Source: an uncultured Eubacteriales bacterium
GTDB taxonomy: Bacteria > Bacillota > Clostridia > Oscillospirales > Oscillospiraceae
NCBI GenBank assembly: GCA_900317425.1
Contig: ONGR01000010.1
Coordinates: 1 to 62,189 of the forward strand
Direction: 5' to 3'
Length of the DNA stretch: 62,189 nt
Shown here: positions 1 through 62,189 of the stretch, one piece after another
How the letters are laid out: each line of letters opens with the position of its first letter
Numbering within the stretch: the stretch's first letter is position 1
Notes under the pieces: generated by a model
Seen by the model: the letters and a program-made list of their open reading frames with translations, nothing else
The model's database searches: none
Told to the model about the DNA's origin: nothing
Position numbers and translations under genes: made by a program

Positions 1-42
1 CCTGTGTATCTCTTGTTTGGTATTCCCTTTGGCATATAACAA

Positions 43-89
43 CACCCCACTTGTTAGTAGTATACCATACTTGTCTAACAAATGGGGTG
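43..89. repeat. Imperfect inverted repeat at the left edge
   Basis: Arms CACCCCACTTGTTAG (43-57) and CTAACAAATGGGGTG (75-89) match at 14 of 15 positions around a 17-nt loop. The right arm and the sequence after it resemble the untranslated end of some IS3/IS150-type insertion sequences, from memory only. No transposase is present inside the window. It could also act as a terminator region downstream of the uracil permease gene, which ends at 131 on the minus strand. Confidence 0.4.
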
Positions 90-130
90 CAGTTCAAGGA
101 GCCGGGGCGTTTTTTATGTTCGGTTTCGAA

Positions 131-1471
131 TCAATAGGAGCCCATGTCGGCGGACTTGTCGCCCTCGGGATTGGAGCCGAAGACGTAGTCGTTGCCGGGC
201 AGGACGGCGTTCAGGATGACGCCGGCCAGAGCGGCGATGGCCAGGCCCGTCAGGGTGATGGCGGCGTTGCCAACCATGAAGGTGATGCCGCCCACGGCGC
301 TGAAGCCCAGGCCGCTGACGAACATGACGGCGGCGATGATCAGGTTGCGGGACTTGGTCAGATCCACCCGGTTCTCCACGATGTTGCGGACGCCGACGGC
401 GGAGATCATACCGTAGAGGATGAAGCTGACGCCGCCCACGATGGCCGCGGGGATGGAGTTGACCAGGGCGTCGAACTTGGGGGAGAAGCTGAGGATGATG
501 GCGTAGAAGGCAGCCAGGCGGATGACCCGGGGATCATAGACGCGGCTCAGAGCCAGCACGCCGGTGTTCTCGCCGTAGGTGGTGTTGGCGGGGCCACCGA
601 AGAAGGCGGCGAAGGCGGTGGCCAGGCCGTCGCCCAGCAGGGTGCGGTGCAGGCCGGGATCCTCGATGAAATTGCGGCCGGTGGTGGAGGAGATGGCGGA
701 CACGTCGCCGATGTGCTCCATCATGGCGGCGATGGCGATGGGGGCCATGACCAGGATGGAGGTCAGGTCAAACTTGGCGATGACGAACTTCTGCAGGCCC
801 ACCAGATTGGCCTGGCCCACGGCGGAGAAGTCCACCTTGCCGGCGATGAGGGCCACGACGTAGCTGACCACCACGCCCAGCAGGATGGGGATGATCTTGA
901 CCATGCCCTTGCCCCAGATGTTGGCCACGATGATGACGGCGATGGCCACCAGAGCCAGCCACCAGCAGGTCTGGGCGTTGTTGATGGCGGAGCCGGCCAG
1001 GTTCAGGCCGATCATGATGATCATGGGGCCGGTGACGATGGGGGGGAAGTAGCGCATGACCTTCTTGGCGCCCACCAGCTTGAACAGCAGGGCCAGCACC
1101 AGATACAGCAGGCCGGCCACCACCACGCCGCCCAGGGCGTAGGCCAGCTTCTCGTCGCCGCCCATATCGGCGTATTTGCCGGCGTTGAGCTGGGCAACGG
1201 CCTCAAAGCCGCCCAGATAGGCGAAGGAGGAGCCCAGGAAGGCGGGCACCTTCAGCTTGGTGCAGACGTGGAACAGCAGGGTGCCCAGACCGGCGAACAG
1301 CAGGGTGGTCTGGATGGACAGGGGCAGGCCGTAGCCGGTGACCAGAATGGGCACCAGAACGGTGGCGCCGAACATGGCGAACAGGTGCTGCAGACCCAGC
1401 ACCAGCATGCGGGGTACGCCCAGCGTCCGGGCGTCGTAGATGGCCTCCTGGCCAAGGTTCTCTTTCTTCAT
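131..1471 (-). CDS. uraA: Uracil permease, NCS2 family
   Basis: A 446-residue hydrophobic protein of the nucleobase:cation symporter-2 family, expected to import uracil by proton symport across the cytoplasmic membrane for salvage. The N-terminus has the family's LGLQHLFAMFGATVLVP segment, followed by many membrane segments, a PANTTYGENTGVLALSRV stretch typical of the substrate region, and a glutamate in the MMEHIGD motif. Length is normal. The ATG at 1471 is preceded by GGAGAAAGAGAGG. The gene is transcribed alone from a promoter near 1657-1685 through a short leader holding a small ORF and an intrinsic terminator, so expression is probably set by attenuation. UraA versus xanthine or other nucleobase specificity cannot be proven from sequence, but UraA/PyrP fits best. 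Confidence 0.9.
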   Translation of the reverse strand: MKKENLGQEAIYDARTLGVPRMLVLGLQHLFAMFGATVLVPILVTGYGLPLSIQTTLLFAGLGTLLFHVCTKLKVPAFLGSSFAYLGGFEAVAQLNAGKYADMGGDEKLAYALGGVVVAGLLYLVLALLFKLVGAKKVMRYFPPIVTGPMIIMIGLNLAGSAINNAQTCWWLALVAIAVIIVANIWGKGMVKIIPILLGVVVSYVVALIAGKVDFSAVGQANLVGLQKFVIAKFDLTSILVMAPIAIAAMMEHIGDVSAISSTTGRNFIEDPGLHRTLLGDGLATAFAAFFGGPANTTYGENTGVLALSRVYDPRVIRLAAFYAIILSFSPKFDALVNSIPAAIVGGVSFILYGMISAVGVRNIVENRVDLTKSRNLIIAAVMFVSGLGFSAVGGITFMVGNAAITLTGLAIAALAGVILNAVLPGNDYVFGSNPEGDKSADMGSY

Positions 1472-1525
1472 GTACGTGACCTCTCTTTCTCCTTGTTTAT
1501 ATCCAATTTTGCTTGATCACAGTTC

Positions 1526-1555
1526 AAAAAAAATGACCGGCAAAAATACCGGTCA
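1526..1555 (-). terminator. Intrinsic attenuator upstream of uraA
   Basis: On the minus strand TGACCGG (1555-1549) pairs with CCGGTCA (1540-1534) across an 8-nt loop and is followed by eight T (1533-1526). It lies between the promoter and the uraA start. The stop codon of the 24-codon leader ORF is the first three bases of the stem, so a ribosome finishing the leader would mask the 5' arm. Confidence 0.8.
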
Positions 1556-1627
1556 AATAGAAAATACACATTTGAAAGAGGAAATGGGGCACCCTGCGCT
1601 GTTCTTGCGGAAACTCTGCAGCGTCAT
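1553..1627 (-). CDS. Putative 24-aa leader peptide of uraA
   Basis: A short ORF starts with ATG at 1627, eight bases after GGAGG (1640-1636), and ends with TGA at 1555-1553 inside the attenuator stem. The encoded peptide begins MTLQSFRKNS and ends SSFKCVFSI. The last ten codons are rich in U (runs such as AUUUCCUCUUUC and UAUUUUCUAUUU in the RNA). This is the arrangement known from the E. coli pyrBI leader, where UTP-dependent polymerase pausing lets the ribosome catch up and prevent termination. The ORF, its ribosome-binding site and the terminator are seen; the mechanism is inference. There is no further similarity by which to name the peptide. Confidence 0.6.
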   Translation of the reverse strand: MTLQSFRKNSAGCPISSFKCVFSI

Positions 1628-1656
1628 GGCTCACACCTCCTCGAATTTTCCTGCTT

Positions 1657-1685
1657 ATTATAAGGGCCGCGGAGGAAAAAAGCAA
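1657..1685 (-). promoter_or_regulatory. Promoter of the uraA leader transcript
   Basis: TTGCTT (1685-1680) and TATAAT (1662-1657) are 17 bp apart on the minus strand. Transcription would start near 1650, about ten bases before the leader Shine-Dalgarno site. The same TTGCTT-N17-TATAAT promoter is found upstream of udk. Confidence 0.65.
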
Positions 1686-1715
1686 TACCCTTCTCCGCCA
1701 ACAATGCGCCAAAGA

Positions 1716-2264
1716 TCACACGCGGAATTCGTCGAAGTTGCACAAACGCTTTTGCAGAATGGGGCACACCAGCGTGGCCACCGCGATCTTCAGCGCGTCA
1801 CCGGGCAGGAAGGGGAGCATGCCCATCTTCAAAATGGCCATCGCATCCAGCCCCTTGTCCAGGTAGACGTTGAGGATCAGCGCCATGTAGGGCACGCCGA
1901 TCAGATACAGCACCGCCAGACCCACCACGCAGGAGAAGGCGATCCAGGGCGCGCCGCTGCGCTTGCGGCAGAGAAAACCGATGATCCAGGCGCAGGGGAT
2001 CAGCCCCAGCAGAAAGCCGAAGCTGGGCTTGAACACGTAGCCGAAGCCGCCGCCGGCGGTGAAAATGGGCAGACCCACCAGACCCAGCAGCACGTAGACC
2101 AGCTGGCTCAGAGCACCCCAGCGCCGACCCAGCAGGATACCGGCCATGGCGGTGAACAGAAACTGCAGCGAGATGGGCACCGGCCCGATGGGGACCTGGA
2201 GAAACGCTCCCACAGCGGTGAGGGCGGCAAACAGTGCGGTAAATACCAGAGCACGGGTCTTCAT
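1716..2264 (-). CDS. bioY: Biotin ECF transporter S component BioY
   Basis: A 182-residue membrane protein with the BioY pattern: MKTRALVFTALFAALTAVGA at the N-terminus, VPIGPVPISLQFLFTAMAGI, then the LPIFTAGGGFGYVFKPSFGF segment and a terminal FLPGDALKI motif. It binds biotin and works with a shared EcfA/A'/T energising module, which is not encoded here. I chose ATG 2264 because it has GGAGG eight bases upstream; the reading frame stays open further upstream but that part overlaps the operator. The gene is divergent from birA, and a perfect BirA box covers the -10 and start region, so biotin-loaded BirA should repress it. Confidence 0.92.
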   Translation of the reverse strand: MKTRALVFTALFAALTAVGAFLQVPIGPVPISLQFLFTAMAGILLGRRWGALSQLVYVLLGLVGLPIFTAGGGFGYVFKPSFGFLLGLIPCAWIIGFLCRKRSGAPWIAFSCVVGLAVLYLIGVPYMALILNVYLDKGLDAMAILKMGMLPFLPGDALKIAVATLVCPILQKRLCNFDEFRV

Positions 2265-2265
2265 G

Positions 2266-2300
2266 ATTGTAAACCTCCGAGTAACATATGGGTTTACAAT
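2266..2300. promoter_or_regulatory. BirA operator 1 (bioY side)
   Basis: A perfect inverted repeat ATTGTAAACC (2266-2275) and GGTTTACAAT (2291-2300) with a 15-bp spacer matches the known Firmicutes BirA box. It overlaps the -10 element (2301-2296, TATTGT) of a minus-strand promoter whose -35 is TTGACA at 2324-2319, and reaches to the bioY ribosome-binding site. Confidence 0.85.
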
Positions 2301-2324
2301 ACATCGGCGGGGCGGAATTGTCAA
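2296..2324 (-). promoter_or_regulatory. bioY promoter
   Basis: TTGACA (2324-2319), a 17-bp spacer and TATTGT (2301-2296). The -10 lies inside BirA operator 1, which explains repression by steric block. Confidence 0.6.
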
Positions 2325-2352
2325 CCCTATTTCGGCGAAATCCGTTTACAAT
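2317..2352. promoter_or_regulatory. BirA operator 2 (birA side)
   Basis: ATTGTCAACC (2317-2326) and CGTTTACAAT (2343-2352) repeat the BirA half-sites with one change in each arm and a 16-bp spacer. The right arm contains the TTTACA -35 of a probable birA promoter (-10 TAAAGT at 2368-2373), suggesting weaker autoregulation of birA. Confidence 0.6.
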
Positions 2353-2405
2353 TCCGGTACTTCATGGTAAAGTGAGAGAACATCCAAAGAGAACGGAGGG
2401 ATACC

Positions 2406-3392
2406 GTGAGTCAGGAGCGTGTCTATCAGGCGCTGGCAGAGCGTCCGGGAGAATATCTGTCGGGCCAGGAGCTGAGTCGTCAGCTGGGCATCAGCCGGGC
2501 GGCGGTCTGGAAAGCCGTGGAGGGCCTGCGCCGCCAGGGATACGACATCGAGGCCCGGTCCGGCCTCGGGTATCGTCTGGCCGCGGCCGGTGACCGGCTG
2601 GACCGGCGGGAGGTATCCCTTTGCTTTGCCGCACCCCGGGACAACTGGCAGGTGCTGTCGGAGGTGGATTCCACCAACACACTCTGCAAGCGTCTGGCGG
2701 CGGAGGGCGCCCCCGACGGCACCGTGGTGATGGCGGACCGCCAGACCGCCGGCAAGGGCCGGCGGGGGCGGAGTTTTCTCTCTCCGGCCGGGGTGGGGCT
2801 GTATCTCTCCATCCTGTGGCGGCCGGCGTGTACGCCGGAGCGGCTGCTTCCGCTGACGGCGCTCAGCGCCGTGGCGGTTTGCCGGGCCATTGAACGGCTC
2901 AGCGGCGTCAGCCCCGCCATCAAGTGGCCCAACGATCTGGTGCTGGAGGGCCACAAGCTGGGCGGCATTCTGACGGAGCTGTCCCTGGAGGGGGAGAGCG
3001 GTCACATTGACTACGTGATCGTGGGTATCGGCATCAACTGCCGCCAAAGGCCGGAGGACTTCGATCCGGAGATCCGGGAGATCGCCGGATCTCTGGACAT
3101 GGTGCTGCCGGTGCAGGTCAAGCGGGCCGCCCTGGCGGCGGCTCTGACGGAGGAATTGGATACCCTGCGCCATGAGGTGATGCTCCACCCGGAGAAGTGG
3201 CTGGAGGATTACCGGCGGCGGTGCCTGACGGTGGGCAGCCGGGTGCAGATCCTCCGGGGCCAGGAGCGCCGGGAGGCGGAAGCGGTGGCCGTAGACGAGC
3301 GGTTCGGACTCATAGTGCGCTACGATGACGGCACCGAGGAGACCCTGCGCTCCGGCGAGGTGTCGGTGCGGGGCCTGTATGGATACGTGTAA
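2406..3392 (+). CDS. birA: Bifunctional biotin-protein ligase / biotin operon repressor
   Basis: A 328-residue protein with an N-terminal winged helix (about residues 5-58, with LSRQLGISRAAVWKAVEGLR as the recognition region), a central catalytic domain with the GKGRRGR biotinyl-AMP loop (116-122) and the conserved KWPNDL motif, and a C-terminal SH3-like domain. It makes biotinyl-5'-AMP and transfers biotin to carboxylase subunits, and when loaded it binds the biotin operator. The start is GTG at 2406 after GGAGGG at 2395-2400. The divergent gene is bioY, and two BirA boxes lie in between, which supports the repressor role. Length is typical for the bifunctional form. Confidence 0.93.
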   Translation: MSQERVYQALAERPGEYLSGQELSRQLGISRAAVWKAVEGLRRQGYDIEARSGLGYRLAAAGDRLDRREVSLCFAAPRDNWQVLSEVDSTNTLCKRLAAEGAPDGTVVMADRQTAGKGRRGRSFLSPAGVGLYLSILWRPACTPERLLPLTALSAVAVCRAIERLSGVSPAIKWPNDLVLEGHKLGGILTELSLEGESGHIDYVIVGIGINCRQRPEDFDPEIREIAGSLDMVLPVQVKRAALAAALTEELDTLRHEVMLHPEKWLEDYRRRCLTVGSRVQILRGQERREAEAVAVDERFGLIVRYDDGTEETLRSGEVSVRGLYGYV

Positions 3393-3405
3393 AGGAGAGA
3401 GTGCT

Positions 3406-3948
3406 TTGCGAGAGCTTTTGGAGCTGTTTTTGACCTTCGCCAAGGTGGGGGTCATGACCTTCGGCGGCGGCTACGCCATGCTGCCCATCCTCCAGCGGGA
3501 GGTGGTGGAGAACAAGGGCTGGGCCACCGACGAGGAACTGGCGGACTATTTCGCCATCGGCCAGTGTACGCCGGGCGTCATCGCCGTGAACACGGCTACC
3601 TTCATCGGTCAGAAGAGACGGGGGGTACCCGGGGGGATTCTGGCCACGTTGGGCGTGATCTTTCCTTCCCTCCTCATCATCACGGCCCTGGCCGGCGTGA
3701 TCGCCAAGCTGTCCCACCTTGCCGTGGTGCAGCACGCGTTTGCCGGCATCCGGGTCTGCGTGTGCGTGCTGATCTTCAACGCGGTGCTGAAGCTGTGGAA
3801 GAGCGCGGTGAAGGACCGCTGGGCGCTGTGCATTTTCCTGGCGGTGTTTGCCGGGGCGGTGTTCCTGAAGATCTCCCCGGTCATCTACGTGCTGGCGGCG
3901 GCTGTGACGGGCATCCTGATCGAAACGATAAGGGGGCGGCAGAAATGA
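3406..3948 (+). CDS. Chromate transporter family protein, first half
   Basis: About 180 residues covering one CHR domain. The motif FGGGYAMLPILQREV near the N-terminus and the CTPGVIAVNTATFIG segment are typical of ChrA. The start is probably TTG at 3406, eight bases after GGAG (3394-3397); an ATG at 3379 overlaps birA and has no ribosome-binding site. It overlaps the next gene by ATGA (3945-3948), so the two short CHR proteins are probably translationally coupled and work as a heterodimer, as known for paired short-chain CHR transporters. Chromate is the founding substrate; the natural substrate in an anaerobe is uncertain. Confidence 0.82.
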   Translation: MRELLELFLTFAKVGVMTFGGGYAMLPILQREVVENKGWATDEELADYFAIGQCTPGVIAVNTATFIGQKRRGVPGGILATLGVIFPSLLIITALAGVIAKLSHLAVVQHAFAGIRVCVCVLIFNAVLKLWKSAVKDRWALCIFLAVFAGAVFLKISPVIYVLAAAVTGILIETIRGRQK

Positions 3949-4505
3949 TCTACTTGCAGCTCTTCTGGGAATTCTTCAAGACGGGCCTCTTTGCCGTAGG
4001 CGGGGGGCTTGCCACCCTGCCCTTCCTCTATGATATGGCCGCCCGGACCGGGTGGTTCAGCGCCGGACAGCTGGCGGATATGCTGGCGGTCAGCGAATCC
4101 ACCCCGGGACCCATCGGCGTCAATATGGCCACCTATGTGGGCTTTACCAGCGCCGGTGTGGGCGGCGCCGTGGTGGCCACGCTGGGCCTGGTGACGCCGT
4201 CGGTGATGGTGATCCTGATCGTGGCCGCCTTCTTGAAGGCGTTTCGGGACAACCGCTGGGTGAACGCGGCCTTCTACGGGCTGCGGCCGGCCTCCACCGC
4301 CATGGTGGCGGCGGCAGGCGTTTCCGTGGTGTTGCTGACCTTCTGGAACGGCGAGGCGGAGGGCCTGGCCCGGCTCAACTGGAGGGCCGCGGCGCTGGCG
4401 GCGGTGCTGCTGGTGCTGACCCGGTGGGTGGAGCCCACCAAAAAGCTCCATCCCATCGTGTTTATCCTGGCCAGTGCCGTGGTGGGCGCGGTGCTTGGCT
4501 TTTGA
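3945..4505 (+). CDS. Chromate transporter family protein, second half
   Basis: A 186-residue membrane protein with the second-type CHR domain: FKTGLFAVGGGLATLPFLYD near the start and ESTPGPIGVNMATYVGF after it. It starts at ATG 3945, overlapping the stop of the first half by 4 bp. Both halves keep the Gly-rich and Pro-Gly motifs of intact ChrA, so this is a natural two-gene form and not a frameshifted gene. Transcription ends in the strong hairpin at 4507-4561. Confidence 0.82.
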   Translation: MIYLQLFWEFFKTGLFAVGGGLATLPFLYDMAARTGWFSAGQLADMLAVSESTPGPIGVNMATYVGFTSAGVGGAVVATLGLVTPSVMVILIVAAFLKAFRDNRWVNAAFYGLRPASTAMVAAAGVSVVLLTFWNGEAEGLARLNWRAAALAAVLLVLTRWVEPTKKLHPIVFILASAVVGAVLGF

Positions 4506-4506
4506 T

Positions 4507-4561
4507 GAGCGTAAAAAAACACCGCTGAGGGGAGTACCCTCAGCGGTGTTTTTTTACGCTC
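4507..4561. terminator. Bidirectional terminator, 25-bp perfect arms
   Basis: Arms at 4507-4531 and 4537-4561 are perfect reverse complements with a 5-nt loop (GAGTA). Each outer part carries seven A or T, so the hairpin terminates the chromate transporter pair on the plus strand and the DUF218 gene on the minus strand. The right arm overlaps the stop codon of the minus-strand gene. Confidence 0.9.
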
Positions 4562-5312
4562 AATAGCCCCTTACCCAGGCGGCCAGCACGCCCAGAACCT
4601 CCCGGGCCCAGTAGCCGGGGCCCAGCACCCAGTAGGAGGTACAGCCGATGGAACAGGGATCCAGTCCTGCCCGGCGGGCGAAGAACTGCCCCCGGTATTG
4701 GTGGAAATTGTCCGTGGCCAGAGCCACGCGGGTGTCCAGACCGTTGTCTGAAACGACCGCGGCGGAGAAGGTGAGGTTTTCATAGGTGGAGCCGGAGGCC
4801 TCCTCCAGATAGATGCGCTCCGGGGCGATGCCCATGGCGACCAGCGTGTCCCGGATGCACCGGGCCTCGGTAATGGTCTCCGCGTCATCTCTGCCGCCGG
4901 AGGCCACGCACATGGCGTCCGGATGGGCGGTGAGGTAGGCGAAGGCGGCGTCGATACGGCTTTGCAGCATGACGCTGGGGTGCCCGTCGGGACGGACCTC
5001 ACAGCCCAGAACGATCACCGTTCCCGGCGGATCGGCAGGCGCGGGCCGGCGGGCGGCGGACAGAGCCATGAGCACCAGTATGGCCAGTGCGGCGGCAAGT
5101 CCCGCGGCGAGAACACCGGCGGCAAGACGCTGCAGCCAGCGGGGCAGCGACTCCGGCCAACGAGGCCAGAAGCAAACGGACGCGGCCAGAAGCAGCAGCG
5201 CCGCGGGCCAGAGCATGCCCACATGAAGAATACCCGCAGCCAGAGGCAGGAGAAAGAACGCCGCCAGCAGAAGGCACGCCGTGCCCAGAACGGTGCGAAG
5301 CGGTTTGTTCAC
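4560..5312 (-). CDS. YdcF/SanA-like DUF218 membrane protein
   Basis: A 250-residue protein with about four hydrophobic segments in the first 90 residues and a DUF218 domain after that: VIVLGCEVRPDGHPSVMLQSRID, then CVASGGRDDAETITEA, and LATDNFHQYRG towards the end. DUF218 proteins of the SanA/YdcF/ElyC group act at the cell envelope, but the reaction is not settled. It starts at GTG 5312, one base after the udk stop, so the two genes form an operon. No functional link to uridine kinase is evident. Confidence 0.8.
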   Translation of the reverse strand: MNKPLRTVLGTACLLLAAFFLLPLAAGILHVGMLWPAALLLLAASVCFWPRWPESLPRWLQRLAAGVLAAGLAAALAILVLMALSAARRPAPADPPGTVIVLGCEVRPDGHPSVMLQSRIDAAFAYLTAHPDAMCVASGGRDDAETITEARCIRDTLVAMGIAPERIYLEEASGSTYENLTFSAAVVSDNGLDTRVALATDNFHQYRGQFFARRAGLDPCSIGCTSYWVLGPGYWAREVLGVLAAWVRGY

Positions 5313-5313
5313 G

Positions 5314-5928
5314 TCAGTTCTCCGCCACGTGGTTGGCGATACGCTGCATGATCAGATCCAACGCCACCAGATTGTGGCCTCCCTCCAGCACGATGATGTC
5401 GGCGAACTTCCGGGTGGGCTCCACGAACTGCTCGTGCATGGGCTTGACGGTGGTGAGATACTGGGTGATGACGGACTCCAGGGAGCGGCCCCGCTGTTCC
5501 ACGTCCCGGAGGGCACGGCGCAGGATCCGCACGTCAGCGTCGGTCTCCACGAAGATCTTGATGTCCATCAGATCCCGCAGTTCCTTATTCTGGAAGATCA
5601 GGATGCCCTCCACGATGACCACCTTGGTGGGCCGCACCTCCACCGTCTTGTCGGTGCGGTTGTGGATGGAGTAGTCGTACACCGGACAGTGGATGGTCTG
5701 ACCGGCCTTCAGCTTTTTCAAATCCTCGATCATCAGCTGCGTGTCAAAGGCGTCGGGATGGTCGTAGTTCTGCTTGCAGCGCTCCTCAAAGGGGCGATCC
5801 TGCTTTTTATAGTAGTTGTCGTGGTGCACGACGCTGATATCCGAGCCGAAATGGGATGCCAGATGCTCCGTCAGCGTGGTTTTGCCGCTGCCGGTGCCGC
5901 CGGCAATACCGATGATCATGGTTTTCAT
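5314..5928 (-). CDS. udk: Uridine kinase
   Basis: A 204-residue P-loop kinase with Walker A GGTGSGKTT (residues 10-18), the HHDNYYK substrate segment, DHPDAFD, and VIVEGILIF as the Walker B region. It phosphorylates uridine and cytidine in pyrimidine salvage, complementing the uracil permease about 4 kb away. Length and motifs are standard. The promoter (TTGCTT-N17-TATAAT at 5995-5967) matches that of the uraA leader. The DUF218 gene follows in the same transcript. Confidence 0.92.
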   Translation of the reverse strand: MKTMIIGIAGGTGSGKTTLTEHLASHFGSDISVVHHDNYYKKQDRPFEERCKQNYDHPDAFDTQLMIEDLKKLKAGQTIHCPVYDYSIHNRTDKTVEVRPTKVVIVEGILIFQNKELRDLMDIKIFVETDADVRILRRALRDVEQRGRSLESVITQYLTTVKPMHEQFVEPTRKFADIIVLEGGHNLVALDLIMQRIANHVAEN

Positions 5929-5966
5929 GATGAAGCGCTTCCTCCTCTGAATTGATTCTTGCTCCC

Positions 5967-5995
5967 ATTATAAAAAACCAACAGGGGAAAAGCAA
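5967..5995 (-). promoter_or_regulatory. udk promoter
   Basis: TTGCTT (5995-5990), a 17-bp spacer and TATAAT (5972-5967) on the minus strand, about 40 bases upstream of the udk start. Confidence 0.65.
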
Positions 5996-6044
5996 GGACG
6001 GAAGTGAAACTTGTAAAAAAAGATTGAATTTCGGGGAATGACAG

Positions 6045-6073
6045 TTGACGCGCGCAGGCAATTTGAGTATTAT
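6045..6073 (+). promoter_or_regulatory. Promoter of the zinc-ribbon/Big_2 gene
   Basis: TTGACG (6045-6050), 17 bp, TATTAT (6068-6073). Transcription would start near 6080, giving a leader of about 55 nt with a terminator-like hairpin. Confidence 0.65.
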
Positions 6074-6100
6074 GTTAATATAAGAACCGCACCATGTCCA

Positions 6101-6121
6101 CGCCGCCCGGCGGCGTTTTTT
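6101..6121 (+). terminator. Terminator-like hairpin in the leader
   Basis: CGCCGCC and GGCGGCG (6101-6115) pair around a very short loop and are followed by six T, directly before the ribosome-binding site GGAGG at 6124-6128. It sits between promoter and gene, so it may attenuate transcription or block translation. Loop geometry is tight, hence moderate confidence. Confidence 0.45.
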
Positions 6122-6133
6122 ACGGAGGTTACC

Positions 6134-7018
6134 ATGAGCCTTTTGAAGTGTCCGAAATGCGGAGAAATGTTCTCCGACAGCTATAAAACATGCCCCTTCT
6201 GCGCCGAGGACGACGCCTATTTCGACGGCGGCGTGAAGCCCCGCAAAAAGAAGGGACCCGGCCGCCGTGTGGAGGGCCACGACAGGGGCCCCAGCATTCT
6301 GGGCCCGGCTCTGATCGTTGTCGTGTTGCTGCTGGCGGCGGTGCTGATCTACTCCTTCTTCGGCGAGAAGATCTCCAAGATGATCCACAGGAACGATCCG
6401 GAACCCGTGGAGATCACCCTGACGGTGGAGCCCACCGCGGCGAAGCTGTCCGTGGGTGAGATCCGGGCGCTGACGGCTGACGGCGTGGAGAACGTTCTCT
6501 GGAGCAGCAGCGACGAGAATGTGGCCACGGTGGACGAGCAGGGCAGCGTCACAGCCGTCAATCCCGGCACGGCCACCATCACCGTCAGCGATGAGGAGGG
6601 CAAGCTGTCCGCCCAGTGCCAGGTAACGGTGACGGAGGCGCAGGTGGATCCCAGCCAGGGCGGCCAGACCACGCCGGCTCCCAACCCCAACCAGGGTGGC
6701 CAGACCACGCCGGATCCCAACCCCAACCAGGGCGGCAATAGCCAGCAGCCCAACCCGCCCAAGAAGGATCTGGCCATCGGCGCGGTGACCAGCAGCGGTG
6801 CTCTGCCTATGCTGGGGAATCAGTACGATATGACCTTGAATTCCGGCTCGGAGCAATTGCTGATCATCGGAACCGATTCCAAGGTGACCTGGAGCAGCAG
6901 TGACAGCACCAAGGTCAAGGTGGATGAGGACGGCGTCATCACCCGCCTGGCCAGCGGTCAGGTCATCATCACCGCCAAGGTGGATGGACAGACGCTGGAG
7001 TGCATCGTGCGCGGATGA
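6134..7018 (+). CDS. Zinc-ribbon membrane protein with two Ig-like (Big_2) domains
   Basis: A 294-residue protein. An N-terminal zinc ribbon has two CxxC pairs (CPKC and CPFC, residues 6-23). A basic stretch leads into one membrane helix (about 57-78), so the ribbon is cytoplasmic and the rest outside. Outside are one Big_2 domain (about 93-175, with WSSSDENVATVD), a Pro/Asn/Gln/Gly linker built from repeated PNQGGQTTP units, and a second shorter Big_2-like domain (WSSSDSTKVKVD). ATG 6134 follows GGAGG. Big_2 domains are common in surface proteins that bind polymers or other cells; the binding partner here is unknown. The gene is alone between a leader hairpin and a terminator. Confidence 0.8.
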   Translation: MSLLKCPKCGEMFSDSYKTCPFCAEDDAYFDGGVKPRKKKGPGRRVEGHDRGPSILGPALIVVVLLLAAVLIYSFFGEKISKMIHRNDPEPVEITLTVEPTAAKLSVGEIRALTADGVENVLWSSSDENVATVDEQGSVTAVNPGTATITVSDEEGKLSAQCQVTVTEAQVDPSQGGQTTPAPNPNQGGQTTPDPNPNQGGNSQQPNPPKKDLAIGAVTSSGALPMLGNQYDMTLNSGSEQLLIIGTDSKVTWSSSDSTKVKVDEDGVITRLASGQVIITAKVDGQTLECIVRG

Positions 7019-7039
7019 TAGAAAAGGACAAGCAAAAAG

Positions 7040-7071
7040 ACCGACCGGACGGAAGTCCGGTCGGTTTTTTT
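7040..7071. terminator. Terminator
   Basis: ACCGACCGGAC (7040-7050) and GTCCGGTCGGT (7055-7065) with a GGAA loop, followed by T7. It ends the Big_2 gene and may also serve the minus-strand radical SAM gene ending at 7087. Confidence 0.85.
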
Positions 7072-7086
7072 ATGCCCGTATTCAGA

Positions 7087-7974
7087 TCAGAAATCAACGG
7101 TGCCATTGATGACCTTCAGGTCATAGGGCTCAAACACCACGTGACGATAGGCCTCCACGTCCATCTTGACGCCGGTCCAGTCGGAGTGGATCTCGCCGTT
7201 CTGCTTGATGATGATGTCGTAGAGAATGTCGTAGGTGACGCCGTTCTCATCGGTCTCCACGATGGTGGAGTAGGGCAGGGTCTTGTGATAGGTCATGTGC
7301 AGGCCCTTGTACTCAAAGTGGAAGCCGTTGCGCATGCGGCAGCCGTCCAGACCCTTATAGGTGAACAGGCGCTTCAGATCCTGCAGGATCCGGTCGTTCT
7401 CCTCCTCGTACAGGTTCTCCGGCGTGGTCTCGGTATAGTCGTAGCGGAACTGGACGGGGATGTGATAGCGCAGAAACCGCTCCACGTAGGCCGGCAGCTT
7501 GTCGGCGGGATAGTGCTTGTAGAGCACGCAGTTGATGCGCTTGGGGCAGGCGATGCGGGCGATCACCTCGTCTGGGGACTCCTCCACGTATTTCTGCAGG
7601 TGGCGGGAGATGTTGACGCAGGTGATCTTTTCCTTGTTCCGCTCCGTAAAGGCCAGCATCTCGTCCAGCGTGGTGTGGCTCTGAACGGGGAAGGTGGTGT
7701 TGATATAGATCTTGTGGGTGGTGGGGATGACGTCCAGCATCTGCTGCAGGGCGTCCAGATCCGCAAAAGGCTCGCCGCCGGTGAACACGAAGTCACAGTA
7801 GGGGGTGATGCCGTCCATGGTGCGGATGCTCTCAATGATAGCCGGCAGGCTGAAACCGCTGCAGTCGGCATACTCGCGTTTATTGATGCAGAAGGGGCAG
7901 TTGTTCTGGCAGTCGTAGGGTACGAATACCGTAACGGTGGCGCCGCCCGCTCTGGTTTTATAGGGATTGCTCAT
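7087..7974 (-). CDS. Radical SAM protein
   Basis: A 295-residue radical SAM enzyme. The cluster motif CX3CX2C (C22, C26, C29 in YDCQNNCPFC) and the FTGGEPFAD SAM-binding motif are intact. There is no second cysteine-rich cluster domain as in SPASM proteins. The C-terminus contains aromatic, charged segments with no match I recognise. The substrate is unknown. It is transcribed alone from a probable TTGAAT-N17-TAGAAT promoter just upstream. Confidence 0.8.
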   Translation of the reverse strand: MSNPYKTRAGGATVTVFVPYDCQNNCPFCINKREYADCSGFSLPAIIESIRTMDGITPYCDFVFTGGEPFADLDALQQMLDVIPTTHKIYINTTFPVQSHTTLDEMLAFTERNKEKITCVNISRHLQKYVEESPDEVIARIACPKRINCVLYKHYPADKLPAYVERFLRYHIPVQFRYDYTETTPENLYEEENDRILQDLKRLFTYKGLDGCRMRNGFHFEYKGLHMTYHKTLPYSTIVETDENGVTYDILYDIIIKQNGEIHSDWTGVKMDVEAYRHVVFEPYDLKVINGTVDF

Positions 7975-8081
7975 CTTGTCTGGTTCCCTTTCCGTAAAAT
8001 GTCGAAGAACATTCTATACCGAACGGAACAAAAATTCAAGAAAAACCGGGCAAAAAAGAACGTTTTATTATTAACAGAGTA

Positions 8082-8624
8082 TCAATAGTTGTCATCCTGC
8101 AGCTCCAGACGGACCTTGGCGAAGGCGATGGCCTCGCCCTGCTCCTTCAATAGCAGCAGCCAGCGGTCCAGAAGGGCGCTGGTCTCCGGGTGGATGAGGA
8201 TGTGGCCCTTGCTCTTCTGGTAGTAGTCATAGGGGGAGGCGTCGGTGTATTTGTTCCCCTGGTACACCCGGCAGGCGGCGATGCGGTCGCAGAACATCTC
8301 CGCCACGTAGCGCTTGGGCATCTTGCACCCCCCGATATACACCTTGCCGTCCGGATCGAGACAGTAGTCGATCCAGTACTCAAAATGGTGGCGGTTGCGG
8401 CCCTTGTGGTGGAGCCAGGAAAGGCTCACGCCGGTCTCCATACGCTCCTGGTCGTTGGGGGAGCGGAAGCCCTGGTAGTATTTGGCGCCCCGCCAAAACT
8501 CCACCGGGGAGTACTTGGACAGATCGTGGGTCAGGCCCTGCCAGACCAGGCCCAGCTTGAAGCAATAGGCCCGCACCAGCGCCCGGTGACGGTGGACGGT
8601 GTTCCAATGTTCCCTGATATGCAC
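8082..8624 (-). CDS. DUF5662 family protein
   Basis: A 180-residue soluble protein starting at GTG 8624, just after AAGGGGGCATC. It contains HRALVRAYCFKLGLVWQGLT, then HDLSKYSPVEF, SWLHHKGRNRHHFEYW and YHVAEMF-like helices with several conserved His and Asp. These are features of DUF5662, a family of unknown function whose HD-like His/Asp pattern suggests metal binding (inference). An extended -10 (TGATATAAT) lies upstream on the minus strand. Confidence 0.7.
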   Translation of the reverse strand: MHIREHWNTVHRHRALVRAYCFKLGLVWQGLTHDLSKYSPVEFWRGAKYYQGFRSPNDQERMETGVSLSWLHHKGRNRHHFEYWIDYCLDPDGKVYIGGCKMPKRYVAEMFCDRIAACRVYQGNKYTDASPYDYYQKSKGHILIHPETSALLDRWLLLLKEQGEAIAFAKVRLELQDDNY

Positions 8625-8729
8625 GGCGATGCCCCCTTCTGTCTGGCTGTTATTCTTTATACGTATTATATCACAAAAAGTACGGCGCGCAGCATAAAAA
8701 TCGGCGGACGGTGAAAAATAGGAGGAGAG

Positions 8730-9173
8730 GTGAAGAAAATGGGAGAGAGCGTCTGTTTTTGCCATCAGAGACCGGGAGAGATGCTGCCTCCGGGGGTGGC
8801 GCGGGGCAGCGGCAACAGTGCGGCTGCCGGTTTCTGGGAGCTGTGCGCCCTGTCGCCGGAGTGGGCCCGGGAACTGACACACCGGGTGCTGCGGTGCCGG
8901 ACGCTGCTGGTGCCGGAGGGAACTTACTGCCCCACGTGGCAGGCACAGCAGGTGGTCAGCTACGGCCTGTCGGGCCGCAGCAGCCTGACCCTGTCCAGCA
9001 TGGACGGCCAGGGCGTGCTCTGCGTGCAGCGCACCGTGCAGGATCGGCGGGGACAGTTCATCGAGGCCCAGGAGCTGCCGCTGCCGGAGGACTGGCGGGA
9101 TCAGCCGCCGCTGGAGAAGCTGATGCTGGCGGGTGTGTGGCTGCTTTGGCGGGGCTTGCCTTTTTCGAACTGA
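8730..9173 (+). CDS. Hypothetical protein
   Basis: A 147-residue protein with no family I recognise. It has five Cys, two early (SVCFCHQ), and a Trp/Leu-rich C-terminus ending in WLLWRGLPFSN. The start could be GTG 8730 or ATG 8739; AGGAGGAGAGG lies just before both. Codon use with G or C in third positions agrees with neighbours, and the overlapping frames give low-complexity translations, so this frame is the most plausible. It is followed by the hairpin at 9242. Confidence 0.5.
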   Translation: MKKMGESVCFCHQRPGEMLPPGVARGSGNSAAAGFWELCALSPEWARELTHRVLRCRTLLVPEGTYCPTWQAQQVVSYGLSGRSSLTLSSMDGQGVLCVQRTVQDRRGQFIEAQELPLPEDWRDQPPLEKLMLAGVWLLWRGLPFSN

Positions 9174-9241
9174 ATGGAGGCAGATCCGGGAACGTATATC
9201 GGGGCCGGTCTCTCATTGCTTCTCCGTTTCGGAGCAATAAA

Positions 9242-9271
9242 AAGAGCCTGCCGCACAGGCGGCAGGCTCTT
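9242..9271. terminator. Bidirectional terminator
   Basis: AAGAGCCTGCCGC (9242-9254) and GCGGCAGGCTCTT (9259-9271) are perfect 13-bp arms with an ACAG loop. The T-run on the minus strand side suits termination of the spore protein gene, and the plus strand also gains a stop for the 8730 gene. Confidence 0.8.
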
Positions 9272-9297
9272 GGCATCTTGCGAAAAGGTCCGGTGAT

Positions 9298-9495
9298 TTA
9301 CAGGCTCTTCTCGTAGGACTCGATCATCTTCTTGACCATCTGGCCGCCGACGGAGCCGGCCTCGCGGGAGGTCAGGTCGCCGTTGTAGCCTTCCTTCAGG
9401 TTCACGCCCACCTCGCTGGCGGACTGCATCTTGAACTTATCCATAGCGGCACGAGCCTCGGGGACATTCAGCTTGTTGTTGTTCTTGCTGGACAT
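9298..9495 (-). CDS. Alpha/beta-type small acid-soluble spore protein
   Basis: A 65-residue SASP. The family pattern is clear: an N-terminal MSSKNNNKLNVPEARAAMD, the germination-protease site region SASEVGVNL, and the DNA-binding segment GDLTSREAGSVGGQMVKKMI. Such proteins coat spore DNA, switch it to an A-like form, and are degraded at germination as an amino acid source. The gene is monocistronic with ATG 9495 after AAAGGAG. Its presence shows that the organism belongs to a sporulating lineage. A sigma-G-like promoter lies upstream. Confidence 0.95.
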   Translation of the reverse strand: MSSKNNNKLNVPEARAAMDKFKMQSASEVGVNLKEGYNGDLTSREAGSVGGQMVKKMIESYEKSL

Positions 9496-9550
9496 AATCG
9501 TATCTCCTTTCTTATTGTTTGAGCAATACGCTCTTTGGGTATCGCAAACA

Positions 9551-9579
9551 TAGGTTTTCCCGGAGGCGGTGGTATATTC
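9551..9579 (-). promoter_or_regulatory. Possible sigma-G promoter of the spore protein gene
   Basis: GAATA (9579-9575) and AAACCTA (9557-9551) on the minus strand are 17 bp apart, close to the forespore sigma-G pattern (GHATR, then CATWMTA-like). The -10 matches only partly. Confidence 0.4.
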
Positions 9580-9604
9580 ATGGTGCAGCGGTGGTAATTT
9601 TGGG

Positions 9605-9635
9605 TAAAAAAAGAGCCGCCGGACGACCGACGGCT
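9605..9635 (-). terminator. Terminator of the ECF S component gene
   Basis: AGCCG and CGGCT outer arms with an inner CCGG/CCG pairing (9614-9635), followed on the minus strand by a run of T (9612-9605). Confidence 0.75.
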
Positions 9636-9648
9636 GCTTTTCACAAAG

Positions 9649-10191
9649 CTACTTTTTAATAATATGTGCCCGCTGGAGAGCCAGCACCAGCACGGGGATC
9701 AGCACGATGTGGAGGATCAGCGCCGGCCAGGCCTTGATGAAATGGGCGGAGAGGAACATGGCCAGTGTATAAGTCCCCTCCTTGGCGCCCAGGCTGTAGA
9801 GCACCACGTTGGCAAGACCGGACACGATCCGGCCGGCGATCATGGCAACGATCAGCGTGACATAAATGTAGGGCGTCTTCCGGGGGAGCTTGCGGTACAG
9901 CAGACCGCTGACCAGACCGTAGGCGGCCAGCTCAAAGGCCATGGCCACAAAGGTGGGGTAGGCGGGGATGTGGAACAATACGTGGCGCAGGGGAGGGGCG
10001 ATGAAGCCCACTGCCATGGCCCACCAGGGCCCGCAGAGAAAACCCGCCAGCAGCACGGGGATGTGCATGGGACTGAACAGCTGGGCGATCTGGGGGATCT
10101 GGCCCGTCAGCAGGGGCAGCACCTGACACAGCGCCAGGCACATGGCGGCATAGACCAGGTTCAAGGTCTGTTTTTTGGTATCGGTTCTCAT
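9649..10191 (-). CDS. ECF transporter S component, substrate unknown
   Basis: A 180-residue membrane protein with about six hydrophobic segments. The motif LFSPMHIPVLLAGFLCGPWWA after the first helix is typical of a group of vitamin-uptake S components. It needs an EcfAAT module encoded elsewhere. I cannot tell the substrate: no riboswitch is visible in the short space upstream, and the neighbours (mtnN-luxS) do not point to a vitamin. Promoter not identified with confidence. Confidence 0.75.
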   Translation of the reverse strand: MRTDTKKQTLNLVYAAMCLALCQVLPLLTGQIPQIAQLFSPMHIPVLLAGFLCGPWWAMAVGFIAPPLRHVLFHIPAYPTFVAMAFELAAYGLVSGLLYRKLPRKTPYIYVTLIVAMIAGRIVSGLANVVLYSLGAKEGTYTLAMFLSAHFIKAWPALILHIVLIPVLVLALQRAHIIKK

Positions 10192-10230
10192 GGGCAGAGA
10201 AGCTCCTTGATCATGATTTTATGCGGGGTA

Positions 10231-10698
10231 TCAGGCCCGGGGATAGGCCAGCCGGGCCTCCGTCCAGCCGGCGATCAGCTCGGCGTACCAGGCGCAGCAG
10301 GCCTTGGCAAGCTCCAGATCCAAGTTGACATAATTTCCGCATTCCACGGCGCTCTGTCCGGGCATGGGGCCGTCGTAGACAGCGGCTTCGGCAAAGCAGC
10401 GCTGCAGCAGGGCGATGGCGTCGGCGTCGGTGAGACGGGAGCCGTCGAAGAGGAAGTAGAAGCCGGTCTGGCAGCCCATGGGGCCGAAGTAGATGACGGC
10501 GTCCTTCTCGGCGCTGTTGCGCAGCATGGTGGCAATGAGGTGTTCCACCGAGTGGAGCTGGGCGTTGGTCAGCAGATCCCCGGTGTTGGGGCGCTTGAAG
10601 CGCAGGTCGAAGGTGACCACGTGACCGTCCCGACGGCTGAGATACAGACCCGGCACCAGAACGGTGTGGTCCACGGTAAAGCTGGCGATCCGTTCCAT
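10231..10698 (-). CDS. luxS: S-ribosylhomocysteine lyase LuxS
   Basis: A 155-residue protein with the HSVEH metal motif (H49, E52, H53), the third ligand C120 in SAVECGNY, and the catalytic Cys in GPMGCQTGF (C76). It cleaves S-ribosylhomocysteine to homocysteine and DPD, the precursor of autoinducer 2. It follows mtnN with two bases between them, so the two steps of SAH detoxification are co-expressed. Confidence 0.95.
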   Translation of the reverse strand: MERIASFTVDHTVLVPGLYLSRRDGHVVTFDLRFKRPNTGDLLTNAQLHSVEHLIATMLRNSAEKDAVIYFGPMGCQTGFYFLFDGSRLTDADAIALLQRCFAEAAVYDGPMPGQSAVECGNYVNLDLELAKACCAWYAELIAGWTEARLAYPRA

Positions 10699-10700
10699 GT

Positions 10701-11378
10701 TCAGCCCTCCAGGTGGTCAATGAAGTCCAGCACCACGGCGTCCAGCTTCTCCATGGCGGCGGGGAAGTTGAAGGTGAAGTCGTTGTCGCCGAAGAGGCAG
10801 TCGGACACGGACTTGATGGCCATAAAAGGCACCTGGTTGCGCAGGCATACGTGGGCCACGGCCCCGCCCTCCATCTCGCACAGCAGGGGATGGAACACCT
10901 CGGCGATGTGACGGGCCCGGGGCGTGTCGGTGGCGAACCAGTCGCCGGTGGCAACGAGCCCGGTGCGGTAGGGCAGACCGGTGGCGTCCATGGCGGCCTT
11001 GGCCCGGTCCAGATCGGCGGTGGGAAAGACCTTGCAGTTCACCGTGGCTACCACGCCCTCTGTGCCCCAGCCGTCGATGGCGCTGGTGTCGAAGTCGTGC
11101 TGGACGAAGCCCTCCGCCAGCACCACCGTGCCGATGGAGACGTTCTCAAAGCAGCCCGCCACGCCCACGTTGATGATCAGATCGGGGTGGTAGAGGGTGA
11201 TGAGCAGCTGGGCGGCCATAGCGGCGTTCACCTTGCCCACACCGCCGCAGCAGGCGATGACGTTGGGCCGGATCCGGTAGAACTCCACGCCGGCCACCGT
11301 CTGCAGCAGGGGGGTGTCGTCACCGTGGAGCATGCTGGCGATCTCGCCGCGCATGGCATAAAACAGAGCAATGTTCAT
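10701..11378 (-). CDS. mtnN: 5'-methylthioadenosine/S-adenosylhomocysteine nucleosidase
   Basis: A 225-residue nucleosidase of the PNP/UDP family. The N-terminal MNIALFYAMRGEIASML, the NVGVAGCF motif, the MEGGAVAHVC ribose-binding segment and the IKSVSDCLFGDND motif with the catalytic Asp are all present. It removes adenine from SAH and MTA, giving the substrate for LuxS. ATG 11378 follows GGAGAG; an upstream extension of the frame lacks a ribosome-binding site. It is first in a mtnN-luxS operon. Confidence 0.93.
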   Translation of the reverse strand: MNIALFYAMRGEIASMLHGDDTPLLQTVAGVEFYRIRPNVIACCGGVGKVNAAMAAQLLITLYHPDLIINVGVAGCFENVSIGTVVLAEGFVQHDFDTSAIDGWGTEGVVATVNCKVFPTADLDRAKAAMDATGLPYRTGLVATGDWFATDTPRARHIAEVFHPLLCEMEGGAVAHVCLRNQVPFMAIKSVSDCLFGDNDFTFNFPAAMEKLDAVVLDFIDHLEG

Positions 11379-11510
11379 GGGAAACTCTCCTTTTTCTGGA
11401 ATTGGTTGGAACAGTATATTGGTGAAAAGAAATAGTATAGTGATTATTTTGGAAGAGCGGGAGAAACAGGGGTTTTCCACAGCGGGAGCAGACCGGCAAC
11501 GAAATCCCCT

Positions 11511-12377
11511 TTACAGCGCCCGCAGATAGGCAGGTCGCAAGCCGTGACCGGCCATACCCTGTTGGACCCGGGCCAGGAGAGCCTCCTTGTCACGGTTCAG
11601 GGTGCCTTTGAGGGTCAGATAGTTGCTGGCGTGGTTCATGCGGAAGATGCTGCCCTCGCTGTCGATGTGGTGGAGGAAGATCTCCGTCTCCCGGAGGATG
11701 TCCGGTGCCTGGGGTACGATGAAGCTGCCCTCCTGTACCCACCGCTCCAGCGGCGTGCCGGGCTCCACCATCAGCGTCAGCAGGCCGATGTACTCCGGCT
11801 TCATGGCGGACAGGGCCTGGGCGGTGCCCATGGCATGATCCTCTAACAGGTCCAGGCTGCCCAGGCCGGAGATGGCGGTGACGCTGAGGGCCAGACCGCA
11901 GCGCCGGGCCTTCTGTCCCGCGGCGATGATGGAGGCGGCATCATGGCCCTTGGCCATCTTCTCCAGCACCTTGTCGCAGCCGGACTCCAGACCCATGTAG
12001 ACCATGGTGAGCCCCTGTCGGCGGAGGGCGCGCAGCTCCTCCTCGGACTTGACGTGGATGCTGGTGGGAGAGGCGTAGCAGGTGACCCGCTGACACTCCG
12101 GGAACAGGTCGTAGACCCAGCCCAGGATCTCCGACAGCTGCGCCGCCGGACGCATCAGGGCGTCGCCGTCGGCCAGAAAGACCCGCTCCACGTGGCGGTA
12201 GACCTGCCGGGCCATCTCAAAGTCCTCCCGGATCTCCTCCATGGGGCGCAAGGCAAAGTGCTTGTCATCGTACATATCGCAAAAGGCGCAGCGGTTATGG
12301 CTGCAGCCGTAGGTCACCTGGACGATGAGACTGTACGCCTCACTGGGCGGACGGTAGACTTTTCCTTTGTAGCGCAT
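11511..12377 (-). CDS. Radical SAM protein (Elp3/HemN-like)
   Basis: A 288-residue protein. The cluster motif is CX4CX2C (C25, C30, C33 in YGCSHNRCAFC), one residue longer in the first gap than the usual CX3CX2C. It keeps LADGD, YMGLESG and the barrel of B12-independent radical SAM enzymes. The spacing is shared with a YgiQ/HemN-like subgroup, from memory. Substrate unknown. ATG 12377 is preceded by GGAGGG. It is divergent from the SSB-like gene. Confidence 0.8.
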   Translation of the reverse strand: MRYKGKVYRPPSEAYSLIVQVTYGCSHNRCAFCDMYDDKHFALRPMEEIREDFEMARQVYRHVERVFLADGDALMRPAAQLSEILGWVYDLFPECQRVTCYASPTSIHVKSEEELRALRRQGLTMVYMGLESGCDKVLEKMAKGHDAASIIAAGQKARRCGLALSVTAISGLGSLDLLEDHAMGTAQALSAMKPEYIGLLTLMVEPGTPLERWVQEGSFIVPQAPDILRETEIFLHHIDSEGSIFRMNHASNYLTLKGTLNRDKEALLARVQQGMAGHGLRPAYLRAL

Positions 12378-12496
12378 GGCGGGCCCTCCCTTTTTCACAT
12401 TACCTTTCATTATGCCATAAAACCCGCCGTTTGAAAAGAGCATATTCACCCGCTGAGAGGCATATATTTTCCCATCTTAACAAACGAGGTGGAGAC

Positions 12497-13123
12497 ATGG
12501 AGCAAAACTTCAACCGGGTGATCCTGTGCGGCGACGTGGCCGGGGAACCGTATCTGTCCCATATCAACCATGGGGAGAGCTTTTATAAATTTCCGCTGTC
12601 CGTGGCCCGGCTCAGCGGACAGATCGACGAGCTGACGGTGGTGACACCCGGCGTGCTGCTGGACCAGACGCCCTTTGCCGTGGGGGATCGGATCCGCGTG
12701 GTGGGCCAGCTGCGGTCCTTCAACAACAAAAGCGGACAGGGACGGCGGCTGGTGATCTCCGTGTTTGCCCGGCAGCTGGAGCTGGGCGGCGACGGCCCGG
12801 AGAACTGCATCCAGCTCTCCGGCGTCATCTGCAAGGCCCCCATCCTGCGGCGGACGCCCCTGGGCCGGGATATCTGCGACATCATTCTGGCGGTGAACCG
12901 CCGTTACGGCAGGGCGGACTACCTGCCCTGTATCGCCTGGGGCGCCGTGGCCCAGCAGGCGGCGGCCATGCCGGTGGGCCGGCGTATGACGGTGGAGGGT
13001 CGGGTCCAGAGCCGCACCTACACCAAGATGACCCCGACGGGGACGGAGGAGCGGATCGCCTACGAGGTCAGCATCATGCGCCCGGCGGAGATCGATGAGT
13101 TTCTGCTGGAGGAGTTTACATAA
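12497..13123 (+). CDS. Single-strand DNA-binding-like protein with two OB folds
   Basis: A 208-residue protein with two consecutive OB-fold units. The first (about 1-100) begins NRVILCGDVAGEPYLSH and the second (about 103-205) begins ENCIQLSGVICKAPILR, each with SSB-type strands and a DRIRVVGQLRS or RRMTVEGRVQS strand. It lacks the acidic C-terminal tip (DDDIPF type) of true SSB, ending instead in DEFLLEEFT. A role in ssDNA binding is inferred from the fold; it is probably not the main SSB. ATG 12497 follows GAGGTGGAG. Confidence 0.7.
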   Translation: MEQNFNRVILCGDVAGEPYLSHINHGESFYKFPLSVARLSGQIDELTVVTPGVLLDQTPFAVGDRIRVVGQLRSFNNKSGQGRRLVISVFARQLELGGDGPENCIQLSGVICKAPILRRTPLGRDICDIILAVNRRYGRADYLPCIAWGAVAQQAAAMPVGRRMTVEGRVQSRTYTKMTPTGTEERIAYEVSIMRPAEIDEFLLEEFT

Positions 13124-13126
13124 AGT

Positions 13127-13162
13127 AACAGACGCAGAGAGGAGGACCTCTCCGCGTCTGTT
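13127..13162 (+). terminator. Terminator of the SSB-like gene
   Basis: AACAGACGC (13127-13135) pairs with GCGTCTGTT (13154-13162), with further pairing AGAGAGG/CCTCTC inside. The T-run is weak (TTGTTTGG). Confidence 0.6.
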
Positions 13163-13236
13163 GTTTGGAACAATGTTTGGTGGAAGGGAGATCCCCCTTA
13201 CAGGATCTGCTCCATGGTCATCCGCTGTCACAGCGG

Positions 13237-14214
13237 TTACGGGAGCAGGTTTGTGTCGATCACCGCTTGGGCCAGGTCTGCGTCGGCAAAGTCGAAGAGG
13301 ATGACGCCGTAGGGGCTGCCGGCGGTCAGCTCTTCCGCCAGGAAACGGGCGTTCAGTTCTGCGGCAAAGGAGCGGGGGTGGGGCAGCTTGCCCTGGGCCG
13401 TGCTGAGGAAGTTGAGGCAGAAGGTGTCCTCCGTGGCGGTGGTGTTGCGCAGGGTGTATTGCACGGCGTTCCACTTGTCCTCCACGCCGTAGTGGTACCG
13501 ATCCTGCACCGCCAGGGTGAAGGAGCCGTTCCCTGCGATGGCGATGGGATTCTCCAGCACAGTGGGATCCCCCTGGTCGTCCCAATAGAAGTTCAAGCCA
13601 AGATCACCCTCATACCGGCGGCACAGGACGATGCGGCCCCGGGCCTCGCCCAAAGTGGGGATCCGGTTCTCCACGAACCACCGGTCCGGCGCCTGGGCGA
13701 CTTTGTCCGCCAGCAGACCGCGGATGTAACTGGCGTCGTCACCGGAGCGCTCCGGCTTCACGCAGAAGATCACGGTCTCCCGGGGGTGGGCGTCCAGAAA
13801 GGCCAGGGTGTCGGCCACCAGGTCGTCAAAGGTCAGGGCTTTGGACCAGACCGCCGGGCCGGTACGGCAGGTGCCGAAGGCGTGGATGATCTCCAGGCCG
13901 CGTCTGTCCTTGTTCAGCGCCACGCGCACGTCCAGATAGCGGTAGCCGTTCTCCAGCTGCTGCAGAATGCCGGTGTCCTGGTCCTGCAGGAAATAGTCGG
14001 GAAAGATATACCGGGTGCCGCTGTCGTGGGTGCCGGGGATGTTGATGAGACTCAGAGGGCGGTTGTCATCCAATGGGGACATCCAGTCGGACAGCGCCGG
14101 GTCGGGGAGCTGCTCCTTCCCGTCGGGGTAGAGCAGGCCGGCGGCGTACAGAGCGGCCGCCAGCAGAACAGCCAACGGGATCAGCCAGAGATAGCGGATT
14201 TTCTTCTTTTTCAT
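13237..14214 (-). CDS. Membrane-anchored PI-PLC-like phosphodiesterase
   Basis: A 325-residue protein with a basic start (MKKKKIRYLW) and one membrane or signal segment (about 8-28), so it is exported or anchored outside. The PI-PLC X domain keeps both catalytic His: H63 in IPGTHDSG and H111 in EIIHAFGT. Substrate may be phosphatidylinositol or its glycan; bacterial homologues include host-lipid active enzymes. It lies 9 bp downstream of the metallophosphatase gene, suggesting a shared transcript. Confidence 0.82.
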   Translation of the reverse strand: MKKKKIRYLWLIPLAVLLAAALYAAGLLYPDGKEQLPDPALSDWMSPLDDNRPLSLINIPGTHDSGTRYIFPDYFLQDQDTGILQQLENGYRYLDVRVALNKDRRGLEIIHAFGTCRTGPAVWSKALTFDDLVADTLAFLDAHPRETVIFCVKPERSGDDASYIRGLLADKVAQAPDRWFVENRIPTLGEARGRIVLCRRYEGDLGLNFYWDDQGDPTVLENPIAIAGNGSFTLAVQDRYHYGVEDKWNAVQYTLRNTTATEDTFCLNFLSTAQGKLPHPRSFAAELNARFLAEELTAGSPYGVILFDFADADLAQAVIDTNLLP

Positions 14215-14223
14215 AGAAACCTC

Positions 14224-14928
14224 CTATACGCGCTGCCGGACAGGACCCGGCACGTAGAACTCCCGCAGATCGTCCAGCCGCAGCACGGCCAGATTGCCGC
14301 CGAAACAGCAGCCGCAGTCGATGGAGAAGTGGCGGCCGTCCCGGTGGATGCGGCGGTCGGGGGTGGGGACGTGGCCGGTAATGAGCCAGCGGTCGGGGAA
14401 ATAGTCCGCCCCCGGCCGGGATGTGGTGAAGAGGGTATGCTCCACGCCGTATTCCCACAGGGGCTTGCCGGGGACGAAGGGCTCAAAGCCGGCGTGGACC
14501 AGCACGAAATCCCGTCCGCCGGCGGATACCTCGGCATAGAGCTCACAATCGGCCAGATAGTCCAGCACGTCAGCCTGCTCCGCCCGGGACAGGCGGCGCA
14601 GCTCCGCCAGCGTGGTTTCGGCGCCGTTTTCCATCCAGGCGGCGTAGCCCAGAAGATCGTCAGCCGTGAGATAACTCTCGGCGTTGTCGTCGGTGATCTC
14701 CACCAGCAGCCGCCGGAGAACGGTGGCCGCCATATACTCGTGGTTGCCCAGCAGGGGGATCACGTTGGGGCGGGCCATCATATCCCGCAGCAGCCGGATG
14801 GGCGCCGGGCCCCGGTCCACCATGTCGCCCAGCACGTACATTGTGTCGCCGTCGGAAAAGGAGATGGCGTCCAGAGCCCGCAGCCAGGCGTCATAGCAGC
14901 CGTGTATATCGCTGACAGCGTAGATCAT
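14224..14928 (-). CDS. Metallophosphatase, PPP/PrpE-like
   Basis: A 234-residue calcineurin-type phosphoesterase with all metal motifs: DIHG (7-10), GDMVDRG (34-40), GNHE (61-64), and later LVHAG and ITGHVPT. This combination is the serine/threonine protein phosphatase or symmetrical Ap4A hydrolase group; the substrate could be a phosphoprotein or Ap4A. It is soluble. It stands between the MATE gene and the PI-PLC-like gene with 9-10 bp gaps, so the three are likely one operon. Confidence 0.82.
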   Translation of the reverse strand: MIYAVSDIHGCYDAWLRALDAISFSDGDTMYVLGDMVDRGPAPIRLLRDMMARPNVIPLLGNHEYMAATVLRRLLVEITDDNAESYLTADDLLGYAAWMENGAETTLAELRRLSRAEQADVLDYLADCELYAEVSAGGRDFVLVHAGFEPFVPGKPLWEYGVEHTLFTTSRPGADYFPDRWLITGHVPTPDRRIHRDGRHFSIDCGCCFGGNLAVLRLDDLREFYVPGPVRQRV

Positions 14929-14938
14929 AGGTGCCTCC

Positions 14939-16306
14939 TCACAAATCCAGCGTTTTGCGCCGGGAGGCGACGCGGTGGTAATAGACCAGCGTCATCATGG
15001 AGCACAGCAGCCAGCCGGCGGGATAGCTCATGATGATGGGCAGCACGGTGTTGGAGATGTAGTGGGACATGACGTAGAGGTAGATCTGCCGGAACACCAC
15101 GAAGGAGCTGAGCATCATCACCATGGGGGCCCGGCTGTCGCCTGCGCCCCGGAGCGCGCCGGAATAGACCTGGTTGATGCAGCAGAGAAGATACAGGGGC
15201 GAGATATACCGCAGCATCAGCGTGCCGTAGGATACCACCTCCGGCTTGGCGTTGAAGAAGGCGGTGAGCTGCGGAGCGAAAGCCATCACCGGCACCATGA
15301 GGATCGCCGTCATGCCCAGCGCCAGCGCCAGCGCCGTCCGGGTACCCCTGTGGGCCCGGTCTCCGTCGCCGTGGCCCAGATTCTGGCCCACGAAGGTGGT
15401 GGCGGACAGAGCCAACGACTGCATGGGCAGGAACATGATCTGGTCGATCTTGGTGTAGGCCGTCCAGCCGGACATGCAGTCGGCACCGAAATGGTAGATG
15501 TAACCGGTGACGAAGATGTTGGAAAAGGCGGTGACGGCCATCTGCAGCGCGGCGGGCAGTCCCACCTTGAGGATGCGTTTGAGCAGATCCCAGTGGACGG
15601 CCAGGTTTTTCGGAATGAGGCGGATGCAGGAGTCATACCGCAGCAGCACGATCAGCACCAGAATGGCGGACACGCCCTGGGCCGCAATGGTGGCCAGGGC
15701 CACGCCACGAACGCCCAGGTGGAGCCGCAGCACGAAGAAGAGATCCAGCACCGTGTTGAGCCCGGCGGATACGATGAGGAAATAGAAGGGGCGGCGGCTG
15801 TCGCCCACGGCGCGGAGGATGGCGGCGCCCATATTGTAGATCAGCAGGCCCATGATGCCGGAAAAATAGATGGAGAGATAGGCGGTGGATTCCGGCATGA
15901 CCTCCGGCGGCGTGTTCATCAGCCGCAGCAGGAAGGGGGCCAGCCCCAGACCCAGGCCGGTAAAGGCGATGCCCACAAGGAGGGTGACCACCATGGCGGT
16001 GTGGACGGTCTGGGAGACCTTGTCGTAGCGCCGGGCGCCGTAGTACTGACTGATGACCACGCCGGCGCCGCTGCTCAGGCCCATGAAAAAGCCGATGAGC
16101 ATGTTGACGATGGGCCCCACGCTGCCCACGGCGGAAAAGGCCTCATTGGACACGTAGTTGCCCACCACCCAGGTGTCCACCATATTATATAGTTGTTGGA
16201 ACACGTTGCCCGCCAGCAGGGGCAGGGCAAAGAGGATCAGGTGCCGTGTGATGCTGCCGCTGGTCATATCCACGTCATAGCGGGTGCGGCGGGTCGTCTG
16301 GCTCAA
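14939..16306 (-). CDS. MATE family efflux transporter
   Basis: A protein of about 455 residues with 12 predicted membrane segments in two similar halves. The MATE signatures MTSGSITRHLILFALPLLAG near the start, QLYNMVDTWVVG and the second-half FVGQNLGHGDGDRA are present. It probably extrudes cationic compounds using a sodium or proton gradient. The start is uncertain: TTG 16306 fits the usual N-terminal length of relatives (RTRYDVDMTSG follows it), ATG 16267 is shorter, and a frame extension to 16393 has an unlikely N-terminus. Confidence 0.88.
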   Translation of the reverse strand: MSQTTRRTRYDVDMTSGSITRHLILFALPLLAGNVFQQLYNMVDTWVVGNYVSNEAFSAVGSVGPIVNMLIGFFMGLSSGAGVVISQYYGARRYDKVSQTVHTAMVVTLLVGIAFTGLGLGLAPFLLRLMNTPPEVMPESTAYLSIYFSGIMGLLIYNMGAAILRAVGDSRRPFYFLIVSAGLNTVLDLFFVLRLHLGVRGVALATIAAQGVSAILVLIVLLRYDSCIRLIPKNLAVHWDLLKRILKVGLPAALQMAVTAFSNIFVTGYIYHFGADCMSGWTAYTKIDQIMFLPMQSLALSATTFVGQNLGHGDGDRAHRGTRTALALALGMTAILMVPVMAFAPQLTAFFNAKPEVVSYGTLMLRYISPLYLLCCINQVYSGALRGAGDSRAPMVMMLSSFVVFRQIYLYVMSHYISNTVLPIIMSYPAGWLLCSMMTLVYYHRVASRRKTLDL

Positions 16307-16452
16307 GATTTCATCGCCAACTTTCTGAAGAGTACATATTTCTACATAATAATATATAGCACAGGGAGGGGATAGTTGCAACCTTCCCGACATAAGTGGC
16401 AGGCATTACGGGAAAGATGCGAAAAAAACAGAAAAATCGGACTATTTTTCTG

Positions 16453-16481
16453 TTGACAAACTTGACAGACGCTGATAAACT
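16453..16481 (+). promoter_or_regulatory. Promoter of rplU-prp-rpmA
   Basis: TTGACA (16453-16458), 17 bp, TAAACT (16476-16481). A second TTGACA lies at 16462-16467 but has no -10 at proper distance. Confidence 0.6.
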
Positions 16482-16487
16482 ATTCTA

Positions 16488-16577
16488 GCCGCTTTGAATG
16501 GGTACAAAGGGCCGGTCGCTGAGCCGGACGCCCCCGACAGCGAGACCGTAATAAAGGAAAGGCAGGTGCAACAAGGT
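16488..16577 (+). ncRNA. Probable L21 leader RNA
   Basis: The 90 bases between the predicted transcript start and rplU are GC-rich and foldable (for example GGCCGGTC/GAGCCGG and the following GACGCCCCCGACAGCGAG). Firmicutes rplU transcripts carry a conserved L21 leader used for autoregulation by L21, and position and size fit. I did not verify the covariance model. Confidence 0.5.
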
Positions 16578-16889
16578 ATGCAGGCAATCATCGTGACCGG
16601 TGGCAAGCAGTACAACGTCGCTGAGGGCGACACGCTGTTCATCGAGAAGCTGAACGCGGAGGCCGGCGAGGACGTGGTGTTCGATCAGGTTCTGGCCATC
16701 GTGGACGGCGAGAACACCAAGTTCGGCACTCCCGTGGTGGAGGGCGCGAAGGTGGACGCCAAGGTCGTCAAGAACGGCAAGGGCAAGAAGATCCGCGTGT
16801 TCAAGTACACCCCCAAGAAGGGCTACCGCAAACGTCAGGGCCATCGTCAGCCCTATACCAAGGTCGAGATCGGCAAGATCTCCTTCTAA
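16578..16889 (+). CDS. rplU: 50S ribosomal protein L21
   Basis: A 103-residue L21 with [15 protein letters not shown] at the start and the C-terminal signature [19 protein letters not shown]. It binds 23S rRNA in the large subunit. ATG 16578 starts the conserved [12 protein letters not shown]. It is followed at 9 bp by prp and then rpmA, the conserved Firmicutes order. Confidence 0.97.
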
Positions 16890-16898
16890 GGGACAAGC

Positions 16899-17228
16899 AT
16901 GACGAGTGTGACATTCCTCACAGAGGAAGGACGCATCAACGGGTTTGATGCGGAGGGCCACAGCGGCTATGCCGAGGCGGGCGAGGATATCGTCTGCGCG
17001 GCCATCACCAGCGCGGTGCGTCTCATCGACGCCACCATCAATGAGGTGATGGGGCTGTGTGCCTCGGTGAAAGTCGACGAGAAGAACGGCGCCATCGCGT
17101 TCCGTCTGCCGGGAGGTCTCTCCCAGACGGCGGAGAGCACCTGTCAGTCTCTGCTGACGGGCCTGATGGTCTATCTGGCCGAGCTTCACGACGAGTATCC
17201 GGAAAACGTCGAAGTGATGGAGGCGTAA
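16899..17228 (+). CDS. prp: Ribosomal-processing cysteine protease Prp
   Basis: A 109-residue protease with the catalytic pair His21 (in GHSGYAEAGED) and Cys33 (in IVCAAITSAV). It removes the N-terminal extension of L27, which is essential for translation in Firmicutes such as Staphylococcus aureus. The substrate is encoded 47 bp downstream and carries the expected cleavage site. Length is normal. Confidence 0.93.
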   Translation: MTSVTFLTEEGRINGFDAEGHSGYAEAGEDIVCAAITSAVRLIDATINEVMGLCASVKVDEKNGAIAFRLPGGLSQTAESTCQSLLTGLMVYLAELHDEYPENVEVMEA

Positions 17229-17275
17229 AACCTCCTTTTCCCTCGATCATCTTACAGAAAGGATGGTACTGACTA

Positions 17276-17557
17276 ATGCTTCATATCGGTCTGCAGTTTT
17301 TCGCCCATAAAAAAGGTATGGGCTCCACCAAGAACGGCCGTGATTCCGAGTCCAAGCGCCTTGGTCCCAAGCGCGCCGACGGACAGCACGTTCTGGCCGG
17401 CAATATCCTGGTCCGTCAGCGCGGCACCCACATCCACCCCGGTAAGAACGTGGGCATCGGCACCGACGACACCCTGTTCGCCAAGGCGGACGGCGTTGTG
17501 CGCTTCGAGCGGCTGGGCAAGGATCGTAAGCAGGTCTCTGTTTACCCCGCCGAGTAA
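17276..17557 (+). CDS. rpmA: 50S ribosomal protein L27 with cleavable N-terminus
   Basis: A 93-residue L27 beginning [20 protein letters not shown]. The LQFF/AHKKG junction matches the Prp cleavage site, so mature L27 should start at Ala10, whose tail reaches the peptidyl transferase centre. The rest ([18 protein letters not shown], the [13 protein letters not shown] segment) is standard. It is last in the rplU-prp-rpmA operon, before a strong terminator. Confidence 0.97.
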
Positions 17558-17569
17558 CAAACGAAAAGG

Positions 17570-17606
17570 CAAACGGGAGAGCATCGCTCTCCCGTTTGTT
17601 TTTTTT
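17570..17606 (+). terminator. Terminator of rplU-prp-rpmA
   Basis: CAAACGGGAGAGC (17570-17582) and GCTCTCCCGTTTG (17586-17598) form perfect 13-bp arms with a 3-nt ATC loop, followed by T8. Confidence 0.92.
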
Positions 17607-17643
17607 CGGCGGGGCGGGAGGGTTGGCTCCCGCCCCTTTAGGC

Positions 17644-17670
17644 GAACACAGAGAACCGTCCCCTGTGTTC
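17644..17670. repeat. 27-bp palindromic element
   Basis: GAACACAG and CTGTGTTC flank AGAACCGTCCC. A partial direct repeat, AGTCCCCTGTGTAG, follows at 17671-17684. Strings like this recur in many Clostridia genomes, in my recollection, but their role is not known to me. It overlaps the downstream end of the Rhs fragment. Confidence 0.5.
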
Positions 17671-17764
17671 AGTCCCCTGTGTAGTCGACGTAGTCCCCGT
17701 TCCCGTAGGTCACGCGGGACAGGCGAAAGTTTCCGCCCGTGGTGTAGCTGTTGGAGATCAGGGT
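17669..17764 (-). pseudogene. Rhs/YD-repeat fragment downstream of the immunity gene
   Basis: Starting one base after the TAA of the putative immunity gene, a minus-strand frame reads TLISNSYTTGGNFRLSRVTYGNGDYVDYTGD in 31 codons (shown in parts: TLISNSYTTGG, then VTYGNGDYVDY) and ends at TGA 17671-17669. The VTYGNGDYVDY part is a YD-repeat signature. It is GC-rich, unlike the immunity gene beside it. Probably the remnant of another Rhs copy left by cassette exchange. It has no start codon and is not an intact gene. Confidence 0.6.
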
Positions 17765-17765
17765 A

Positions 17766-18278
17766 TTATGAAGAATGCTTCAGCTCATCCGGAACGTATG
17801 TCCAGAACTCCTCATATTGCCCCTCTTCCAAAAACTCCAGATCGATTTCTATCACTTCTTTGGGATGCTTACTGATCCATTGCGCCGATACATACGACCT
17901 CGCGCCACCGTTCAGGTATATAGAACTCATTTTTAATGGGATCTTGCTGCAAACGATCGCGTCATATCTCTTTGAATGTTGGTTTCCGGCTGAGATAATA
18001 AGTTGTTTTTGAACGACTTTGAAGCCCGCCCATCCGAAGAAAACCGTTTTCTTTCCAAACCACGTAACGAAAATACCTCGTTTTCCCACATAAAAAGTGC
18101 GTGAATTATATGCTATTCCATACAGCAAATAGCCTTCCGCAAATAAAAATGCCAAGATAAACCACACAGGGTTGCGAGAAGTGCCCAGTGATCGGATCAC
18201 ACAATAACTCCAGAAGGCCGCAAACAGGATCATGCAAATGATCAACCCTCGTATGGGCTTGTTCTCTTTGATCGTCAT
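17766..18278 (-). CDS. Putative immunity protein of an Rhs toxin
   Basis: A 170-residue AT-rich gene encoding two membrane helices (about 10-30 and 38-56) followed by a soluble, beta-rich domain (FYVGKRGIFVTWFGKKTVFFG onwards) that resembles bacterial PH-like domains. It lies 13 bp downstream of the Rhs C-terminal fragment and in the same orientation, where toxin immunity genes lie. No family is recognised, so immunity is inferred from position and composition. A membrane immunity protein would fit a toxin acting on or through membranes. Confidence 0.5.
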   Translation of the reverse strand: MTIKENKPIRGLIICMILFAAFWSYCVIRSLGTSRNPVWFILAFLFAEGYLLYGIAYNSRTFYVGKRGIFVTWFGKKTVFFGWAGFKVVQKQLIISAGNQHSKRYDAIVCSKIPLKMSSIYLNGGARSYVSAQWISKHPKEVIEIDLEFLEEGQYEEFWTYVPDELKHSS

Positions 18279-18291
18279 ATCTCGTACTCCA

Positions 18292-19221
18292 TTAACTTGC
18301 CATCAACTTGCTTGTCCAGCGGCCTCCACCACCGTATTTATTGGAACTAAATGGAACATAGGCACTAATGGTTGCTTGCGGTTGGGGAGAATATGGATGA
18401 TATCCCCTGTAAACTGCTCGTGTAGTTGTTGCCAGTCCTTCTGCTGAACCAGAAGAGACAAATCCTACGATCCCTTCAGCTGCACGTTTTGCTACTCCGA
18501 TCTCAGTCCCACAAGCAATCTTTCCCAAGGTTAGAGTTGTATATGTTGCTATCGCCGCTGTTGATGCTGCGAGCAGAGACTCTCCGGCAGAGGCACCTGA
18601 TGCATACGATCCAACAAACGTCACAGCAAAGCTTAGACCCGATGCAACAATTCGGTATTCAGATGCTAACGAACCTATGGCTCCAGATATTGCGCCGGTT
18701 ATTGCACCACAAATAAATGAAGACGCAGATACTTCTCTGCCCATTACTGAATCATTTACAATAGAAGTGACCCCTCCTATGATGCCTCCAACAACTGCGC
18801 CAATTACAATGTCCCAGCAATTGCCCCCTTCGTCCTTTCTTGTGACTGGGTTATTGTCGCAGTAGGCGAAGAGGTTCTTGTCCCAGGTGGCGCTGCCGGG
18901 AGAGATGGTCGGCACCGCAGGAGAGTCCGCATTGATGAACCTGCCCCACTCCGGGTTGTAGTATCTGGAGTTCAGGTAGTACAGCCCCGTCTCGTCGTCG
19001 TAGACGTATCCCCGGTAGCGCAGGACGTTCAGCTTGCCCAGGGTGTTGGCCATGCTACCCGACATACCCAGCAGGTTGCCCCAGGCGTCGTAGGTGTAGG
19101 AGACTACCTCGTTGCCCCAGCTGTCCACGATGCCCAGCACGTCCCCCTGGGCGTTGCGCAGGAAGTAGTAGGTGGTGCTGTACGTTACCGTCGCCAGACC
19201 GATGGCCAGGGTATCGCTGTG
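18292..19221 (-). pseudogene. Rhs core C-terminus with variable toxin-like tip, 5'-truncated
   Basis: The minus-strand frame is open from 19221, directly after an in-frame TAG (19224-19222), to a stop at 18292. It contains YD-repeat sequence (VVSYTYDAWGN), the Rhs-core signature (YRGYVYDDETGLYYLNSRYY, then GRFINAD) and the delimiter NPVTRKDEGGN. After this point the sequence becomes AT-rich and codes for a Gly/Ala-rich hydrophobic region and a short polar tail (YGGGGRWTSKLMAS). So the conserved core is GC-rich and the tip is foreign, as in polymorphic toxins. The long N-terminal part is missing, so it is probably a displaced toxin module or a remnant. An internal GTG (19140) could start a 282-residue product. 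Confidence 0.75.
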
Positions 19222-19280
19222 CTAAGAGCTTACATATATTCTACATAACAAAAACAAATGTGTCAAGTAGACGGACAGAC

Positions 19281-19323
19281 GGTCAAGGGCCGCTCCCCTG
19301 TGCGCGGGGAGCGGCCCTTGACC
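19281..19323. terminator. Strong 18-bp hairpin
   Basis: GGTCAAGGGCCGCTCCCC (19281-19298) and its exact complement (19306-19323) around TGTGCGC. It ends the DUF3793 gene on the minus strand and isolates the Rhs patch. There is no T-run, so it may be factor-assisted or simply an RNA end stabiliser. Confidence 0.65.
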
Positions 19324-19354
19324 TATTGGTAGGAAAGATGAGGATATGTGTGAG

Positions 19355-19909
19355 TTACGATCCCGGCACCAGCAGATCGTCCAGGGATGCGCCCATGGCG
19401 TACTGGCGGCAGTAGCGGTCGGTGCAGCGGTGATAGCTCTCGAAGCGGCGGCGTGCCTGGTCGGCGTCGCCGTAGACCTTCCAGCAGCCCGCGCACTTGC
19501 AGCCGCGGCCCTTGTGGCGAATGAAGCCCCGGACGTCCTCCGGCGGATAGCTGAGGAACAGCCCCACTTCATGTGGAAACTCCCCGCCCCGGCGCAGGCG
19601 GCCCATCAAGCGGGGCAGGCACCGTCCGGGACGGAAATCGTCGTAGCCGGCCTCGGCCAGCAGCGCCCGGGTTTCGGCGTTCTCCAGATCCCGCTGCAGC
19701 CGCTGGGGGCGATAGAGATACAGCAGAGCATTGCCGTCCTCGATCCGGAGAGGCAGGAGCCGCATACCCTTTCGTCCCAGGCGGCGGTTTACCTCCCGGA
19801 TCTCCTCCGTGAGCTGCTCCCGGGAGTCGAAGCGGCAGGGGAACAGACTGCCGGTCTTCAGCCCGGCCAGCGTGGGCGCTGCGCTGCGTATGATCAACTC
19901 CTCCGACAA
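19355..19909 (-). CDS. DUF3793 family protein
   Basis: A 184-residue soluble protein with the DUF3793 pattern: SLFPCRFDSREQL, GMRLLPLRIEDGNALLYLYRP, PHEVGLFLSYPPEDVRGFI, and CKCAGCWKVYGD. The start is TTG 19909 after AAGGAGG. DUF3793 genes often sit near ferrous iron transport and flavodoxin genes, so a role in iron or redox state is possible; none of those neighbours occur here. A promoter and a short palindrome (GTTAGAAATAACTAA, 20001-20015), which is reminiscent of DtxR-type operators, lie upstream. Confidence 0.8.
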   Translation of the reverse strand: MSEELIIRSAAPTLAGLKTGSLFPCRFDSREQLTEEIREVNRRLGRKGMRLLPLRIEDGNALLYLYRPQRLQRDLENAETRALLAEAGYDDFRPGRCLPRLMGRLRRGGEFPHEVGLFLSYPPEDVRGFIRHKGRGCKCAGCWKVYGDADQARRRFESYHRCTDRYCRQYAMGASLDDLLVPGS

Positions 19910-19955
19910 CTGTGTCCCTCCTTTTTATGTGGGTTAGTTGCTGCAAACCATGGCC

Positions 19956-19983
19956 ATATTAGCACAAATCGGCCTGTTGTCAA
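19956..19983 (-). promoter_or_regulatory. Promoter of the DUF3793 gene
   Basis: TTGACA (19983-19978), 16 bp, TAATAT (19961-19956) on the minus strand. Confidence 0.6.
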
Positions 19984-20067
19984 TAGGTTTTCAGAAAAAA
20001 GTTAGAAATAACTAATTGCAATCGTTCGCGACAAAGAGCGCCCCGCCGGAGGGCAGGGCGCGTCGCG

Positions 20068-20244
20068 TCAAAAAGCCTCGGGACGCTGGGAGATGCGGAT
20101 ATCCTCCACGGCCCGGCGCATCTCGTCCAGGGAGGCGATGGAGCGGTCCTGGAGCATCTGCTGCAGCTTGGGCGCCAGGGAATAATAGTAGGTGTAGGCG
20201 GCGGAATCCCGGTTGATGAGATCCGTCAGATCGTGATAATACAT
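20068..20244 (-). CDS. Small hypothetical protein, 58 aa
   Basis: A short, acidic, helix-rich protein beginning MYYHDLTDLINRDSAAYTYY and ending RISQRPEAF. ATG 20244 is eight bases after AAGGGGTGG; a longer frame exists from 20280 but lacks a ribosome-binding site. I do not recognise a family. It lies between the DUF3793 and obgE genes and is likely expressed alone. It may be a small regulatory or spore-related protein, but nothing in the sequence says so. Confidence 0.55.
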   Translation of the reverse strand: MYYHDLTDLINRDSAAYTYYYSLAPKLQQMLQDRSIASLDEMRRAVEDIRISQRPEAF

Positions 20245-20318
20245 GGCGTTTTCCACCCCTTTCGCCATATAGTGTGGCAAAAAAACGGCGGATTATGCGA
20301 AATCATCGTAAAAAATGC

Positions 20319-20350
20319 AAAAAAACTGCCCTCCCGAAGGGGGAGGGCAG
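20319..20350 (-). terminator. Terminator of obgE
   Basis: CTGCCCTCCC (20326-20335) and GGGAGGGCAG (20341-20350) with a 5-nt loop, followed on the minus strand by T7 (20325-20319). Confidence 0.88.
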
Positions 20351-20356
20351 GGGGTG

Positions 20357-21637
20357 TTATCGCTGATATTCGAACTCCAGGTTATACATGGACACGATGT
20401 CGCCGTCCTGAATACCCATCTGCTCCAGCCGGTCGAAGAGGCCGGAGGCCCGGAGCTGCTTATCGAAATACATACGGCTCTCGTAGTCGGAGAAGTTGAT
20501 GTTGGACATGAGCCGCTGGAGCCAGGGGCCTTCCACCAGCCAGGTGTGGTCGTCCCGCTCGATGTGGAGAGGCTCGGACATATCCACCTCCGGCGGACGG
20601 GGCACGTACTCCGGCTCGTAGACCACCACCGGCGGCAGATCCGCCAGCCGCTGGCCGATGCGCTGCACCAGCTCCCGTGTGCCCTGGTGGGTGGCGGCGG
20701 ACATGGCGAAGAACTCATAGCCCAGCTCCTCCACGTGGGTGCGGAAGGCGTCCAGCTGCTCGGTGTCGTACAGCAGGTCGATCTTGTTGGCCACCACGAT
20801 CTGGGGCCGGGTGGAGAGCTCCTCGCTGTACTCCTTCAGCTCGGCGTTGATGGCGTCAAAGTCGGCGATGGGGTCCCGGCCCTCGCTGCCGGACACGTCC
20901 ACCAGGTGGACCAGCAGGCGGCAGCGGTCGATGTGGCGCAGGAAGTCGTGGCCCAGGCCGGCGCCCTCACTGGCGCCCTCGATGATGCCGGGGATGTCCG
21001 CCATGACGAAGCTGACGCCCTCGTCCACGTACACCACGCCCAGATTGGGGTAGAGGGTGGTGAAGTGGTAGTTGGCGATCTTGGGATGGGCCTTGCTGAC
21101 CACGCTCAGAAGGGTGGATTTGCCCACGTTGGGGAAGCCCACCAGTCCCACGTCGGCCAGCAGCTTCAGCTCCAGGATCACGTCGTGGGCCTCGCCGGGC
21201 AGACCCGCCTTGGCAAAGCGGGGCACCTGGCGGGTGGGGGTGGCGAAGTGCTGATTGCCCCAGCCGCCCCGGCCGCCCTTGCACAGGACGTAGGGCTCGT
21301 CGCCGGACATATCCTTGATGATCTCATTGGTCTCCGCGTCCCGGACCAACGTGCCGCGGGGCACCCGGATGATCAGACTCTGGCCGTCCTTGCCGGACTT
21401 GCGGCCGCCCTGGCCGTCCACACCGTTGGAGGCCACGTATTTGCGCTTGTAGCGAAAGTCCATCAGGGTGGACATATTGTCGTCCACCTGCAGGATGATG
21501 GAGCCGCCGTCGCCGCCGTCGCCGCCGTCCGGGCCGCCGGCGGCAATATATTTCTCCCGGTGGAAGGCCACCGCACCGTTGCCGCCGTTGCCGGCCCGGC
21601 AGGTGATGCGCGCCTTGTCAATAAATCCGTTTGCCAT
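20357..21637 (-). CDS. obgE: GTPase ObgE/CgtA
   Basis: A 426-residue protein with the Gly-rich OBG fold (about 1-158, RAGNGGNGAVAFHREKY), the GTPase domain with G1 GFPNVGKST, G3 DIPGIIEGAS, G4 NKID, and a C-terminal OCT-type extension (about 345-426). It takes part in late 50S assembly and stress signalling. The promoter is TTGACG-N17-TAAAAT at 21713-21685. It is monocistronic. Confidence 0.96.
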   Translation of the reverse strand: MANGFIDKARITCRAGNGGNGAVAFHREKYIAAGGPDGGDGGDGGSIILQVDDNMSTLMDFRYKRKYVASNGVDGQGGRKSGKDGQSLIIRVPRGTLVRDAETNEIIKDMSGDEPYVLCKGGRGGWGNQHFATPTRQVPRFAKAGLPGEAHDVILELKLLADVGLVGFPNVGKSTLLSVVSKAHPKIANYHFTTLYPNLGVVYVDEGVSFVMADIPGIIEGASEGAGLGHDFLRHIDRCRLLVHLVDVSGSEGRDPIADFDAINAELKEYSEELSTRPQIVVANKIDLLYDTEQLDAFRTHVEELGYEFFAMSAATHQGTRELVQRIGQRLADLPPVVVYEPEYVPRPPEVDMSEPLHIERDDHTWLVEGPWLQRLMSNINFSDYESRMYFDKQLRASGLFDRLEQMGIQDGDIVSMYNLEFEYQR

Positions 21638-21684
21638 CTATATGATCCTCCTTGGAAAATGGGCATTTTTCACCAGTTTGTCCT

Positions 21685-21713
21685 ATTTTATCGGAAAATA
21701 TGGCTCGCGTCAA
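21685..21713 (-). promoter_or_regulatory. obgE promoter
   Basis: TTGACG (21713-21708), 17 bp, TAAAAT (21690-21685). Confidence 0.6.
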
Positions 21714-21767
21714 GGTGGGAAACAAATCCGCCCCTTTTGCAGGGGAAGGAGTGGGGGAGAATGAAAG

Positions 21768-21790
21768 AATGCCGCGATGATCGCGGCATT
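21768..21790. terminator. Terminator after sdaAA
   Basis: AATGCCGCGA (21768-21777) and TCGCGGCATT (21781-21790) with a 3-nt loop, close to the sdaAA stop at 21807 on the minus strand. Confidence 0.7.
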
Positions 21791-21806
21791 TTCAGTTGTT
21801 TTCGTG

Positions 21807-22676
21807 CTATCTCCTGCGATTGGCCTGCATCCGCTCCTTGACGGCCCGGCCAGTAGGGGTGTTGGCGAGACCGCCCAGGGCCGTCTCCCGGAACTCCACC
21901 GGCATGCGGCGGCCCACCTGGCCCATGGCCTCGATGACCTCGTCCACGTCGATACGGCTCTGGATGCCCGCCATGGCCATATCCGCCGCACTGACGGCGT
22001 TGACGGCGCCGATGACGTTCCGCTTGACGCAGGGTACCTCCACCAGACCGGCCACGGGATCGCAGATCAGGCCCATCAGGTTCTTCAGCGCCATGGCCAC
22101 CGCGTGGCCGATCTGGGCGCCGCTGCCGCCCCGGATGGCCACCAACGCACCTGCCGCCATGGCGGAGGCGGTGCCGATCTCTGCCTGACAGCCGCCCTCG
22201 GCCCCGGCGATGGAGGCCCGGCTGGCGATGACCATGCCGATGCCGCTGGCCACGTACAGGGCCTCCAGGATCTGCCGCTGGTTCAGCTCCAGCGGCAGCA
22301 GGACCGCCGGCAGCACGCCGCAGGCACCCGCCGTTGGCGCCGCCACGATCCGGCGCATGCAGGCGTTGGACTCTGCCATGCTCAGCGCCTCGGCGATGAC
22401 CTCGCTGATGTAACCGCCGGACATGGCCTCGCCACGCAGGTTATACTGGCGCATCTTCATGCCGTCGCCGCCCACCAGACCGCTGACGCTGCGGCGCTGA
22501 CCGGTATAGGCGTCGGCCGCGTCCCGCATGGCCTGCCAGGTCAGCAGCATCTTGGCCTTGGACTCCTCGGGGCTCACCTGGCGCTCCTCCACGTCGTAGG
22601 CCAGCACCACCTCCCAGAAGGACTGGTGCTCCTCTTCCATCTGCCGGAAGATCTCATGCATCGAATTGAGAGCCAT
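21807..22676 (-). CDS. sdaAA: L-serine dehydratase, alpha subunit
   Basis: A 289-residue subunit of the iron-sulfur L-serine dehydratase that deaminates serine to pyruvate and ammonia. Signature segments are SGGYISEVIAEALSMAESN, RRIVAAPTAGACGVLPAVLL, and EGGCQAEIGTASAMAAGAL. Cysteines near these segments bind the 4Fe-4S cluster. ATG 22676 is nine bases after AGGAGG. It overlaps the end of sdaAB by 23 bp. The two-gene form is typical of Firmicutes. Confidence 0.93.
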   Translation of the reverse strand: MALNSMHEIFRQMEEEHQSFWEVVLAYDVEERQVSPEESKAKMLLTWQAMRDAADAYTGQRRSVSGLVGGDGMKMRQYNLRGEAMSGGYISEVIAEALSMAESNACMRRIVAAPTAGACGVLPAVLLPLELNQRQILEALYVASGIGMVIASRASIAGAEGGCQAEIGTASAMAAGALVAIRGGSGAQIGHAVAMALKNLMGLICDPVAGLVEVPCVKRNVIGAVNAVSAADMAMAGIQSRIDVDEVIEAMGQVGRRMPVEFRETALGGLANTPTGRAVKERMQANRRR

Positions 22677-23343
22677 CGTCATCGTCCTCCTTGTCGTAAT
22701 AGATGATGGACAGGATACCGTCCAGCTGCCGCAGGAAGTCCACCTGGTGAAGCAGCAGATGCTGGTCCGTCTCAATGACCATGAGGGCGTCGCCGCCCCG
22801 CTTGTGGCGGCAGAGGCTCATGTTGGCCACGTTGACGTGGAGCTGGTTGAGGATGCCGGTGACCATGGCCACGGCGCCGTTGGCATCCTGGTTGCGGATG
22901 ACCAGGGTGTTGTAGGCCCCGGTGAAGTTGACCTCGATGCCGTCCAGCTTGTTGACCATGATGCGGCCGCCGCCCAGGGAGGAGGCCTGGATCTCCAGGT
23001 GCCGTCCGCCCTCGCCGTCCACCTCGATGACGGCGGTGTTGGGGTGGGCGTCCGGCAGCTCGATCTCGTCGATGGTGTAGACCAGCTCCTGCTTTTTTGC
23101 CTCGTCAAAGGCGAAGGGGAGACGCAGATCGTCTGGCTTCATGCCCAGCAGACCGCCTACCAGAGCCCGGTCCGTTCCGTGGCCTACGCCGGTCTCGGCA
23201 AAGGAGCCGTGGAGATGGATGCGGGCTGACACGGGGCGGCTGCCCAGCAGTGTCCGGGCCATGTAGCCGATACGGGCGGCGCCGGCGGTATGGGAGCTGG
23301 AGGGGCCCACCATCACCGGGCCGAGAATATCAAAAATATCCAC
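22654..23343 (-). CDS. sdaAB: L-serine dehydratase, beta subunit
   Basis: A 229-residue beta subunit with FDILGPVMVGPSSSHTAG at the N-terminus (SSSHTAG 15-21) and a C-terminal ACT domain (about 148-220, LVIRNQDANGAVAMVTGIL), which may sense serine. It is the first gene of the sdaAB-sdaAA operon. An extended -10 (TGTGATATGAT) lies about 40 bp upstream. Its C-terminal tail is strongly acidic (DKEDDDDG). Confidence 0.93.
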   Translation of the reverse strand: MDIFDILGPVMVGPSSSHTAGAARIGYMARTLLGSRPVSARIHLHGSFAETGVGHGTDRALVGGLLGMKPDDLRLPFAFDEAKKQELVYTIDEIELPDAHPNTAVIEVDGEGGRHLEIQASSLGGGRIMVNKLDGIEVNFTGAYNTLVIRNQDANGAVAMVTGILNQLHVNVANMSLCRHKRGGDALMVIETDQHLLLHQVDFLRQLDGILSIIYYDKEDDDDGSQFDA

Positions 23344-23473
23344 AGGCAGTTACCTCCTTATGGGGATTGTGACGTCTGTCGCCATCATATCACAGCTTCC
23401 GACAAAAAGCGAGGGGGAAGATGGAGGATAAAGAATCGCGGCACCGGCTGGGCAGGCGCCGCGTGGGTTCACA

Positions 23474-23647
23474 TCATTGCCGCCTGGCGGTGCGGTAGTC
23501 GTCGCCGGGGCGCCAGAAGGGACAGTCGTCCGCACGCCCCGCCAGAAAGCGGACCATGTCGTCCTCGTCCAGATCCATGTCGCAGACGTAGTCGTCGTAT
23601 TCCTCGTCAAACATATAGAAAACGCAGCTCTCACACTTGCTGCTCAT
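23474..23647 (-). CDS. Small Cys/Asp-rich protein, DUF6472-like
   Basis: A 57-residue ORF from ATG 23647 to TGA 23474. It begins MSSKCESCVFYMFDEEYDDY and contains four Cys in two pairs (CESC; later VCDMDLDEDD and DDCPFW), plus RFLAGRADDCPFWRPGDDY. This matches my memory of DUF6472, a small family of gut Clostridia with unknown function. The Cys layout suggests zinc or iron binding. GGTGAGGGCGT lies just upstream, and there is a good minus-strand promoter at 23667-23696. Confidence 0.8.
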   Translation of the reverse strand: MSSKCESCVFYMFDEEYDDYVCDMDLDEDDMVRFLAGRADDCPFWRPGDDYRTARRQ

Positions 23648-23666
23648 ACGCCCTCACCTCGCCGCC

Positions 23667-23696
23667 ATTTTACCCGGGGAAGCGGGGCCTTGTCAA
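23667..23696 (-). promoter_or_regulatory. Promoter of the DUF6472-like gene
   Basis: TTGACA (23696-23691), 18 bp, TAAAAT (23672-23667) on the minus strand. The 12-bp region CGGGTAAAATGG is identical in the opposing tmcAL promoter, making a 12-bp inverted repeat. Confidence 0.65.
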
Positions 23697-23702
23697 GGAA
23701 AG

Positions 23703-23731
23703 TTGCAATTCCGGCGCAAATCGGGTAAAAT
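23703..23731 (+). promoter_or_regulatory. Promoter of tmcAL
   Basis: TTGCAA (23703-23708), 17 bp, TAAAAT (23726-23731). A 5' leader of about 115 nt follows and contains CCCCTG/CAGGGG, a small hairpin. Confidence 0.6.
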
Positions 23732-23855
23732 GGAAAAGCAGAACAAAACAATGCCCCTGCCCGGAAAAAACAGGGGGAATTGGCGGAAATGCGCGCGGTT
23801 TGCCCCGCTTTTGTGAGAAAATTGTAACTATTTGTAATGAAACAGGGAAGAAACC

Positions 23856-25040
23856 ATGGGTGTATTCGGTATAGTATGTGAATATAATCCCCTGCATAAT
23901 GGCCACGCGCGGATGCTTCGGCAGTTGAGAGAGCAGGGAGCCGAGGCCGTCGTGTGCGCCATGAGCGGCAACTTCGTCCAGCGGGGCGAGGCGGCTGTGG
24001 CGGGGAAGCTGGCCCGGGCCGAGATGGCGCTGCGCTGCGGCGCCGACCTGGTGCTGGAGATCCCCACCCCCTGGGCCGCCGCCACGGCGGAGACATTTGC
24101 CCGGGGCGGCGTGGAGATATTGCGCCGCACCGGTGTGGTGACGGACCTGGCCTTCGGCGCCGAGTGTGCCGACGTGGAGGCCCTCCGTGCGGTGGCCGAG
24201 GTGCTGGACGGGGAGGCGTATCGGGCGGCTCTGCGGAGCATCCCGGAGGATGGCGCTTCCTTTGCCGCGCACCGGCAGTCGGCGGTGGCGGCGGTGCTGG
24301 ATCCCCGGCGGGCGGCCCTGCTAAGCCGACCCAACAACATCCTGGCGGTGGAGTATCTCCGGGCAATCCGGGGCACGGACATCCGCCCGGCGGCTATCCC
24401 GCGGCAGGGAGCGGAACACGACTCCCACACGGTGGACGGCGGCATCGCCTCGGCGTCCCACGTGCGGCAGCTGTTGCTGTCGGGCCGGACGGAGGAGGCC
24501 ATGACCTGCCTGCCCCGTGAGGCGGCAGAGGTGCTGCGCCGGGAGATGGAGCGTGGGCATGCCCCTGCGGACATGAGACGCTGCGACCGGGCGATCCTGG
24601 CCCGGCTGCGGCGGATGGAAGAAGAGGAATGGGCCCGTTACGACGGCGGCGGAGAGGGCCTCTATCACCGGCTGTATCAGGCGGTGCGGGAGGCGGGATC
24701 CGTTGAAGAGCTGCTGGAGCGGGCCAAGACGAAGCGCTATCCCATGGCCCGGCTGCGGCGTATGGTGCTTGCGGCATGGCTGGAGTTGCCGGCCGTGCCG
24801 GCGCGGGTGCCGTATCTGCGGTTGCTGGGAGCCGACGACACCGGACGAAAGCTGCTGCGGCGGATGCGGGAAGTCCCCGTGCTGACCAAGGCGGCGGACG
24901 TGGGCAAGCTGGGGAAGGCGGCGGAGGAGCTGTTCCGGCGGGAGAGCCGCTGGAGCGATCTCTACGCCCTGACCTGCCCGGCGGTGATGCCCTGCGGCGA
25001 GGATTGGCGTACCACCCCCGTCCTGATGGGCGAGAAATGA
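23856..25040 (+). CDS. tmcAL: tRNA(Met) cytidine acetate ligase TmcAL
   Basis: A 394-residue nucleotidyltransferase-fold enzyme. GIVCEYNPLHNGH (5-17) is the ATP-binding HIGH-like motif, followed by VCAMSGNFVQRGEAA and the LGADLVLEIP-type segment. TmcAL (formerly YlbM) makes N4-acetylcytidine at the wobble position of elongator tRNA-Met from acetate and ATP. Length and motifs are typical. It is followed at 9 bp by a lipoprotein gene, probably in the same transcript. Confidence 0.92.
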   Translation: MGVFGIVCEYNPLHNGHARMLRQLREQGAEAVVCAMSGNFVQRGEAAVAGKLARAEMALRCGADLVLEIPTPWAAATAETFARGGVEILRRTGVVTDLAFGAECADVEALRAVAEVLDGEAYRAALRSIPEDGASFAAHRQSAVAAVLDPRRAALLSRPNNILAVEYLRAIRGTDIRPAAIPRQGAEHDSHTVDGGIASASHVRQLLLSGRTEEAMTCLPREAAEVLRREMERGHAPADMRRCDRAILARLRRMEEEEWARYDGGGEGLYHRLYQAVREAGSVEELLERAKTKRYPMARLRRMVLAAWLELPAVPARVPYLRLLGADDTGRKLLRRMREVPVLTKAADVGKLGKAAEELFRRESRWSDLYALTCPAVMPCGEDWRTTPVLMGEK

Positions 25041-25049
25041 GGAAAAACC

Positions 25050-25970
25050 ATGAAAAAGCTGGGTATTCTGCCGATACTGCTGGCGCTGACACTATGGATG
25101 ACAGCGTGCGGCGCCATGGCGGCTGCGCCCAAAAGTGCAGACCACCTGGATCTGGAGGAGGAGACGGTTCTGACGGGAACCGTGGAGACCGAGGAGAGCC
25201 GGTGGAATTATGAGATCACCACCTATACGGTGACCGGCGAGCACTGCGCCCCGGATGATCCCGATCGGGTGTTGATCCGCCACAGCTACCAGATGCCCCG
25301 CATGAAGGCGTCAAACGTCCAGGACGACAAGAAGGAGCAGAGCGGTCCCGCTGCCAAACAGGCCGTCGAGACCTTCAACGCCTTTTTTGAGACCAGGCTC
25401 CAGGATGAGGTGGCCTGGTTCGAGGAGATGGCCTCCGTGGCCGAGGAGGACTACGGAGCGGTGGGCCATGAGAAGGGCAGCTTCTGGCAGCAGGAGGATT
25501 TCTGCTACAGCGACGAGACCACGCTGTCCTTCTGGGCAACGGACGATATGATCTGCGTTACCACTTTGAATTACAGCTTTACCGGCGGTGCCCATCCCAT
25601 CGTCTGGCGCACGGCGAACAGCTTCGACCTTCGCACCGGCAAAGAGGTGACGGTGGCGGAGCTGACGGGCAACGTGGCCGGCCTGCAGAAAGCCGTAGAG
25701 GAGGAACTGCTGCGTCAGGTGGAGGAAAAGCGCCTTCTGCCCGAACAGGAGATGACGACAGACAAGATCGCCTTCTTTGACGACTATGAGGAGACAGTGG
25801 CGGATTGGATGGAGCGCTCGGTGTCCTTTGGCGATGACGGCATGCAGGTCATCTTCGGCGTGTACGATATCGCACCCTACGCCGCCGGCGAGCAGGTGTT
25901 CACCATCTCCTACGACCTGCTGCGGCCCTATCTGAACAGCTACGGCAAGACCCTTCTGGGGCTGGAATAA
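25050..25970 (+). CDS. Lipoprotein with DUF3298/RsiV-like domain
   Basis: A 306-residue exported protein. The signal peptide ends in a lipobox-like LTLWMTAC (Cys20). The C-terminal region (about 165-300) is DUF3298-like: LNYSFTGGAHPIVWRTANSFD and YDIAPYAAGEQVFTISYDLL are typical. RsiV, the best known member, is an anti-sigma factor that binds lysozyme. Here there is no cytoplasmic anti-sigma part, so binding of a wall or muramidase ligand outside is only a possibility. A GH25 lysozyme gene follows after a terminator. Confidence 0.8.
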   Translation: MKKLGILPILLALTLWMTACGAMAAAPKSADHLDLEEETVLTGTVETEESRWNYEITTYTVTGEHCAPDDPDRVLIRHSYQMPRMKASNVQDDKKEQSGPAAKQAVETFNAFFETRLQDEVAWFEEMASVAEEDYGAVGHEKGSFWQQEDFCYSDETTLSFWATDDMICVTTLNYSFTGGAHPIVWRTANSFDLRTGKEVTVAELTGNVAGLQKAVEEELLRQVEEKRLLPEQEMTTDKIAFFDDYEETVADWMERSVSFGDDGMQVIFGVYDIAPYAAGEQVFTISYDLLRPYLNSYGKTLLGLE

Positions 25971-25983
25971 GCGAGAATATCCG

Positions 25984-26014
25984 GCGGGACGGCCACAGGC
26001 CGCCCCGCTTTTTT
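25984..26014 (+). terminator. Terminator
   Basis: GCGGG/CCCGC and GGCC/GGCC stems around an ACA loop, followed by T6. Confidence 0.8.
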
Positions 26015-26024
26015 CACCCCGGCC

Positions 26025-26054
26025 TTTACGGGAAGAAGGGACCTGTGATATAAT
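26025..26054 (+). promoter_or_regulatory. Promoter of the GH25 lysozyme operon
   Basis: TTTACG (26025-26030), 18 bp, TATAAT (26049-26054). Confidence 0.6.
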
Positions 26055-26092
26055 AAAACAATTCATTCGACACGATGCGACGGAGCGGATAT

Positions 26093-26962
26093 ATGACCAA
26101 GACCAAGACAAAACAGAATAAAGCGGAAGGGCGGCGGATCAGCGCGGTGCCCATCCTGCTGCCGCTGGTGGTGATCTTGGTGCTGGCGGCGGTGGTCTCG
26201 GAGCTGCGCCGCCCGGCGGAGAAAGTGCCGGAGTACGTGGAGGTCAACGACGGAGTGAATCAGGTCACCATCACACCTGCCGAGGGGGTGGCGGCCAGCC
26301 GCCTGTCGGAGGAGGACTTCCGCGAGACAGACGGTGTGGTGACCTATACCGGCACGGCCCACACCGCCCGGCAGGGCATCGACGTGTCCGAATACCAGGA
26401 GACGATCGACTGGGCGCAGGTGGCCGGCGACGGTGTGGAATTTGCCGTGCTGCGCCTGGGTTACCGGGGCAGTACGGAGGGTCTGCTGAACACCGACGCC
26501 TGTTTTGAGGAGAACTATCGGGGTGCCCGGGAGGCCGGCCTGGACGTGGGCGTTTACTTTTTTTCCCAGGCCACCGATGAACAGGAGGCTGTGGCCGAGG
26601 CGGACTACGTGCTGCAGGTGCTGGACGGCCGCGAGCTGGACCTGCCGGTGATCTTCGACTGGGAGGCCGTAGAGGTGGAGGGAGCCCGCACCGCCGGTGT
26701 GGACGGCGGTACCGTCAGCGACTGCGCCGCGGCCTTCTGCCGCCGTATTACCGCGGCCAGATACGGTGCCGGGATCTATTTCAACCGCCAGCAGGGCTAT
26801 TACGACTACGATCTGGCGGCGCTGAGCGACTACACGCTCTGGGTGTCCGATCCCAACTCATGGACGGACTTCTACTATGCCGTTTCCCTGTGGCAGTACA
26901 GCTTTACCGGACAGGTGGCCGGGATCTCCGGTGACGTGGACCGGGATCTGCTGTTTGAGTGA
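26093..26962 (+). CDS. Membrane-anchored GH25 muramidase (lysozyme)
   Basis: A 289-residue protein with a basic N-terminus and one membrane segment (about 17-40), a linker, and a GH25 domain (about 103-289). GIDVSEYQETIDW opens the domain with the first acidic residue, and FDWEAVE carries the catalytic Glu. SLWQYSFTGQVAGISGDVDRD is the typical end of the fold. It should hydrolyse peptidoglycan outside the cell. ATG 26093 follows GGAG at 26081. Confidence 0.9.
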   Translation: MTKTKTKQNKAEGRRISAVPILLPLVVILVLAAVVSELRRPAEKVPEYVEVNDGVNQVTITPAEGVAASRLSEEDFRETDGVVTYTGTAHTARQGIDVSEYQETIDWAQVAGDGVEFAVLRLGYRGSTEGLLNTDACFEENYRGAREAGLDVGVYFFSQATDEQEAVAEADYVLQVLDGRELDLPVIFDWEAVEVEGARTAGVDGGTVSDCAAAFCRRITAARYGAGIYFNRQQGYYDYDLAALSDYTLWVSDPNSWTDFYYAVSLWQYSFTGQVAGISGDVDRDLLFE

Positions 26963-26982
26963 TCGATTGGAGGAGGAAAACT

Positions 26983-27768
26983 ATGCAGGCGTTTCTGTTC
27001 CCCATGGAATTATCGCTGCGGATGGTGCTCATCGTGGTGGTGGGCGTGTTTCTGGCGTCCTTTATGGACGGCGTGGCAGGAGGCGGAGGGATCATCTCCG
27101 TGCCCACCTACTTTCTGGCGGGGCTGCCGGCCCACCTGGCCCTGGGCACCAACAAGCTCTCATCCTGTATCGGCACGGCGGTGTCTGCCGGCCGGTTCGT
27201 CCGCAGCGGCTACGTGAACTGGAAGCTGGGCATCCCGTCTATCGCCCTGGCGCTGGTGGGCGCCCACTTCGGCACCAGACTGCAGCTGGCGCTGGACGAG
27301 CGGTATCTGAAGTGGCTGCTGCTGATCGTGCTGCCCGTCGTGGCCTTCGTGGTGCTGCGGCAGCGGACCTTCCCCGAGGAGCCGGGCGATATCGCCCCGG
27401 CCAAGCAGACGGCCATCGTGCTGGCGGCATCGCTGATCGTGGGGGCCTACGACGGCTTTTACGGTCCCGGCACCGGCACGTTTCTGCTGCTGATCTTCTG
27501 CAACTGGGGTAAAATGGACGTGCGCACCGCCGCCGGCAACGTGAAGCTGGTGAATCTGGCCAGCAACATCGGCGCGGTGTTCACCTCCCTGATGAACGGC
27601 AAGGTGTTCATCGCGCTGGGCCTGATCGGTGCCGTGTTCTCCATCGCAGGACACTATATCGGGGCGGGCCTGGCCATCAAGGACGGCTCGAAGATCGTCA
27701 AGCCCACGGTACTGGTGGTGCTGGGGCTGCTGGCTGTCAAGGTGGTATACGAACTGATCGCGGGATGA
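26983..27768 (+). CDS. TauE/SafE family anion permease
   Basis: A 261-residue membrane protein with about eight segments and two similar halves. The motifs FMDGVAGGGGIISVPTYFL and GTNKLSS in the first half, and YDGFYGPGTGTFL and AAGNVKLVNLASN in the second, define the TauE/SafE family, which moves sulfite, sulfoacetate or other organic anions. ATG 26983 follows GGAGGAGG. It is between a lysozyme gene and a racemase gene in one transcript; substrate unknown. Confidence 0.88.
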   Translation: MQAFLFPMELSLRMVLIVVVGVFLASFMDGVAGGGGIISVPTYFLAGLPAHLALGTNKLSSCIGTAVSAGRFVRSGYVNWKLGIPSIALALVGAHFGTRLQLALDERYLKWLLLIVLPVVAFVVLRQRTFPEEPGDIAPAKQTAIVLAASLIVGAYDGFYGPGTGTFLLLIFCNWGKMDVRTAAGNVKLVNLASNIGAVFTSLMNGKVFIALGLIGAVFSIAGHYIGAGLAIKDGSKIVKPTVLVVLGLLAVKVVYELIAG

Positions 27769-27782
27769 GAGGAGCGATAGCG

Positions 27783-28490
27783 ATGAAAAAATCCATCGGC
27801 ATTCTGGGCGGCATGGGGCCGCTGGCCACGGCGGATCTGTTTATCAAGATCGTGACCCAGACAAAGGCGGAACGGGACAATGACCACATCCGGGTGTATA
27901 TCGACAGCAACAGCGCCATCCCGGACCGGACGGCGGCCATCCTGAACGGCGGGCCGGATCCGGTGGAGGAGATGACCTCCGCCCTGCGGCATCTGGAGAG
28001 CTGCGGGGCCGACTGCATCATCATGCCCTGCAACACGGCCCACTACTTTCTGCCCCGGCTGCAGGAAAAAACGGAGATCCCCATTTTGAATATGCTGGAG
28101 ATCACCGCTCAGAACTGCGCCCTCCGCTATCCCGGGCGGTGTGCGGCGGTGCTGGGCACCCGGGGCACCCTGGCCACGGGACTCTACAGCGCGGCGCTGG
28201 AGAAGGCCGGCGTAGACTATCTCCTGCCGGATGAGGGGGAGCAGGACGTGCTGATGCACCTCATCTACGACGTGGTGAAGGCGTCCCGACCGCTGGAGCC
28301 GGAGGCGGATGTCTGGGCGGCCCTGCTGGACGCCCTTCGCACCAGAGGAGCCGACTACTTCATCTTGGGCTGCACGGAGCTGCCCATCGTGGCTTCCACG
28401 CTTGACGCAGAGGGACCCTTCGTGGATCCCACCCTGGAGCTGGCCAAAGCTGCGGTACGATTTTGCGGGTATGAAACGGTAGAAAAATGA
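27783..28490 (+). CDS. Aspartate/glutamate racemase family protein
   Basis: A 235-residue racemase with both catalytic cysteines, in MPCNTAH (first half) and LGCTELP (second half), and the N-terminal IGILGGMGPLATADL. The GGMGP start favours the aspartate racemase or broad amino-acid racemase group over MurI. It would supply a D-amino acid. ATG 27783 follows GAGAGGAG. It is last before a long terminator. Confidence 0.88.
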   Translation: MKKSIGILGGMGPLATADLFIKIVTQTKAERDNDHIRVYIDSNSAIPDRTAAILNGGPDPVEEMTSALRHLESCGADCIIMPCNTAHYFLPRLQEKTEIPILNMLEITAQNCALRYPGRCAAVLGTRGTLATGLYSAALEKAGVDYLLPDEGEQDVLMHLIYDVVKASRPLEPEADVWAALLDALRTRGADYFILGCTELPIVASTLDAEGPFVDPTLELAKAAVRFCGYETVEK

Positions 28491-28491
28491 G

Positions 28492-28540
28492 AAAAGGGGG
28501 TCTCTTTTGTTACAAATGTAACAAAAGAGACCCCCTTTTT
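28492..28540 (+). terminator. Terminator with 23-bp perfect arms
   Basis: Arms 28492-28514 and 28517-28539 are exact reverse complements around AA, with GGGGGTCTC at the base and T5 at the end. It isolates the racemase gene from the symporter gene and could act in both directions. Confidence 0.9.
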
Positions 28541-28614
28541 CCGTCAAAACAGCGAAAAGCACCTGAAAAATTTTGGGAAAAGCGCTGAAAGTTTTTGCCG
28601 AAAGGAAAAACGAC

Positions 28615-28644
28615 TTTACAGCTTTCGCAATGCAGTTATATAAT
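28615..28644 (+). promoter_or_regulatory. Promoter of the dicarboxylate symporter
   Basis: TTTACA (28615-28620), 18 bp, TATAAT (28639-28644). Confidence 0.65.
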
Positions 28645-28709
28645 GAGCTAAAGACAATAGGAAGCAAGAGAGCGAATTGTCTATTTTTGTTTGGAAGGAG
28701 AGTCAAACA

Positions 28710-29948
28710 ATGCAGAAAAAGAAACTTGGACTCGGCGCAAGAATTCTGATCGGCCTGGTCCTGGGTATCATCGTGGGTGCCATTTTCTGGGTAGCCATGG
28801 GTGCCGAGGCCGCCGGTGCATTCACCGCCAAGTACATCAAGCCCTTCGGTGACATCTTCGTCAACCTGCTGAAGTTCATCGTGGTGCCCCTGGTGCTGCT
28901 GAGCATCATGGACGGCGTGATCTCCATGGGTGATATCGGCAAGGTGGGCAAGATCGGCTGGAAAACGGTGGTTTACTTCCTGGTCACCACTGCCATCGCC
29001 TGCATCATCGGCCTGGTGGTCGCCAACATCTTCAAGGGTGCGTTCCCCGTCCTGTCTCTGGCCGAGGATGCCGCCTATGAGGCCAAGACCGCCAACCTGA
29101 TGGACACCATCGTCAACATCTTCCCCAACAACGCCGTCAATCCCCTGGTCAACAGCTCCATGCTGCAGATCATCGTGATCGCCCTGTTCTTCGGCTGCGG
29201 CATCCTGGTGGCCGGCGAGAAGGGCAAGCCCTTCGGCAACTGGATCTCCTCCTTCAATGAGGTCACCCAGAAGGTCATGGGCTTCATCCTGGCCGTGTCC
29301 CCCATCGGCGTGTTCTGCCTGATGACCTGGGTCGTGGCTGCGCAGGGCGTCAAGATCCTGGGCTCCCTGGGCCTGGTTCTGCTGGCCGCCTACATCGGCT
29401 ACATCATCCACGTTGTCCTGGTGTACAGCCTGTCCGTGAAGGTGTTCGCCAAGATGTCCCCGCTGGTATTCTTCAAGAAGGTGTTCCCCGCCGCCGCCTT
29501 TGCCTTCACCTCCACTTCTTCTGTGGCTACCCTGCCCGTTGCCAAGGAGTGCACTGACGACATGGGCGTGGAGAGTGAGATCTCCTCCTTCGTGCTGCCT
29601 CTGGGCGCCACCATCAACATGGACGGTACCGCCATCTATCAGTGCGTGGCCGCCATCTTCCTGGCCAAGTGCATCGGCGTGGATCTGACCATGGTTCAGA
29701 TGATCACCATCGTGGTCACCGCCACCCTGGCCTCCATCGGTACCGCCGGTACCTCCGGCGCCGGCATGATCATGCTGGCCATGGTGCTGGATGCCGTGGG
29801 TATCCCGCCCACCTACATCGGTATCATCTATGGTATCGACCGTCTGTTCGACATGGGCCGTACCGCTCTGAACGTGATCGGCGACGTGTCCTGCTCCGTC
29901 TGCGTCCATCAGTGGGAGGCCGGCGACCTGAAGCCTGTCAATAAATAA
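28710..29948 (+). CDS. Dicarboxylate/amino acid:cation symporter (DAACS)
   Basis: A 412-residue carrier with the family's eight helices and two re-entrant loops. FAFTSTSSVATLPVA is the first hairpin, ATINMDGTAIYQ the helix-7 motif, GTAGTSGAGMIML the second hairpin, and DMGRTALNVIGD the helix-8 motif with the substrate-binding Arg and Asp. Likely substrates are glutamate, aspartate, serine or C4-dicarboxylates. Codon use is very biased, suggesting high expression. It is monocistronic between a promoter and a terminator. Confidence 0.92.
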   Translation: MQKKKLGLGARILIGLVLGIIVGAIFWVAMGAEAAGAFTAKYIKPFGDIFVNLLKFIVVPLVLLSIMDGVISMGDIGKVGKIGWKTVVYFLVTTAIACIIGLVVANIFKGAFPVLSLAEDAAYEAKTANLMDTIVNIFPNNAVNPLVNSSMLQIIVIALFFGCGILVAGEKGKPFGNWISSFNEVTQKVMGFILAVSPIGVFCLMTWVVAAQGVKILGSLGLVLLAAYIGYIIHVVLVYSLSVKVFAKMSPLVFFKKVFPAAAFAFTSTSSVATLPVAKECTDDMGVESEISSFVLPLGATINMDGTAIYQCVAAIFLAKCIGVDLTMVQMITIVVTATLASIGTAGTSGAGMIMLAMVLDAVGIPPTYIGIIYGIDRLFDMGRTALNVIGDVSCSVCVHQWEAGDLKPVNK

Positions 29949-29980
29949 CAGGCCGGCTGCCGCAAACAGAAGCCAACAGA

Positions 29981-30010
29981 AAAAGCCGCCCCGGGAGGGG
30001 CGGCTTTTTT
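29981..30010. terminator. Terminator
   Basis: AAAAGCCGCCCC (29981-29992) and GGGGCGGCTTTT (29997-30008) with a GGGA loop. It ends the symporter gene and probably also the minus-strand nitroreductase gene. Confidence 0.88.
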
Positions 30011-30029
30011 CATGCCCATTTATACCTTT

Positions 30030-30698
30030 TTACGCCCAGGTGAAGTTTTCCGGCCCGGCGGCCTGCTCGAATTGATACTTGACGATGCCCAGATCCAGCC
30101 TGGCATAGCCGCCCCGCAGAGCCGTGGCCCGGACGGTACGCTCTCCCATCAGCTCCAGCAGGAACTTCTGCTGATTGACGGCGGTGGGGGCCAGCATGGC
30201 GTACTCGGCGCCCCGGCGGAACCAGTCCGGCATGGGGGAGGGGCAGCGGACCAGCTGGGACATGGGCTTGCTGCGGTGGGGCGCGCCGGGACTGACGCCA
30301 TAGCCCAGGGCGATGACCAGCACCAGCTTTTCCCCATCGGCCAGGGTGAAGCGGGCCCTGCGCTTGGAGAAGGTCAGGGCCACCCAGCAGGTGTTCAGCC
30401 CCAGCTGCTGGGCCAGCAGGACGATGCGCTGGCCATAGTAGCCGGCCCGCTCGTCCAAATCGGGGGCCTTTTTGCCCGCCACGGCGATGTAGTTCTGCAC
30501 GCCGCTGAACCGACCGTAGCGGGCCATGGCGCCGCTGAAGGCGCCGGGCTCGTCGGTGACGAGCTGCAGGTGGAGGTCACCCTCCCGGTTGCACGCGTCG
30601 ATCTCCTGCTGCAGGCGGGTCTTGATATCTGTGGAAAGGGGCTTGTCCCGGTATTGCCGCACGCTGTGGCGGCGCTGCATGGCTTCCAAAATATCCAT
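30030..30698 (-). CDS. Nitroreductase family protein
   Basis: A 222-residue FMN-dependent oxidoreductase. MDILEAMQRRHSVRQYRDKPL opens with the Arg-Ser-Arg FMN-phosphate motif; YYGQRIVLLAQQLGLNTCWVALTF follows; the C-terminal half includes MLAPTAVNQQKF. It is one of the two-Pfam-half forms found in Clostridia. ATG 30698 is preceded by GGAGGACTC; a longer frame upstream is unlikely. The substrate is unknown. Confidence 0.85.
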   Translation of the reverse strand: MDILEAMQRRHSVRQYRDKPLSTDIKTRLQQEIDACNREGDLHLQLVTDEPGAFSGAMARYGRFSGVQNYIAVAGKKAPDLDERAGYYGQRIVLLAQQLGLNTCWVALTFSKRRARFTLADGEKLVLVIALGYGVSPGAPHRSKPMSQLVRCPSPMPDWFRRGAEYAMLAPTAVNQQKFLLELMGERTVRATALRGGYARLDLGIVKYQFEQAAGPENFTWA

Positions 30699-30829
30699 AG
30701 GTGAGTCCTCCTTCGTTTGATGTTGGCATGATGATATCACGGGCGGAGGAAAATGTCGACAGGAAATTTGTCGAGCGGGGCGGCGTTGAAACCGGTGGCG
30801 GAATGTGGTATGCTGGGAGGCGAAGGGAA

Positions 30830-31504
30830 GTGAGCGCAGTGCCGAAGATCTTGCTGGTGGAGGATGACGGGGCCATCGTGGCAGCCCTGCGGGAATATCT
30901 GGCGGGCGAGGGCTTTGAAACGGCGTCGGCCGACAGCCAGAGCGGGGCGGAGGAGCTGCTGGAGCGACAGCGGTTTGACCTGCTGCTGGTGGACGTGTCG
31001 CTGCGCTCCGGCAGCGGTTACGGCGTCTGCGCCGCAGCACGGCAGCGGGGCCTGCCGGTGATCTTCCTCACCGCCAACGGCGACGAGAACAGCGTGGTCA
31101 CCGGGCTGGACATGGGGGCCGAGGACTATATCGTCAAGCCCTTCCGGCCCCGGGAGCTGCTGTCCCGGATCCGGGGTGTGCTGCGCCGCAGCGGCGGACG
31201 GGATACGGTGGTGCGTCTGCAGAACGTGGCGGTGGATACGGAGCGGGGGGCGGCCACAAAGGCTGACAAGGAGATCCCCTTATCAGCACTGGAATACCGG
31301 CTGCTGCTGATCTTCCTCAACAACCGGGGCCGTCTGCTCTCCCGCAACCGGCTTCTGGAGGAGATCTGGGACGCAGCCGGGGACTTTGTCAACGACAACA
31401 CGCTGACGGTTTACATCAAACGCCTGCGGGAGAAGATCGAGGACGACCCCCAGAATCCCACCATCATCAAGACGGTGCGGGGTTTGGGCTATCGGGTGGA
31501 TTGA
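30830..31504 (+). CDS. OmpR/PhoB-type response regulator
   Basis: A 224-residue regulator. The receiver domain (about 6-118) has the acidic pair ED (11-12), phosphoacceptor D55 in LLLVDVSL, and the conserved Lys in YIVKPF. The effector domain (about 128-222) is a winged helix with NNRGRLLSRNRLLEEIWD and YIKRLREKIED. The start is GTG 30830 (nine bases after GGAGG) or GTG 30839. Together with the kinase and the FtsX-type transporter it forms a BceRSAB-like set, where regulator binding sites precede the transporter genes. Confidence 0.9.
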   Translation: MSAVPKILLVEDDGAIVAALREYLAGEGFETASADSQSGAEELLERQRFDLLLVDVSLRSGSGYGVCAAARQRGLPVIFLTANGDENSVVTGLDMGAEDYIVKPFRPRELLSRIRGVLRRSGGRDTVVRLQNVAVDTERGAATKADKEIPLSALEYRLLLIFLNNRGRLLSRNRLLEEIWDAAGDFVNDNTLTVYIKRLREKIEDDPQNPTIIKTVRGLGYRVD

Positions 31505-31505
31505 C

Positions 31506-32510
31506 ATGAGAGAATTGCGAAACCGGGAGTACCGTCTGGAGTGGATGGCCTACGGCGGGGCGACGGTGCTCTTTGCCGTGATCGGGTTTGTCATCGGGCC
31601 CCTCTGCGGCGCGCTGTTTCTGCTGTGCGGCGGGGTATTTATGGGGCTGCATGCTGCCTTTACACGCCGCCGCTACCGGGCCATCGCGGAGCTGAGTCGG
31701 GATATGGACCGGATCCTGCACGGGCAGGAGGCCCTGCGCATCGACGAGAATGACGAGGGGGAGCTGTCCATCCTCCGCAGCGAGGTCCAGAAGATGACGG
31801 CGCGGCTGAAGGAGTCCGCCGACGCCCTGCTGGCGGACAAGCGGTATCTGACCCGTGCCATGGAGGACATCTTCCACCAGCTCCGCACGCCCTTGACGGC
31901 CATGAACCTGGAGGTGTCGCTGCTGGGGGGAGAGGACCTGCCCTATGAGCGGCGTCTGCAGCTGACCCGGGAACTGAAAAAGCAGTTAAAGCATACCGAT
32001 TGGCTGGTGGAGACACTGCTGAAGATGTCCCACCTGGACGCCGGCACCGTGAAATTGCGCGCTGACGGCGTGGCGGTCCGGGAGCTGGTGGAAAAGGCCG
32101 CCGAGCCGCTGCGGATCCCCATGGAGCTGCGGGGCCAGGAACTGCGGATCAGCGTCAGGGAAGAACGCTTTACAGGCGACCTGGCCTGGACGGCGGAGGC
32201 CTTGGGCAACATTCTGAAGAACTGCATGGAGCACACCCCGGCGGGCGGGAGCATTACCGTCACGGCGGAGGAGACGCCGGTCCACACCCGGATCGTGGTG
32301 CGGGATACGGGGCCGGGCTTCCACACAGAAGATATTCCCCGCCTTTTCGAGCGGTTTTATAAGGGACGGGACGCCGGCAGCGGCAGCATCGGCATCGGCC
32401 TGGCCATGAGCCGGATGGTCATCGCGGCGGAGAACGGCACCGTCACGGCGGACAATCCGCCCGACGGCGGTGCCCGGTTCACCATACGGTTTTACAAGAG
32501 CGTGATATAA
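31506..32510 (+). CDS. Histidine kinase, small-input BceS/VanS type
   Basis: A 334-residue kinase with two close membrane helices (about 15-52) and almost no external loop, the hallmark of intramembrane-sensing kinases that detect their transporter's activity. H124 in FHQLRTPLT is the phosphorylated residue. The ATPase domain has N in ILKNCMEHTP, DTGPGF (G1) and GIGLAMS (G2). It follows the regulator gene by one base. Confidence 0.9.
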   Translation: MRELRNREYRLEWMAYGGATVLFAVIGFVIGPLCGALFLLCGGVFMGLHAAFTRRRYRAIAELSRDMDRILHGQEALRIDENDEGELSILRSEVQKMTARLKESADALLADKRYLTRAMEDIFHQLRTPLTAMNLEVSLLGGEDLPYERRLQLTRELKKQLKHTDWLVETLLKMSHLDAGTVKLRADGVAVRELVEKAAEPLRIPMELRGQELRISVREERFTGDLAWTAEALGNILKNCMEHTPAGGSITVTAEETPVHTRIVVRDTGPGFHTEDIPRLFERFYKGRDAGSGSIGIGLAMSRMVIAAENGTVTADNPPDGGARFTIRFYKSVI

Positions 32511-32550
32511 AAAACCGGGACGATTCTGCGGATCGTCCCGGTTTTTTCGG
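32511..32550 (+). terminator. Terminator between kinase and ABC genes
   Basis: AAAACCGGGACGAT (32511-32524) and ATCGTCCCGGTTTT (32532-32545), followed by T. The regulator-kinase pair thus has its own transcript, separate from the transporter pair. Confidence 0.88.
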
Positions 32551-32595
32551 ATATTCTCGAATGATTCCCGGAATTTTAAGAAACTTCAACAAACA

Positions 32596-32627
32596 GTCAC
32601 CGAGCTGTCACTTTAGCCTGTTATGAT
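32596..32627 (+). promoter_or_regulatory. Regulated promoter of the FtsX-type ABC transporter
   Basis: GTCAC occurs at 32596-32600 and 32607-32611 (in AACAGTCAC and AGCTGTCAC), a direct repeat of 11-bp period, covering the place of the -35. TATGAT (32622-32627) is a good -10 and there is no consensus -35. This is the usual layout for an OmpR-type activator, probably the neighbouring regulator. Confidence 0.5.
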
Positions 32628-32659
32628 GAGGGCAGAAGAAAGCGAAAGGAGCAGTTGCT

Positions 32660-33352
32660 ATGGAAATATTGAAGATCGAAAATCTCACCAAGATCTACGG
32701 TGAGGGAGAAAATCTGGTGCGTGCCCTGGACGGCGTGTCTTTCTCGGTGGAGAAGGGGGAGTTCCTGGCCATCATCGGGCCCTCCGGCTCCGGCAAATCC
32801 ACACTGCTGCACATCCTGGGCGGCGTGGATCGTCCCACCGGCGGCAAGGTGTGGATGAACGGACAGGACGTCTATGCCCAGAATGAAGAGCAGCTGGCCA
32901 TCTTCCGCCGGCGGCAGGTGGGGCTGATTTACCAGTTCTACAACCTGATCCCGGTGCTGGACGTGGTGGAGAACATGACGCTGCCGGTGCTGATGGACGG
33001 CCGGCAGGTGAACGAGGAGCGGCTGGAGGAGCTGCTGGAGACTCTGGGCCTTCAGGACCGGCGGAAGAACTTGCCCAACCAGCTCTCCGGCGGTCAGCAG
33101 CAGCGGGTATCCATCGGCCGGGCTCTGATGAACGCCCCCGCCGTGGTGCTGGCCGACGAGCCCACCGGCAACCTGGACAGCAAGAACAGCCAGGAGATCG
33201 TGGAGCTGCTGAAATTCTCCAACCGCAAGTACGGCCAGACGCTGATCGTCATCACCCACGATGAGAGCATTGCTCTACAGGCGGATCGGGTCATCGCCAT
33301 TGAGGACGGCCGCATCGTGCGGGACGAGCGGATCCGGGGGGCGAAGGCATGA
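32660..33352 (+). CDS. ABC transporter ATP-binding protein, BceA/MacB type
   Basis: A 230-residue ATPase with Walker A GPSGSGKST (40-48), Q-loop, the signature LSGGQQQRVSIGRAL, and Walker B VVLADEPTGNLD. The extended signature QQQ is typical of the MacB/LolD/BceA group. It overlaps the permease gene by ATGA (33349-33352). Confidence 0.92.
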   Translation: MEILKIENLTKIYGEGENLVRALDGVSFSVEKGEFLAIIGPSGSGKSTLLHILGGVDRPTGGKVWMNGQDVYAQNEEQLAIFRRRQVGLIYQFYNLIPVLDVVENMTLPVLMDGRQVNEERLEELLETLGLQDRRKNLPNQLSGGQQQRVSIGRALMNAPAVVLADEPTGNLDSKNSQEIVELLKFSNRKYGQTLIVITHDESIALQADRVIAIEDGRIVRDERIRGAKA

Positions 33353-36063
33353 ACGTATTTCACCGTTTTACCCGGGCGTCCTTGAAGAAGAATCCCAGCC
33401 GGACACTGGTGACCATCATCGGCATCATGCTGAGCATGGCTCTGGTGACGGCGGTGGTCCAGGGCGCCTACAGCGGTATCCAGTTTCTGGTGCGGTCGGA
33501 GGAGACCCGGGTGGGCGCCTTCCACGGGTATTACTACAACCTCACGCCGGAGGAGGCGGAGCAGGCCAGACAGGCCCCCAACGTCAAATCCTCCGTCACC
33601 TGGCGGACGGTGGGCTGGGCGGAGATCGGCAGCCGGAACGAGTATAAACCCTATCTGCTGATCCGGTCCGCCAGCGACAATTTTACCGACCTGGCGGCGG
33701 TGCATCTCTCCGCCGGACGGATGCCGGAAAACGCCGGCGAGATCCTGCTGCCGGACCATCTGGCCACCGACGGCGGTGTGCTGCATCAGGTGGGGGATAC
33801 CCTGACGCTGACCGTGGGCCGCCGGATGATGGACGGCTATGAGCTGGACGAGAGCAATCCCTTTGAGCCGCTGATGCCGGAGGAGCTGGCCGACACCACC
33901 GAGCGCACCTACACGGTGGTGGGTACCTACCAGCGCTTTGACAACCTGCTGGAGGATTATTCCTGCCCCGGCTACACGGCCCTCACCGGCTGGGATGAGA
34001 CCGCCGGCGGGCCGGAGAGCGTGTTCTTCACGGTGAGGCACCCCGGCCGGTTCTATGCGGACATGGAAAAATACGCCGTGTCCGACAGCTGGAATCCCCA
34101 CACGGATCTGCTTCGGTTCAACGGCTCGGTCCGATCGGCCAACATCGGCAACGTCATCTACGGCTTTGCCGCCGTACTGATCTTCCTCATCGCCTTCGGC
34201 TCCATCTCCCTCATCTACAACTCCTTTGCCATCTCCGTCAGCGAGCGGACGCGGCAGTTCGGCATCCTCAAGTCCGTGGGCGCCACGAAAAAGCAGATCC
34301 GGGGCAGCGTGCTCTACGAGGCGGTGCTGCTGGGCGGCGCCGGCATCCTGATCGGCGCCGTGGTGGGCTGCCTGGGCATCGGTATCACGTTGTGGGCCCT
34401 GCGGGATGCCTTCGGCGCCTTCAGTATGGGCACCGGCGTGCAGATGAAGCTGATCGTCTCCCCGGTGGGTCTCATCGTGGCGGCGGCGGTGTGCCTGCTC
34501 ACCACCCTGATCTCCGCCTGGATCCCCGCCCAGCGGGCCAACCGGGTCTCCGCCATCGACGCCATCCGCCAGACCGCGGACGTGAAGATCCGGGGCAAGG
34601 ACGTGAAGGTATCGCCCTTGACAAAGAAACTCTTCGGTTTCGAGGGTATGATGGCCGCCAAGAACTTCAAGCGCAACCGGAAGAACTACCGGGCCACGGT
34701 GGTGTCGCTGTTCCTCAGCGTGACACTGTTCATCGCGGCCTCCAGCTTCTGTGCCTACCTCACCGACCTGGTGGGCGGCGTCACGGCGGGGGACAGCCGC
34801 TCCGACATCGTCTACTACACGGTGGGCGACGAACGCCCGGATCCCGACGCCCTGCTGGCCCGGTTCACCTCCGTGGCCGGGGTCACGGGTGGCTGCTATG
34901 CCGATGTGCTCCAGACGTCCGCGGAGATTGGCCTGGACGACGTGTCCGGGGACTACTGGAACAATATGGCGGTCAGCCGGGAGGCCTGGGAGAGCGAGGG
35001 CGCCCTCCATGAGCAGGTGGGTGTGGCCTTCGTGGACGAGGCCACCTTCCGGGCGCTGTGCGATGAGAACGGACTTTGGGCGGAGGAATATCTGAATACC
35101 GACACGCCCCGGGCGCTGCTCTATAACCGAGAGGTCAGCATGACCTTCGACGAGGAGGGCAACGGCCACTGGGTGGACGTAAAGCTGGTGGACGAGAGCC
35201 GTCTGCCTTTGGCGATCCGCCTGTCCAGCGTCCGGCAGTTCGAGGACTATGAGCTGATGGAGGTGGACGAGGACACCTATTACTACTACCCGCTGGATTA
35301 TGTGGAGGAGTACTACCGCCAGAATATGGGGGACGAGCAGGCGGAGCTGGACCGCAGCCGCGCCATGGCCAGGACCAAGGAGGAGGTCCGGATCTACACC
35401 GATCTGACGGCGGATGCCGTGGTGAAGACCACCGTGTCCATGCTGCCAGAGAGTCTGCCCACCCTGATCTATCCCTACAGCGCCAGAGACGCGGTATTGG
35501 CAGGCAGGACAATCGACGAGACCTACTTCGCCTTGACAGCCCCGGACCACGCCCGGGCCTGCGAGACCATCCGACAGCAGCTCAGCGCCGACGGCATGGA
35601 CACCAGCCGCCTCTACGACAAGGCCGCCGACAAGGAGTCCCAGCGGATGCTGGTGACGGTGGTGCGGGTGTTCTCCTACGGCTTCATCATCCTCATCTCC
35701 CTTATTGCTATGGCCAACGTGTTCAACACCATCTCCACGGGCGTGATGCTGCGGCGGCGGGAGTTTGCCATGCTCAAGTCTATCGGCCTGGGGGAGAAGG
35801 GCTTTAGGAAGATGATGAACTACGAGTGCATCATCTACGGCTGCAAAGGCCTCCTTTGGGGCCTGCCGGCGGCGGTGGCGCTGACCTATGTGATCTACCG
35901 GATCACAGGCGGCGTCATGGAGCGCAGCTTCTATATCCCCTGGCACAGCGTGGTCATCGCGGTGGGCAGCGTGTTCGCTGTGGTGTTCGCCACCATGCTC
36001 TATGCCACAGGCGTCATCCGGCGGGACAATCCCATCGACGCCCTGCGGCGGGAAAATCTCTGA
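33349..36063 (+). CDS. ABC transporter permease, FtsX type (BceB-like)
   Basis: A 904-residue protein with two FtsX-type transmembrane units (about 265-405 and 765-895), a leading N-terminal helix and large extracellular regions before each (about 45-260 and 470-750). The extracellular region between the two units is much larger than in many permeases, as in antimicrobial-peptide sensing or detoxifying BceB-type proteins. NVFNTISTGVMLRRREFAMLKSIG is the typical FtsX segment. With the upstream pair it forms a peptide-antibiotic resistance module (inference). Confidence 0.88.
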   Translation: MNVFHRFTRASLKKNPSRTLVTIIGIMLSMALVTAVVQGAYSGIQFLVRSEETRVGAFHGYYYNLTPEEAEQARQAPNVKSSVTWRTVGWAEIGSRNEYKPYLLIRSASDNFTDLAAVHLSAGRMPENAGEILLPDHLATDGGVLHQVGDTLTLTVGRRMMDGYELDESNPFEPLMPEELADTTERTYTVVGTYQRFDNLLEDYSCPGYTALTGWDETAGGPESVFFTVRHPGRFYADMEKYAVSDSWNPHTDLLRFNGSVRSANIGNVIYGFAAVLIFLIAFGSISLIYNSFAISVSERTRQFGILKSVGATKKQIRGSVLYEAVLLGGAGILIGAVVGCLGIGITLWALRDAFGAFSMGTGVQMKLIVSPVGLIVAAAVCLLTTLISAWIPAQRANRVSAIDAIRQTADVKIRGKDVKVSPLTKKLFGFEGMMAAKNFKRNRKNYRATVVSLFLSVTLFIAASSFCAYLTDLVGGVTAGDSRSDIVYYTVGDERPDPDALLARFTSVAGVTGGCYADVLQTSAEIGLDDVSGDYWNNMAVSREAWESEGALHEQVGVAFVDEATFRALCDENGLWAEEYLNTDTPRALLYNREVSMTFDEEGNGHWVDVKLVDESRLPLAIRLSSVRQFEDYELMEVDEDTYYYYPLDYVEEYYRQNMGDEQAELDRSRAMARTKEEVRIYTDLTADAVVKTTVSMLPESLPTLIYPYSARDAVLAGRTIDETYFALTAPDHARACETIRQQLSADGMDTSRLYDKAADKESQRMLVTVVRVFSYGFIILISLIAMANVFNTISTGVMLRRREFAMLKSIGLGEKGFRKMMNYECIIYGCKGLLWGLPAAVALTYVIYRITGGVMERSFYIPWHSVVIAVGSVFAVVFATMLYATGVIRRDNPIDALRRENL

Positions 36064-36081
36064 TATGTGAACGGTGGAACT

Positions 36082-36120
36082 GCGGTCCCTCGCCCTGCGG
36101 GCGGGGGGCCGCGCTTTTTT
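36082..36120 (+). terminator. Terminator after the ABC permease gene
   Basis: GCGG-TCCC-CGCCC pairs with GGGCG-GGG-CCGC around TGC, followed by T6. Confidence 0.75.
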
Positions 36121-36140
36121 GCCCGGAGAGCAACGTGTCC

Positions 36141-36169
36141 TTGACGGTGAAGGGAAAAACCGGTATAAT
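36141..36169 (+). promoter_or_regulatory. Promoter of the glycogen operon
   Basis: TTGACG (36141-36146), 17 bp, TATAAT (36164-36169), about 95 bases before glgB. Confidence 0.7.
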
Positions 36170-36264
36170 CAAATGATAAAGAGTAAGTGGGATATGCTGT
36201 GTTTCGACCGTTTCCGCAGGGAGGAGGGCGTATCCTTTCAGAATGTGAGTTGAGGTGGTTCGAT

Positions 36265-38142
36265 ATGATCCGTGAGAGCTTCTATCAGGGCACGTGTGAC
36301 CGGGCGTATGAGTATTTCGGCGCCCACCGCCGCGACGAAGGCTGGATCTTCCGGCTCTGGGCGCCCCACGCCCATATGGTGCAGCTGGCCGGCGATTTCA
36401 ACGGCTGGCAGGGGCAGGATATGACCTGCCAGGACGGCATCTGGGAGCTGATCGTGCCCCAGGCACAGGTCTACGACGCCTACAAGTATATCGTCCACGG
36501 CGCCGACGGCCAGGTGCGCTGGAAGGCGGATCCCTACGGTTTCCATACCCAGACCCGGCCGGACAGCTCCAGCAAGGTCTACGACCTGGCGGGCTATGAC
36601 TGGCATGACGGCGCCTGGCTGCGCCGCCGGGCGGAGAAGCCTTTGCGGGACGGCGTGATGAACATATACGAGGTGCATCTGGGCTCCTGGCGCCGCCACG
36701 AGAATGGGGCTACCTACAGCTACCGGGACAGCGCCGATGAACTGGCGGACTACGTGAAAGACATGGGCTACACGGCGGTGGAGCTGCTGCCGGTGACGGA
36801 GTATCCTCTGGACGACAGCTGGGGCTATCAGTGCACCGGGTATTTCGCCCCCACCAGCCGCTACGGTACGCCCCACGACTTCATGTATCTGGTGGACCGG
36901 CTGCACCGCGCCGGCATCGCTGTGATCCTGGACTGGGTGCCCGCCCACTTCTGCAAGGACGAGCAGGGCCTCATCAACTTCGACGGTACCTGCCTCTATG
37001 AGTACGGCGATCCCCTGAAGTGGGAGCACGCCGGCTGGGGCACCCGGGTCTTTGACTTCGGCAAGAATGAGGTCCGCAGCTTCCTGCTGTCCTCGGCGGC
37101 CTTCTGGCTGCGGCAGTATCACATCGACGGCCTGCGGGTGGATGCGGTGGCGTCCATGCTGTATCTGGACTATGACAGATCCGGCGGTCAGTGGCGTCCC
37201 AACTGCTACGGCGGACGGGAGAACCTGGAGGCCATCGACTTTCTGCGCCTGCTCAACGAGACAGTCCACCAGGCGGAGCCGGGCATCGTGACGGTGGCGG
37301 AGGAGTCCACCGCCTGGCCCAAGGTCAGCCACCCTGTGTCCGACGGAGGTCTGGGCTTCGATCTGAAGTGGAACATGGGCTGGATGAACGATGTGTGCCA
37401 CTATCTGAAGATGGATCCCTTTTTCCGCCAGTATCACCACAACGACATCACCTTCTCCATGGTCTACGCCTTCTCCGAGCACTTCGTGCTGCCGGTGAGC
37501 CACGACGAGGTGGTACATATGAAGGGCTCCCTCCGGGGTAAGATGCCCGGCGACGATTGGCGTCAGCTGGCCGGTGTGCGGAGCTTTTACACCTACATGC
37601 TGTGCCACCCCGGCAAGAAGCTGTTCTTTATGGGCGCGGAGCTGGGCCAGTGGCATGAGTGGGACTTCAGGGGCCAGTTGGACTGGTACCTGCTGGACGC
37701 CGAACCTACGGCGAAGACCCACGAGTGCATCCGGGCGCTGAATCAGTTCTACAAGAGGAACAAGCCCCTGTGGGAGAACGACCTGGATTGGGACGGCTTC
37801 CGCTGGCTGGTGCCCGACGACAACCACAACAACGTCATCGTGTTCGTCCGCCGGGACCGGGGCGGCCACGAACTGGTGTGCTCGGTGAACTTCTCCCCGG
37901 AGGTCCACGAGAGCTACCGTTTCGGCGTGCCGGCAAAGGCTCGGTACGAGGAGGTTTTCAACACGGACGACATCGCCTGGGGCGGCAGCGGAGTGGTCAA
38001 CGGCGCGCCCATTGTCACCGAGGCCATTCCCTCCCACGGATGGGAGCAGTCCATCTCCGTCAGGATCCCGCCGCTGGGCGCCGTGATCCTCCGGGGGAAG
38101 GGACGTTACTTCGCCAAGACCGGGAAGAAAAACGGAAAATAA
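36265..38142 (+). CDS. glgB: 1,4-alpha-glucan branching enzyme
   Basis: A 625-residue GH13 enzyme. An N-terminal CBM48 domain (about 20-110, [20 protein letters not shown]) precedes the barrel. Catalytic residues are the nucleophile Asp in [10 protein letters not shown], the acid Glu in TVAEEST and the stabilising Asp in [17 protein letters not shown]-like [13 protein letters not shown] is present as [14 protein letters not shown]. It makes alpha-1,6 branches in glycogen. ATG 36265 follows GAGGTGG. It is first in glgB-C-D-A-P. Confidence 0.95.
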
Positions 38143-38179
38143 TACCCCTGAAGATAGCAGCAGAAAGGAAGGATGCGTC

Positions 38180-39394
38180 ATGAAAAAAGAATGCGTGGCC
38201 ATGCTGTTGGCCGGAGGACAGGGCAGCCGCCTCTACGTCCTGACCGGTGACATGGCCAAGCCCGCCGTCCCCTTCGGCGGCAAGTTCCGTATCATCGATT
38301 TTCCCCTGTCCAACTGCACCAACTCCGGCATCGACACCGTAGGTGTGCTGACCCAGTATCGCCCGCTGGAGCTGAACAGCTATATCGGCAACGGCCAGCC
38401 TTGGGAGCTGGACCGGGCCAACGGCGGCGTACACATCCTGCCGCCCTACCAGAGCGCCACCGGCGCCTCCTGGTACAAGGGCACCGCCAACGCCATCTAT
38501 CAGAACATTGGTTTTGTGGATATGTATGACCCGGAGTACGTGGCGGTGCTGTCCGGCGACCACATCTACAAGATGGATTACTCCGACATGCTGCGTTGCC
38601 ACAAGGAGACTGGCGCCGCCTGCACCATCTCCGTGATGGAGGTGCCCTGGTCCGAGGCCAGCCGGTTCGGCATCATGGCCGTGGACGAGCAGGATCGCAT
38701 CACCGAGTTCGCTGAGAAGCCGAAGGAGCCCAAGAGCAACCTGGCCTCCATGGGCATCTATATCTTCACCTGGAAGAAGCTGCGCCAGTACCTTATCGAG
38801 GACGAGGCCAATCCGGATTCTGCCAACGATTTCGGCAAGAATATCATCCCCGCCATGCTCTCCAACGGGGAGAACATGGTAGCCTACCGCTTTGAAGGAT
38901 ATTGGAAGGACGTAGGCACCCTGGATTCCCTGTGGGATGCCAATATGGACATGCTGATGCCCGGCTCCGGACTGAACCTGCTGGACAAGAGCTGGCCCAT
39001 CTATGGCCGGACCCCTGTCTGTCCCCCTACGCTGATCGGCCCCAAGGCCGACGTGGGCAACAGTGCCGTGGCCAAGGGCTGCACCATTTTCGGCGAGGTG
39101 AAAAACAGCGTCATGAGCACCGGCGCCACCGTGGGCAAGGGTGCCACGGTGTCCTACTCCGTGGTGATGCCCGGCGCCGTCATTGAGGACGGGGCCACCG
39201 TGGCCTACGCCATCGTGGGCGAGAACTGCCATATCGGCGCCGGCGCCTCTGTGGGCGCAGGCCCTGAGACCGTCACCAATCCGAACCAGTGGGGCATCAC
39301 CGTGCTGGGGCCGGACACCCTGGTGAAGCCGGGCGAAAAGGTGGCGCCCAAAACCATGCTGGACAAGGGTCATAACCGGGAGGTGAAAGCATGA
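38180..39394 (+). CDS. glgC: Glucose-1-phosphate adenylyltransferase, catalytic subunit
   Basis: A 404-residue enzyme that makes ADP-glucose. The nucleotidyltransferase domain opens with [16 protein letters not shown] and has [19 protein letters not shown] and GTANAIYQN; the left-handed beta-helix C-terminus is present. It overlaps glgD by ATGA. GlgC and GlgD form a heterotetramer in Firmicutes, with GlgD as the regulatory partner. Confidence 0.95.
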
Positions 39395-40503
39395 AAGGAA
39401 TGCACGGTATCATCTTCTCCTATGAGAAAAAGACCGGCCTGCGGGAGCTGATCGAGCACCGGGTCCACGGTTCCATCCCCTTTGCCGGGGACTATCGGGT
39501 GGTGGACTTCATGCTCTCCAATATGGTCAACGCCGGCATCACCGACGTGGGCGTCATCATGCACGGCAAATGCCAGAGCCTGCTGGACCATCTGGGCACC
39601 GGCAAGAGTTGGGACCTGAGCCGCCGCAACGGTGGATTGACCTTGCTGCCCGCCTTCGCCTACGCGGAGAACCGGGATGGCGCGGGCCAGTTCCGGGGCA
39701 AGATGGAGGCCCTGGGCTGTGTGGTGGACTATCTGGAGCATATCCGCCAGGACTACGTGGTGCTCTGTGACAGCGATCTGGTCATCAACCTGCCGCTGCA
39801 GGACGTGCTGCAGTCCCACATGGAGACCGGCGCCGACATCACTGCGGTCTGCACCAGCGCGCTGGGGGACGGCAGCGACACCTATTTCGAGCTGGATGAG
39901 ACCGGCCGGGTGACCGATACCATCTACAACATCCACACGCCGGAGGGCCACCGCTGCCTGAACATCTTTGTGATGAGCAAGGCGCTTCTGCTGAACCTGG
40001 TGGAGGACTGCATGGCCCACAACCAGTACAGCTTCCGCCGCTGTGTGCTCCAGGAGCGGGGCGGAGAGCTGCATATCAACGGCTGGGTGTGGGACGGCTA
40101 TGCTGCCCGGATCAACACCATTGAGACCTACTATCAGCGCAGCATGGAGATGCTGCGGCCGGAGCTGCGCGCGGAGCTGTTTGACCCCAGCAGACCCATC
40201 TTCGGCAAGGAGAATGACGCCCCCTCCAGCTACATCGATCCCACCGGCGAGTGTGTCAACTCCCTGATCGCCGATGGCTGCGATATCCGGGGCACAGTGC
40301 GCAATTGCGTCCTGTTCCGGGGTGTCCAGGTGGAGCCGGGTGCCGACGTGGAGGGCTGCATCCTCCTGAAGGGTACGGTGGTGAAAAAGGGCGCCATTGT
40401 CCGCAACGTGATCACCGATAAGTACGTGACCATCCGGGAGAACAGCACCTTGATGGGCGGGGAGAATTACCCGCTAGTCATCGCCCGGGGAACGAAAGTA
40501 TAA
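39391..40503 (+). CDS. glgD: Glucose-1-phosphate adenylyltransferase, regulatory subunit GlgD
   Basis: A 370-residue homologue of GlgC. The N-terminal nucleotide-binding loop is replaced by [15 protein letters not shown], lacking the GGxGxRL motif of active enzymes, which is the mark of Glg[18 protein letters not shown] aligns with the GlgC core. It should activate GlgC rather than catalyse. It is translationally coupled to glgC. Confidence 0.93.
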
Positions 40504-40521
40504 GCGATACAGTCGAAAGTA

Positions 40522-40555
40522 CGCCGGGAGCGGGCCTTGAGGCCCGCTCCCGGCG
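40522..40555 (+). other. Intercistronic hairpin between glgD and glgA
   Basis: CGCCGGGAGCGGGCC (40522-40536) and GGCCCGCTCCCGGCG (40541-40555) are perfect 15-bp arms with a TTGA loop and no T-run. It is inside the operon, so it probably adjusts mRNA stability or partial read-through and splits GlgBCD from GlgAP levels. Confidence 0.75.
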
Positions 40556-40585
40556 GAAAAGCGACTCTTGACAAGGAGTGATAGC

Positions 40586-42013
40586 ATGAATATTCTGTTT
40601 GTGTCCAGCGAGGCGGCACCCTTCTGCAAGACCGGCGGTCTGGCGGACGTGGCCGGTAGCCTGCCGCCTGCCCTGGCGGCGGGGGAGGACCGGGTGGCCG
40701 GCATCCTGCCCCTGTACGGTCAGATCCGTGACGAGTGGCGGCAGCAGATGACCTTCCGCAAGTATATCTACGTGGATCTGGCCTGGCGCCATGAGTACTG
40801 CGGTCTCTTCTCCCTGGAGTACCAGGGTGTGACCTGGTACTTTGTGGACAATGAGAAGTATTTCCGGCGGGACCGGCTCTACGGCGAGTTTGACGACGGC
40901 GAGCGGTTCGCCTTCTTCAGCCGGGCCGTAGCGGAGCTGCTGCCCCACCTGGACCATATGCCCGATGTGGTGCACTGCAACGACTGGCAGACCGCCGCGC
41001 TGCCGGTGTATATCAAGGACTTTGCCGTGCGGGAGGAGGCCTATAAGCACATCCGCACCGTGTTTACCATTCACAACATCGAGTATCAGGGCTGGCTGAA
41101 TCCCGAGAGCGTGACGGACCTGCTGGGTCTGGATCACGGCTGGTGGGATACCGGCGTGCTGAAGATGGGTGACGGCGTCAATCTGCTGAAGGCGGCTCTG
41201 CTGACCGCCGACGCGGTGACCACTGTCAGCCCCACCTATGCCCAGCAGCTCCATGACAGCTTCTATGCCCACGGGCTGGAGGGCGTCATCGCCAGCGTGT
41301 CCGACAGGATGCGCGGTGTGCTCAACGGCATCGACGTGGTGAGCTTCGACCCCAAGAAGGACAAGGCCATCGCCAAGAATTACAGCTCCCGCCGTCTGGA
41401 GGGCAAGGCTGTCTGTAAGGCGGCGCTCCAGGAGCAGATGGGGCTTCATCCGGAGAAGGACACCCCGATACTGGCCATTGTCAGCCGTCTGGTGGCCCAC
41501 AAGGGCATGGATCTGGTGTGCCAGGTGGCCGACGCCATTATGGACACCGGCGTGCAGCTGGTGGTGCTGGGCATGGGCGATGCCGGCTACGAGGACTTCT
41601 TCCGTGGCCTGCAGGGGCGTTATCCCGGTCGGGTGGCCGCCTGCATCACCTATTCCGACGCCCTGGCCCGACAGATCTATGCCGGCGCGGATCTGTTTCT
41701 GATGCCATCCAAGAGCGAGCCCTGCGGTCTGAGCCAGATGATCGCCATGCGCTACGGTACGGTGCCCATCGTTCGCCAAACCGGCGGCCTCAACGACTCC
41801 GTTCGCTCCTGCCAGGTGGGTCAGAAGGACGGCACCGGTTTCGTCTTCGCCCGGTATGACGCCGGCGATATGCTCAGCGTCATCGGTCAGGCGGTGGCCT
41901 TGTACCACAGCGATGGCTTCAAGGTGGTACAGCGCCGCGGTATGGTGGCGGACTTCAGCTGGAAGAAGAGCGCCCGCACCTACCGCGATATCTATGCAAA
42001 TCTGCCGGGATAA
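40586..42013 (+). CDS. glgA: Glycogen synthase (ADP-glucose)
   Basis: A 475-residue GT5 enzyme. MNILFVSSEAAPFCKTGGLADV holds the KTGGL motif for ADP-glucose; TVHNIEYQG-like TIHNIEYQG and the C-terminal SKSEPCGLSQMIAMRYG nucleotide-binding loop are present. It extends alpha-1,4 chains. ATG 40586 follows AAGGAG. Length is normal. Confidence 0.95.
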   Translation: MNILFVSSEAAPFCKTGGLADVAGSLPPALAAGEDRVAGILPLYGQIRDEWRQQMTFRKYIYVDLAWRHEYCGLFSLEYQGVTWYFVDNEKYFRRDRLYGEFDDGERFAFFSRAVAELLPHLDHMPDVVHCNDWQTAALPVYIKDFAVREEAYKHIRTVFTIHNIEYQGWLNPESVTDLLGLDHGWWDTGVLKMGDGVNLLKAALLTADAVTTVSPTYAQQLHDSFYAHGLEGVIASVSDRMRGVLNGIDVVSFDPKKDKAIAKNYSSRRLEGKAVCKAALQEQMGLHPEKDTPILAIVSRLVAHKGMDLVCQVADAIMDTGVQLVVLGMGDAGYEDFFRGLQGRYPGRVAACITYSDALARQIYAGADLFLMPSKSEPCGLSQMIAMRYGTVPIVRQTGGLNDSVRSCQVGQKDGTGFVFARYDAGDMLSVIGQAVALYHSDGFKVVQRRGMVADFSWKKSARTYRDIYANLPG

Positions 42014-42040
42014 CACCCGGCTTCCAATAGGAGGAAATCA

Positions 42041-44455
<2,415 letters not shown>

Positions 44456-44466
44456 ACAGTCAATGC

Positions 44467-44503
44467 AAAAGAGGCCGGCGGAACCATCCCGCCGGCCTCT
44501 TTT
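44467..44503 (+). terminator. Terminator of the glycogen operon
   Basis: AAAAGAGGCCGGCGG (44467-44481) and CCGCCGGCCTCTTTT (44489-44503) are perfect 15-bp arms around a 7-nt loop. Confidence 0.92.
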
Positions 44504-44519
44504 CCCATGTTGACAGCCA

Positions 44520-44528
44520 TGGTATAAT
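44520..44528 (+). promoter_or_regulatory. Extended -10 promoter of the helicase gene
   Basis: TGGTATAAT at 44520-44528 is an extended -10 and needs no good -35. TTGACA lies at 44510-44515, too near to be its -35. Transcription would start near 44535. Confidence 0.45.
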
Positions 44529-44566
44529 TATCCTGTACTATTATGAAGAAAAACGAGGAACACGCT

Positions 44567-45730
44567 ATGGAAGTCACACAAGGCGTGCGCTTTGAGGAGT
44601 TCGGCCTGTCGGAGGCCACCCTGCGCGCCGTAAAAAACAAGCATTACGAGATCAGCACCCCCGTCCAGGCCGGGTGCATCCCTCCCATGATGGAGGGGAA
44701 GGACGTCATCGCCAAAGCGCCTACCGGAACCGGTAAGACCATGGCCTTCGGCATCCCCATCATTGAGAAGATCGACACCGACAGCGAGGCGGTACAGGCG
44801 GTGATCCTGGCCCCCACCCGGGAGCTGGCCATCCAGATCACCGACGAGATGCGGGACATCGCCGTGTGCCACGAGGGCGTGCGGCTGGTGTGCCTCTACG
44901 GCGGCCAGCCCATCGGCAAGCAGATCAACGCCCTGAGCCGCAAGCCCCAGATCGTGGTGGCCACGCCGGGCCGGCTCAGTGACCACATGAAGCGCCGCAC
45001 CGTCCGTCTGAACGAGGTGAAGACCGTCATTCTGGACGAGGCGGACCGGATGCTGGACATGGGCTTTATCCACGACGTGACCCGCATCCTGGACAAGATC
45101 CCCTCCCGGCAGAATCTGGGCATGTTCTCCGCCACCATCTCCCGGGAGGTCATGGACATCTCCTGGGTCTATCAGCGCGATCCGGTGGAGATCACCGTCC
45201 AGGCCACCAAGGAGAACAAGCCCGATATTCTCCAGTACCGCATCGACGTGCCCTCCGAGGGCAAGGTGGACGCCATCGCCCGGATTCTGGCGGCGGAGGA
45301 GTACGACCGGGTGATCTGCTTCTGCAACACCAAGGGCAGCACGGAGCGGCTCTGCAAGTTCCTCCAGATGCGGGGCCTGGACGCCCAGTGCATCCACGGT
45401 GATATCCCCCAGCGCAAGCGGGAGGAGATCATGCAGCGGTTCCGGGACGGCAAGCTGCGGATCTTCGTGGCCACCGACGTGGCCTCCCGGGGCATCGACG
45501 TGGACGACGTGGACGCGGTGTTCAACTACGAGGTGCCGGAGGAGAACGAGTATTATATCCACCGCATCGGCCGCACGGGCCGGGCGAAGAAGCACGGCGT
45601 GGCCTATACGCTGCTGGGCGATTTCCCCAGCCGGATGCGGCTGGACGCCATCGTACGCAATACCCGCAGCCAGGTGATCAGCGCCACGGTGGATGAGACC
45701 GGCCACGTGAAGCCGGTGGAGGGAAAGTAA
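44567..45730 (+). CDS. DEAD-box RNA helicase
   Basis: A 387-residue two-domain helicase with the Q-motif region (FGLSEATLRAV), motif I PTGTGKT, PTRELAIQ (Ia), TPGR (Ib), DEAD motif LDEADRMLDMGF (II), SAT (III), and the C-terminal ATDVASRGIDV and HRIGRTGRA motifs. It lacks the long C-terminal extensions of CsdA/DbpA. ATG 44567 is seven bases after GAGGA; ATG 44543 has no ribosome-binding site and is too close to the transcript start. Confidence 0.92.
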   Translation: MEVTQGVRFEEFGLSEATLRAVKNKHYEISTPVQAGCIPPMMEGKDVIAKAPTGTGKTMAFGIPIIEKIDTDSEAVQAVILAPTRELAIQITDEMRDIAVCHEGVRLVCLYGGQPIGKQINALSRKPQIVVATPGRLSDHMKRRTVRLNEVKTVILDEADRMLDMGFIHDVTRILDKIPSRQNLGMFSATISREVMDISWVYQRDPVEITVQATKENKPDILQYRIDVPSEGKVDAIARILAAEEYDRVICFCNTKGSTERLCKFLQMRGLDAQCIHGDIPQRKREEIMQRFRDGKLRIFVATDVASRGIDVDDVDAVFNYEVPEENEYYIHRIGRTGRAKKHGVAYTLLGDFPSRMRLDAIVRNTRSQVISATVDETGHVKPVEGK

Positions 45731-45747
45731 GGAAAGGAAGGTGCGCC

Positions 45748-46320
45748 GTGTATTATCACGCCTCGCGCAGACCCGGCATCCGTATGCTGGAGCCCCACGT
45801 GTCCAACCACGGCGTGCCGCTGATCTATTTTTCCGACCGGCGGGAGAACGTGCTGCCGTACCTCAGCAACGCCGTGGCCAAATACTGCCGGGAGACCGGC
45901 TTTGCCCATGAGGGCCCCTGGACCAAGTGGGCCTCCTACGGGTTCACTCCCGACGGACGGCTTCGGCTGGAGGAGTACTATCCCAACGCCACGGAGGAGA
46001 CGTACCGGGGTGTGTCCGGCTATATCTATCGGGTCAGCCGGATCATCCCCACGGCGGATGACATCCAGATCCCCCATGCCTTCGCCACGGCTCAGCAGGT
46101 GGCGGTGAAGGGCTGCGAATTTATCCCGGACGCCTACGAGGCCATCCTGGAGGCCGAGCGGCTGGGACTCATCGAGATCGCCCGGTATGAGCGGCTGGCG
46201 GCCAGCCCGGAGTTCATGGCATGGAACCGGGAGACCATCCTGCGGGAGTATCGGCAGTCCGCCGACCGGCCGGACTACCGGCACTTCCTGCGGGGAAAAT
46301 TTGATTTTATCGAGGAATGA
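45748..46320 (+). CDS. Conserved hypothetical protein with YHAS start
   Basis: A 190-residue soluble protein. It begins MYYHASRRPGIRMLEPHVSN and has IYFSDRRENVLPYLSNA, then a beta-rich middle and a helical end. The early YHxS, the G-I-x-L-x-P segment and YFSD resemble the start of ADP-ribosyltransferase-fold families (DarT/KptA-like), but this is pattern recall only. Start is GTG 45748, 17 bp after the helicase gene. It lies in one transcript with the helicase and a binding protein, unless unrelated. Confidence 0.6.
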   Translation: MYYHASRRPGIRMLEPHVSNHGVPLIYFSDRRENVLPYLSNAVAKYCRETGFAHEGPWTKWASYGFTPDGRLRLEEYYPNATEETYRGVSGYIYRVSRIIPTADDIQIPHAFATAQQVAVKGCEFIPDAYEAILEAERLGLIEIARYERLAASPEFMAWNRETILREYRQSADRPDYRHFLRGKFDFIEE

Positions 46321-46334
46321 GGAGTGAAATCCCC

Positions 46335-47915
46335 ATGAAACTTTGGAAACGAATGGCCGCTCTGGTGCTGGCGGCGCTGCTGCTGGCGGGGTCGGCGGCG
46401 GGCTGCGGCCAGCAGCAGGAGATGACCTTCTCCGCCGCGCTGGTGGGCGTACCCGCGTCCTATGACCCGGCAATGGCGGTGAGCTGCAGCGAGCAGATCG
46501 CGGCGGTCCATCTCTATGAAAACCTGATGCGCCTCCAGATCGGCGAGAGCGGTACCGAGGTGGTGGGCGCCCTGGCCCAGAGCTATGAGCGCACCGACAA
46601 CCTGGACGGTACGGAGACCTATACCTTCCACCTGCGCAGTGACGCCAGGTGGTCCGACGGCCGCACCGTGAGAGCGGGGGACTTCGTCTATGGCTGGCAG
46701 CATCTGGTGGACCCCAATACGGATTCCCCCAACGCGGCGCTGCTGGATATGGTGACCGGCTACGACAAGGCGCGCCAGGGCGATCTGGACGCCCTGGCGG
46801 TGCGGGCTGTCAACGACACCACGCTGGAAGTGGATCTTTCCTGCCACTGTCCGTATTTTATCCGGAGCATCTGTACCGTCGGCCCCACCATGCCCCGTCG
46901 GGCTGATCTGGCCGGCAGCAAGGAGCCGGTGACCAACGGCCCCTATGCCTGGGGCGACAATACCGACGGCGTGCTGACGCTGCACGTCTCCGAGCACTAC
47001 TACGACACCCGCCGGCTGGGGCCGGACACGCTGAAGTTCTACTTCTGCGACACGGCGGAGCAGGCGGAGACGCTGCTGGACGACGGTACGGTGGATTTTG
47101 CGGGGAATCTGGATGACGAGTCGCTGAAGGCGGAGGACGGCTGGACCATGGAGCCCTATCCCGAGACCACCCTGCTGGTGGTGAACCAGATGGCCCAGCA
47201 GCTGAACAACAAGGACTATCGGCAGGTCCTGTCCCTGGTGATCGACCGCACGGCGCTGACAGAGACGCCGGGCGTGGGGCTGTGTGCCCCGGCGGAGGGG
47301 CTGATCCCCTACGGCATCACCGCCTCGGACGGTCAGGCCTTCCGGGAACTGGAGGGCCCCCGCATCGACAATACCGACTATGAGCAGAACTGCGCTGCCG
47401 CCAAGGCACTGCTGCAGAATCGGACCATGGACGGCATCGCCGACGTGGTGATCCTGTATGAGAACACGGGCGCCAACGCCCAGCTGGCCGGTCAGATCCA
47501 GACGGCGTGGCAGGAGCAGCTGGGGATGAAGGCCCGGGTCCAGGGGGCGTCTCCGGAGGAGATGGCCGCCAAGCTGCGCAAGGGCGAGTTCAACGTGGCG
47601 CTGATCAGCTGCGCCGCCGACCGCAACGACGCCAGCGCATTCCTGAACATGTGGCGCTCCGGCAGCCGGGACAACGTGGCCCTCTTCGGCTCCAGCGCCT
47701 ACGACATGCTGATGCGCGTGGCGGCGGCGTCCTCCAGCGCGGAGGCCCGGGATGCTTACCTGGCCGATGCGGAGCGCCTGCTGCTGGAACAGGGCAACGC
47801 CATCCCGCTGTACACCACCGTGCGGGCCTACCGGCTGCGCACCGGCCTCACCGGCCTGCTGTCTGACGGGCTGGGCGTGTTCCGCTTTGGCGGGATTCGC
47901 CAGGCGGCCAACTGA
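46335..47915 (+). CDS. Oligopeptide-binding lipoprotein (OppA-like)
   Basis: A 526-residue solute-binding protein of family 5. A signal sequence (about 1-22) ends in a lipobox-like SAAGC. The mature part shows ATGCSEQIAAVHLYENLMR-like binding motifs (SCSEQIAAVHLYENLMRL), YTFHLRSDARWSDGRTVRAGDFVYGW, and the typical LVVNQMAQQLNNKDYRQVLSL region. No permease or ATPase genes are adjacent, so it must serve a transporter encoded elsewhere or have a sensing role. ATG 46335 follows GAGGAG. Confidence 0.85.
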   Translation: MKLWKRMAALVLAALLLAGSAAGCGQQQEMTFSAALVGVPASYDPAMAVSCSEQIAAVHLYENLMRLQIGESGTEVVGALAQSYERTDNLDGTETYTFHLRSDARWSDGRTVRAGDFVYGWQHLVDPNTDSPNAALLDMVTGYDKARQGDLDALAVRAVNDTTLEVDLSCHCPYFIRSICTVGPTMPRRADLAGSKEPVTNGPYAWGDNTDGVLTLHVSEHYYDTRRLGPDTLKFYFCDTAEQAETLLDDGTVDFAGNLDDESLKAEDGWTMEPYPETTLLVVNQMAQQLNNKDYRQVLSLVIDRTALTETPGVGLCAPAEGLIPYGITASDGQAFRELEGPRIDNTDYEQNCAAAKALLQNRTMDGIADVVILYENTGANAQLAGQIQTAWQEQLGMKARVQGASPEEMAAKLRKGEFNVALISCAADRNDASAFLNMWRSGSRDNVALFGSSAYDMLMRVAAASSSAEARDAYLADAERLLLEQGNAIPLYTTVRAYRLRTGLTGLLSDGLGVFRFGGIRQAAN

Positions 47916-47994
47916 CACAAAAGCGGACAAAAAGGAACCCCGGAGGAAATGGGGCGGCCCAATAAGGAAGTAATCAAGTAATAAGAATAATCGT

Positions 47995-48140
47995 CATTGC
48001 AAAGGCTAAGAAGCCCCAGAAAGCATTGCTGCTCTCTGGGGCTTCGTTCTGCTTGGAGCTTCATGCAATAGCTCCACCAAAAGTGAGAAATTCGAACGCC
48101 GTCCCAATCGGAACGAATTTCGGACTTCTTGTTTTAATTT
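47995..48140. repeat. Flanking repeat R1 of the defence-like operon
   Basis: This sequence aligns with 53483-53634 (R2). Both begin CATTGCAA-GGC, contain a hairpin (here GAAGCCCCAGA at 48010-48020 pairing with TCTGGGGCTTC at 48035-48045), a CCACC, GAGAAA and then a 34-bp palindrome-derived core (48091-48124), and end near GTTTTAATT. Here the palindrome is degraded. R1 and R2 enclose the four-gene operon. Confidence 0.65.
48010..48045. terminator. Hairpin within R1
   Basis: GAAGCCCCAGA and TCTGGGGCTTC form 11-bp arms. It is downstream of both the OppA-like gene (plus) and the 313-residue gene (minus), so it may end transcription from either side, though T-runs are short. Confidence 0.5.
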
Positions 48141-48274
48141 TGGATTATCAGGTGTTATATTTGTCTTGACACTACCAATAGTGATATAAAACGAAGTACC
48201 TTTCATAATGAGATGCTGCCGCAGCGGAAGGTGCTATATCATCTCATAATAACATTCGGCCAATTGACAAATAG

Positions 48275-49216
48275 TTATTTAACCATGAACCCGATAATAT
48301 TTTCAGTAGGCATGACCTCAACTGGGTTAAAATACCGATTGTTCCGCTTGATATGGAGGCAAGATACCCCCTCTTTTTTAAGCAGAATCGGAATGAGCGA
48401 TTGTGCAAATATCAGCGGTTTTGGCCCATCGGGAACAAAAATAATATCTCCTTCTGATAAATACTCACTTGCAATCTCACAAAGCTTCGCAATCATAAAC
48501 TCAAAATCATCCATTCGCAGTGATATTAGCATATTTGCATGAGAGATGATGGTTTGGTTAATCTCTATAACATTATTATGAAGAATGCCATTTCTAGAAT
48601 CATAGGCTGCACAGGCCAAGAATGAGTCGGGATCAAGTAAGGAAATAGTAGCTTGTGTTCTTACGACGTCATAGCTTAAAGATATAATGTGTAGTCGTTT
48701 ACTGTTTGTCCTCAAGGTAGGTCTGCCGGAAAAATGAGTAAAAGAGTGTATCCCGGCTGAGGGATAATTAATATAGCTATCTGGGTACAGTCCGTCAACA
48801 TACCAAAATAGTAATATATCATCTTCTTGAAGGACTTTCGTAATAGCGCTAGGAAGTCGGCAATACCACCCTCGCGGCATAGACGAATAGTCTATATGGA
48901 TTCTAATTGGTATGCCCTTCTCTCTCTTTTCCTTAACGAAATCCATAATCATTCCAATTGTAGAGGAATAGTCTTCATATGTTGATCGTTTAAAATTTAT
49001 TCCCTCGTATGTCATGCGAAGATCATCATATGTCTCTGTATTACTTCTGGCTGCAAGAAGCTCTTCAAACACAAACACCAAAATGTTTCTGTTATTCAAC
49101 TTCTTGCGAGCTTGTGAAAACAAATGAAATGATCTGCTTTCATACCCAAATGCACAGATAAATAAATCTTCTGGCAGGAAGGTATCAGGAGAATAATTTG
49201 CATTAACTATTTTCAT
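48275..49216 (-). CDS. Unrecognised 313-aa protein, last gene of the four-gene operon
   Basis: A soluble 313-residue protein with no family I can name. Conserved-looking motifs are FICAFGYESRSF (19-30), RIHIDYSSMPRGWYC (105-119), WYVDGLYPD (138-146) and IIFVPDGPKPLIFAQ (258-272). The strand-loop-helix layout suggests two Rossmann-like halves, so it may bind a nucleotide. No membrane segment. ATG 49216 overlaps the ATPase gene by 14 bp, so the two are translationally coupled; a longer frame upstream is less likely. It could be the effector or sensor of the system; this is inference. The gene is AT-rich. Confidence 0.75.
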   Translation of the reverse strand: MKIVNANYSPDTFLPEDLFICAFGYESRSFHLFSQARKKLNNRNILVFVFEELLAARSNTETYDDLRMTYEGINFKRSTYEDYSSTIGMIMDFVKEKREKGIPIRIHIDYSSMPRGWYCRLPSAITKVLQEDDILLFWYVDGLYPDSYINYPSAGIHSFTHFSGRPTLRTNSKRLHIISLSYDVVRTQATISLLDPDSFLACAAYDSRNGILHNNVIEINQTIISHANMLISLRMDDFEFMIAKLCEIASEYLSEGDIIFVPDGPKPLIFAQSLIPILLKKEGVSCLHIKRNNRYFNPVEVMPTENIIGFMVK

Positions 49217-51020
49217 CTCGAACCTCGTCAAAAATGGAAATCTGCATATTATCCATGGCATTCTTTTCAGGGCAATTCTGGATGCGTTTTTTTGTCTGAA
49301 CCTTATAGCTCGGATTAACCCCCTCGTCCCCAAATGAAATCTTAGCGGGAATATCGCTTCTCATTGGGATCCAAAAGGCAGCGCAATAGGCATTCGAAAG
49401 AAGATATTTGGTATCTTTGGTAATGCCATTTATTACAAAACCATCCGCAACAATAAGCCTAGAATTTGCAATTGCAGCCTGTATCCATTCTTTATTCTCT
49501 GAAAAATCGTTCTCATTGGCAAAGGAAAGCACAAATGACGCACCGGCTGAGATCAGAAACCTGTCATGAACTCTCGAATGTAAATACTCAGAAATAAATT
49601 CTAGTTTGCTTGAGATTACAGGTCCGACCTCGTTTAAGCCTTTTGTTGCAAGGCAAAAATTGTTTGCATATGATAACAACACTTGATGCTGCATTTTCGG
49701 TTGCAAGGGGTGCCTCTTTGCTTCTTCAAATAGCTCATTCATTATTCGAAGGAATGCACGAGGATTGCCTTGAGAAACTTTCCTTACTGTCTTCGCGCCA
49801 GCATACCACCCAGGTTTTCTATTTCCTTGTTTTGAAAGCCTATACATTTCCCGTGTAAAGAAAATTGTGGCATACTTATCATAGATGGTCTTTCGTTTGT
49901 TTTTGTAACTAGAAGACCCGACCATCCTCTTGGGGGAAAATGATTGCACTATTCTTTCTTCAATTTGCTCTCGCTCGGCGTTCTTCTCCCCGATTTCTTT
50001 TCTATAATAATCAATTAGATCATCATTTCCAATTTTGCCCAGGAAGTCTTCTAGTGTTGATATATTTAAATTGGGATCGACTCTGGAATTGATTCTGTGA
50101 GAGCACAAGCGGTTTGTGAGGTTAATAAAATCTGCACTATCATACTCCATATCGATAACGTGATATATGAAGTCATTGCCCGCAGAAACAGTTACGTCTG
50201 GTGAAAAAGTTTTTAGTGTTGTATGTGCATAGGGAAGAGTTGCAACCTTTAGTGCGATTCTGTTTGAGTCGGAGCGAAACACATTGTTGATGCATTCTTG
50301 AAGAGTCTGATCAAGAAATTCTGCTTCGTCAATACAAACTAACCAAGTCGGATTCGAAGTGATCTCCAAAACACTGGTAATAATATCTTTAGCCGCAACC
50401 AAAGGGGAGCATATTTGCTTCCGGAAAACAATTGGGATGTTTGTGTTATCTGGAGACAGCGGATCAAAATTATTAAATAAGCTATTAAGTTTACGTTCGA
50501 GTGGTAAAAAATCAAAGATAGTGTCTTCTCCCGTATCGAACCACACACTACTAATTTCATAGGAAAGCTTGGCAATTTTTGAGGCTTTCTCGATTGGGTC
50601 TGCGATATCACCAGTAAGAGCATGCAACTCCTGGATCATCGATTGTGCAAGGATAAAATTAAATGCGATTTGGAATGCCTCAATTCTCCGTTCTGAGGAA
50701 ATAGAATTTGGCGCAACGCTAGTGACAAATTCAAGATGCATTGGAACATAAAATGAAAAAAAGCGTTTTTCTAGCACCAATCGTTTGGCATCTTCCGCAT
50801 CTATCCTCTTCAACATTGAATAGCGCATCATCTTTAAAAGAAATGTTTTCCCACTCCCTCGGGTTCCAAGAATAATCTCATGCTGCTCGTTAAATAAATC
50901 CCAGAAACTGGAGATTGGGCAAAATTCTTTTAGAACTTTTTCGTCAGAAAAATTGCGAGCCTGACTATCAAAAAAAGGATTTTGGCCATCATAGTTTTTT
51001 ATTATATCAGCTTTTCGCAT
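49203..51020 (-). CDS. P-loop ATPase, ORC/STAND-like
   Basis: A 605-residue ATPase. Walker A is GTRGSGKTF (52-60), Walker B WLVCIDEAEFLD (226-237), and a sensor or winged-helix segment with SQGNPRAFLRIMN (416-428) follows. The N-terminus (NPFFDSQARNFSDEKVLKEF) and the GTRGSGKT loop resemble the ORC-CDC6-family AAA ATPases seen in defence islands. No coiled coil as in SbcC/RecF. The C-terminus (residues 430-605) has no known domain. ATG 51020 overlaps the phosphoesterase gene by 14 bp and the end overlaps the next gene by 14 bp. A sensor or motor role in the operon is inferred. Confidence 0.8.
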   Translation of the reverse strand: MRKADIIKNYDGQNPFFDSQARNFSDEKVLKEFCPISSFWDLFNEQHEIILGTRGSGKTFLLKMMRYSMLKRIDAEDAKRLVLEKRFFSFYVPMHLEFVTSVAPNSISSERRIEAFQIAFNFILAQSMIQELHALTGDIADPIEKASKIAKLSYEISSVWFDTGEDTIFDFLPLERKLNSLFNNFDPLSPDNTNIPIVFRKQICSPLVAAKDIITSVLEITSNPTWLVCIDEAEFLDQTLQECINNVFRSDSNRIALKVATLPYAHTTLKTFSPDVTVSAGNDFIYHVIDMEYDSADFINLTNRLCSHRINSRVDPNLNISTLEDFLGKIGNDDLIDYYRKEIGEKNAEREQIEERIVQSFSPKRMVGSSSYKNKRKTIYDKYATIFFTREMYRLSKQGNRKPGWYAGAKTVRKVSQGNPRAFLRIMNELFEEAKRHPLQPKMQHQVLLSYANNFCLATKGLNEVGPVISSKLEFISEYLHSRVHDRFLISAGASFVLSFANENDFSENKEWIQAAIANSRLIVADGFVINGITKDTKYLLSNAYCAAFWIPMRSDIPAKISFGDEGVNPSYKVQTKKRIQNCPEKNAMDNMQISIFDEVRDENS

Positions 51021-52248
51021 TTTTAATGGCCTCCTCTGAAATCACGGATATGTTTTCTGGAAATGAGCCAGTAATAATATAGCCCGCTTTGACGTTTGTG
51101 CGAAACAATTTGTTTAAGTCCTCGAATTTCACATAGTGAAGACACTCGGGAAGATCTTTGTAACGTATTACGACAAGAGGGCGATCAACATGCTTCAAGC
51201 ATTCCTGAACCGAGGCGGATAATTCTTTCTCTTGAAAAATCTTTCCTAACCACATCTCCGCATCTAGTGGTGCCTCTGGGCGATTGTGGGTTAGTGGTTT
51301 CCAACCAGAAGAAGCAGAATACTCGTATGTCTTTAACAGAAACGCTTCTGGCGCCTTCTGAAAATCTATTATATGTGCTGTGTTAGGTATTTCTCCGTTG
51401 CTCCTGTGCTTCGCGTTTACTGAAAGACTTCCTGCACATACAAAAGAAATTGGATGGCTCCAATCGTCGTGCTGAATGGTTTGTGCTCGCGGATGATGTC
51501 TATGTCCATGTAAAACCAAGTTTATGCCATATTTCCCAGCTAGATCTAATAACTCACTACTCTCTTCAATCAATGAAATATCCTCAGTTGGAGATGGGAA
51601 AGAGTATTTGATCGGATGATGATGCAATAATAGTACTTTTGTACGTATATCAGCTTTATATGTTTTTAATTCTGATTCCAGCCAGCCTAGTTGTTCTGAG
51701 GATATTTTCCCGTGGGAGTATTCTTGCGTCGGGAAGCAGTGCCACCCGGTATTAATTGCAAACAGAATCATCTCCTCTTTTTCTAGAACTCCTGAAAAAG
51801 GTGCCACTCCCCTTTGGAGTGTTTTCAGGTGAGCAATATTCATTACGGCACTATTTGCAGCGATTTTCTGATACTGTTCTTTAAGTATCTTGGCGTGCTC
51901 TGCCTCCATCTCTTCTGTTGTTAATCTTTCGCTAATTTCCGCGATTTTCCAGTCGTTATCATGATTACCTGTCACGCAAATGATGTTTTCAATAGGAATT
52001 TCTGCTTCTTGTGCAACTTGGAGCATTATCTTTTCAAAATAATAGTACTCCAAAGGGCTTGCAATTGAAGTCAAATCACCCGCGATAAGAATATACTTTA
52101 CACGTTCGGTCTTTATTATTTCAATTAAGCCGTCTAATAAAGATTCCGCCCCTGTGTTTTCGTCATCAATGGGGCATCCTGGAACAGATAGTTCCTTTGT
52201 CCGTGAATATTTGCCAAAATGAATATCACTTATCAGAGCAATCTTCAT
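51007..52248 (-). CDS. Calcineurin-type metallophosphoesterase
   Basis: A 413-residue protein. All metal ligands are present: DIH (D8, H10), GDLT (G57-T60), GNHD (94-97), LLHHHP (207-212) and GHRHH (248-252). This is the class III phosphodiesterase (CpdA-like) or SbcD-like nuclease pattern. The C-terminal about 130 residues have no family I know; they are helical and could contact the ATPase. It may hydrolyse DNA, RNA or cyclic nucleotides. It is the second gene, 53 bp after the methyltransferase gene, and overlaps the ATPase gene by 14 bp. Confidence 0.82.
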   Translation of the reverse strand: MKIALISDIHFGKYSRTKELSVPGCPIDDENTGAESLLDGLIEIIKTERVKYILIAGDLTSIASPLEYYYFEKIMLQVAQEAEIPIENIICVTGNHDNDWKIAEISERLTTEEMEAEHAKILKEQYQKIAANSAVMNIAHLKTLQRGVAPFSGVLEKEEMILFAINTGWHCFPTQEYSHGKISSEQLGWLESELKTYKADIRTKVLLLHHHPIKYSFPSPTEDISLIEESSELLDLAGKYGINLVLHGHRHHPRAQTIQHDDWSHPISFVCAGSLSVNAKHRSNGEIPNTAHIIDFQKAPEAFLLKTYEYSASSGWKPLTHNRPEAPLDAEMWLGKIFQEKELSASVQECLKHVDRPLVVIRYKDLPECLHYVKFEDLNKLFRTNVKAGYIITGSFPENISVISEEAIKNAKS

Positions 52249-52301
52249 ATCTTTCCCCGTTTTCCTAAAAGTTTATAAGGTATTTCTGAACTTGCATTGA
52301 T

Positions 52302-53093
52302 CTAGAAAGAAGTAATTACTAATTCCTCAATCATCCGCCTACTTTTTGCCTGCCCTGAAATTGTACTCTTTCTAGAAAGGGTGCGTGTATGAAAGCCGCA
52401 ATTCTCATATTGCTCTTTAATCTCCTGACAGTTGGCATTAGTAAGCAAAATAATAGCTCCTCTTTCGCGTGCTCGGTTAAGCACCGCAAGCAAACGAGTT
52501 TGATCGCTCCATGTGAAGAGGGACTGATTGTACTTAATAAAGCCAGAACCCGTAGACGTTGTATACGGGGGATCGACGAAAACAAAATCCCCTTCCCCGG
52601 CACGATCAATTACCATAGCAAAATCACAAGAAAGCAATTTTGCATTTCTTAATGCATTAGAATAATCCTCAAACTGATCAATGTCATAAACACAGTTGGT
52701 TTTCGTTCCTATTGGGACGTTGAACATCCCTCGCCGATTTTCTCGATACATCCCATTGTAACAAGTTCGGTTAAGGTACAGCATTCGGCCGGCACGCTCA
52801 ACCACATCATCTGGTACATGATTTCGAACCGAATAGTAATGTTCCTCACTGTGCATTTCTTGATGCCGTCGCATTACACCTTGGAGTTGCGTCGGCTGGT
52901 CACGCATAATTATATAGAGATTGATCAGTTCTTGATTAATATCAGAAATAGTTGAGTTCGCTGGAAGAATTGAAAAAAAGATTGCTCCACTTCCAAGAAA
53001 GGGCTCATAATAATGATTAAATCTCTCTGGAATAAGATTGTTCTGAGCTGCCAACCAGCGTTTCCCGCCTGGCCATTTTAAAAATGGTTGCAT
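52302..53093 (-). CDS. Dam-like DNA adenine methyltransferase
   Basis: A 263-residue N6-adenine methyltransferase of the alpha class. WPGGKRWL at the N-terminus, SAM motif YYEPFLGSGAIFF (29-41), the middle helical DNA-binding region (NRTCYNGMYRENRRG) and catalytic DPPY (in DFVFVDPPYTT) are intact, in the order of Dam/DpnM. GATC is the likely target but not proven. It starts at ATG 53093 after TGTGAGGATT and is first in the operon. No cognate restriction enzyme gene is present, but the operon may supply the restrictive activity. Confidence 0.88.
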   Translation of the reverse strand: MQPFLKWPGGKRWLAAQNNLIPERFNHYYEPFLGSGAIFFSILPANSTISDINQELINLYIIMRDQPTQLQGVMRRHQEMHSEEHYYSVRNHVPDDVVERAGRMLYLNRTCYNGMYRENRRGMFNVPIGTKTNCVYDIDQFEDYSNALRNAKLLSCDFAMVIDRAGEGDFVFVDPPYTTSTGSGFIKYNQSLFTWSDQTRLLAVLNRARERGAIILLTNANCQEIKEQYENCGFHTRTLSRKSTISGQAKSRRMIEELVITSF

Positions 53094-53122
53094 ATAAAAT
53101 CCTCACACAGTTTATTTAAATT

Positions 53123-53152
53123 ATTTTATCATAACACCTATAGAAAAGACAA
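53123..53152 (-). promoter_or_regulatory. Promoter of the four-gene operon
   Basis: TTGTCT (53152-53147), 18 bp, TAAAAT (53128-53123) on the minus strand. It is 30-60 bases before the methyltransferase start. Confidence 0.45.
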
Positions 53153-53326
53153 GATTCGACGAGCAGAAAAAACATTCCCAGGAATTTTTGTTGAACAGAA
53201 TGATCGCAAGGAAATCTTGAGATACTTCCTGAATAGCATATCATCCTTACTTAGATACACTTCAAGAGTTCGATAATATAAGAAATTGCGACAGAAATTA
53301 CCATTCACGCTTAATGAAATTAAAGC

Positions 53327-53476
53327 CTAAACGGCAAGTACACCGGCGCTGTAGATAAGGCCTTCTTGAATATCATTGATGCAAGGTACCGTAGCGGCCG
53401 TGCTCTGATACCACTACAAAAGCACCATCTTGGAGAAAGATCGGAAGCTGATGAGGAAGTATTCATGAATTATTAG
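53327..53476 (+). pseudogene. DnaC/IstB-like ATPase relic
   Basis: A plus-strand frame reads LNGKYTGAVDKAFLNIID, then ARYRSGRALIP, then loses similarity and stops at TAG (53474-53476). LNIIDARYRSGRALI matches the conserved sensor region of DnaC/IstB-like replication helicase loaders of mobile elements (typically NIIDARYRSGKPLI). A shift by one frame after this point restores weak similarity (TTTKAP for VTTNLT). No start codon, no Walker motifs. It shows that the region held a mobile element. Confidence 0.55.
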
Positions 53477-53497
53477 CCCTAGCATTGCAAGGCGAAA

Positions 53498-53545
53498 CAG
53501 AGGCCTGTAGGTTCAGTCTGACTGAATTGTTCCTGCAGGCCTCTG
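53498..53545. terminator. Hairpin within R2
   Basis: CAGAGGCCTGTAGG (53498-53511) pairs with CCTGCAGGCCTCTG (53532-53545), with TTCAG/CTGAA inside. It is the positional counterpart of the R1 hairpin. Confidence 0.5.
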
Positions 53546-53585
53546 CCTTTGCTTTTTGAAAGCATTTTCCACCACAACTGAGAAA

Positions 53586-53619
53586 TCCGAATATCGTTCC
53601 AATTGGAACGATATTCGGA
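53586..53619. repeat. Perfect 34-bp palindrome
   Basis: The half-site TCCGAATATCGTTCCAA (53586-53602) is followed by its exact complement (53603-53619). A degenerate copy lies at 48091-48124. Such a long, uninterrupted palindrome may be a recombinase or relaxase site, a cruciform, or an operator of a dimeric repressor. It lies about 270 bp upstream of the response regulator gene. Confidence 0.85.
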
Positions 53620-53860
53620 TTTTATGTTTTAATTAGGAATCTAAACAGTTAGGTTATACTGTAAAGATATCTTCACTGATGGCAATAAAATTTGTCTCCC
53701 TAACTTAATATGCTGTAGATTAGCAAAAAGTGGCAGTCTTAAGGCAGTAACTTTAGAAACCTACCCGCCGTTTTTTAAATAGTTGACCAGAAACATCCCC
53801 ACAGTATGGTATACTATGAACGTGCTTCCTGGCTTTCAAACAGAGGATAATTATAATACC

Positions 53861-53876
53861 TTGACAGAATTTTGAC
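53861..53876 (+). promoter_or_regulatory. Response-regulator box 1
   Basis: TTGAC at 53861-53865 and 53872-53876, 11 bp apart (TTGAC-N6-TTGAC), in AT-rich DNA upstream of the response regulator gene. The same box occurs at 55867-55882 upstream of the lipoprotein gene. It is the expected spacing for an OmpR-type dimer, so autoregulation is likely. Confidence 0.55.
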
Positions 53877-53924
53877 TTTTACAAGAGACAATAAGGGGTA
53901 AATAGCGAAAGGATAATCTTGCTC

Positions 53925-54599
53925 ATGCAACACAAAATTTTGATAGTAGATGACGAACCAATGTTGACCGATCTTTTGGCCGACTACCTGGGTGATATGG
54001 GATATCTGCCTCTTATAGCTACCAATAGCGTGCAAGCCATGGAAAAGCTGAAAGAAGCTCCCGACCTGATTCTGTTGGATATCAACATGCCGGGTATGGA
54101 TGGGCTGGAACTATGCAAGACCATACGGGATGAAGTCACCTGCCCCATTCTGTTTCTTACAGCGCGAGATGCTGAACAGGATAGAATCAACGGTTTGCTC
54201 CTTGGTGGCGATGATTATATTACCAAGCCTTTCAGCCTTTCGGAAGTTGCTGCCAGGATCTCTGCTCACCTTCGAAGAGAGGCGCGTACACATGATGCTT
54301 CACGATTGTTAGCCTCCCAGGAGCTTTTGGTAAATCTTTCCCGCCGTACAGTGCATTTTAGAGGGACAGAGATCGTTTTTTCCAAGAGGGAATTTGATAT
54401 CTTGGAGTTTCTGCTGACCCATGCCGGGCAGGTATTTGATCGGGAACGAATCTATGAAGCCGTGTGGGGATTGGATGCGTCCGGAGATAGCGGTGTAGTA
54501 AAGGAACATATTCGTAAAATCCGGCAAAAACTGCAAAGTGTTGCAGGAGAGGACTATATTGAAACTGTCTGGGGGGTTGGCTATCGATGGAAACAATAA
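53925..54599 (+). CDS. OmpR/PhoB-type response regulator
   Basis: A 224-residue regulator with receiver residues D9, D10 (VDDEP), phosphoacceptor D52 (LLDINMPGMDG) and Lys in YITKPFS, and a winged-helix effector (about 128-222, FSKREFDILEFLL, HIRKIRQKL, VGYRWK). Start is ATG 53925; TTG 53919 is also possible, with AAAGGAT closer to it. It overlaps the kinase gene by 13 bp. It probably binds the TTGAC-N6-TTGAC boxes before itself and the lipoprotein gene. Confidence 0.9.
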   Translation: MQHKILIVDDEPMLTDLLADYLGDMGYLPLIATNSVQAMEKLKEAPDLILLDINMPGMDGLELCKTIRDEVTCPILFLTARDAEQDRINGLLLGGDDYITKPFSLSEVAARISAHLRREARTHDASRLLASQELLVNLSRRTVHFRGTEIVFSKREFDILEFLLTHAGQVFDRERIYEAVWGLDASGDSGVVKEHIRKIRQKLQSVAGEDYIETVWGVGYRWKQ

Positions 54600-55870
54600 A
54601 ATTCCGTGGGCTTCGCAGTTCTTTTATCTTGTATGTACTGACTACATTAGTTATTGCAGCAGTCCTGTCCGGCCTGACAATCTGGGGCTGTGTTGCTTTG
54701 CAAAAAACTTTATTGCCGGACTCCAATCAGGTTTATCTCACGATCCAGCGAAACGATCCTGATGGAAATGAAACAACAACCACGGTTCCGATGCCCTTAA
54801 ATGACGAGCTAATAGAGATTCCTATTATGATTTCTATGGAAGATCCGGACGGCAATACTTTGTCCGGTGGGCGGAATATAAAATACTCTGTAACAAAAAT
54901 AGAAAACAGTTTTGCAGCCCTTTCTCCCAAACGTCGATTCGCTTATCAAGCCAGCCAGATCGGGATGATTGTTATGCCAGTATTATTTTCTCTGACAGGA
55001 ATACTTCTCTGTGGCCTTTTGTTCTACCGAAAGAAATTAAAAACGCCCATCCTGCTATTAACCTCGGCTACGAAACAGATTGCAGAGCAAAATCTGGATT
55101 TTCAGATCTCTTATCCCAGCGCAGACGAGATGGGAACGCTGTGCGCTTCCTTCGAGCAAATGAGGCAAATATTAAAAGAAAGCAATCAAACATTGTGGGA
55201 TATGCTGGAGGAACGCAGGCGTCTCCAGGGGGCCGTAGCTCATGATCTGAGAAATCCCATCGCTATTATCCAAGGCTACGCCCAATATCTGCAGATCAGT
55301 CTCTCCGGTGATAAGATCAGCAGAGAAAAAATATCCTCTGTAGTCGCCAATATTCTTCATACTTCGCACCGACTGGAGCGATATACAGACTCTCTCCGTA
55401 CAATTAGCCGACTGGAGGAATTGACGGTACAGGCGCAGACAGTGAATTTCGCTTCACTCTCGTCCGAGATGAGAGAAGATTTCAGTATGTTGACAGAAGA
55501 AAAGCGCATAGAATTGGATTGGGAGAATACAGTTGTTGAGAAGGTATTAAATTTGGATACTAAGATTCTATATCGTATTCTAGAAAACTTAATCAGCAAC
55601 GCCGTTCGATTTGCCAAGCGAAAAATAAAGGTTCACTTTGCTTATTACCAGGGGCTTTTAAGCACCACAGTATCCGATGATGGCCCGGGATTTCCAGAAA
55701 AGGTATTAAATAGTAAAGACGGTTATGCCTACTGGGGAAGTGATGATGAAAATCATCTTGGTATGGGACTGGCTATTTGTCGAGTTCTCTGCCGGAAACA
55801 CGGTGGACAGTTCATCTTATCAAGCTCTGACCGGGGCGGTGCTGCTATAAAATTTACCTTGTCATCTTGA
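54587..55870 (+). CDS. Sensor histidine kinase
   Basis: A 427-residue kinase with a first membrane helix (about 13-36), an external domain (about 45-120), a second helix (about 124-147), a HAMP-like linker (about 148-200), H219 in AVAHDLRNPI, and an ATPase domain (ENLISNAVRFA, SDDGPGF, GMGLAI). It overlaps the regulator gene by 13 bp. The small external domain should sense a peptide or envelope signal; the lipoprotein and ABC genes after it suggest an antibiotic or bacteriocin response. Confidence 0.9.
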   Translation: METIKFRGLRSSFILYVLTTLVIAAVLSGLTIWGCVALQKTLLPDSNQVYLTIQRNDPDGNETTTTVPMPLNDELIEIPIMISMEDPDGNTLSGGRNIKYSVTKIENSFAALSPKRRFAYQASQIGMIVMPVLFSLTGILLCGLLFYRKKLKTPILLLTSATKQIAEQNLDFQISYPSADEMGTLCASFEQMRQILKESNQTLWDMLEERRRLQGAVAHDLRNPIAIIQGYAQYLQISLSGDKISREKISSVVANILHTSHRLERYTDSLRTISRLEELTVQAQTVNFASLSSEMREDFSMLTEEKRIELDWENTVVEKVLNLDTKILYRILENLISNAVRFAKRKIKVHFAYYQGLLSTTVSDDGPGFPEKVLNSKDGYAYWGSDDENHLGMGLAICRVLCRKHGGQFILSSSDRGGAAIKFTLSS

Positions 55871-55882
55871 CCAAAATTTGAC
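55867..55882 (+). promoter_or_regulatory. Response-regulator box 2
   Basis: TTGAC at 55867-55871 and 55878-55882 (11-bp period) begins within the kinase stop codon. TTGACC could be a -35 with TATTAA at 55890-55895 as -10 (17-bp spacer). It precedes the lipoprotein-ABC genes. Confidence 0.55.
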
Positions 55883-55952
55883 TCTAATCTATTAAGATCT
55901 CCTTGTATTCAAAACGCTGTGTTTTGCAGCAATCACACAAGGAGGTCTTTTT

Positions 55953-57365
55953 ATGCGCAAAAAATGGATTGCATTATTGCTGGCAGGTTTGGCCATATGT
56001 AACCTTTCTGCCTGCGGAAACGGCAACTCTGATCAAAACTTCGAAAAACAAGGTGAATACAGCGGTGCAGTAGATCCCGGAAAACAAAATACGCAGACAT
56101 CGAATGAAACCAATTCGGCAAACGGCCTGACATCACTCATTCATCAGTTTGGCCTGTTCCATCGCTATTGCAATACAGAAGACGGCTTTTACTACTTGAC
56201 AGAGAAGGATTCGCTCCTTGCGGATGGTAGCTATGCCCCTCATCTGATGTATATGGATTATGCCACCTGTCAAGAGGTGTATCTTTGCAGTGACAGCAGT
56301 TGCCAGCATAATACAAAAGATTGTACTTCTGTCATGGGCGGAGCGTCTTCGGATGGCCGAATTTTTACCTGGGATGGATACTTGTATTATCTTGACCGTT
56401 CTCCAGATACCAGTGGTTCTACCATCATCAATATTATCGGTGATGCCGGATCTGCCAATGTGGAAGCAGAACGGGCTGAATTATATCGTATGAATCTGGA
56501 CGGTTCCGGACGGGAGCGCATTTACAGCTTTGACGCTGCCACTACCGTGGAGGATGTAGCTCTGGGGAGTGATAGTGGCCTATTTTTTGTTACAAAGAAA
56601 TTGGAAAATCGCGAATCCGGCTCAGGCACTTATATCACAACTTCCGATCGGCAACTCATTTGCTTGAATCCGAACAGCGGCAAGGCCACCCCCGTCTGCT
56701 CCCTGGATTTTGACGATGGCCTAAACTGGGAAATCATCGGTTCGGCAGATGATAAAGTGATATTGAAAGCATATCAGTATCCCAATGGTATGACAGAGGA
56801 AGAGGCGGCAGCTTTGGATCAAGGCGCCTATCTGAATCTCCTAAAAAACAGTCAAATTGTCTATGCCTGCTTGGAACCTTTTACCGGGGAAAAAGCTCAA
56901 GTATATTCTCAAGCCGCCGGAGATAATGCCTTCTCTGAAGCGGTCTTGAATGGTTATCTGTATGCCTCTAATGCGTCCAGTCAAGACATTGTGAGAATCA
57001 ATCTTGCTACAGGCGAACAAAGCACGTTGTGCAGTCTGGAAAACAATTATCTGTATGGTACGCTGGGAAAGTATTTGTGTTGTACCAGCCAAGATTTGAC
57101 ATCAGATTATGGATATTATTTGATAGATGGGGAGAACGGAGAAATCACTCACTGTAGTTTGACGAACCAGGCCCTGGGATGGGGACTGGATCTGATGGCC
57201 GTGGCCGGAGACCATGCGTTGGTGGTCTATGACTATGACTATACGCCTTTGGGAGACAACTCCTATGAAATTACCCGTTATCAATACGGATTGATTTCTA
57301 TGGATGATCTTCTGAACAGCGTGCCAAATTACACGCCAATCCAAATGGTTGGGGAGGGAATATAA
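55953..57365 (+). CDS. Lipoprotein with propeller-like repeats
   Basis: A 470-residue exported protein. Signal peptide MRKKWIALLLAGLAICNLSAC ends with a lipobox (Cys21). The mature part has blocks like YHRYCNTEDGFYYLTEKD, LMYMDYATCQEVYLC, GRIFTWDGYLYYLDRS and ELYRMNLDGSGRERIYSFD, resembling DUF5050-type beta-propeller proteins of Firmicutes. It probably binds a ligand or helps the ABC transporter. RBS GGAGG is 11 bases before ATG. It ends 1 bp before the ABC ATPase start. Confidence 0.72.
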   Translation: MRKKWIALLLAGLAICNLSACGNGNSDQNFEKQGEYSGAVDPGKQNTQTSNETNSANGLTSLIHQFGLFHRYCNTEDGFYYLTEKDSLLADGSYAPHLMYMDYATCQEVYLCSDSSCQHNTKDCTSVMGGASSDGRIFTWDGYLYYLDRSPDTSGSTIINIIGDAGSANVEAERAELYRMNLDGSGRERIYSFDAATTVEDVALGSDSGLFFVTKKLENRESGSGTYITTSDRQLICLNPNSGKATPVCSLDFDDGLNWEIIGSADDKVILKAYQYPNGMTEEEAAALDQGAYLNLLKNSQIVYACLEPFTGEKAQVYSQAAGDNAFSEAVLNGYLYASNASSQDIVRINLATGEQSTLCSLENNYLYGTLGKYLCCTSQDLTSDYGYYLIDGENGEITHCSLTNQALGWGLDLMAVAGDHALVVYDYDYTPLGDNSYEITRYQYGLISMDDLLNSVPNYTPIQMVGEGI

Positions 57366-57366
57366 A

Positions 57367-58110
57367 ATGCTGGAATTGCAGGAAATCTCGAAACACTATG
57401 GCAACAAGCAGGCATTGGATCATATATCCCTGACGTTGGAAAATGGCATTTACGGCCTGCTTGGGCCCAACGGAGCAGGAAAATCAACATTGATGAATAT
57501 CATCACCGGCAACTTGAATCCTACTTCAGGTATTGTGCTTTGGGATGGGAGGAATGTCCGCGATATGGGGGCAGCCTATCGAAGTCTGCTGGGATATGCG
57601 CCCCAGCAGCAAGGACTGTATGATACTTTTACCGGTACTCGATTTCTTTCCTATATGGCGACCTTGAAAGGAATTCCAAAAAAAGAGCAAAAAGGTGAAA
57701 TCCAGAGAGTCCTGGACTACGTGAATTTGACAGAAAAAGCAAATCGGCCCATTGGCACCTATTCAGGCGGAATGAAGCAGCGCATATTGGTTGCTCAAGC
57801 CATTTTGGGCAATCCACATCTGGTCGTTTTGGATGAGCCTACAGCCGGATTAGACCCAAAAGAACGAGTGAGAATTCGGGAAAACATTCAAAACCTCTCT
57901 GGGGACAAAATCATCTTTGTATCGACGCATGTGGTTTCTGATATTGAATCGATTGCAAAAGAGATTATCCTTCTCCGGGAGGGAAAGATTGTAGACCAAG
58001 ATACCTTATCAAATCTTTGCAAAAAACATGGAAATGTGAAAAACCTGGAGCAAGTCTATCTGCAGGCATTTGGAGAGGAGGAATCCAATGACGGCCCTCA
58101 TACAGTTTGA
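57367..58110 (+). CDS. ABC transporter ATP-binding protein
   Basis: A 247-residue ATPase with Walker A GPNGAGKST (33-41), signature YSGGMKQR, and Walker B LVVLDEPTAGLDP. It is of the ABC-2/antibiotic-export type. ATG 57367 is eight bases after GGGAGGG. Its end overlaps the permease gene by 23 bp (58088-58110). Confidence 0.92.
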   Translation: MLELQEISKHYGNKQALDHISLTLENGIYGLLGPNGAGKSTLMNIITGNLNPTSGIVLWDGRNVRDMGAAYRSLLGYAPQQQGLYDTFTGTRFLSYMATLKGIPKKEQKGEIQRVLDYVNLTEKANRPIGTYSGGMKQRILVAQAILGNPHLVVLDEPTAGLDPKERVRIRENIQNLSGDKIIFVSTHVVSDIESIAKEIILLREGKIVDQDTLSNLCKKHGNVKNLEQVYLQAFGEEESNDGPHTV

Positions 58111-60373
58111 GTTGCAAAAGGTTTGGCGAAAAGGGAGTTTTCTGCGCCTCATGGCATTATTGCTTCTTATAAACGTTTTCTTCCTTTGGTATTTGAACCG
58201 GCCTGCAGGGGATGAACCGCCTCTTTCCGCCTACAAAGCCGTCTGCCGTGATATTTCTGGCATGACGGAATATGAAAAAATCGCTTATATCAACGGTCTC
58301 AAAGAACAAGTAGACGGACTTTCTCTTGTGGAACAAATACAAAATCTCTACGGACAGGGCGGCGAAGTAAGAAATACTCTTGCAGAACAATTAAAGAAAA
58401 GCAATTCTGATATATATGAGAAGTATACGCAGCTTTATCGCGCGGGGGATTATTTGGTTTACACAGATTCCCTGGCAAAAGAACGTGCTTTGCTTAACGA
58501 ACTGTATGAGGAAATTTCCGCTGTATCCGGCTATGAGGATTATTTAGCTTCTGTGCAAAAAAGCAGCCACCAGCTTGGCACAATATCGATTTTTCGATCA
58601 TCTACATCGGAGGACAATTTTGCAATCCGTAATATCGTAAAAAGCGCTGCAGACCATGCAGGGCTATCCTCCGAAAATATCTGCTGGTTTCCTTCTAAAG
58701 GGATGGTAATGGCAGTGGAAAGCCTGGCAACCGATCTGTTATTGCTTCTTTCCATCTTCCTTTTTGTCGGCGAACTCATAACAGAAGAGAAGGGGAAGGG
58801 GTTATTTGCCATTACGCGTTCTACCAAACGAGGATTATGGGCGGATATGGGAGCGAGGATTATTGCCGTGCTGATCCATGGCGGCACGGTTTGCCTGTTG
58901 CTTTATGGCTCCAATTTAATTTGTGCCAGCAGTATGGCCGGGATGGGAAATTTATCCGCATCCCTTCAATCTTTGGCCCCCTATGTGGAAAGCAGTTTTC
59001 CAATCTCTTTGTCAGCATTTCTGGTTCTCGGTTTGGTAACGAAGATTGGTATGGTATTCCTGCTGGGATTACTGCTAACTGCTTCTGCGATTTGCAGCTC
59101 CCAGAGTTTCATGCCACAGCTTGTTGGAACCGCTTTTTTAGGCTTACATTGGGGCTTTTATGCGTTCATTCCGCCCCATTCGCATCTGAGTTTGTTGAAA
59201 CATCTTTCCTACTTTAGCATGCTTCGAACGGGCGCCTTATTTGGAACTTACCTCAACTTGAATATCATGGGATTTCCATTCAACCGCACAAGTTGCTCAT
59301 TGATATTGCTGGCTATTTTACTTTCCACAGGCATCATAGCTGTTCTTCTTCTATTTCGATATGGGAACAGACTGCGTATCAACCAGACGTCAAGACATTT
59401 CCATTTGCCATTTCGTCCGCACGACAGCCTATTTCGACATGAGGGATATAAAATAATAATTGCAAATTGTGGGCTCCTGATTTTGCTGGCCTTTGCCATC
59501 CTTTTGGGATGGAATGCCTTTGGGAAGAACTACACCCCATCGGCCGGCGAGCAATACTATCAGAGTATGATGCTCTCGTTAGAAGGCGAGCTTACTGATG
59601 AGAAGGAAGCCAGCATAATGGCGGAGTGCGCCCGTTATGATGAGGCATTCTCCCAAATAGCGCAAATTGATCAAATGGTAGCGGATGGAAGTATCAGTGA
59701 AAACACCGGAGAAAGCATGAAAGAACCGTGGTACAGTGAATTGGCCTTCTATCCATGGTTTCAACGGATTCAAGTGCAGTATGAGCGAATTCTATCAGAA
59801 GGCGGCCTCTTTATCTATGACACAGGATACCTCTACCTTTTGGGCCAATTAGATGACGACTTTTTGGTAAATCTTCTTCTGATTACTCTATGTTTCTGTT
59901 TTGCTTTTGCCAATGTAATGGCAATGGAAGACAGCAAAGGACTTTGGGGCCTTTTATCCGCAACGAAGTTGGGAAAAAAACGGATTGTTAGCTATAAATG
60001 GATGGTATGCAACGTTGCTTGTTTGGGAATAACGCTGCTCCCATGGCTTTTCCGTGGTATATCAATTTCATCGGTCTATCCCATGGGTGAGATTTGGGCA
60101 GGGATACAGAGCATTCCGCAATACCGTAACTTTGCCATCAATTTACCGCTTCTGCTGTTTATAATGTTGGCAGTGCTCAGCCAACTGATTGCGACGCAAC
60201 TGATTTGTGCTGTGGTGCTACTACTATCCAAATGGAGAAAAAACTATTTTCAAACTCTGTTTTTAGCTCTGTTATTATTGGCGGCTCCCCTGGCTTTGGC
60301 ACAAATGGGGATAAGCATTATGCGGTGGTTTTCAATCTGGCCTTTGTATGGATGGACAGGATTAATCGGATAG
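58088..60373 (+). CDS. ABC-2-type permease with two similar lobes
   Basis: A 761-residue membrane protein. Each lobe has one N-terminal helix, a large soluble external part and about five or more helices: lobe 1 (1-440) has helix 18-38, external 45-215, helices 215-420; lobe 2 (440-761) has helix about 448-470, external 475-590, helices 590-755. The two-lobe build suggests fusion of two ABC-2 subunits, so one protein could form the complete channel with an ATPase dimer. ATG 58088 follows GGAGAGGAGG. It probably exports or extracts a peptide or lipid-linked toxin. Confidence 0.8.
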   Translation: MTALIQFELQKVWRKGSFLRLMALLLLINVFFLWYLNRPAGDEPPLSAYKAVCRDISGMTEYEKIAYINGLKEQVDGLSLVEQIQNLYGQGGEVRNTLAEQLKKSNSDIYEKYTQLYRAGDYLVYTDSLAKERALLNELYEEISAVSGYEDYLASVQKSSHQLGTISIFRSSTSEDNFAIRNIVKSAADHAGLSSENICWFPSKGMVMAVESLATDLLLLLSIFLFVGELITEEKGKGLFAITRSTKRGLWADMGARIIAVLIHGGTVCLLLYGSNLICASSMAGMGNLSASLQSLAPYVESSFPISLSAFLVLGLVTKIGMVFLLGLLLTASAICSSQSFMPQLVGTAFLGLHWGFYAFIPPHSHLSLLKHLSYFSMLRTGALFGTYLNLNIMGFPFNRTSCSLILLAILLSTGIIAVLLLFRYGNRLRINQTSRHFHLPFRPHDSLFRHEGYKIIIANCGLLILLAFAILLGWNAFGKNYTPSAGEQYYQSMMLSLEGELTDEKEASIMAECARYDEAFSQIAQIDQMVADGSISENTGESMKEPWYSELAFYPWFQRIQVQYERILSEGGLFIYDTGYLYLLGQLDDDFLVNLLLITLCFCFAFANVMAMEDSKGLWGLLSATKLGKKRIVSYKWMVCNVACLGITLLPWLFRGISISSVYPMGEIWAGIQSIPQYRNFAINLPLLLFIMLAVLSQLIATQLICAVVLLLSKWRKNYFQTLFLALLLLAAPLALAQMGISIMRWFSIWPLYGWTGLIG

Positions 60374-60614
60374 TATGAAGATTTCTGGAGGTGCCGGTTA
60401 TCGTACAATTCATTATAATTGAGCTGTGGAAACGTGGCCCCTCTGCATTTCAAGATGTTCTTTCGATTTTGCGGCATCACCCGGAACGAAAAGCTCAGAG
60501 AAAGGACGATGAGCCGATACTTTTATTTTGGGCCTGTTTATTTATCCATGTAGGTGCAAGGCCTTCAGAGATCGGCAAGTAATTACTGTGACTCACAAGA
60601 AATATCATCAACGA

Positions 60615-60648
60615 GCGTCTGCTTCTGAAAAGAGGCAGGCGCTTTTTT
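60615..60648 (+). terminator. Terminator downstream of the ABC operon
   Basis: GCGTCTGCTTCT (60615-60626) pairs with AGAGGCAGGCGC (60631-60642) through two G-U pairs, then T6. Between 60374 and 60614 I see no convincing gene. Confidence 0.8.
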
Positions 60649-60708
60649 CATGTCTCCACCGCGAAATCCAATTAATTTGTAAATTTTCCGAGAACTTTCA
60701 AAAATCAA

Positions 60709-61135
60709 TGTCGTTTTTTTGCCTCCGATGTTGCGGTAAGAGAGTAGAGGAGCTTTTGAAAAATCTACAATTCGCTGTCGTTTTCGAGGCCTCTCATGTG
60801 GCTGTTAAGTAGTAGAGGAAATTATTTCGATGCGGTGTTTACTTTTTTGCTTTGGATGTTGCGGTACAGGAGTAGCCGGAAAATTTCAGCCCGGTGTTTA
60901 CTTTTTGCCTCAAAACCGTGCGGTATGTGAATAGAGAAAGATTTTAAAAAAGTGAGAAATAGGATGTCGTTTTTTGGCCCTCCATGTTGCTGTAAGGGAA
61001 TGGAGAGGCCGAGCAGATACAGGCTCCCCTTACCGGCAAATAGGACGCTCCAAAATAGTTTCAAGAAATTTTGAAAAAAATGTCGTTTTGGAGGCTCGAA
61101 GGTTGCGGTAGAGGTGTGGGAGGAGATTTTGTGAG
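60709..61135. repeat. Imperfect tandem repeats, about 60-70 bp (set 1)
   Basis: Six related units begin with TGTCGTTTT or TGTTTACTTTT at 60709, 60776, 60836, 60895, 60965 and 61081 (spacings 67, 60, 59, 70 and 116). In most units this is followed by GTTGCGGTA or a variant and a G/TAG-rich segment (GTAGAGGA). No coding potential. They could be iterons of a replication origin or protein-binding sites of the element that starts at about 62,050. Confidence 0.7.
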
Positions 61136-61191
61136 AGATTGGTTCCGTTTTGGCGCTAAAAAGCTAAAACAAAAGAGGTTTTCAGCCGAGT

Positions 61192-61252
61192 GGCATCATT
61201 TTTGATGCCGTCTCCAAAAGCCAAATCGGACTATGGCATCAATTTTGATGCC
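61192..61252. repeat. Two palindromes GGCATCA-N4-TGATGCC
   Basis: GGCATCATTTTTGATGCC (61192-61209) and GGCATCAATTTTGATGCC (61235-61252) are nearly identical, 43 bp apart, between the two tandem repeat sets. They are likely binding sites of a dimeric DNA-binding protein. Confidence 0.75.
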
Positions 61253-61265
61253 ACAGAAAAGTTTT

Positions 61266-61705
61266 TTTCCAAAGCCTTATATTTTTCGCCTTCTCGTGAT
61301 CTACCACTTGAGGGAGATTTCAAAAAAATATCGGAAGCACCAATATAAAAACAGGTCTTTTTATTCCTTACTTAGTGAAGGGCACTGAAAATTTCCTCCC
61401 GGAAGGCTTAATTTTTCCGCTTTCCCGTGATCTACCCCTTGAGGGAGAAAATTTTCCGGGCAACACCCGTAAAAACGGTGCTTCCCATTCCTAAGTTAGT
61501 GAGAGGACTCGAAAAAACTTCTGCAAGGCTTAATTTTTCGCCTTTCTCGTGACCTACCACTTGAGGGAGAAATTTTCCTCTGCGGTACCCATAAAATCGG
61601 TCCTTCCCAATCATCCCTTAGTGAAGGGATATATCGAAACCGGCCGATCACAAAAAATTTTTCCCGGCACCCCCATAAAGGCCCCCTCAAATTGCTTAAC
61701 TAGTG
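61266..61705. repeat. Imperfect tandem repeats, about 125 bp (set 2)
   Basis: Three full units and a partial one. Motif A (CGTGATCTACCACTTGAGGG) occurs at 61295, 61426 and 61548; motif B (CTTAGTGAAGGG or CTTAACTAGTGGAGGGG) occurs near 61370, 61495, 61616 and 61692. Units also share an AAGGCTTAATTTTTC segment. No ORF with a ribosome-binding site fits. May be an origin or transfer region. Confidence 0.7.
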
Positions 61706-62001
61706 GAGGGGTTCCTCAGGAGCATCCGAATCCCTCACCCGACAAGGAGGTGATAACCACCCGACAACTGAATAACCGTCACCGAAACAGATATGACCTT
61801 GCGACGACGAAGCGAGGCGACGCTGCGGGGCAGCCGAAAGGTCCCGGGGCAGGCATAGAAAAACCGTATCGGAAGGACGACGCTCTATCCCAATAAGTAA
61901 TTAAGTAAGTAATTACTTTTCTACCAGCTCAAAGGAAGAAGTACCTACTGATAGAAGGACTGCGGCAGGAACAATTCCCCTCCCTTTGAGCCGGTAATAC
62001 A

Positions 62002-62025
62002 TAGGCGGGCGATCCCGCCCGCCTA
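62002..62025 (+). other. Hairpin before the last gene
   Basis: TAGGCGGGC (62002-62010) and GCCCGCCTA (62017-62025) with a 6-nt loop, about 25 bases before the start at 62052. No T-run, so it may be an RNA structure in the leader. The interval 61706-62001 holds an orphan Shine-Dalgarno-like AAGGAGGTGAT (61744-61754) and no convincing gene. Confidence 0.5.
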
Positions 62026-62051
62026 AATCAAACAGAAAGGAGAAAACCGAA

Positions 62052-62189
62052 ATGAAAGAAATCAAGAAAGAGATCGTGCGGCACATCGGTGTGATCTCGG
62101 AATCCACCAGGGGCTGGCAGCTGGAGCTGAACATGGTCCGCTGGGACGACGGCGAGCCGAAGCTGGACCTCCACGTCTGGTCCCCCGAC
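62052..62189 (+). CDS. YdbC/PC4-type ssDNA-binding protein, 3' end outside the window
   Basis: The first 46 codons of a gene that continues past the edge. It begins MKEIKKEIVRHIGVISESTR and continues GWQLELNMVRWDDGEPKLDL. This matches the YdbC-like PC4 family (typical: EIVEHIGVLS, GWTKELNLISW, PKYDIRDW), which binds single-stranded DNA or nucleic acids and is common near the start of conjugative transposons of Clostridia. ATG 62052 follows AAAGGAG. It is GC-rich, unlike the preceding 14 kb. Confidence 0.8.
   Translation, partial: MKEIKKEIVRHIGVISESTRGWQLELNMVRWDDGEPKLDLHVWSPD

Follow-up and report, generated by a model that had tools for sequence, protein, structure and literature searches.

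A conserved operon of a Dam-type methylase, a calcineurin-like phosphoesterase, an ORC-type ATPase and a putative CARF6 sensor is a candidate immune module with BREX-like logic

The CARF superfamily, including CARF6, is reportedly classified by Makarova et al. 2020, and the Pfam families PF24389, PF24390, PF24391 and PF24408 reportedly belong with the nucleotide-targeting immune effectors predicted by Nicastro et al. 2023. In BREX, BrxC is of the ORC/Cdc6 type, and the action proposed for PglZ is DNA nicking or nucleotide depletion (PMC12839542). PglZ activation there reportedly has no direct link to whether DNA is modified (PMC12839542), which calls for caution over the methylation-guard step proposed below. 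In the metallophosphatase systems DS-8 and DS-9, mutation of the active site abolishes defence (PMC13092281). Our literature search retrieved no paper that we recognised as describing the operon reported here, and no experimental test of it was found.

Within the stretch of DNA analysed (the window, 62,189 nucleotides of contig ONGR01000010.1), four open frames on the minus strand at 48275-53093 follow the order dam, phosphoesterase, ATPase and 313-aa protein, as a previous sequence-only reading had described. The gap between dam and the phosphoesterase gene is 53 bp, and the next two junctions overlap by 14 and 14 bp, again as described. The operon is AT-rich in a GC-rich genome, with a G+C of 0.38-0.41 in every 1-kb bin from 48 to 54 kb (six bins) and of 0.56-0.67 in most 1-kb bins of 1-48 kb (extremes 0.48 and 0.72). 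The two repeats said to flank it proved to be real, at 67 nt each and 81% alike: R1 (48073..48139, plus strand) has a near-palindromic core, and R2 (53568..53634, plus strand) contains a 40-nt palindrome within a terminator-like hairpin. Allowing at most one mismatch, their 17-nt core occurs at only three sites in the 1.87-Mb assembly, namely R1, R2 and inside dam. Accessory genes do adjoin the operon, with a low-GC two-component pair, a lipoprotein and ABC genes to the right, as named by reading the frames. The operon in this bacterium is acquired, with all four genes intact. A weak promoter-like site upstream of dam (53123..53152, minus strand, 9/12 matches) is no evidence by itself, since the region holds 25 such sites where 17.1 (sd 4.5) would be expected.

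The first gene of the operon (52302..53093, minus strand) encodes a 263-aa D12 N6-adenine DNA methyltransferase of the Dam/DpnM type. Its earlier description as Dam-like is borne out by matches to PF02086 (158.6 bits) and to TIGR00571 dam (228 bits against a cut-off of 114.85), and its catalytic motif DPPY is intact at residues 174-177. The closest solved structure is the DpnII methylase (2dpm, E 1.4e-50), followed by E. coli-type Dam chains, and the alignment with the DpnII methylase and Dam suggests that the target is probably GATC.

The module core is the third gene (49203..51020, minus strand), which encodes a 605-aa ORC/CDC6-like AAA+ ATPase. The ORC-type assignment holds, with a match to PF24389 of 335.2 bits against a cut-off of 27 that spans 1-565 of 571 profile positions, and the Walker A (52-59), Walker B (D231-E232) and GNPR (418-421) motifs are intact. 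The AlphaFold2 model is moderately confident (pLDDT 73.7), and its best Foldseek matches are yeast and human ORC chains and archaeal Cdc6/Orc1, at low TM-scores; the protein also weakly matches PADLOC HEC-02A (E 1.8e-5). Across the window's phylum, PF24389 is matched in 79 of 398 genomes at E <=0.001, with 9 over the cut-off and 3 matches near full length. Around the six weak ORC loci (L038-L043), no CARF, phosphoesterase or D12 profile match was found in 82 frames, and one of them (L041) has an N6 methylase nearby; weak ORC-like ATPases lacking this gene set therefore exist.

The second gene (51007..52248, minus strand) encodes a 413-aa calcineurin-like metallophosphoesterase, the presumed effector, and PF00149 (56.8 bits against a cut-off of 21.5) confirms the identity first read from its motifs. 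The metal-site residues D8/H10, G57-D58, N95-H96, H209-211 and H247/H249/H251 are intact, and the metal ligands are invariant in all ten aligned members. Searched against the PDB, the phosphoesterase profile retrieved 11 matches. Lmo2642, Rv0805, Icc and SMPDL3A are among them, as is a nucleotidase, and SbcD/Mre11 chains are absent at E <=0.001. The protein's weak similarity to SbcD/Mre11 falls below cut-off (TIGR00619, 27.9 against 77.65 bits), and on these two results we rejected its membership of the SbcCD/Mre11 family. A weak match was also obtained to a PADLOC "Effector/Endonuclease" model (E 1e-10). The window protein has no match to PF24408 (wHTH-Calcineurin_assc) at E 0.1, unlike its wHTH-bearing relatives: seven of the ten aligned members match this model (E <=0.1), and among four further relatives two lie over the cut-off, one lies below it and one has no match.

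The product of the fourth gene (48275..49216, minus strand), previously left as an unknown 313-aa protein, can now be placed, as PADLOC CARF6 model PDLC01921 matches it at E 1.4e-103 over 3-298 of 298 positions. The 313-aa frame starts with the ATG at 49216, and a longer 352-aa frame from a TTG is open as well. We regard the protein as a putative CARF6-family nucleotide sensor. All ten aligned members match some CARF6 model, one of them also matching CARF1 at 3.4e-5, and residues R28, D109 and G264 are invariant among the ten. The predicted structure (pLDDT 82.9, pTM 0.84) comprises two alpha/beta units. Foldseek searches with this model gave partial matches to Cam1, Csm6 and Can2 with a probability of 1.00 but with TM-scores, relative to the query, near 0.3, and two sugar C-3'-methyltransferases ranked first by E-value; judged by fold, the placement among CARF proteins is moderate at best. 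No solved structure matched the CARF6 sequence profile at E <=10. A tandem duplication of CARF halves was not significant by profile (hhalign probability 3%), so the two-unit view comes from the model topology only. The operon encodes no oligonucleotide cyclase, and the SMODS and Cas10-palm models gave 0 matches in the window genome. Among 18 genomes, SMODS was matched in 2 at E <=0.001 (1 over the cut-off) and Cas10 palm in 8 (3 over the cut-off), by models that also match an E. coli control and are therefore not fully specific.

A check for a conserved neighbourhood, which the sequence-only reading had proposed, found the gene order kept in distant bacteria, at 14 phosphoesterase-type loci from the window's class, alpha- and beta-proteobacteria, Bacteroidota and one viral contig. 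The ORC gene follows the phosphoesterase gene at all 14, a CARF gene follows ORC at all 12 with sequence remaining, and a D12 (Dam) methylase directly precedes the phosphoesterase at 12 of 14; the complete order of dam, phosphoesterase, ORC and CARF is present at 10 loci, and 2 others are cut after ORC. One phosphoesterase-type locus, L079, speaks against the explanation we favour, as its operon is methylase-free and a D12 homologue lies about 3 kb off on the opposite strand. Over all effector types, 22 loci were testable and 21 of them have a DNA methylase inside the operon, on which count we rejected a methylase neighbour by chance. The 22 omit L082, cut by a contig end, and L081 and L071, which hold CARF fragments; L048 and L049 were counted for the methylase and not for CARF because their contigs stop after ORC.

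The operon methylases span four Pfam families (D12, N6_Mtase, N6_N4_Mtase and m5C DNA_methylase). In relatives that keep ORC and CARF6, the effector slot is occupied by PRTase-CE at six loci and by HD-CE at one, accompanied by methylases of other families, and ORC and CARF6 look like a fixed core with an exchangeable effector. Pairwise distances of the phosphoesterase, ATPase and CARF proteins co-vary at r 0.90-0.95 (11 loci; reached by 0 of 5000 label shuffles), and methylase distances co-vary with those of the phosphoesterase, ORC and CARF at r 0.52-0.63. The same order in distant genomes and these co-varying distances indicate that the operon is more than chance; judging from the sequences, the phosphoesterase, ORC ATPase, CARF6 and methylase are inherited together. 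The rarity of the module also counts against the explanation we favour: CARF6 was matched in 17 of 894 genomes, of which four (G000, G774, G776 and G468) had themselves given rows to the profile and two hold fragments. The alignment-based genome scan returned at least five loci, and single-sequence scans with the CARF6 protein of genome contigs and of plasmids had no yield. Mobile DNA carries or adjoins several of the copies, the vehicles including Tn7-like genes, a P2-type gpA, an integrase and plasmids. A phage-borne gene set was rejected: tblastn with the ATPase gave no match in phage records, a single-sequence scan found no CARF relative in viral contigs, and one viral contig carries dam, phosphoesterase and ORC.

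We consider it about an even chance (roughly 0.5) that this operon serves as a mobile immune module guarded by methylation, with BREX-like logic. The best reading of its proteins is that the ORC ATPase and the CARF6 sensor may gate an effector that hydrolyses nucleotides or phosphodiesters. The methylase would mark host DNA, probably at GATC. The ORC-type ATPase would assemble on DNA and CARF6 would read a nucleotide cue of infection, the two jointly deciding whether unmarked invading DNA is present. That decision would free the phosphoesterase to hydrolyse nucleotides or nick DNA, stopping phage replication or the cell. ORC and CARF6 would form the fixed switch, and the methylase family and the effector (phosphoesterase, PRTase-CE or HD-CE) would be exchangeable.

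A somewhat unlikely alternative is restriction-modification proper, with the phosphoesterase a DNA nuclease led by ORC to DNA without Dam methylation and CARF6 only an adaptor. The near-constant methylase (21 of 22 testable loci) suits it, as do the phosphoesterase's weak resemblance to SbcD and Mre11, its PADLOC endonuclease match and the wHTH in seven of ten aligned members, and in BREX a small-molecule phosphodiesterase fold, PglZ, is proposed to nick DNA (PMC12839542). However, no SbcD/Mre11 chain appeared among the profile's solved structures at E <=0.001, and PRTase-CE, a phosphoribosyltransferase and not a DNA nuclease, fills the same slot. The phosphoesterase might instead be a regulator that destroys the nucleotide signal sensed by CARF6 and resets the system, ORC and CARF6 being the active part. 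Ring nucleases act in this manner, and the phosphoesterase does resemble nucleotide-type phosphodiesterases and adjoin a CARF sensor. We find this improbable: the operon lacks a cyclase and the two models detected none in the window genome, a swap with PRTase-CE or HD-CE suits an effector slot better, and Pfam and PADLOC recognise no toxic domain in ORC or CARF6. Least probable is a non-immune role in which an ORC-type initiator and Dam help a mobile element to replicate or persist, as the homology to ORC/Cdc6 and the loci on plasmids or beside Tn7-like genes, P2-type gpA and integrase might suggest; the vehicles vary between loci, so the module resembles cargo and not a replicon part, the gene set includes CARF6 and conflict-effector families, and no replicon gene was noticed beside the window operon when the frames between 42 and 62 kb were read.

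Returning to the gated immune module, we tentatively entertain a more specific version, which as a whole is rather doubtful. As a general coincidence switch, ORC and CARF6 would fire an exchangeable enzyme that acts on nucleotides, be it a phosphoesterase, a phosphoribosyltransferase or an HD hydrolase, solely on meeting unmarked DNA together with a nucleotide altered by infection; the self-mark would come from several methylase families of adenine and cytosine type, and CARF6 would sense a host or phage nucleotide and not a signal from its own cyclase. Judging by the swap of four Pfam methylase families, cytosine-C5 enzymes included, around ORC and CARF6, the switch seems not to depend on a single fixed methyl group, and this constrains models of BREX-like discrimination. 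Should the proposal hold, the module would amount to a CARF-based defence that lacks its own cyclase and is tied to DNA methylation and not to CRISPR, with plug-in effectors; if the coincidence of both cues is also required, it would represent an immunity class lying between BREX and CARF signalling. Two questions would become directly testable: what CARF proteins bind when no cyclic-oligonucleotide system is involved, and by what means ORC/Cdc6 ATPases such as that of BREX couple a missing methyl mark to an effector.

The sequence-only reading had not recognised this gene combination among named systems. That impression survives insofar as PADLOC (2023) gave no strong match for the four proteins beyond CARF6 and generic methylase models, and NCBIfam (2026) no over-cut-off match for the ATPase or phosphoesterase. 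It is weakened in that the parts have precedents in Pfam, where models named ORC-CDC6-like, PRTase-CE, HD-CE and wHTH-Calcineurin_assc find matches in this operon or in related ones; the window ATPase belongs to PF24389, and relatives carry the others (PF24390, PF24391, PF24408) in the same operon slots. The operon's parts were already predicted, then, and probably the class too. The CARF6 protein matches its family at full length, in an operon without a CRISPR type III or CBASS cyclase. The methylase shares a Y-N-G, R and N-V-P stretch with the DpnII methylase and Dam, but no DpnII-type endonuclease is among the operon's proteins, and no restriction endonuclease family among their Pfam and NCBIfam matches, the one endonuclease-like match being that of the phosphoesterase in PADLOC. 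The phosphoesterase matches the DS9_1 model (E 1.3e-24), yet far under cut-off (86.9 against the 420 bits needed, NF053862). As in DS-8 and DS-9, where defence requires the metallophosphatase (PMC13092281), a metallophosphoesterase is present, but the partners there are NACHT or HAD and here ORC, CARF and Dam. No PglZ, PglX, full-length BrxC, BrxA, BrxB or BrxL was found among the four proteins' matches. The window methylase is of another class, a calcineurin fold replaces the PglZ fold, CARF6 is present, and the ATPase has 605 aa against the 1200-1300 residues given for BrxC in PMC12839542. Nevertheless, both systems combine a methylase, an ORC/Cdc6 AAA+ ATPase and a phosphoester-cleaving enzyme, and the operon, while not a BREX member, is BREX-like in its logic only.

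The operon in the window is real and conserved, and it very likely constitutes an immune module. All four minus-strand genes have intact frames, encoding a dam-like methylase (52302-53093), a metallophosphoesterase (51007-52248), an ORC-type ATPase (49203-51020) and a 313-aa protein (48275-49216). The sequence-only reading had described an AT-rich four-gene operon in a GC-rich genome, and its G+C content is indeed 38-41%, compared with 56-67% across most of the window's first 48 kb; the spacing claimed, a 53-bp gap at the first junction and 14-bp overlaps at the last two, was measured identically. That these genes form a module was borne out by gene order elsewhere. Loci were retrieved using the 313-aa protein, the ATPase in plasmids, the Pfam model PF24389, and alignments of the ATPase and of the CARF protein, none of which required the other operon genes. 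A phosphoesterase is present in at least 14 loci: the window, five further genomes (G059, L035; G985, L072; G1221, L078; G885, L073; G1253, L079), plasmids of Methylobacterium (L003) and Cupriavidus (L004), Chryseobacterium (L044), a beta-proteobacterial MAG (L045), Paucibacter (L046), an Acetobacteraceae MAG (L047), Gemmobacter (L048) and an IMG/VR contig (L049). The phosphoesterase gene is followed directly by the ORC gene in 14/14, and the ORC gene directly by the CARF6 gene in all 12 with remaining sequence. A D12 methylase is the adjacent 5' gene in 12 of the 14, including L049, where it was counted across a 541-bp gap containing no frame of at least 50 aa. In L073 the D12 methylase sits 3' of CARF6, and L079 has no adjacent methylase, a D12 homologue lying about 3 kb away on the opposite strand.

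Other putative effectors occupy the phosphoesterase position in related loci. Six (L036, L037, L074, L075, L077 and L080) encode a PRTase-CE protein scoring over cut-off. PF24389 recognized an ORC ATPase in L036, L037, L074 and L075, the four that were scanned, and our own profile did so in L077 and L080. The CARF6 profile matched in each of the six, PADLOC in the four to which it was applied, and each operon carries a methylase of the N6_Mtase, N6_N4_Mtase or m5C type. One locus (L083) combines HD-CE (PF24391) with an m5C methylase. L076 pairs an N6 methylase with a CARF match that is weak (E 3e-6), and an unnamed gene sits at the effector place; its adjoining ORC-CDC6-like ATPase (L076:2672-5488) bears a fused N-terminal ParA/CbiA-like ATPase. 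Altogether, the methylase is operon-borne in 21 of 22 testable loci, the cut locus L082 lying outside this set. A weak ORC-CDC6-like ATPase at L041:4857-8602, without a CARF6 match and neighboured by an unnamed 282-aa gene and an N6 methylase, is possibly a further variant.

The 313-aa protein, previously called unknown, belongs to CARF6 by PADLOC (E 1.4e-103), and it retrieved no match in Pfam, NCBIfam or PHROGs. A CARF6 model was matched by 10/10 aligned members (some model each), CARF1 by one, and CasR weakly by one. Two alpha/beta units are visible in its predicted structure (pLDDT 82.9, pTM 0.84), for which Foldseek retrieved partial matches to Cam1, Csm6 and Can2 with probability 1.00, C-3'-methyltransferases coming first by E-value; a profile test did not support an internal duplication. 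No cyclase partner is encoded in the operon, and none was found in the window's genome using SMODS and Cas10-palm models. CARF6 is rare: the CARF alignment search found it in 7/300 genomes of the Paucibacter order, 7/295 of the Chryseobacterium class and 3/299 of the window's phylum. Of these 17, four (G776, G774, G000 and G468) had themselves contributed to the profile, and L081 and L071 are fragments. Used as a single query against 391 genomes from the window's class, the 313-aa protein found two, the window's own included.

The ATPase matched ORC-CDC6-like (PF24389) at 335 bits, and the best fold matches of its moderate model (pLDDT 73.7) were ORC chains of yeast and human origin, along with archaeal Cdc6/Orc1, at TM-scores of 0.2-0.34. 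The phosphoesterase matched PF00149 with every metal ligand present. Searching the PDB with a 10-sequence phosphoesterase profile retrieved 11 sequences, with no SbcD/Mre11 chains among them; these included a nucleotidase, SMPDL3A, a "phosphohydrolase" (2dxl/2zo9) which we take to be GpdQ, and Lmo2642 and Rv0805/Icc, which act on cyclic nucleotides. The Pfam family wHTH-Calcineurin_assc was matched (E up to 0.1) by 7 of the 10 aligned phosphoesterases and not by the window's. The dam-like protein scored over cut-off for TIGR00571. Its nearest solved structure is the DpnII methylase, with chains of Dam coming next, and the Y-N-G, R and N-V-P stretch lines up with these; the predicted target of the dam-like protein is likely GATC.

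Across 11 phosphoesterase-type loci, pairwise distances were strongly correlated between phosphoesterase and ORC (r 0.95), ORC and CARF (0.92) and phosphoesterase and CARF (0.90), values equalled in 0/5000 label shuffles. Methylase distances correlated with those of the other operon proteins at r 0.52-0.63, reached by at most 2/5000 shuffles. Methylases seem to be exchanged more freely than the remaining operon genes, since in L073 the methylase shares 50% identity with its counterpart in the window, the phosphoesterase only 15%. Mobile genes, scanned for part of the loci, adjoin several sets. The methylase/PRTase-CE/ORC/CARF6 set at L074:2401-13232 adjoins TniQ, TniB, a Mu-type transposase and TnsA, which suggests that it is cargo of a Tn7-like element. 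TniQ lies within about 10 kb of L036 and L044, a phage-type integrase adjoins L035, a P2-type gpA adjoins L073, and two loci are plasmid-borne. Such varied vehicles suit defence cargo without proving it.

In the window, the low-GC segment from 48 kb onward was most likely acquired, judging from its composition and from the corresponding region as read in four genomes of the same genus. The left neighbour of the operon (46317-47915) has an ortholog in all four (56-65% identity), after which tblastn found none of the four operon genes in the stretch read. Beside this ortholog, the right-flank two-component pair and lipoprotein gave no tblastn match and the ABC ATPase matched at only 29-32%, while predicted frames there have 55-73% G+C. 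The right flank itself (53919-60373, plus strand, low-GC) reads as response regulator, histidine kinase, lipoprotein, ABC ATPase and permease-like genes. The 67-nt repeats flanking the operon, R1 (48073-48139) and R2 (53568-53634), share a 17-nt palindromic motif (48100-48116 and 53594-53611) with a third site inside the dam coding region (52703-52719). With at most one mismatch, it occurs at just these three places across the 1.87-Mb assembly; at up to three mismatches the window holds 6 matches vs 0.52 expected. Its exact 14-nt core occurs in 9 of 97 loci fetched, all belonging to the window's own contig. The motif may be an operator, attachment site or terminator.

Strong PADLOC (2023) and over-cut-off NCBIfam (June 2026) matches came from CARF6 and generic methylase models, with none covering the ATPase or phosphoesterase. 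ORC-CDC6-like, PRTase-CE and HD-CE are existing Pfam entries, numbered consecutively, and Pfam also includes wHTH-Calcineurin_assc; we take these families to trace to Nicastro et al. 2023. That work reportedly concerns nucleotide-targeting effectors and names Calcineurin-CE, PRTase-CE and HD-CE. Given these families and their presumed origin, the operon's class was probably predicted already, the operon itself being a new member. Literature searches, which covered few of the subscription journals, found no experimental study of such an operon.

The sequences show four intact, linked genes with a wide distribution, and from them we infer a mechanism in which methylation would mark self, the ORC-type ATPase and CARF6 would sense invasion, and the released phosphoesterase would either hydrolyse nucleotides or introduce nicks into DNA. 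Nucleotides are the most likely target of the effector, since PRTase-CE and HD-CE occupy the same slot; DNA cutting by PRTase-CE is implausible. A single fixed methyl group is probably not what the switch reads directly, given that it accepts methylases of four Pfam families, both adenine- and cytosine-type. It may instead use the methylase as a reader, by analogy with BrxX in BREX, which is reported to bind phage DNA at non-methylated sites (PMC12839542). The likeness to BREX extends to BrxC, an ORC/Cdc6 ATPase comparable to the ORC-CDC6-like ATPase here, and PglZ has been proposed to nick DNA or to deplete nucleotides (PMC12839542). DS-8 and DS-9 resemble the operon in having a metallophosphatase component, and their defence needs its active sites (PMC13092281). 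In Clover, nucleotide cues govern a dNTPase effector (PMC12265719).
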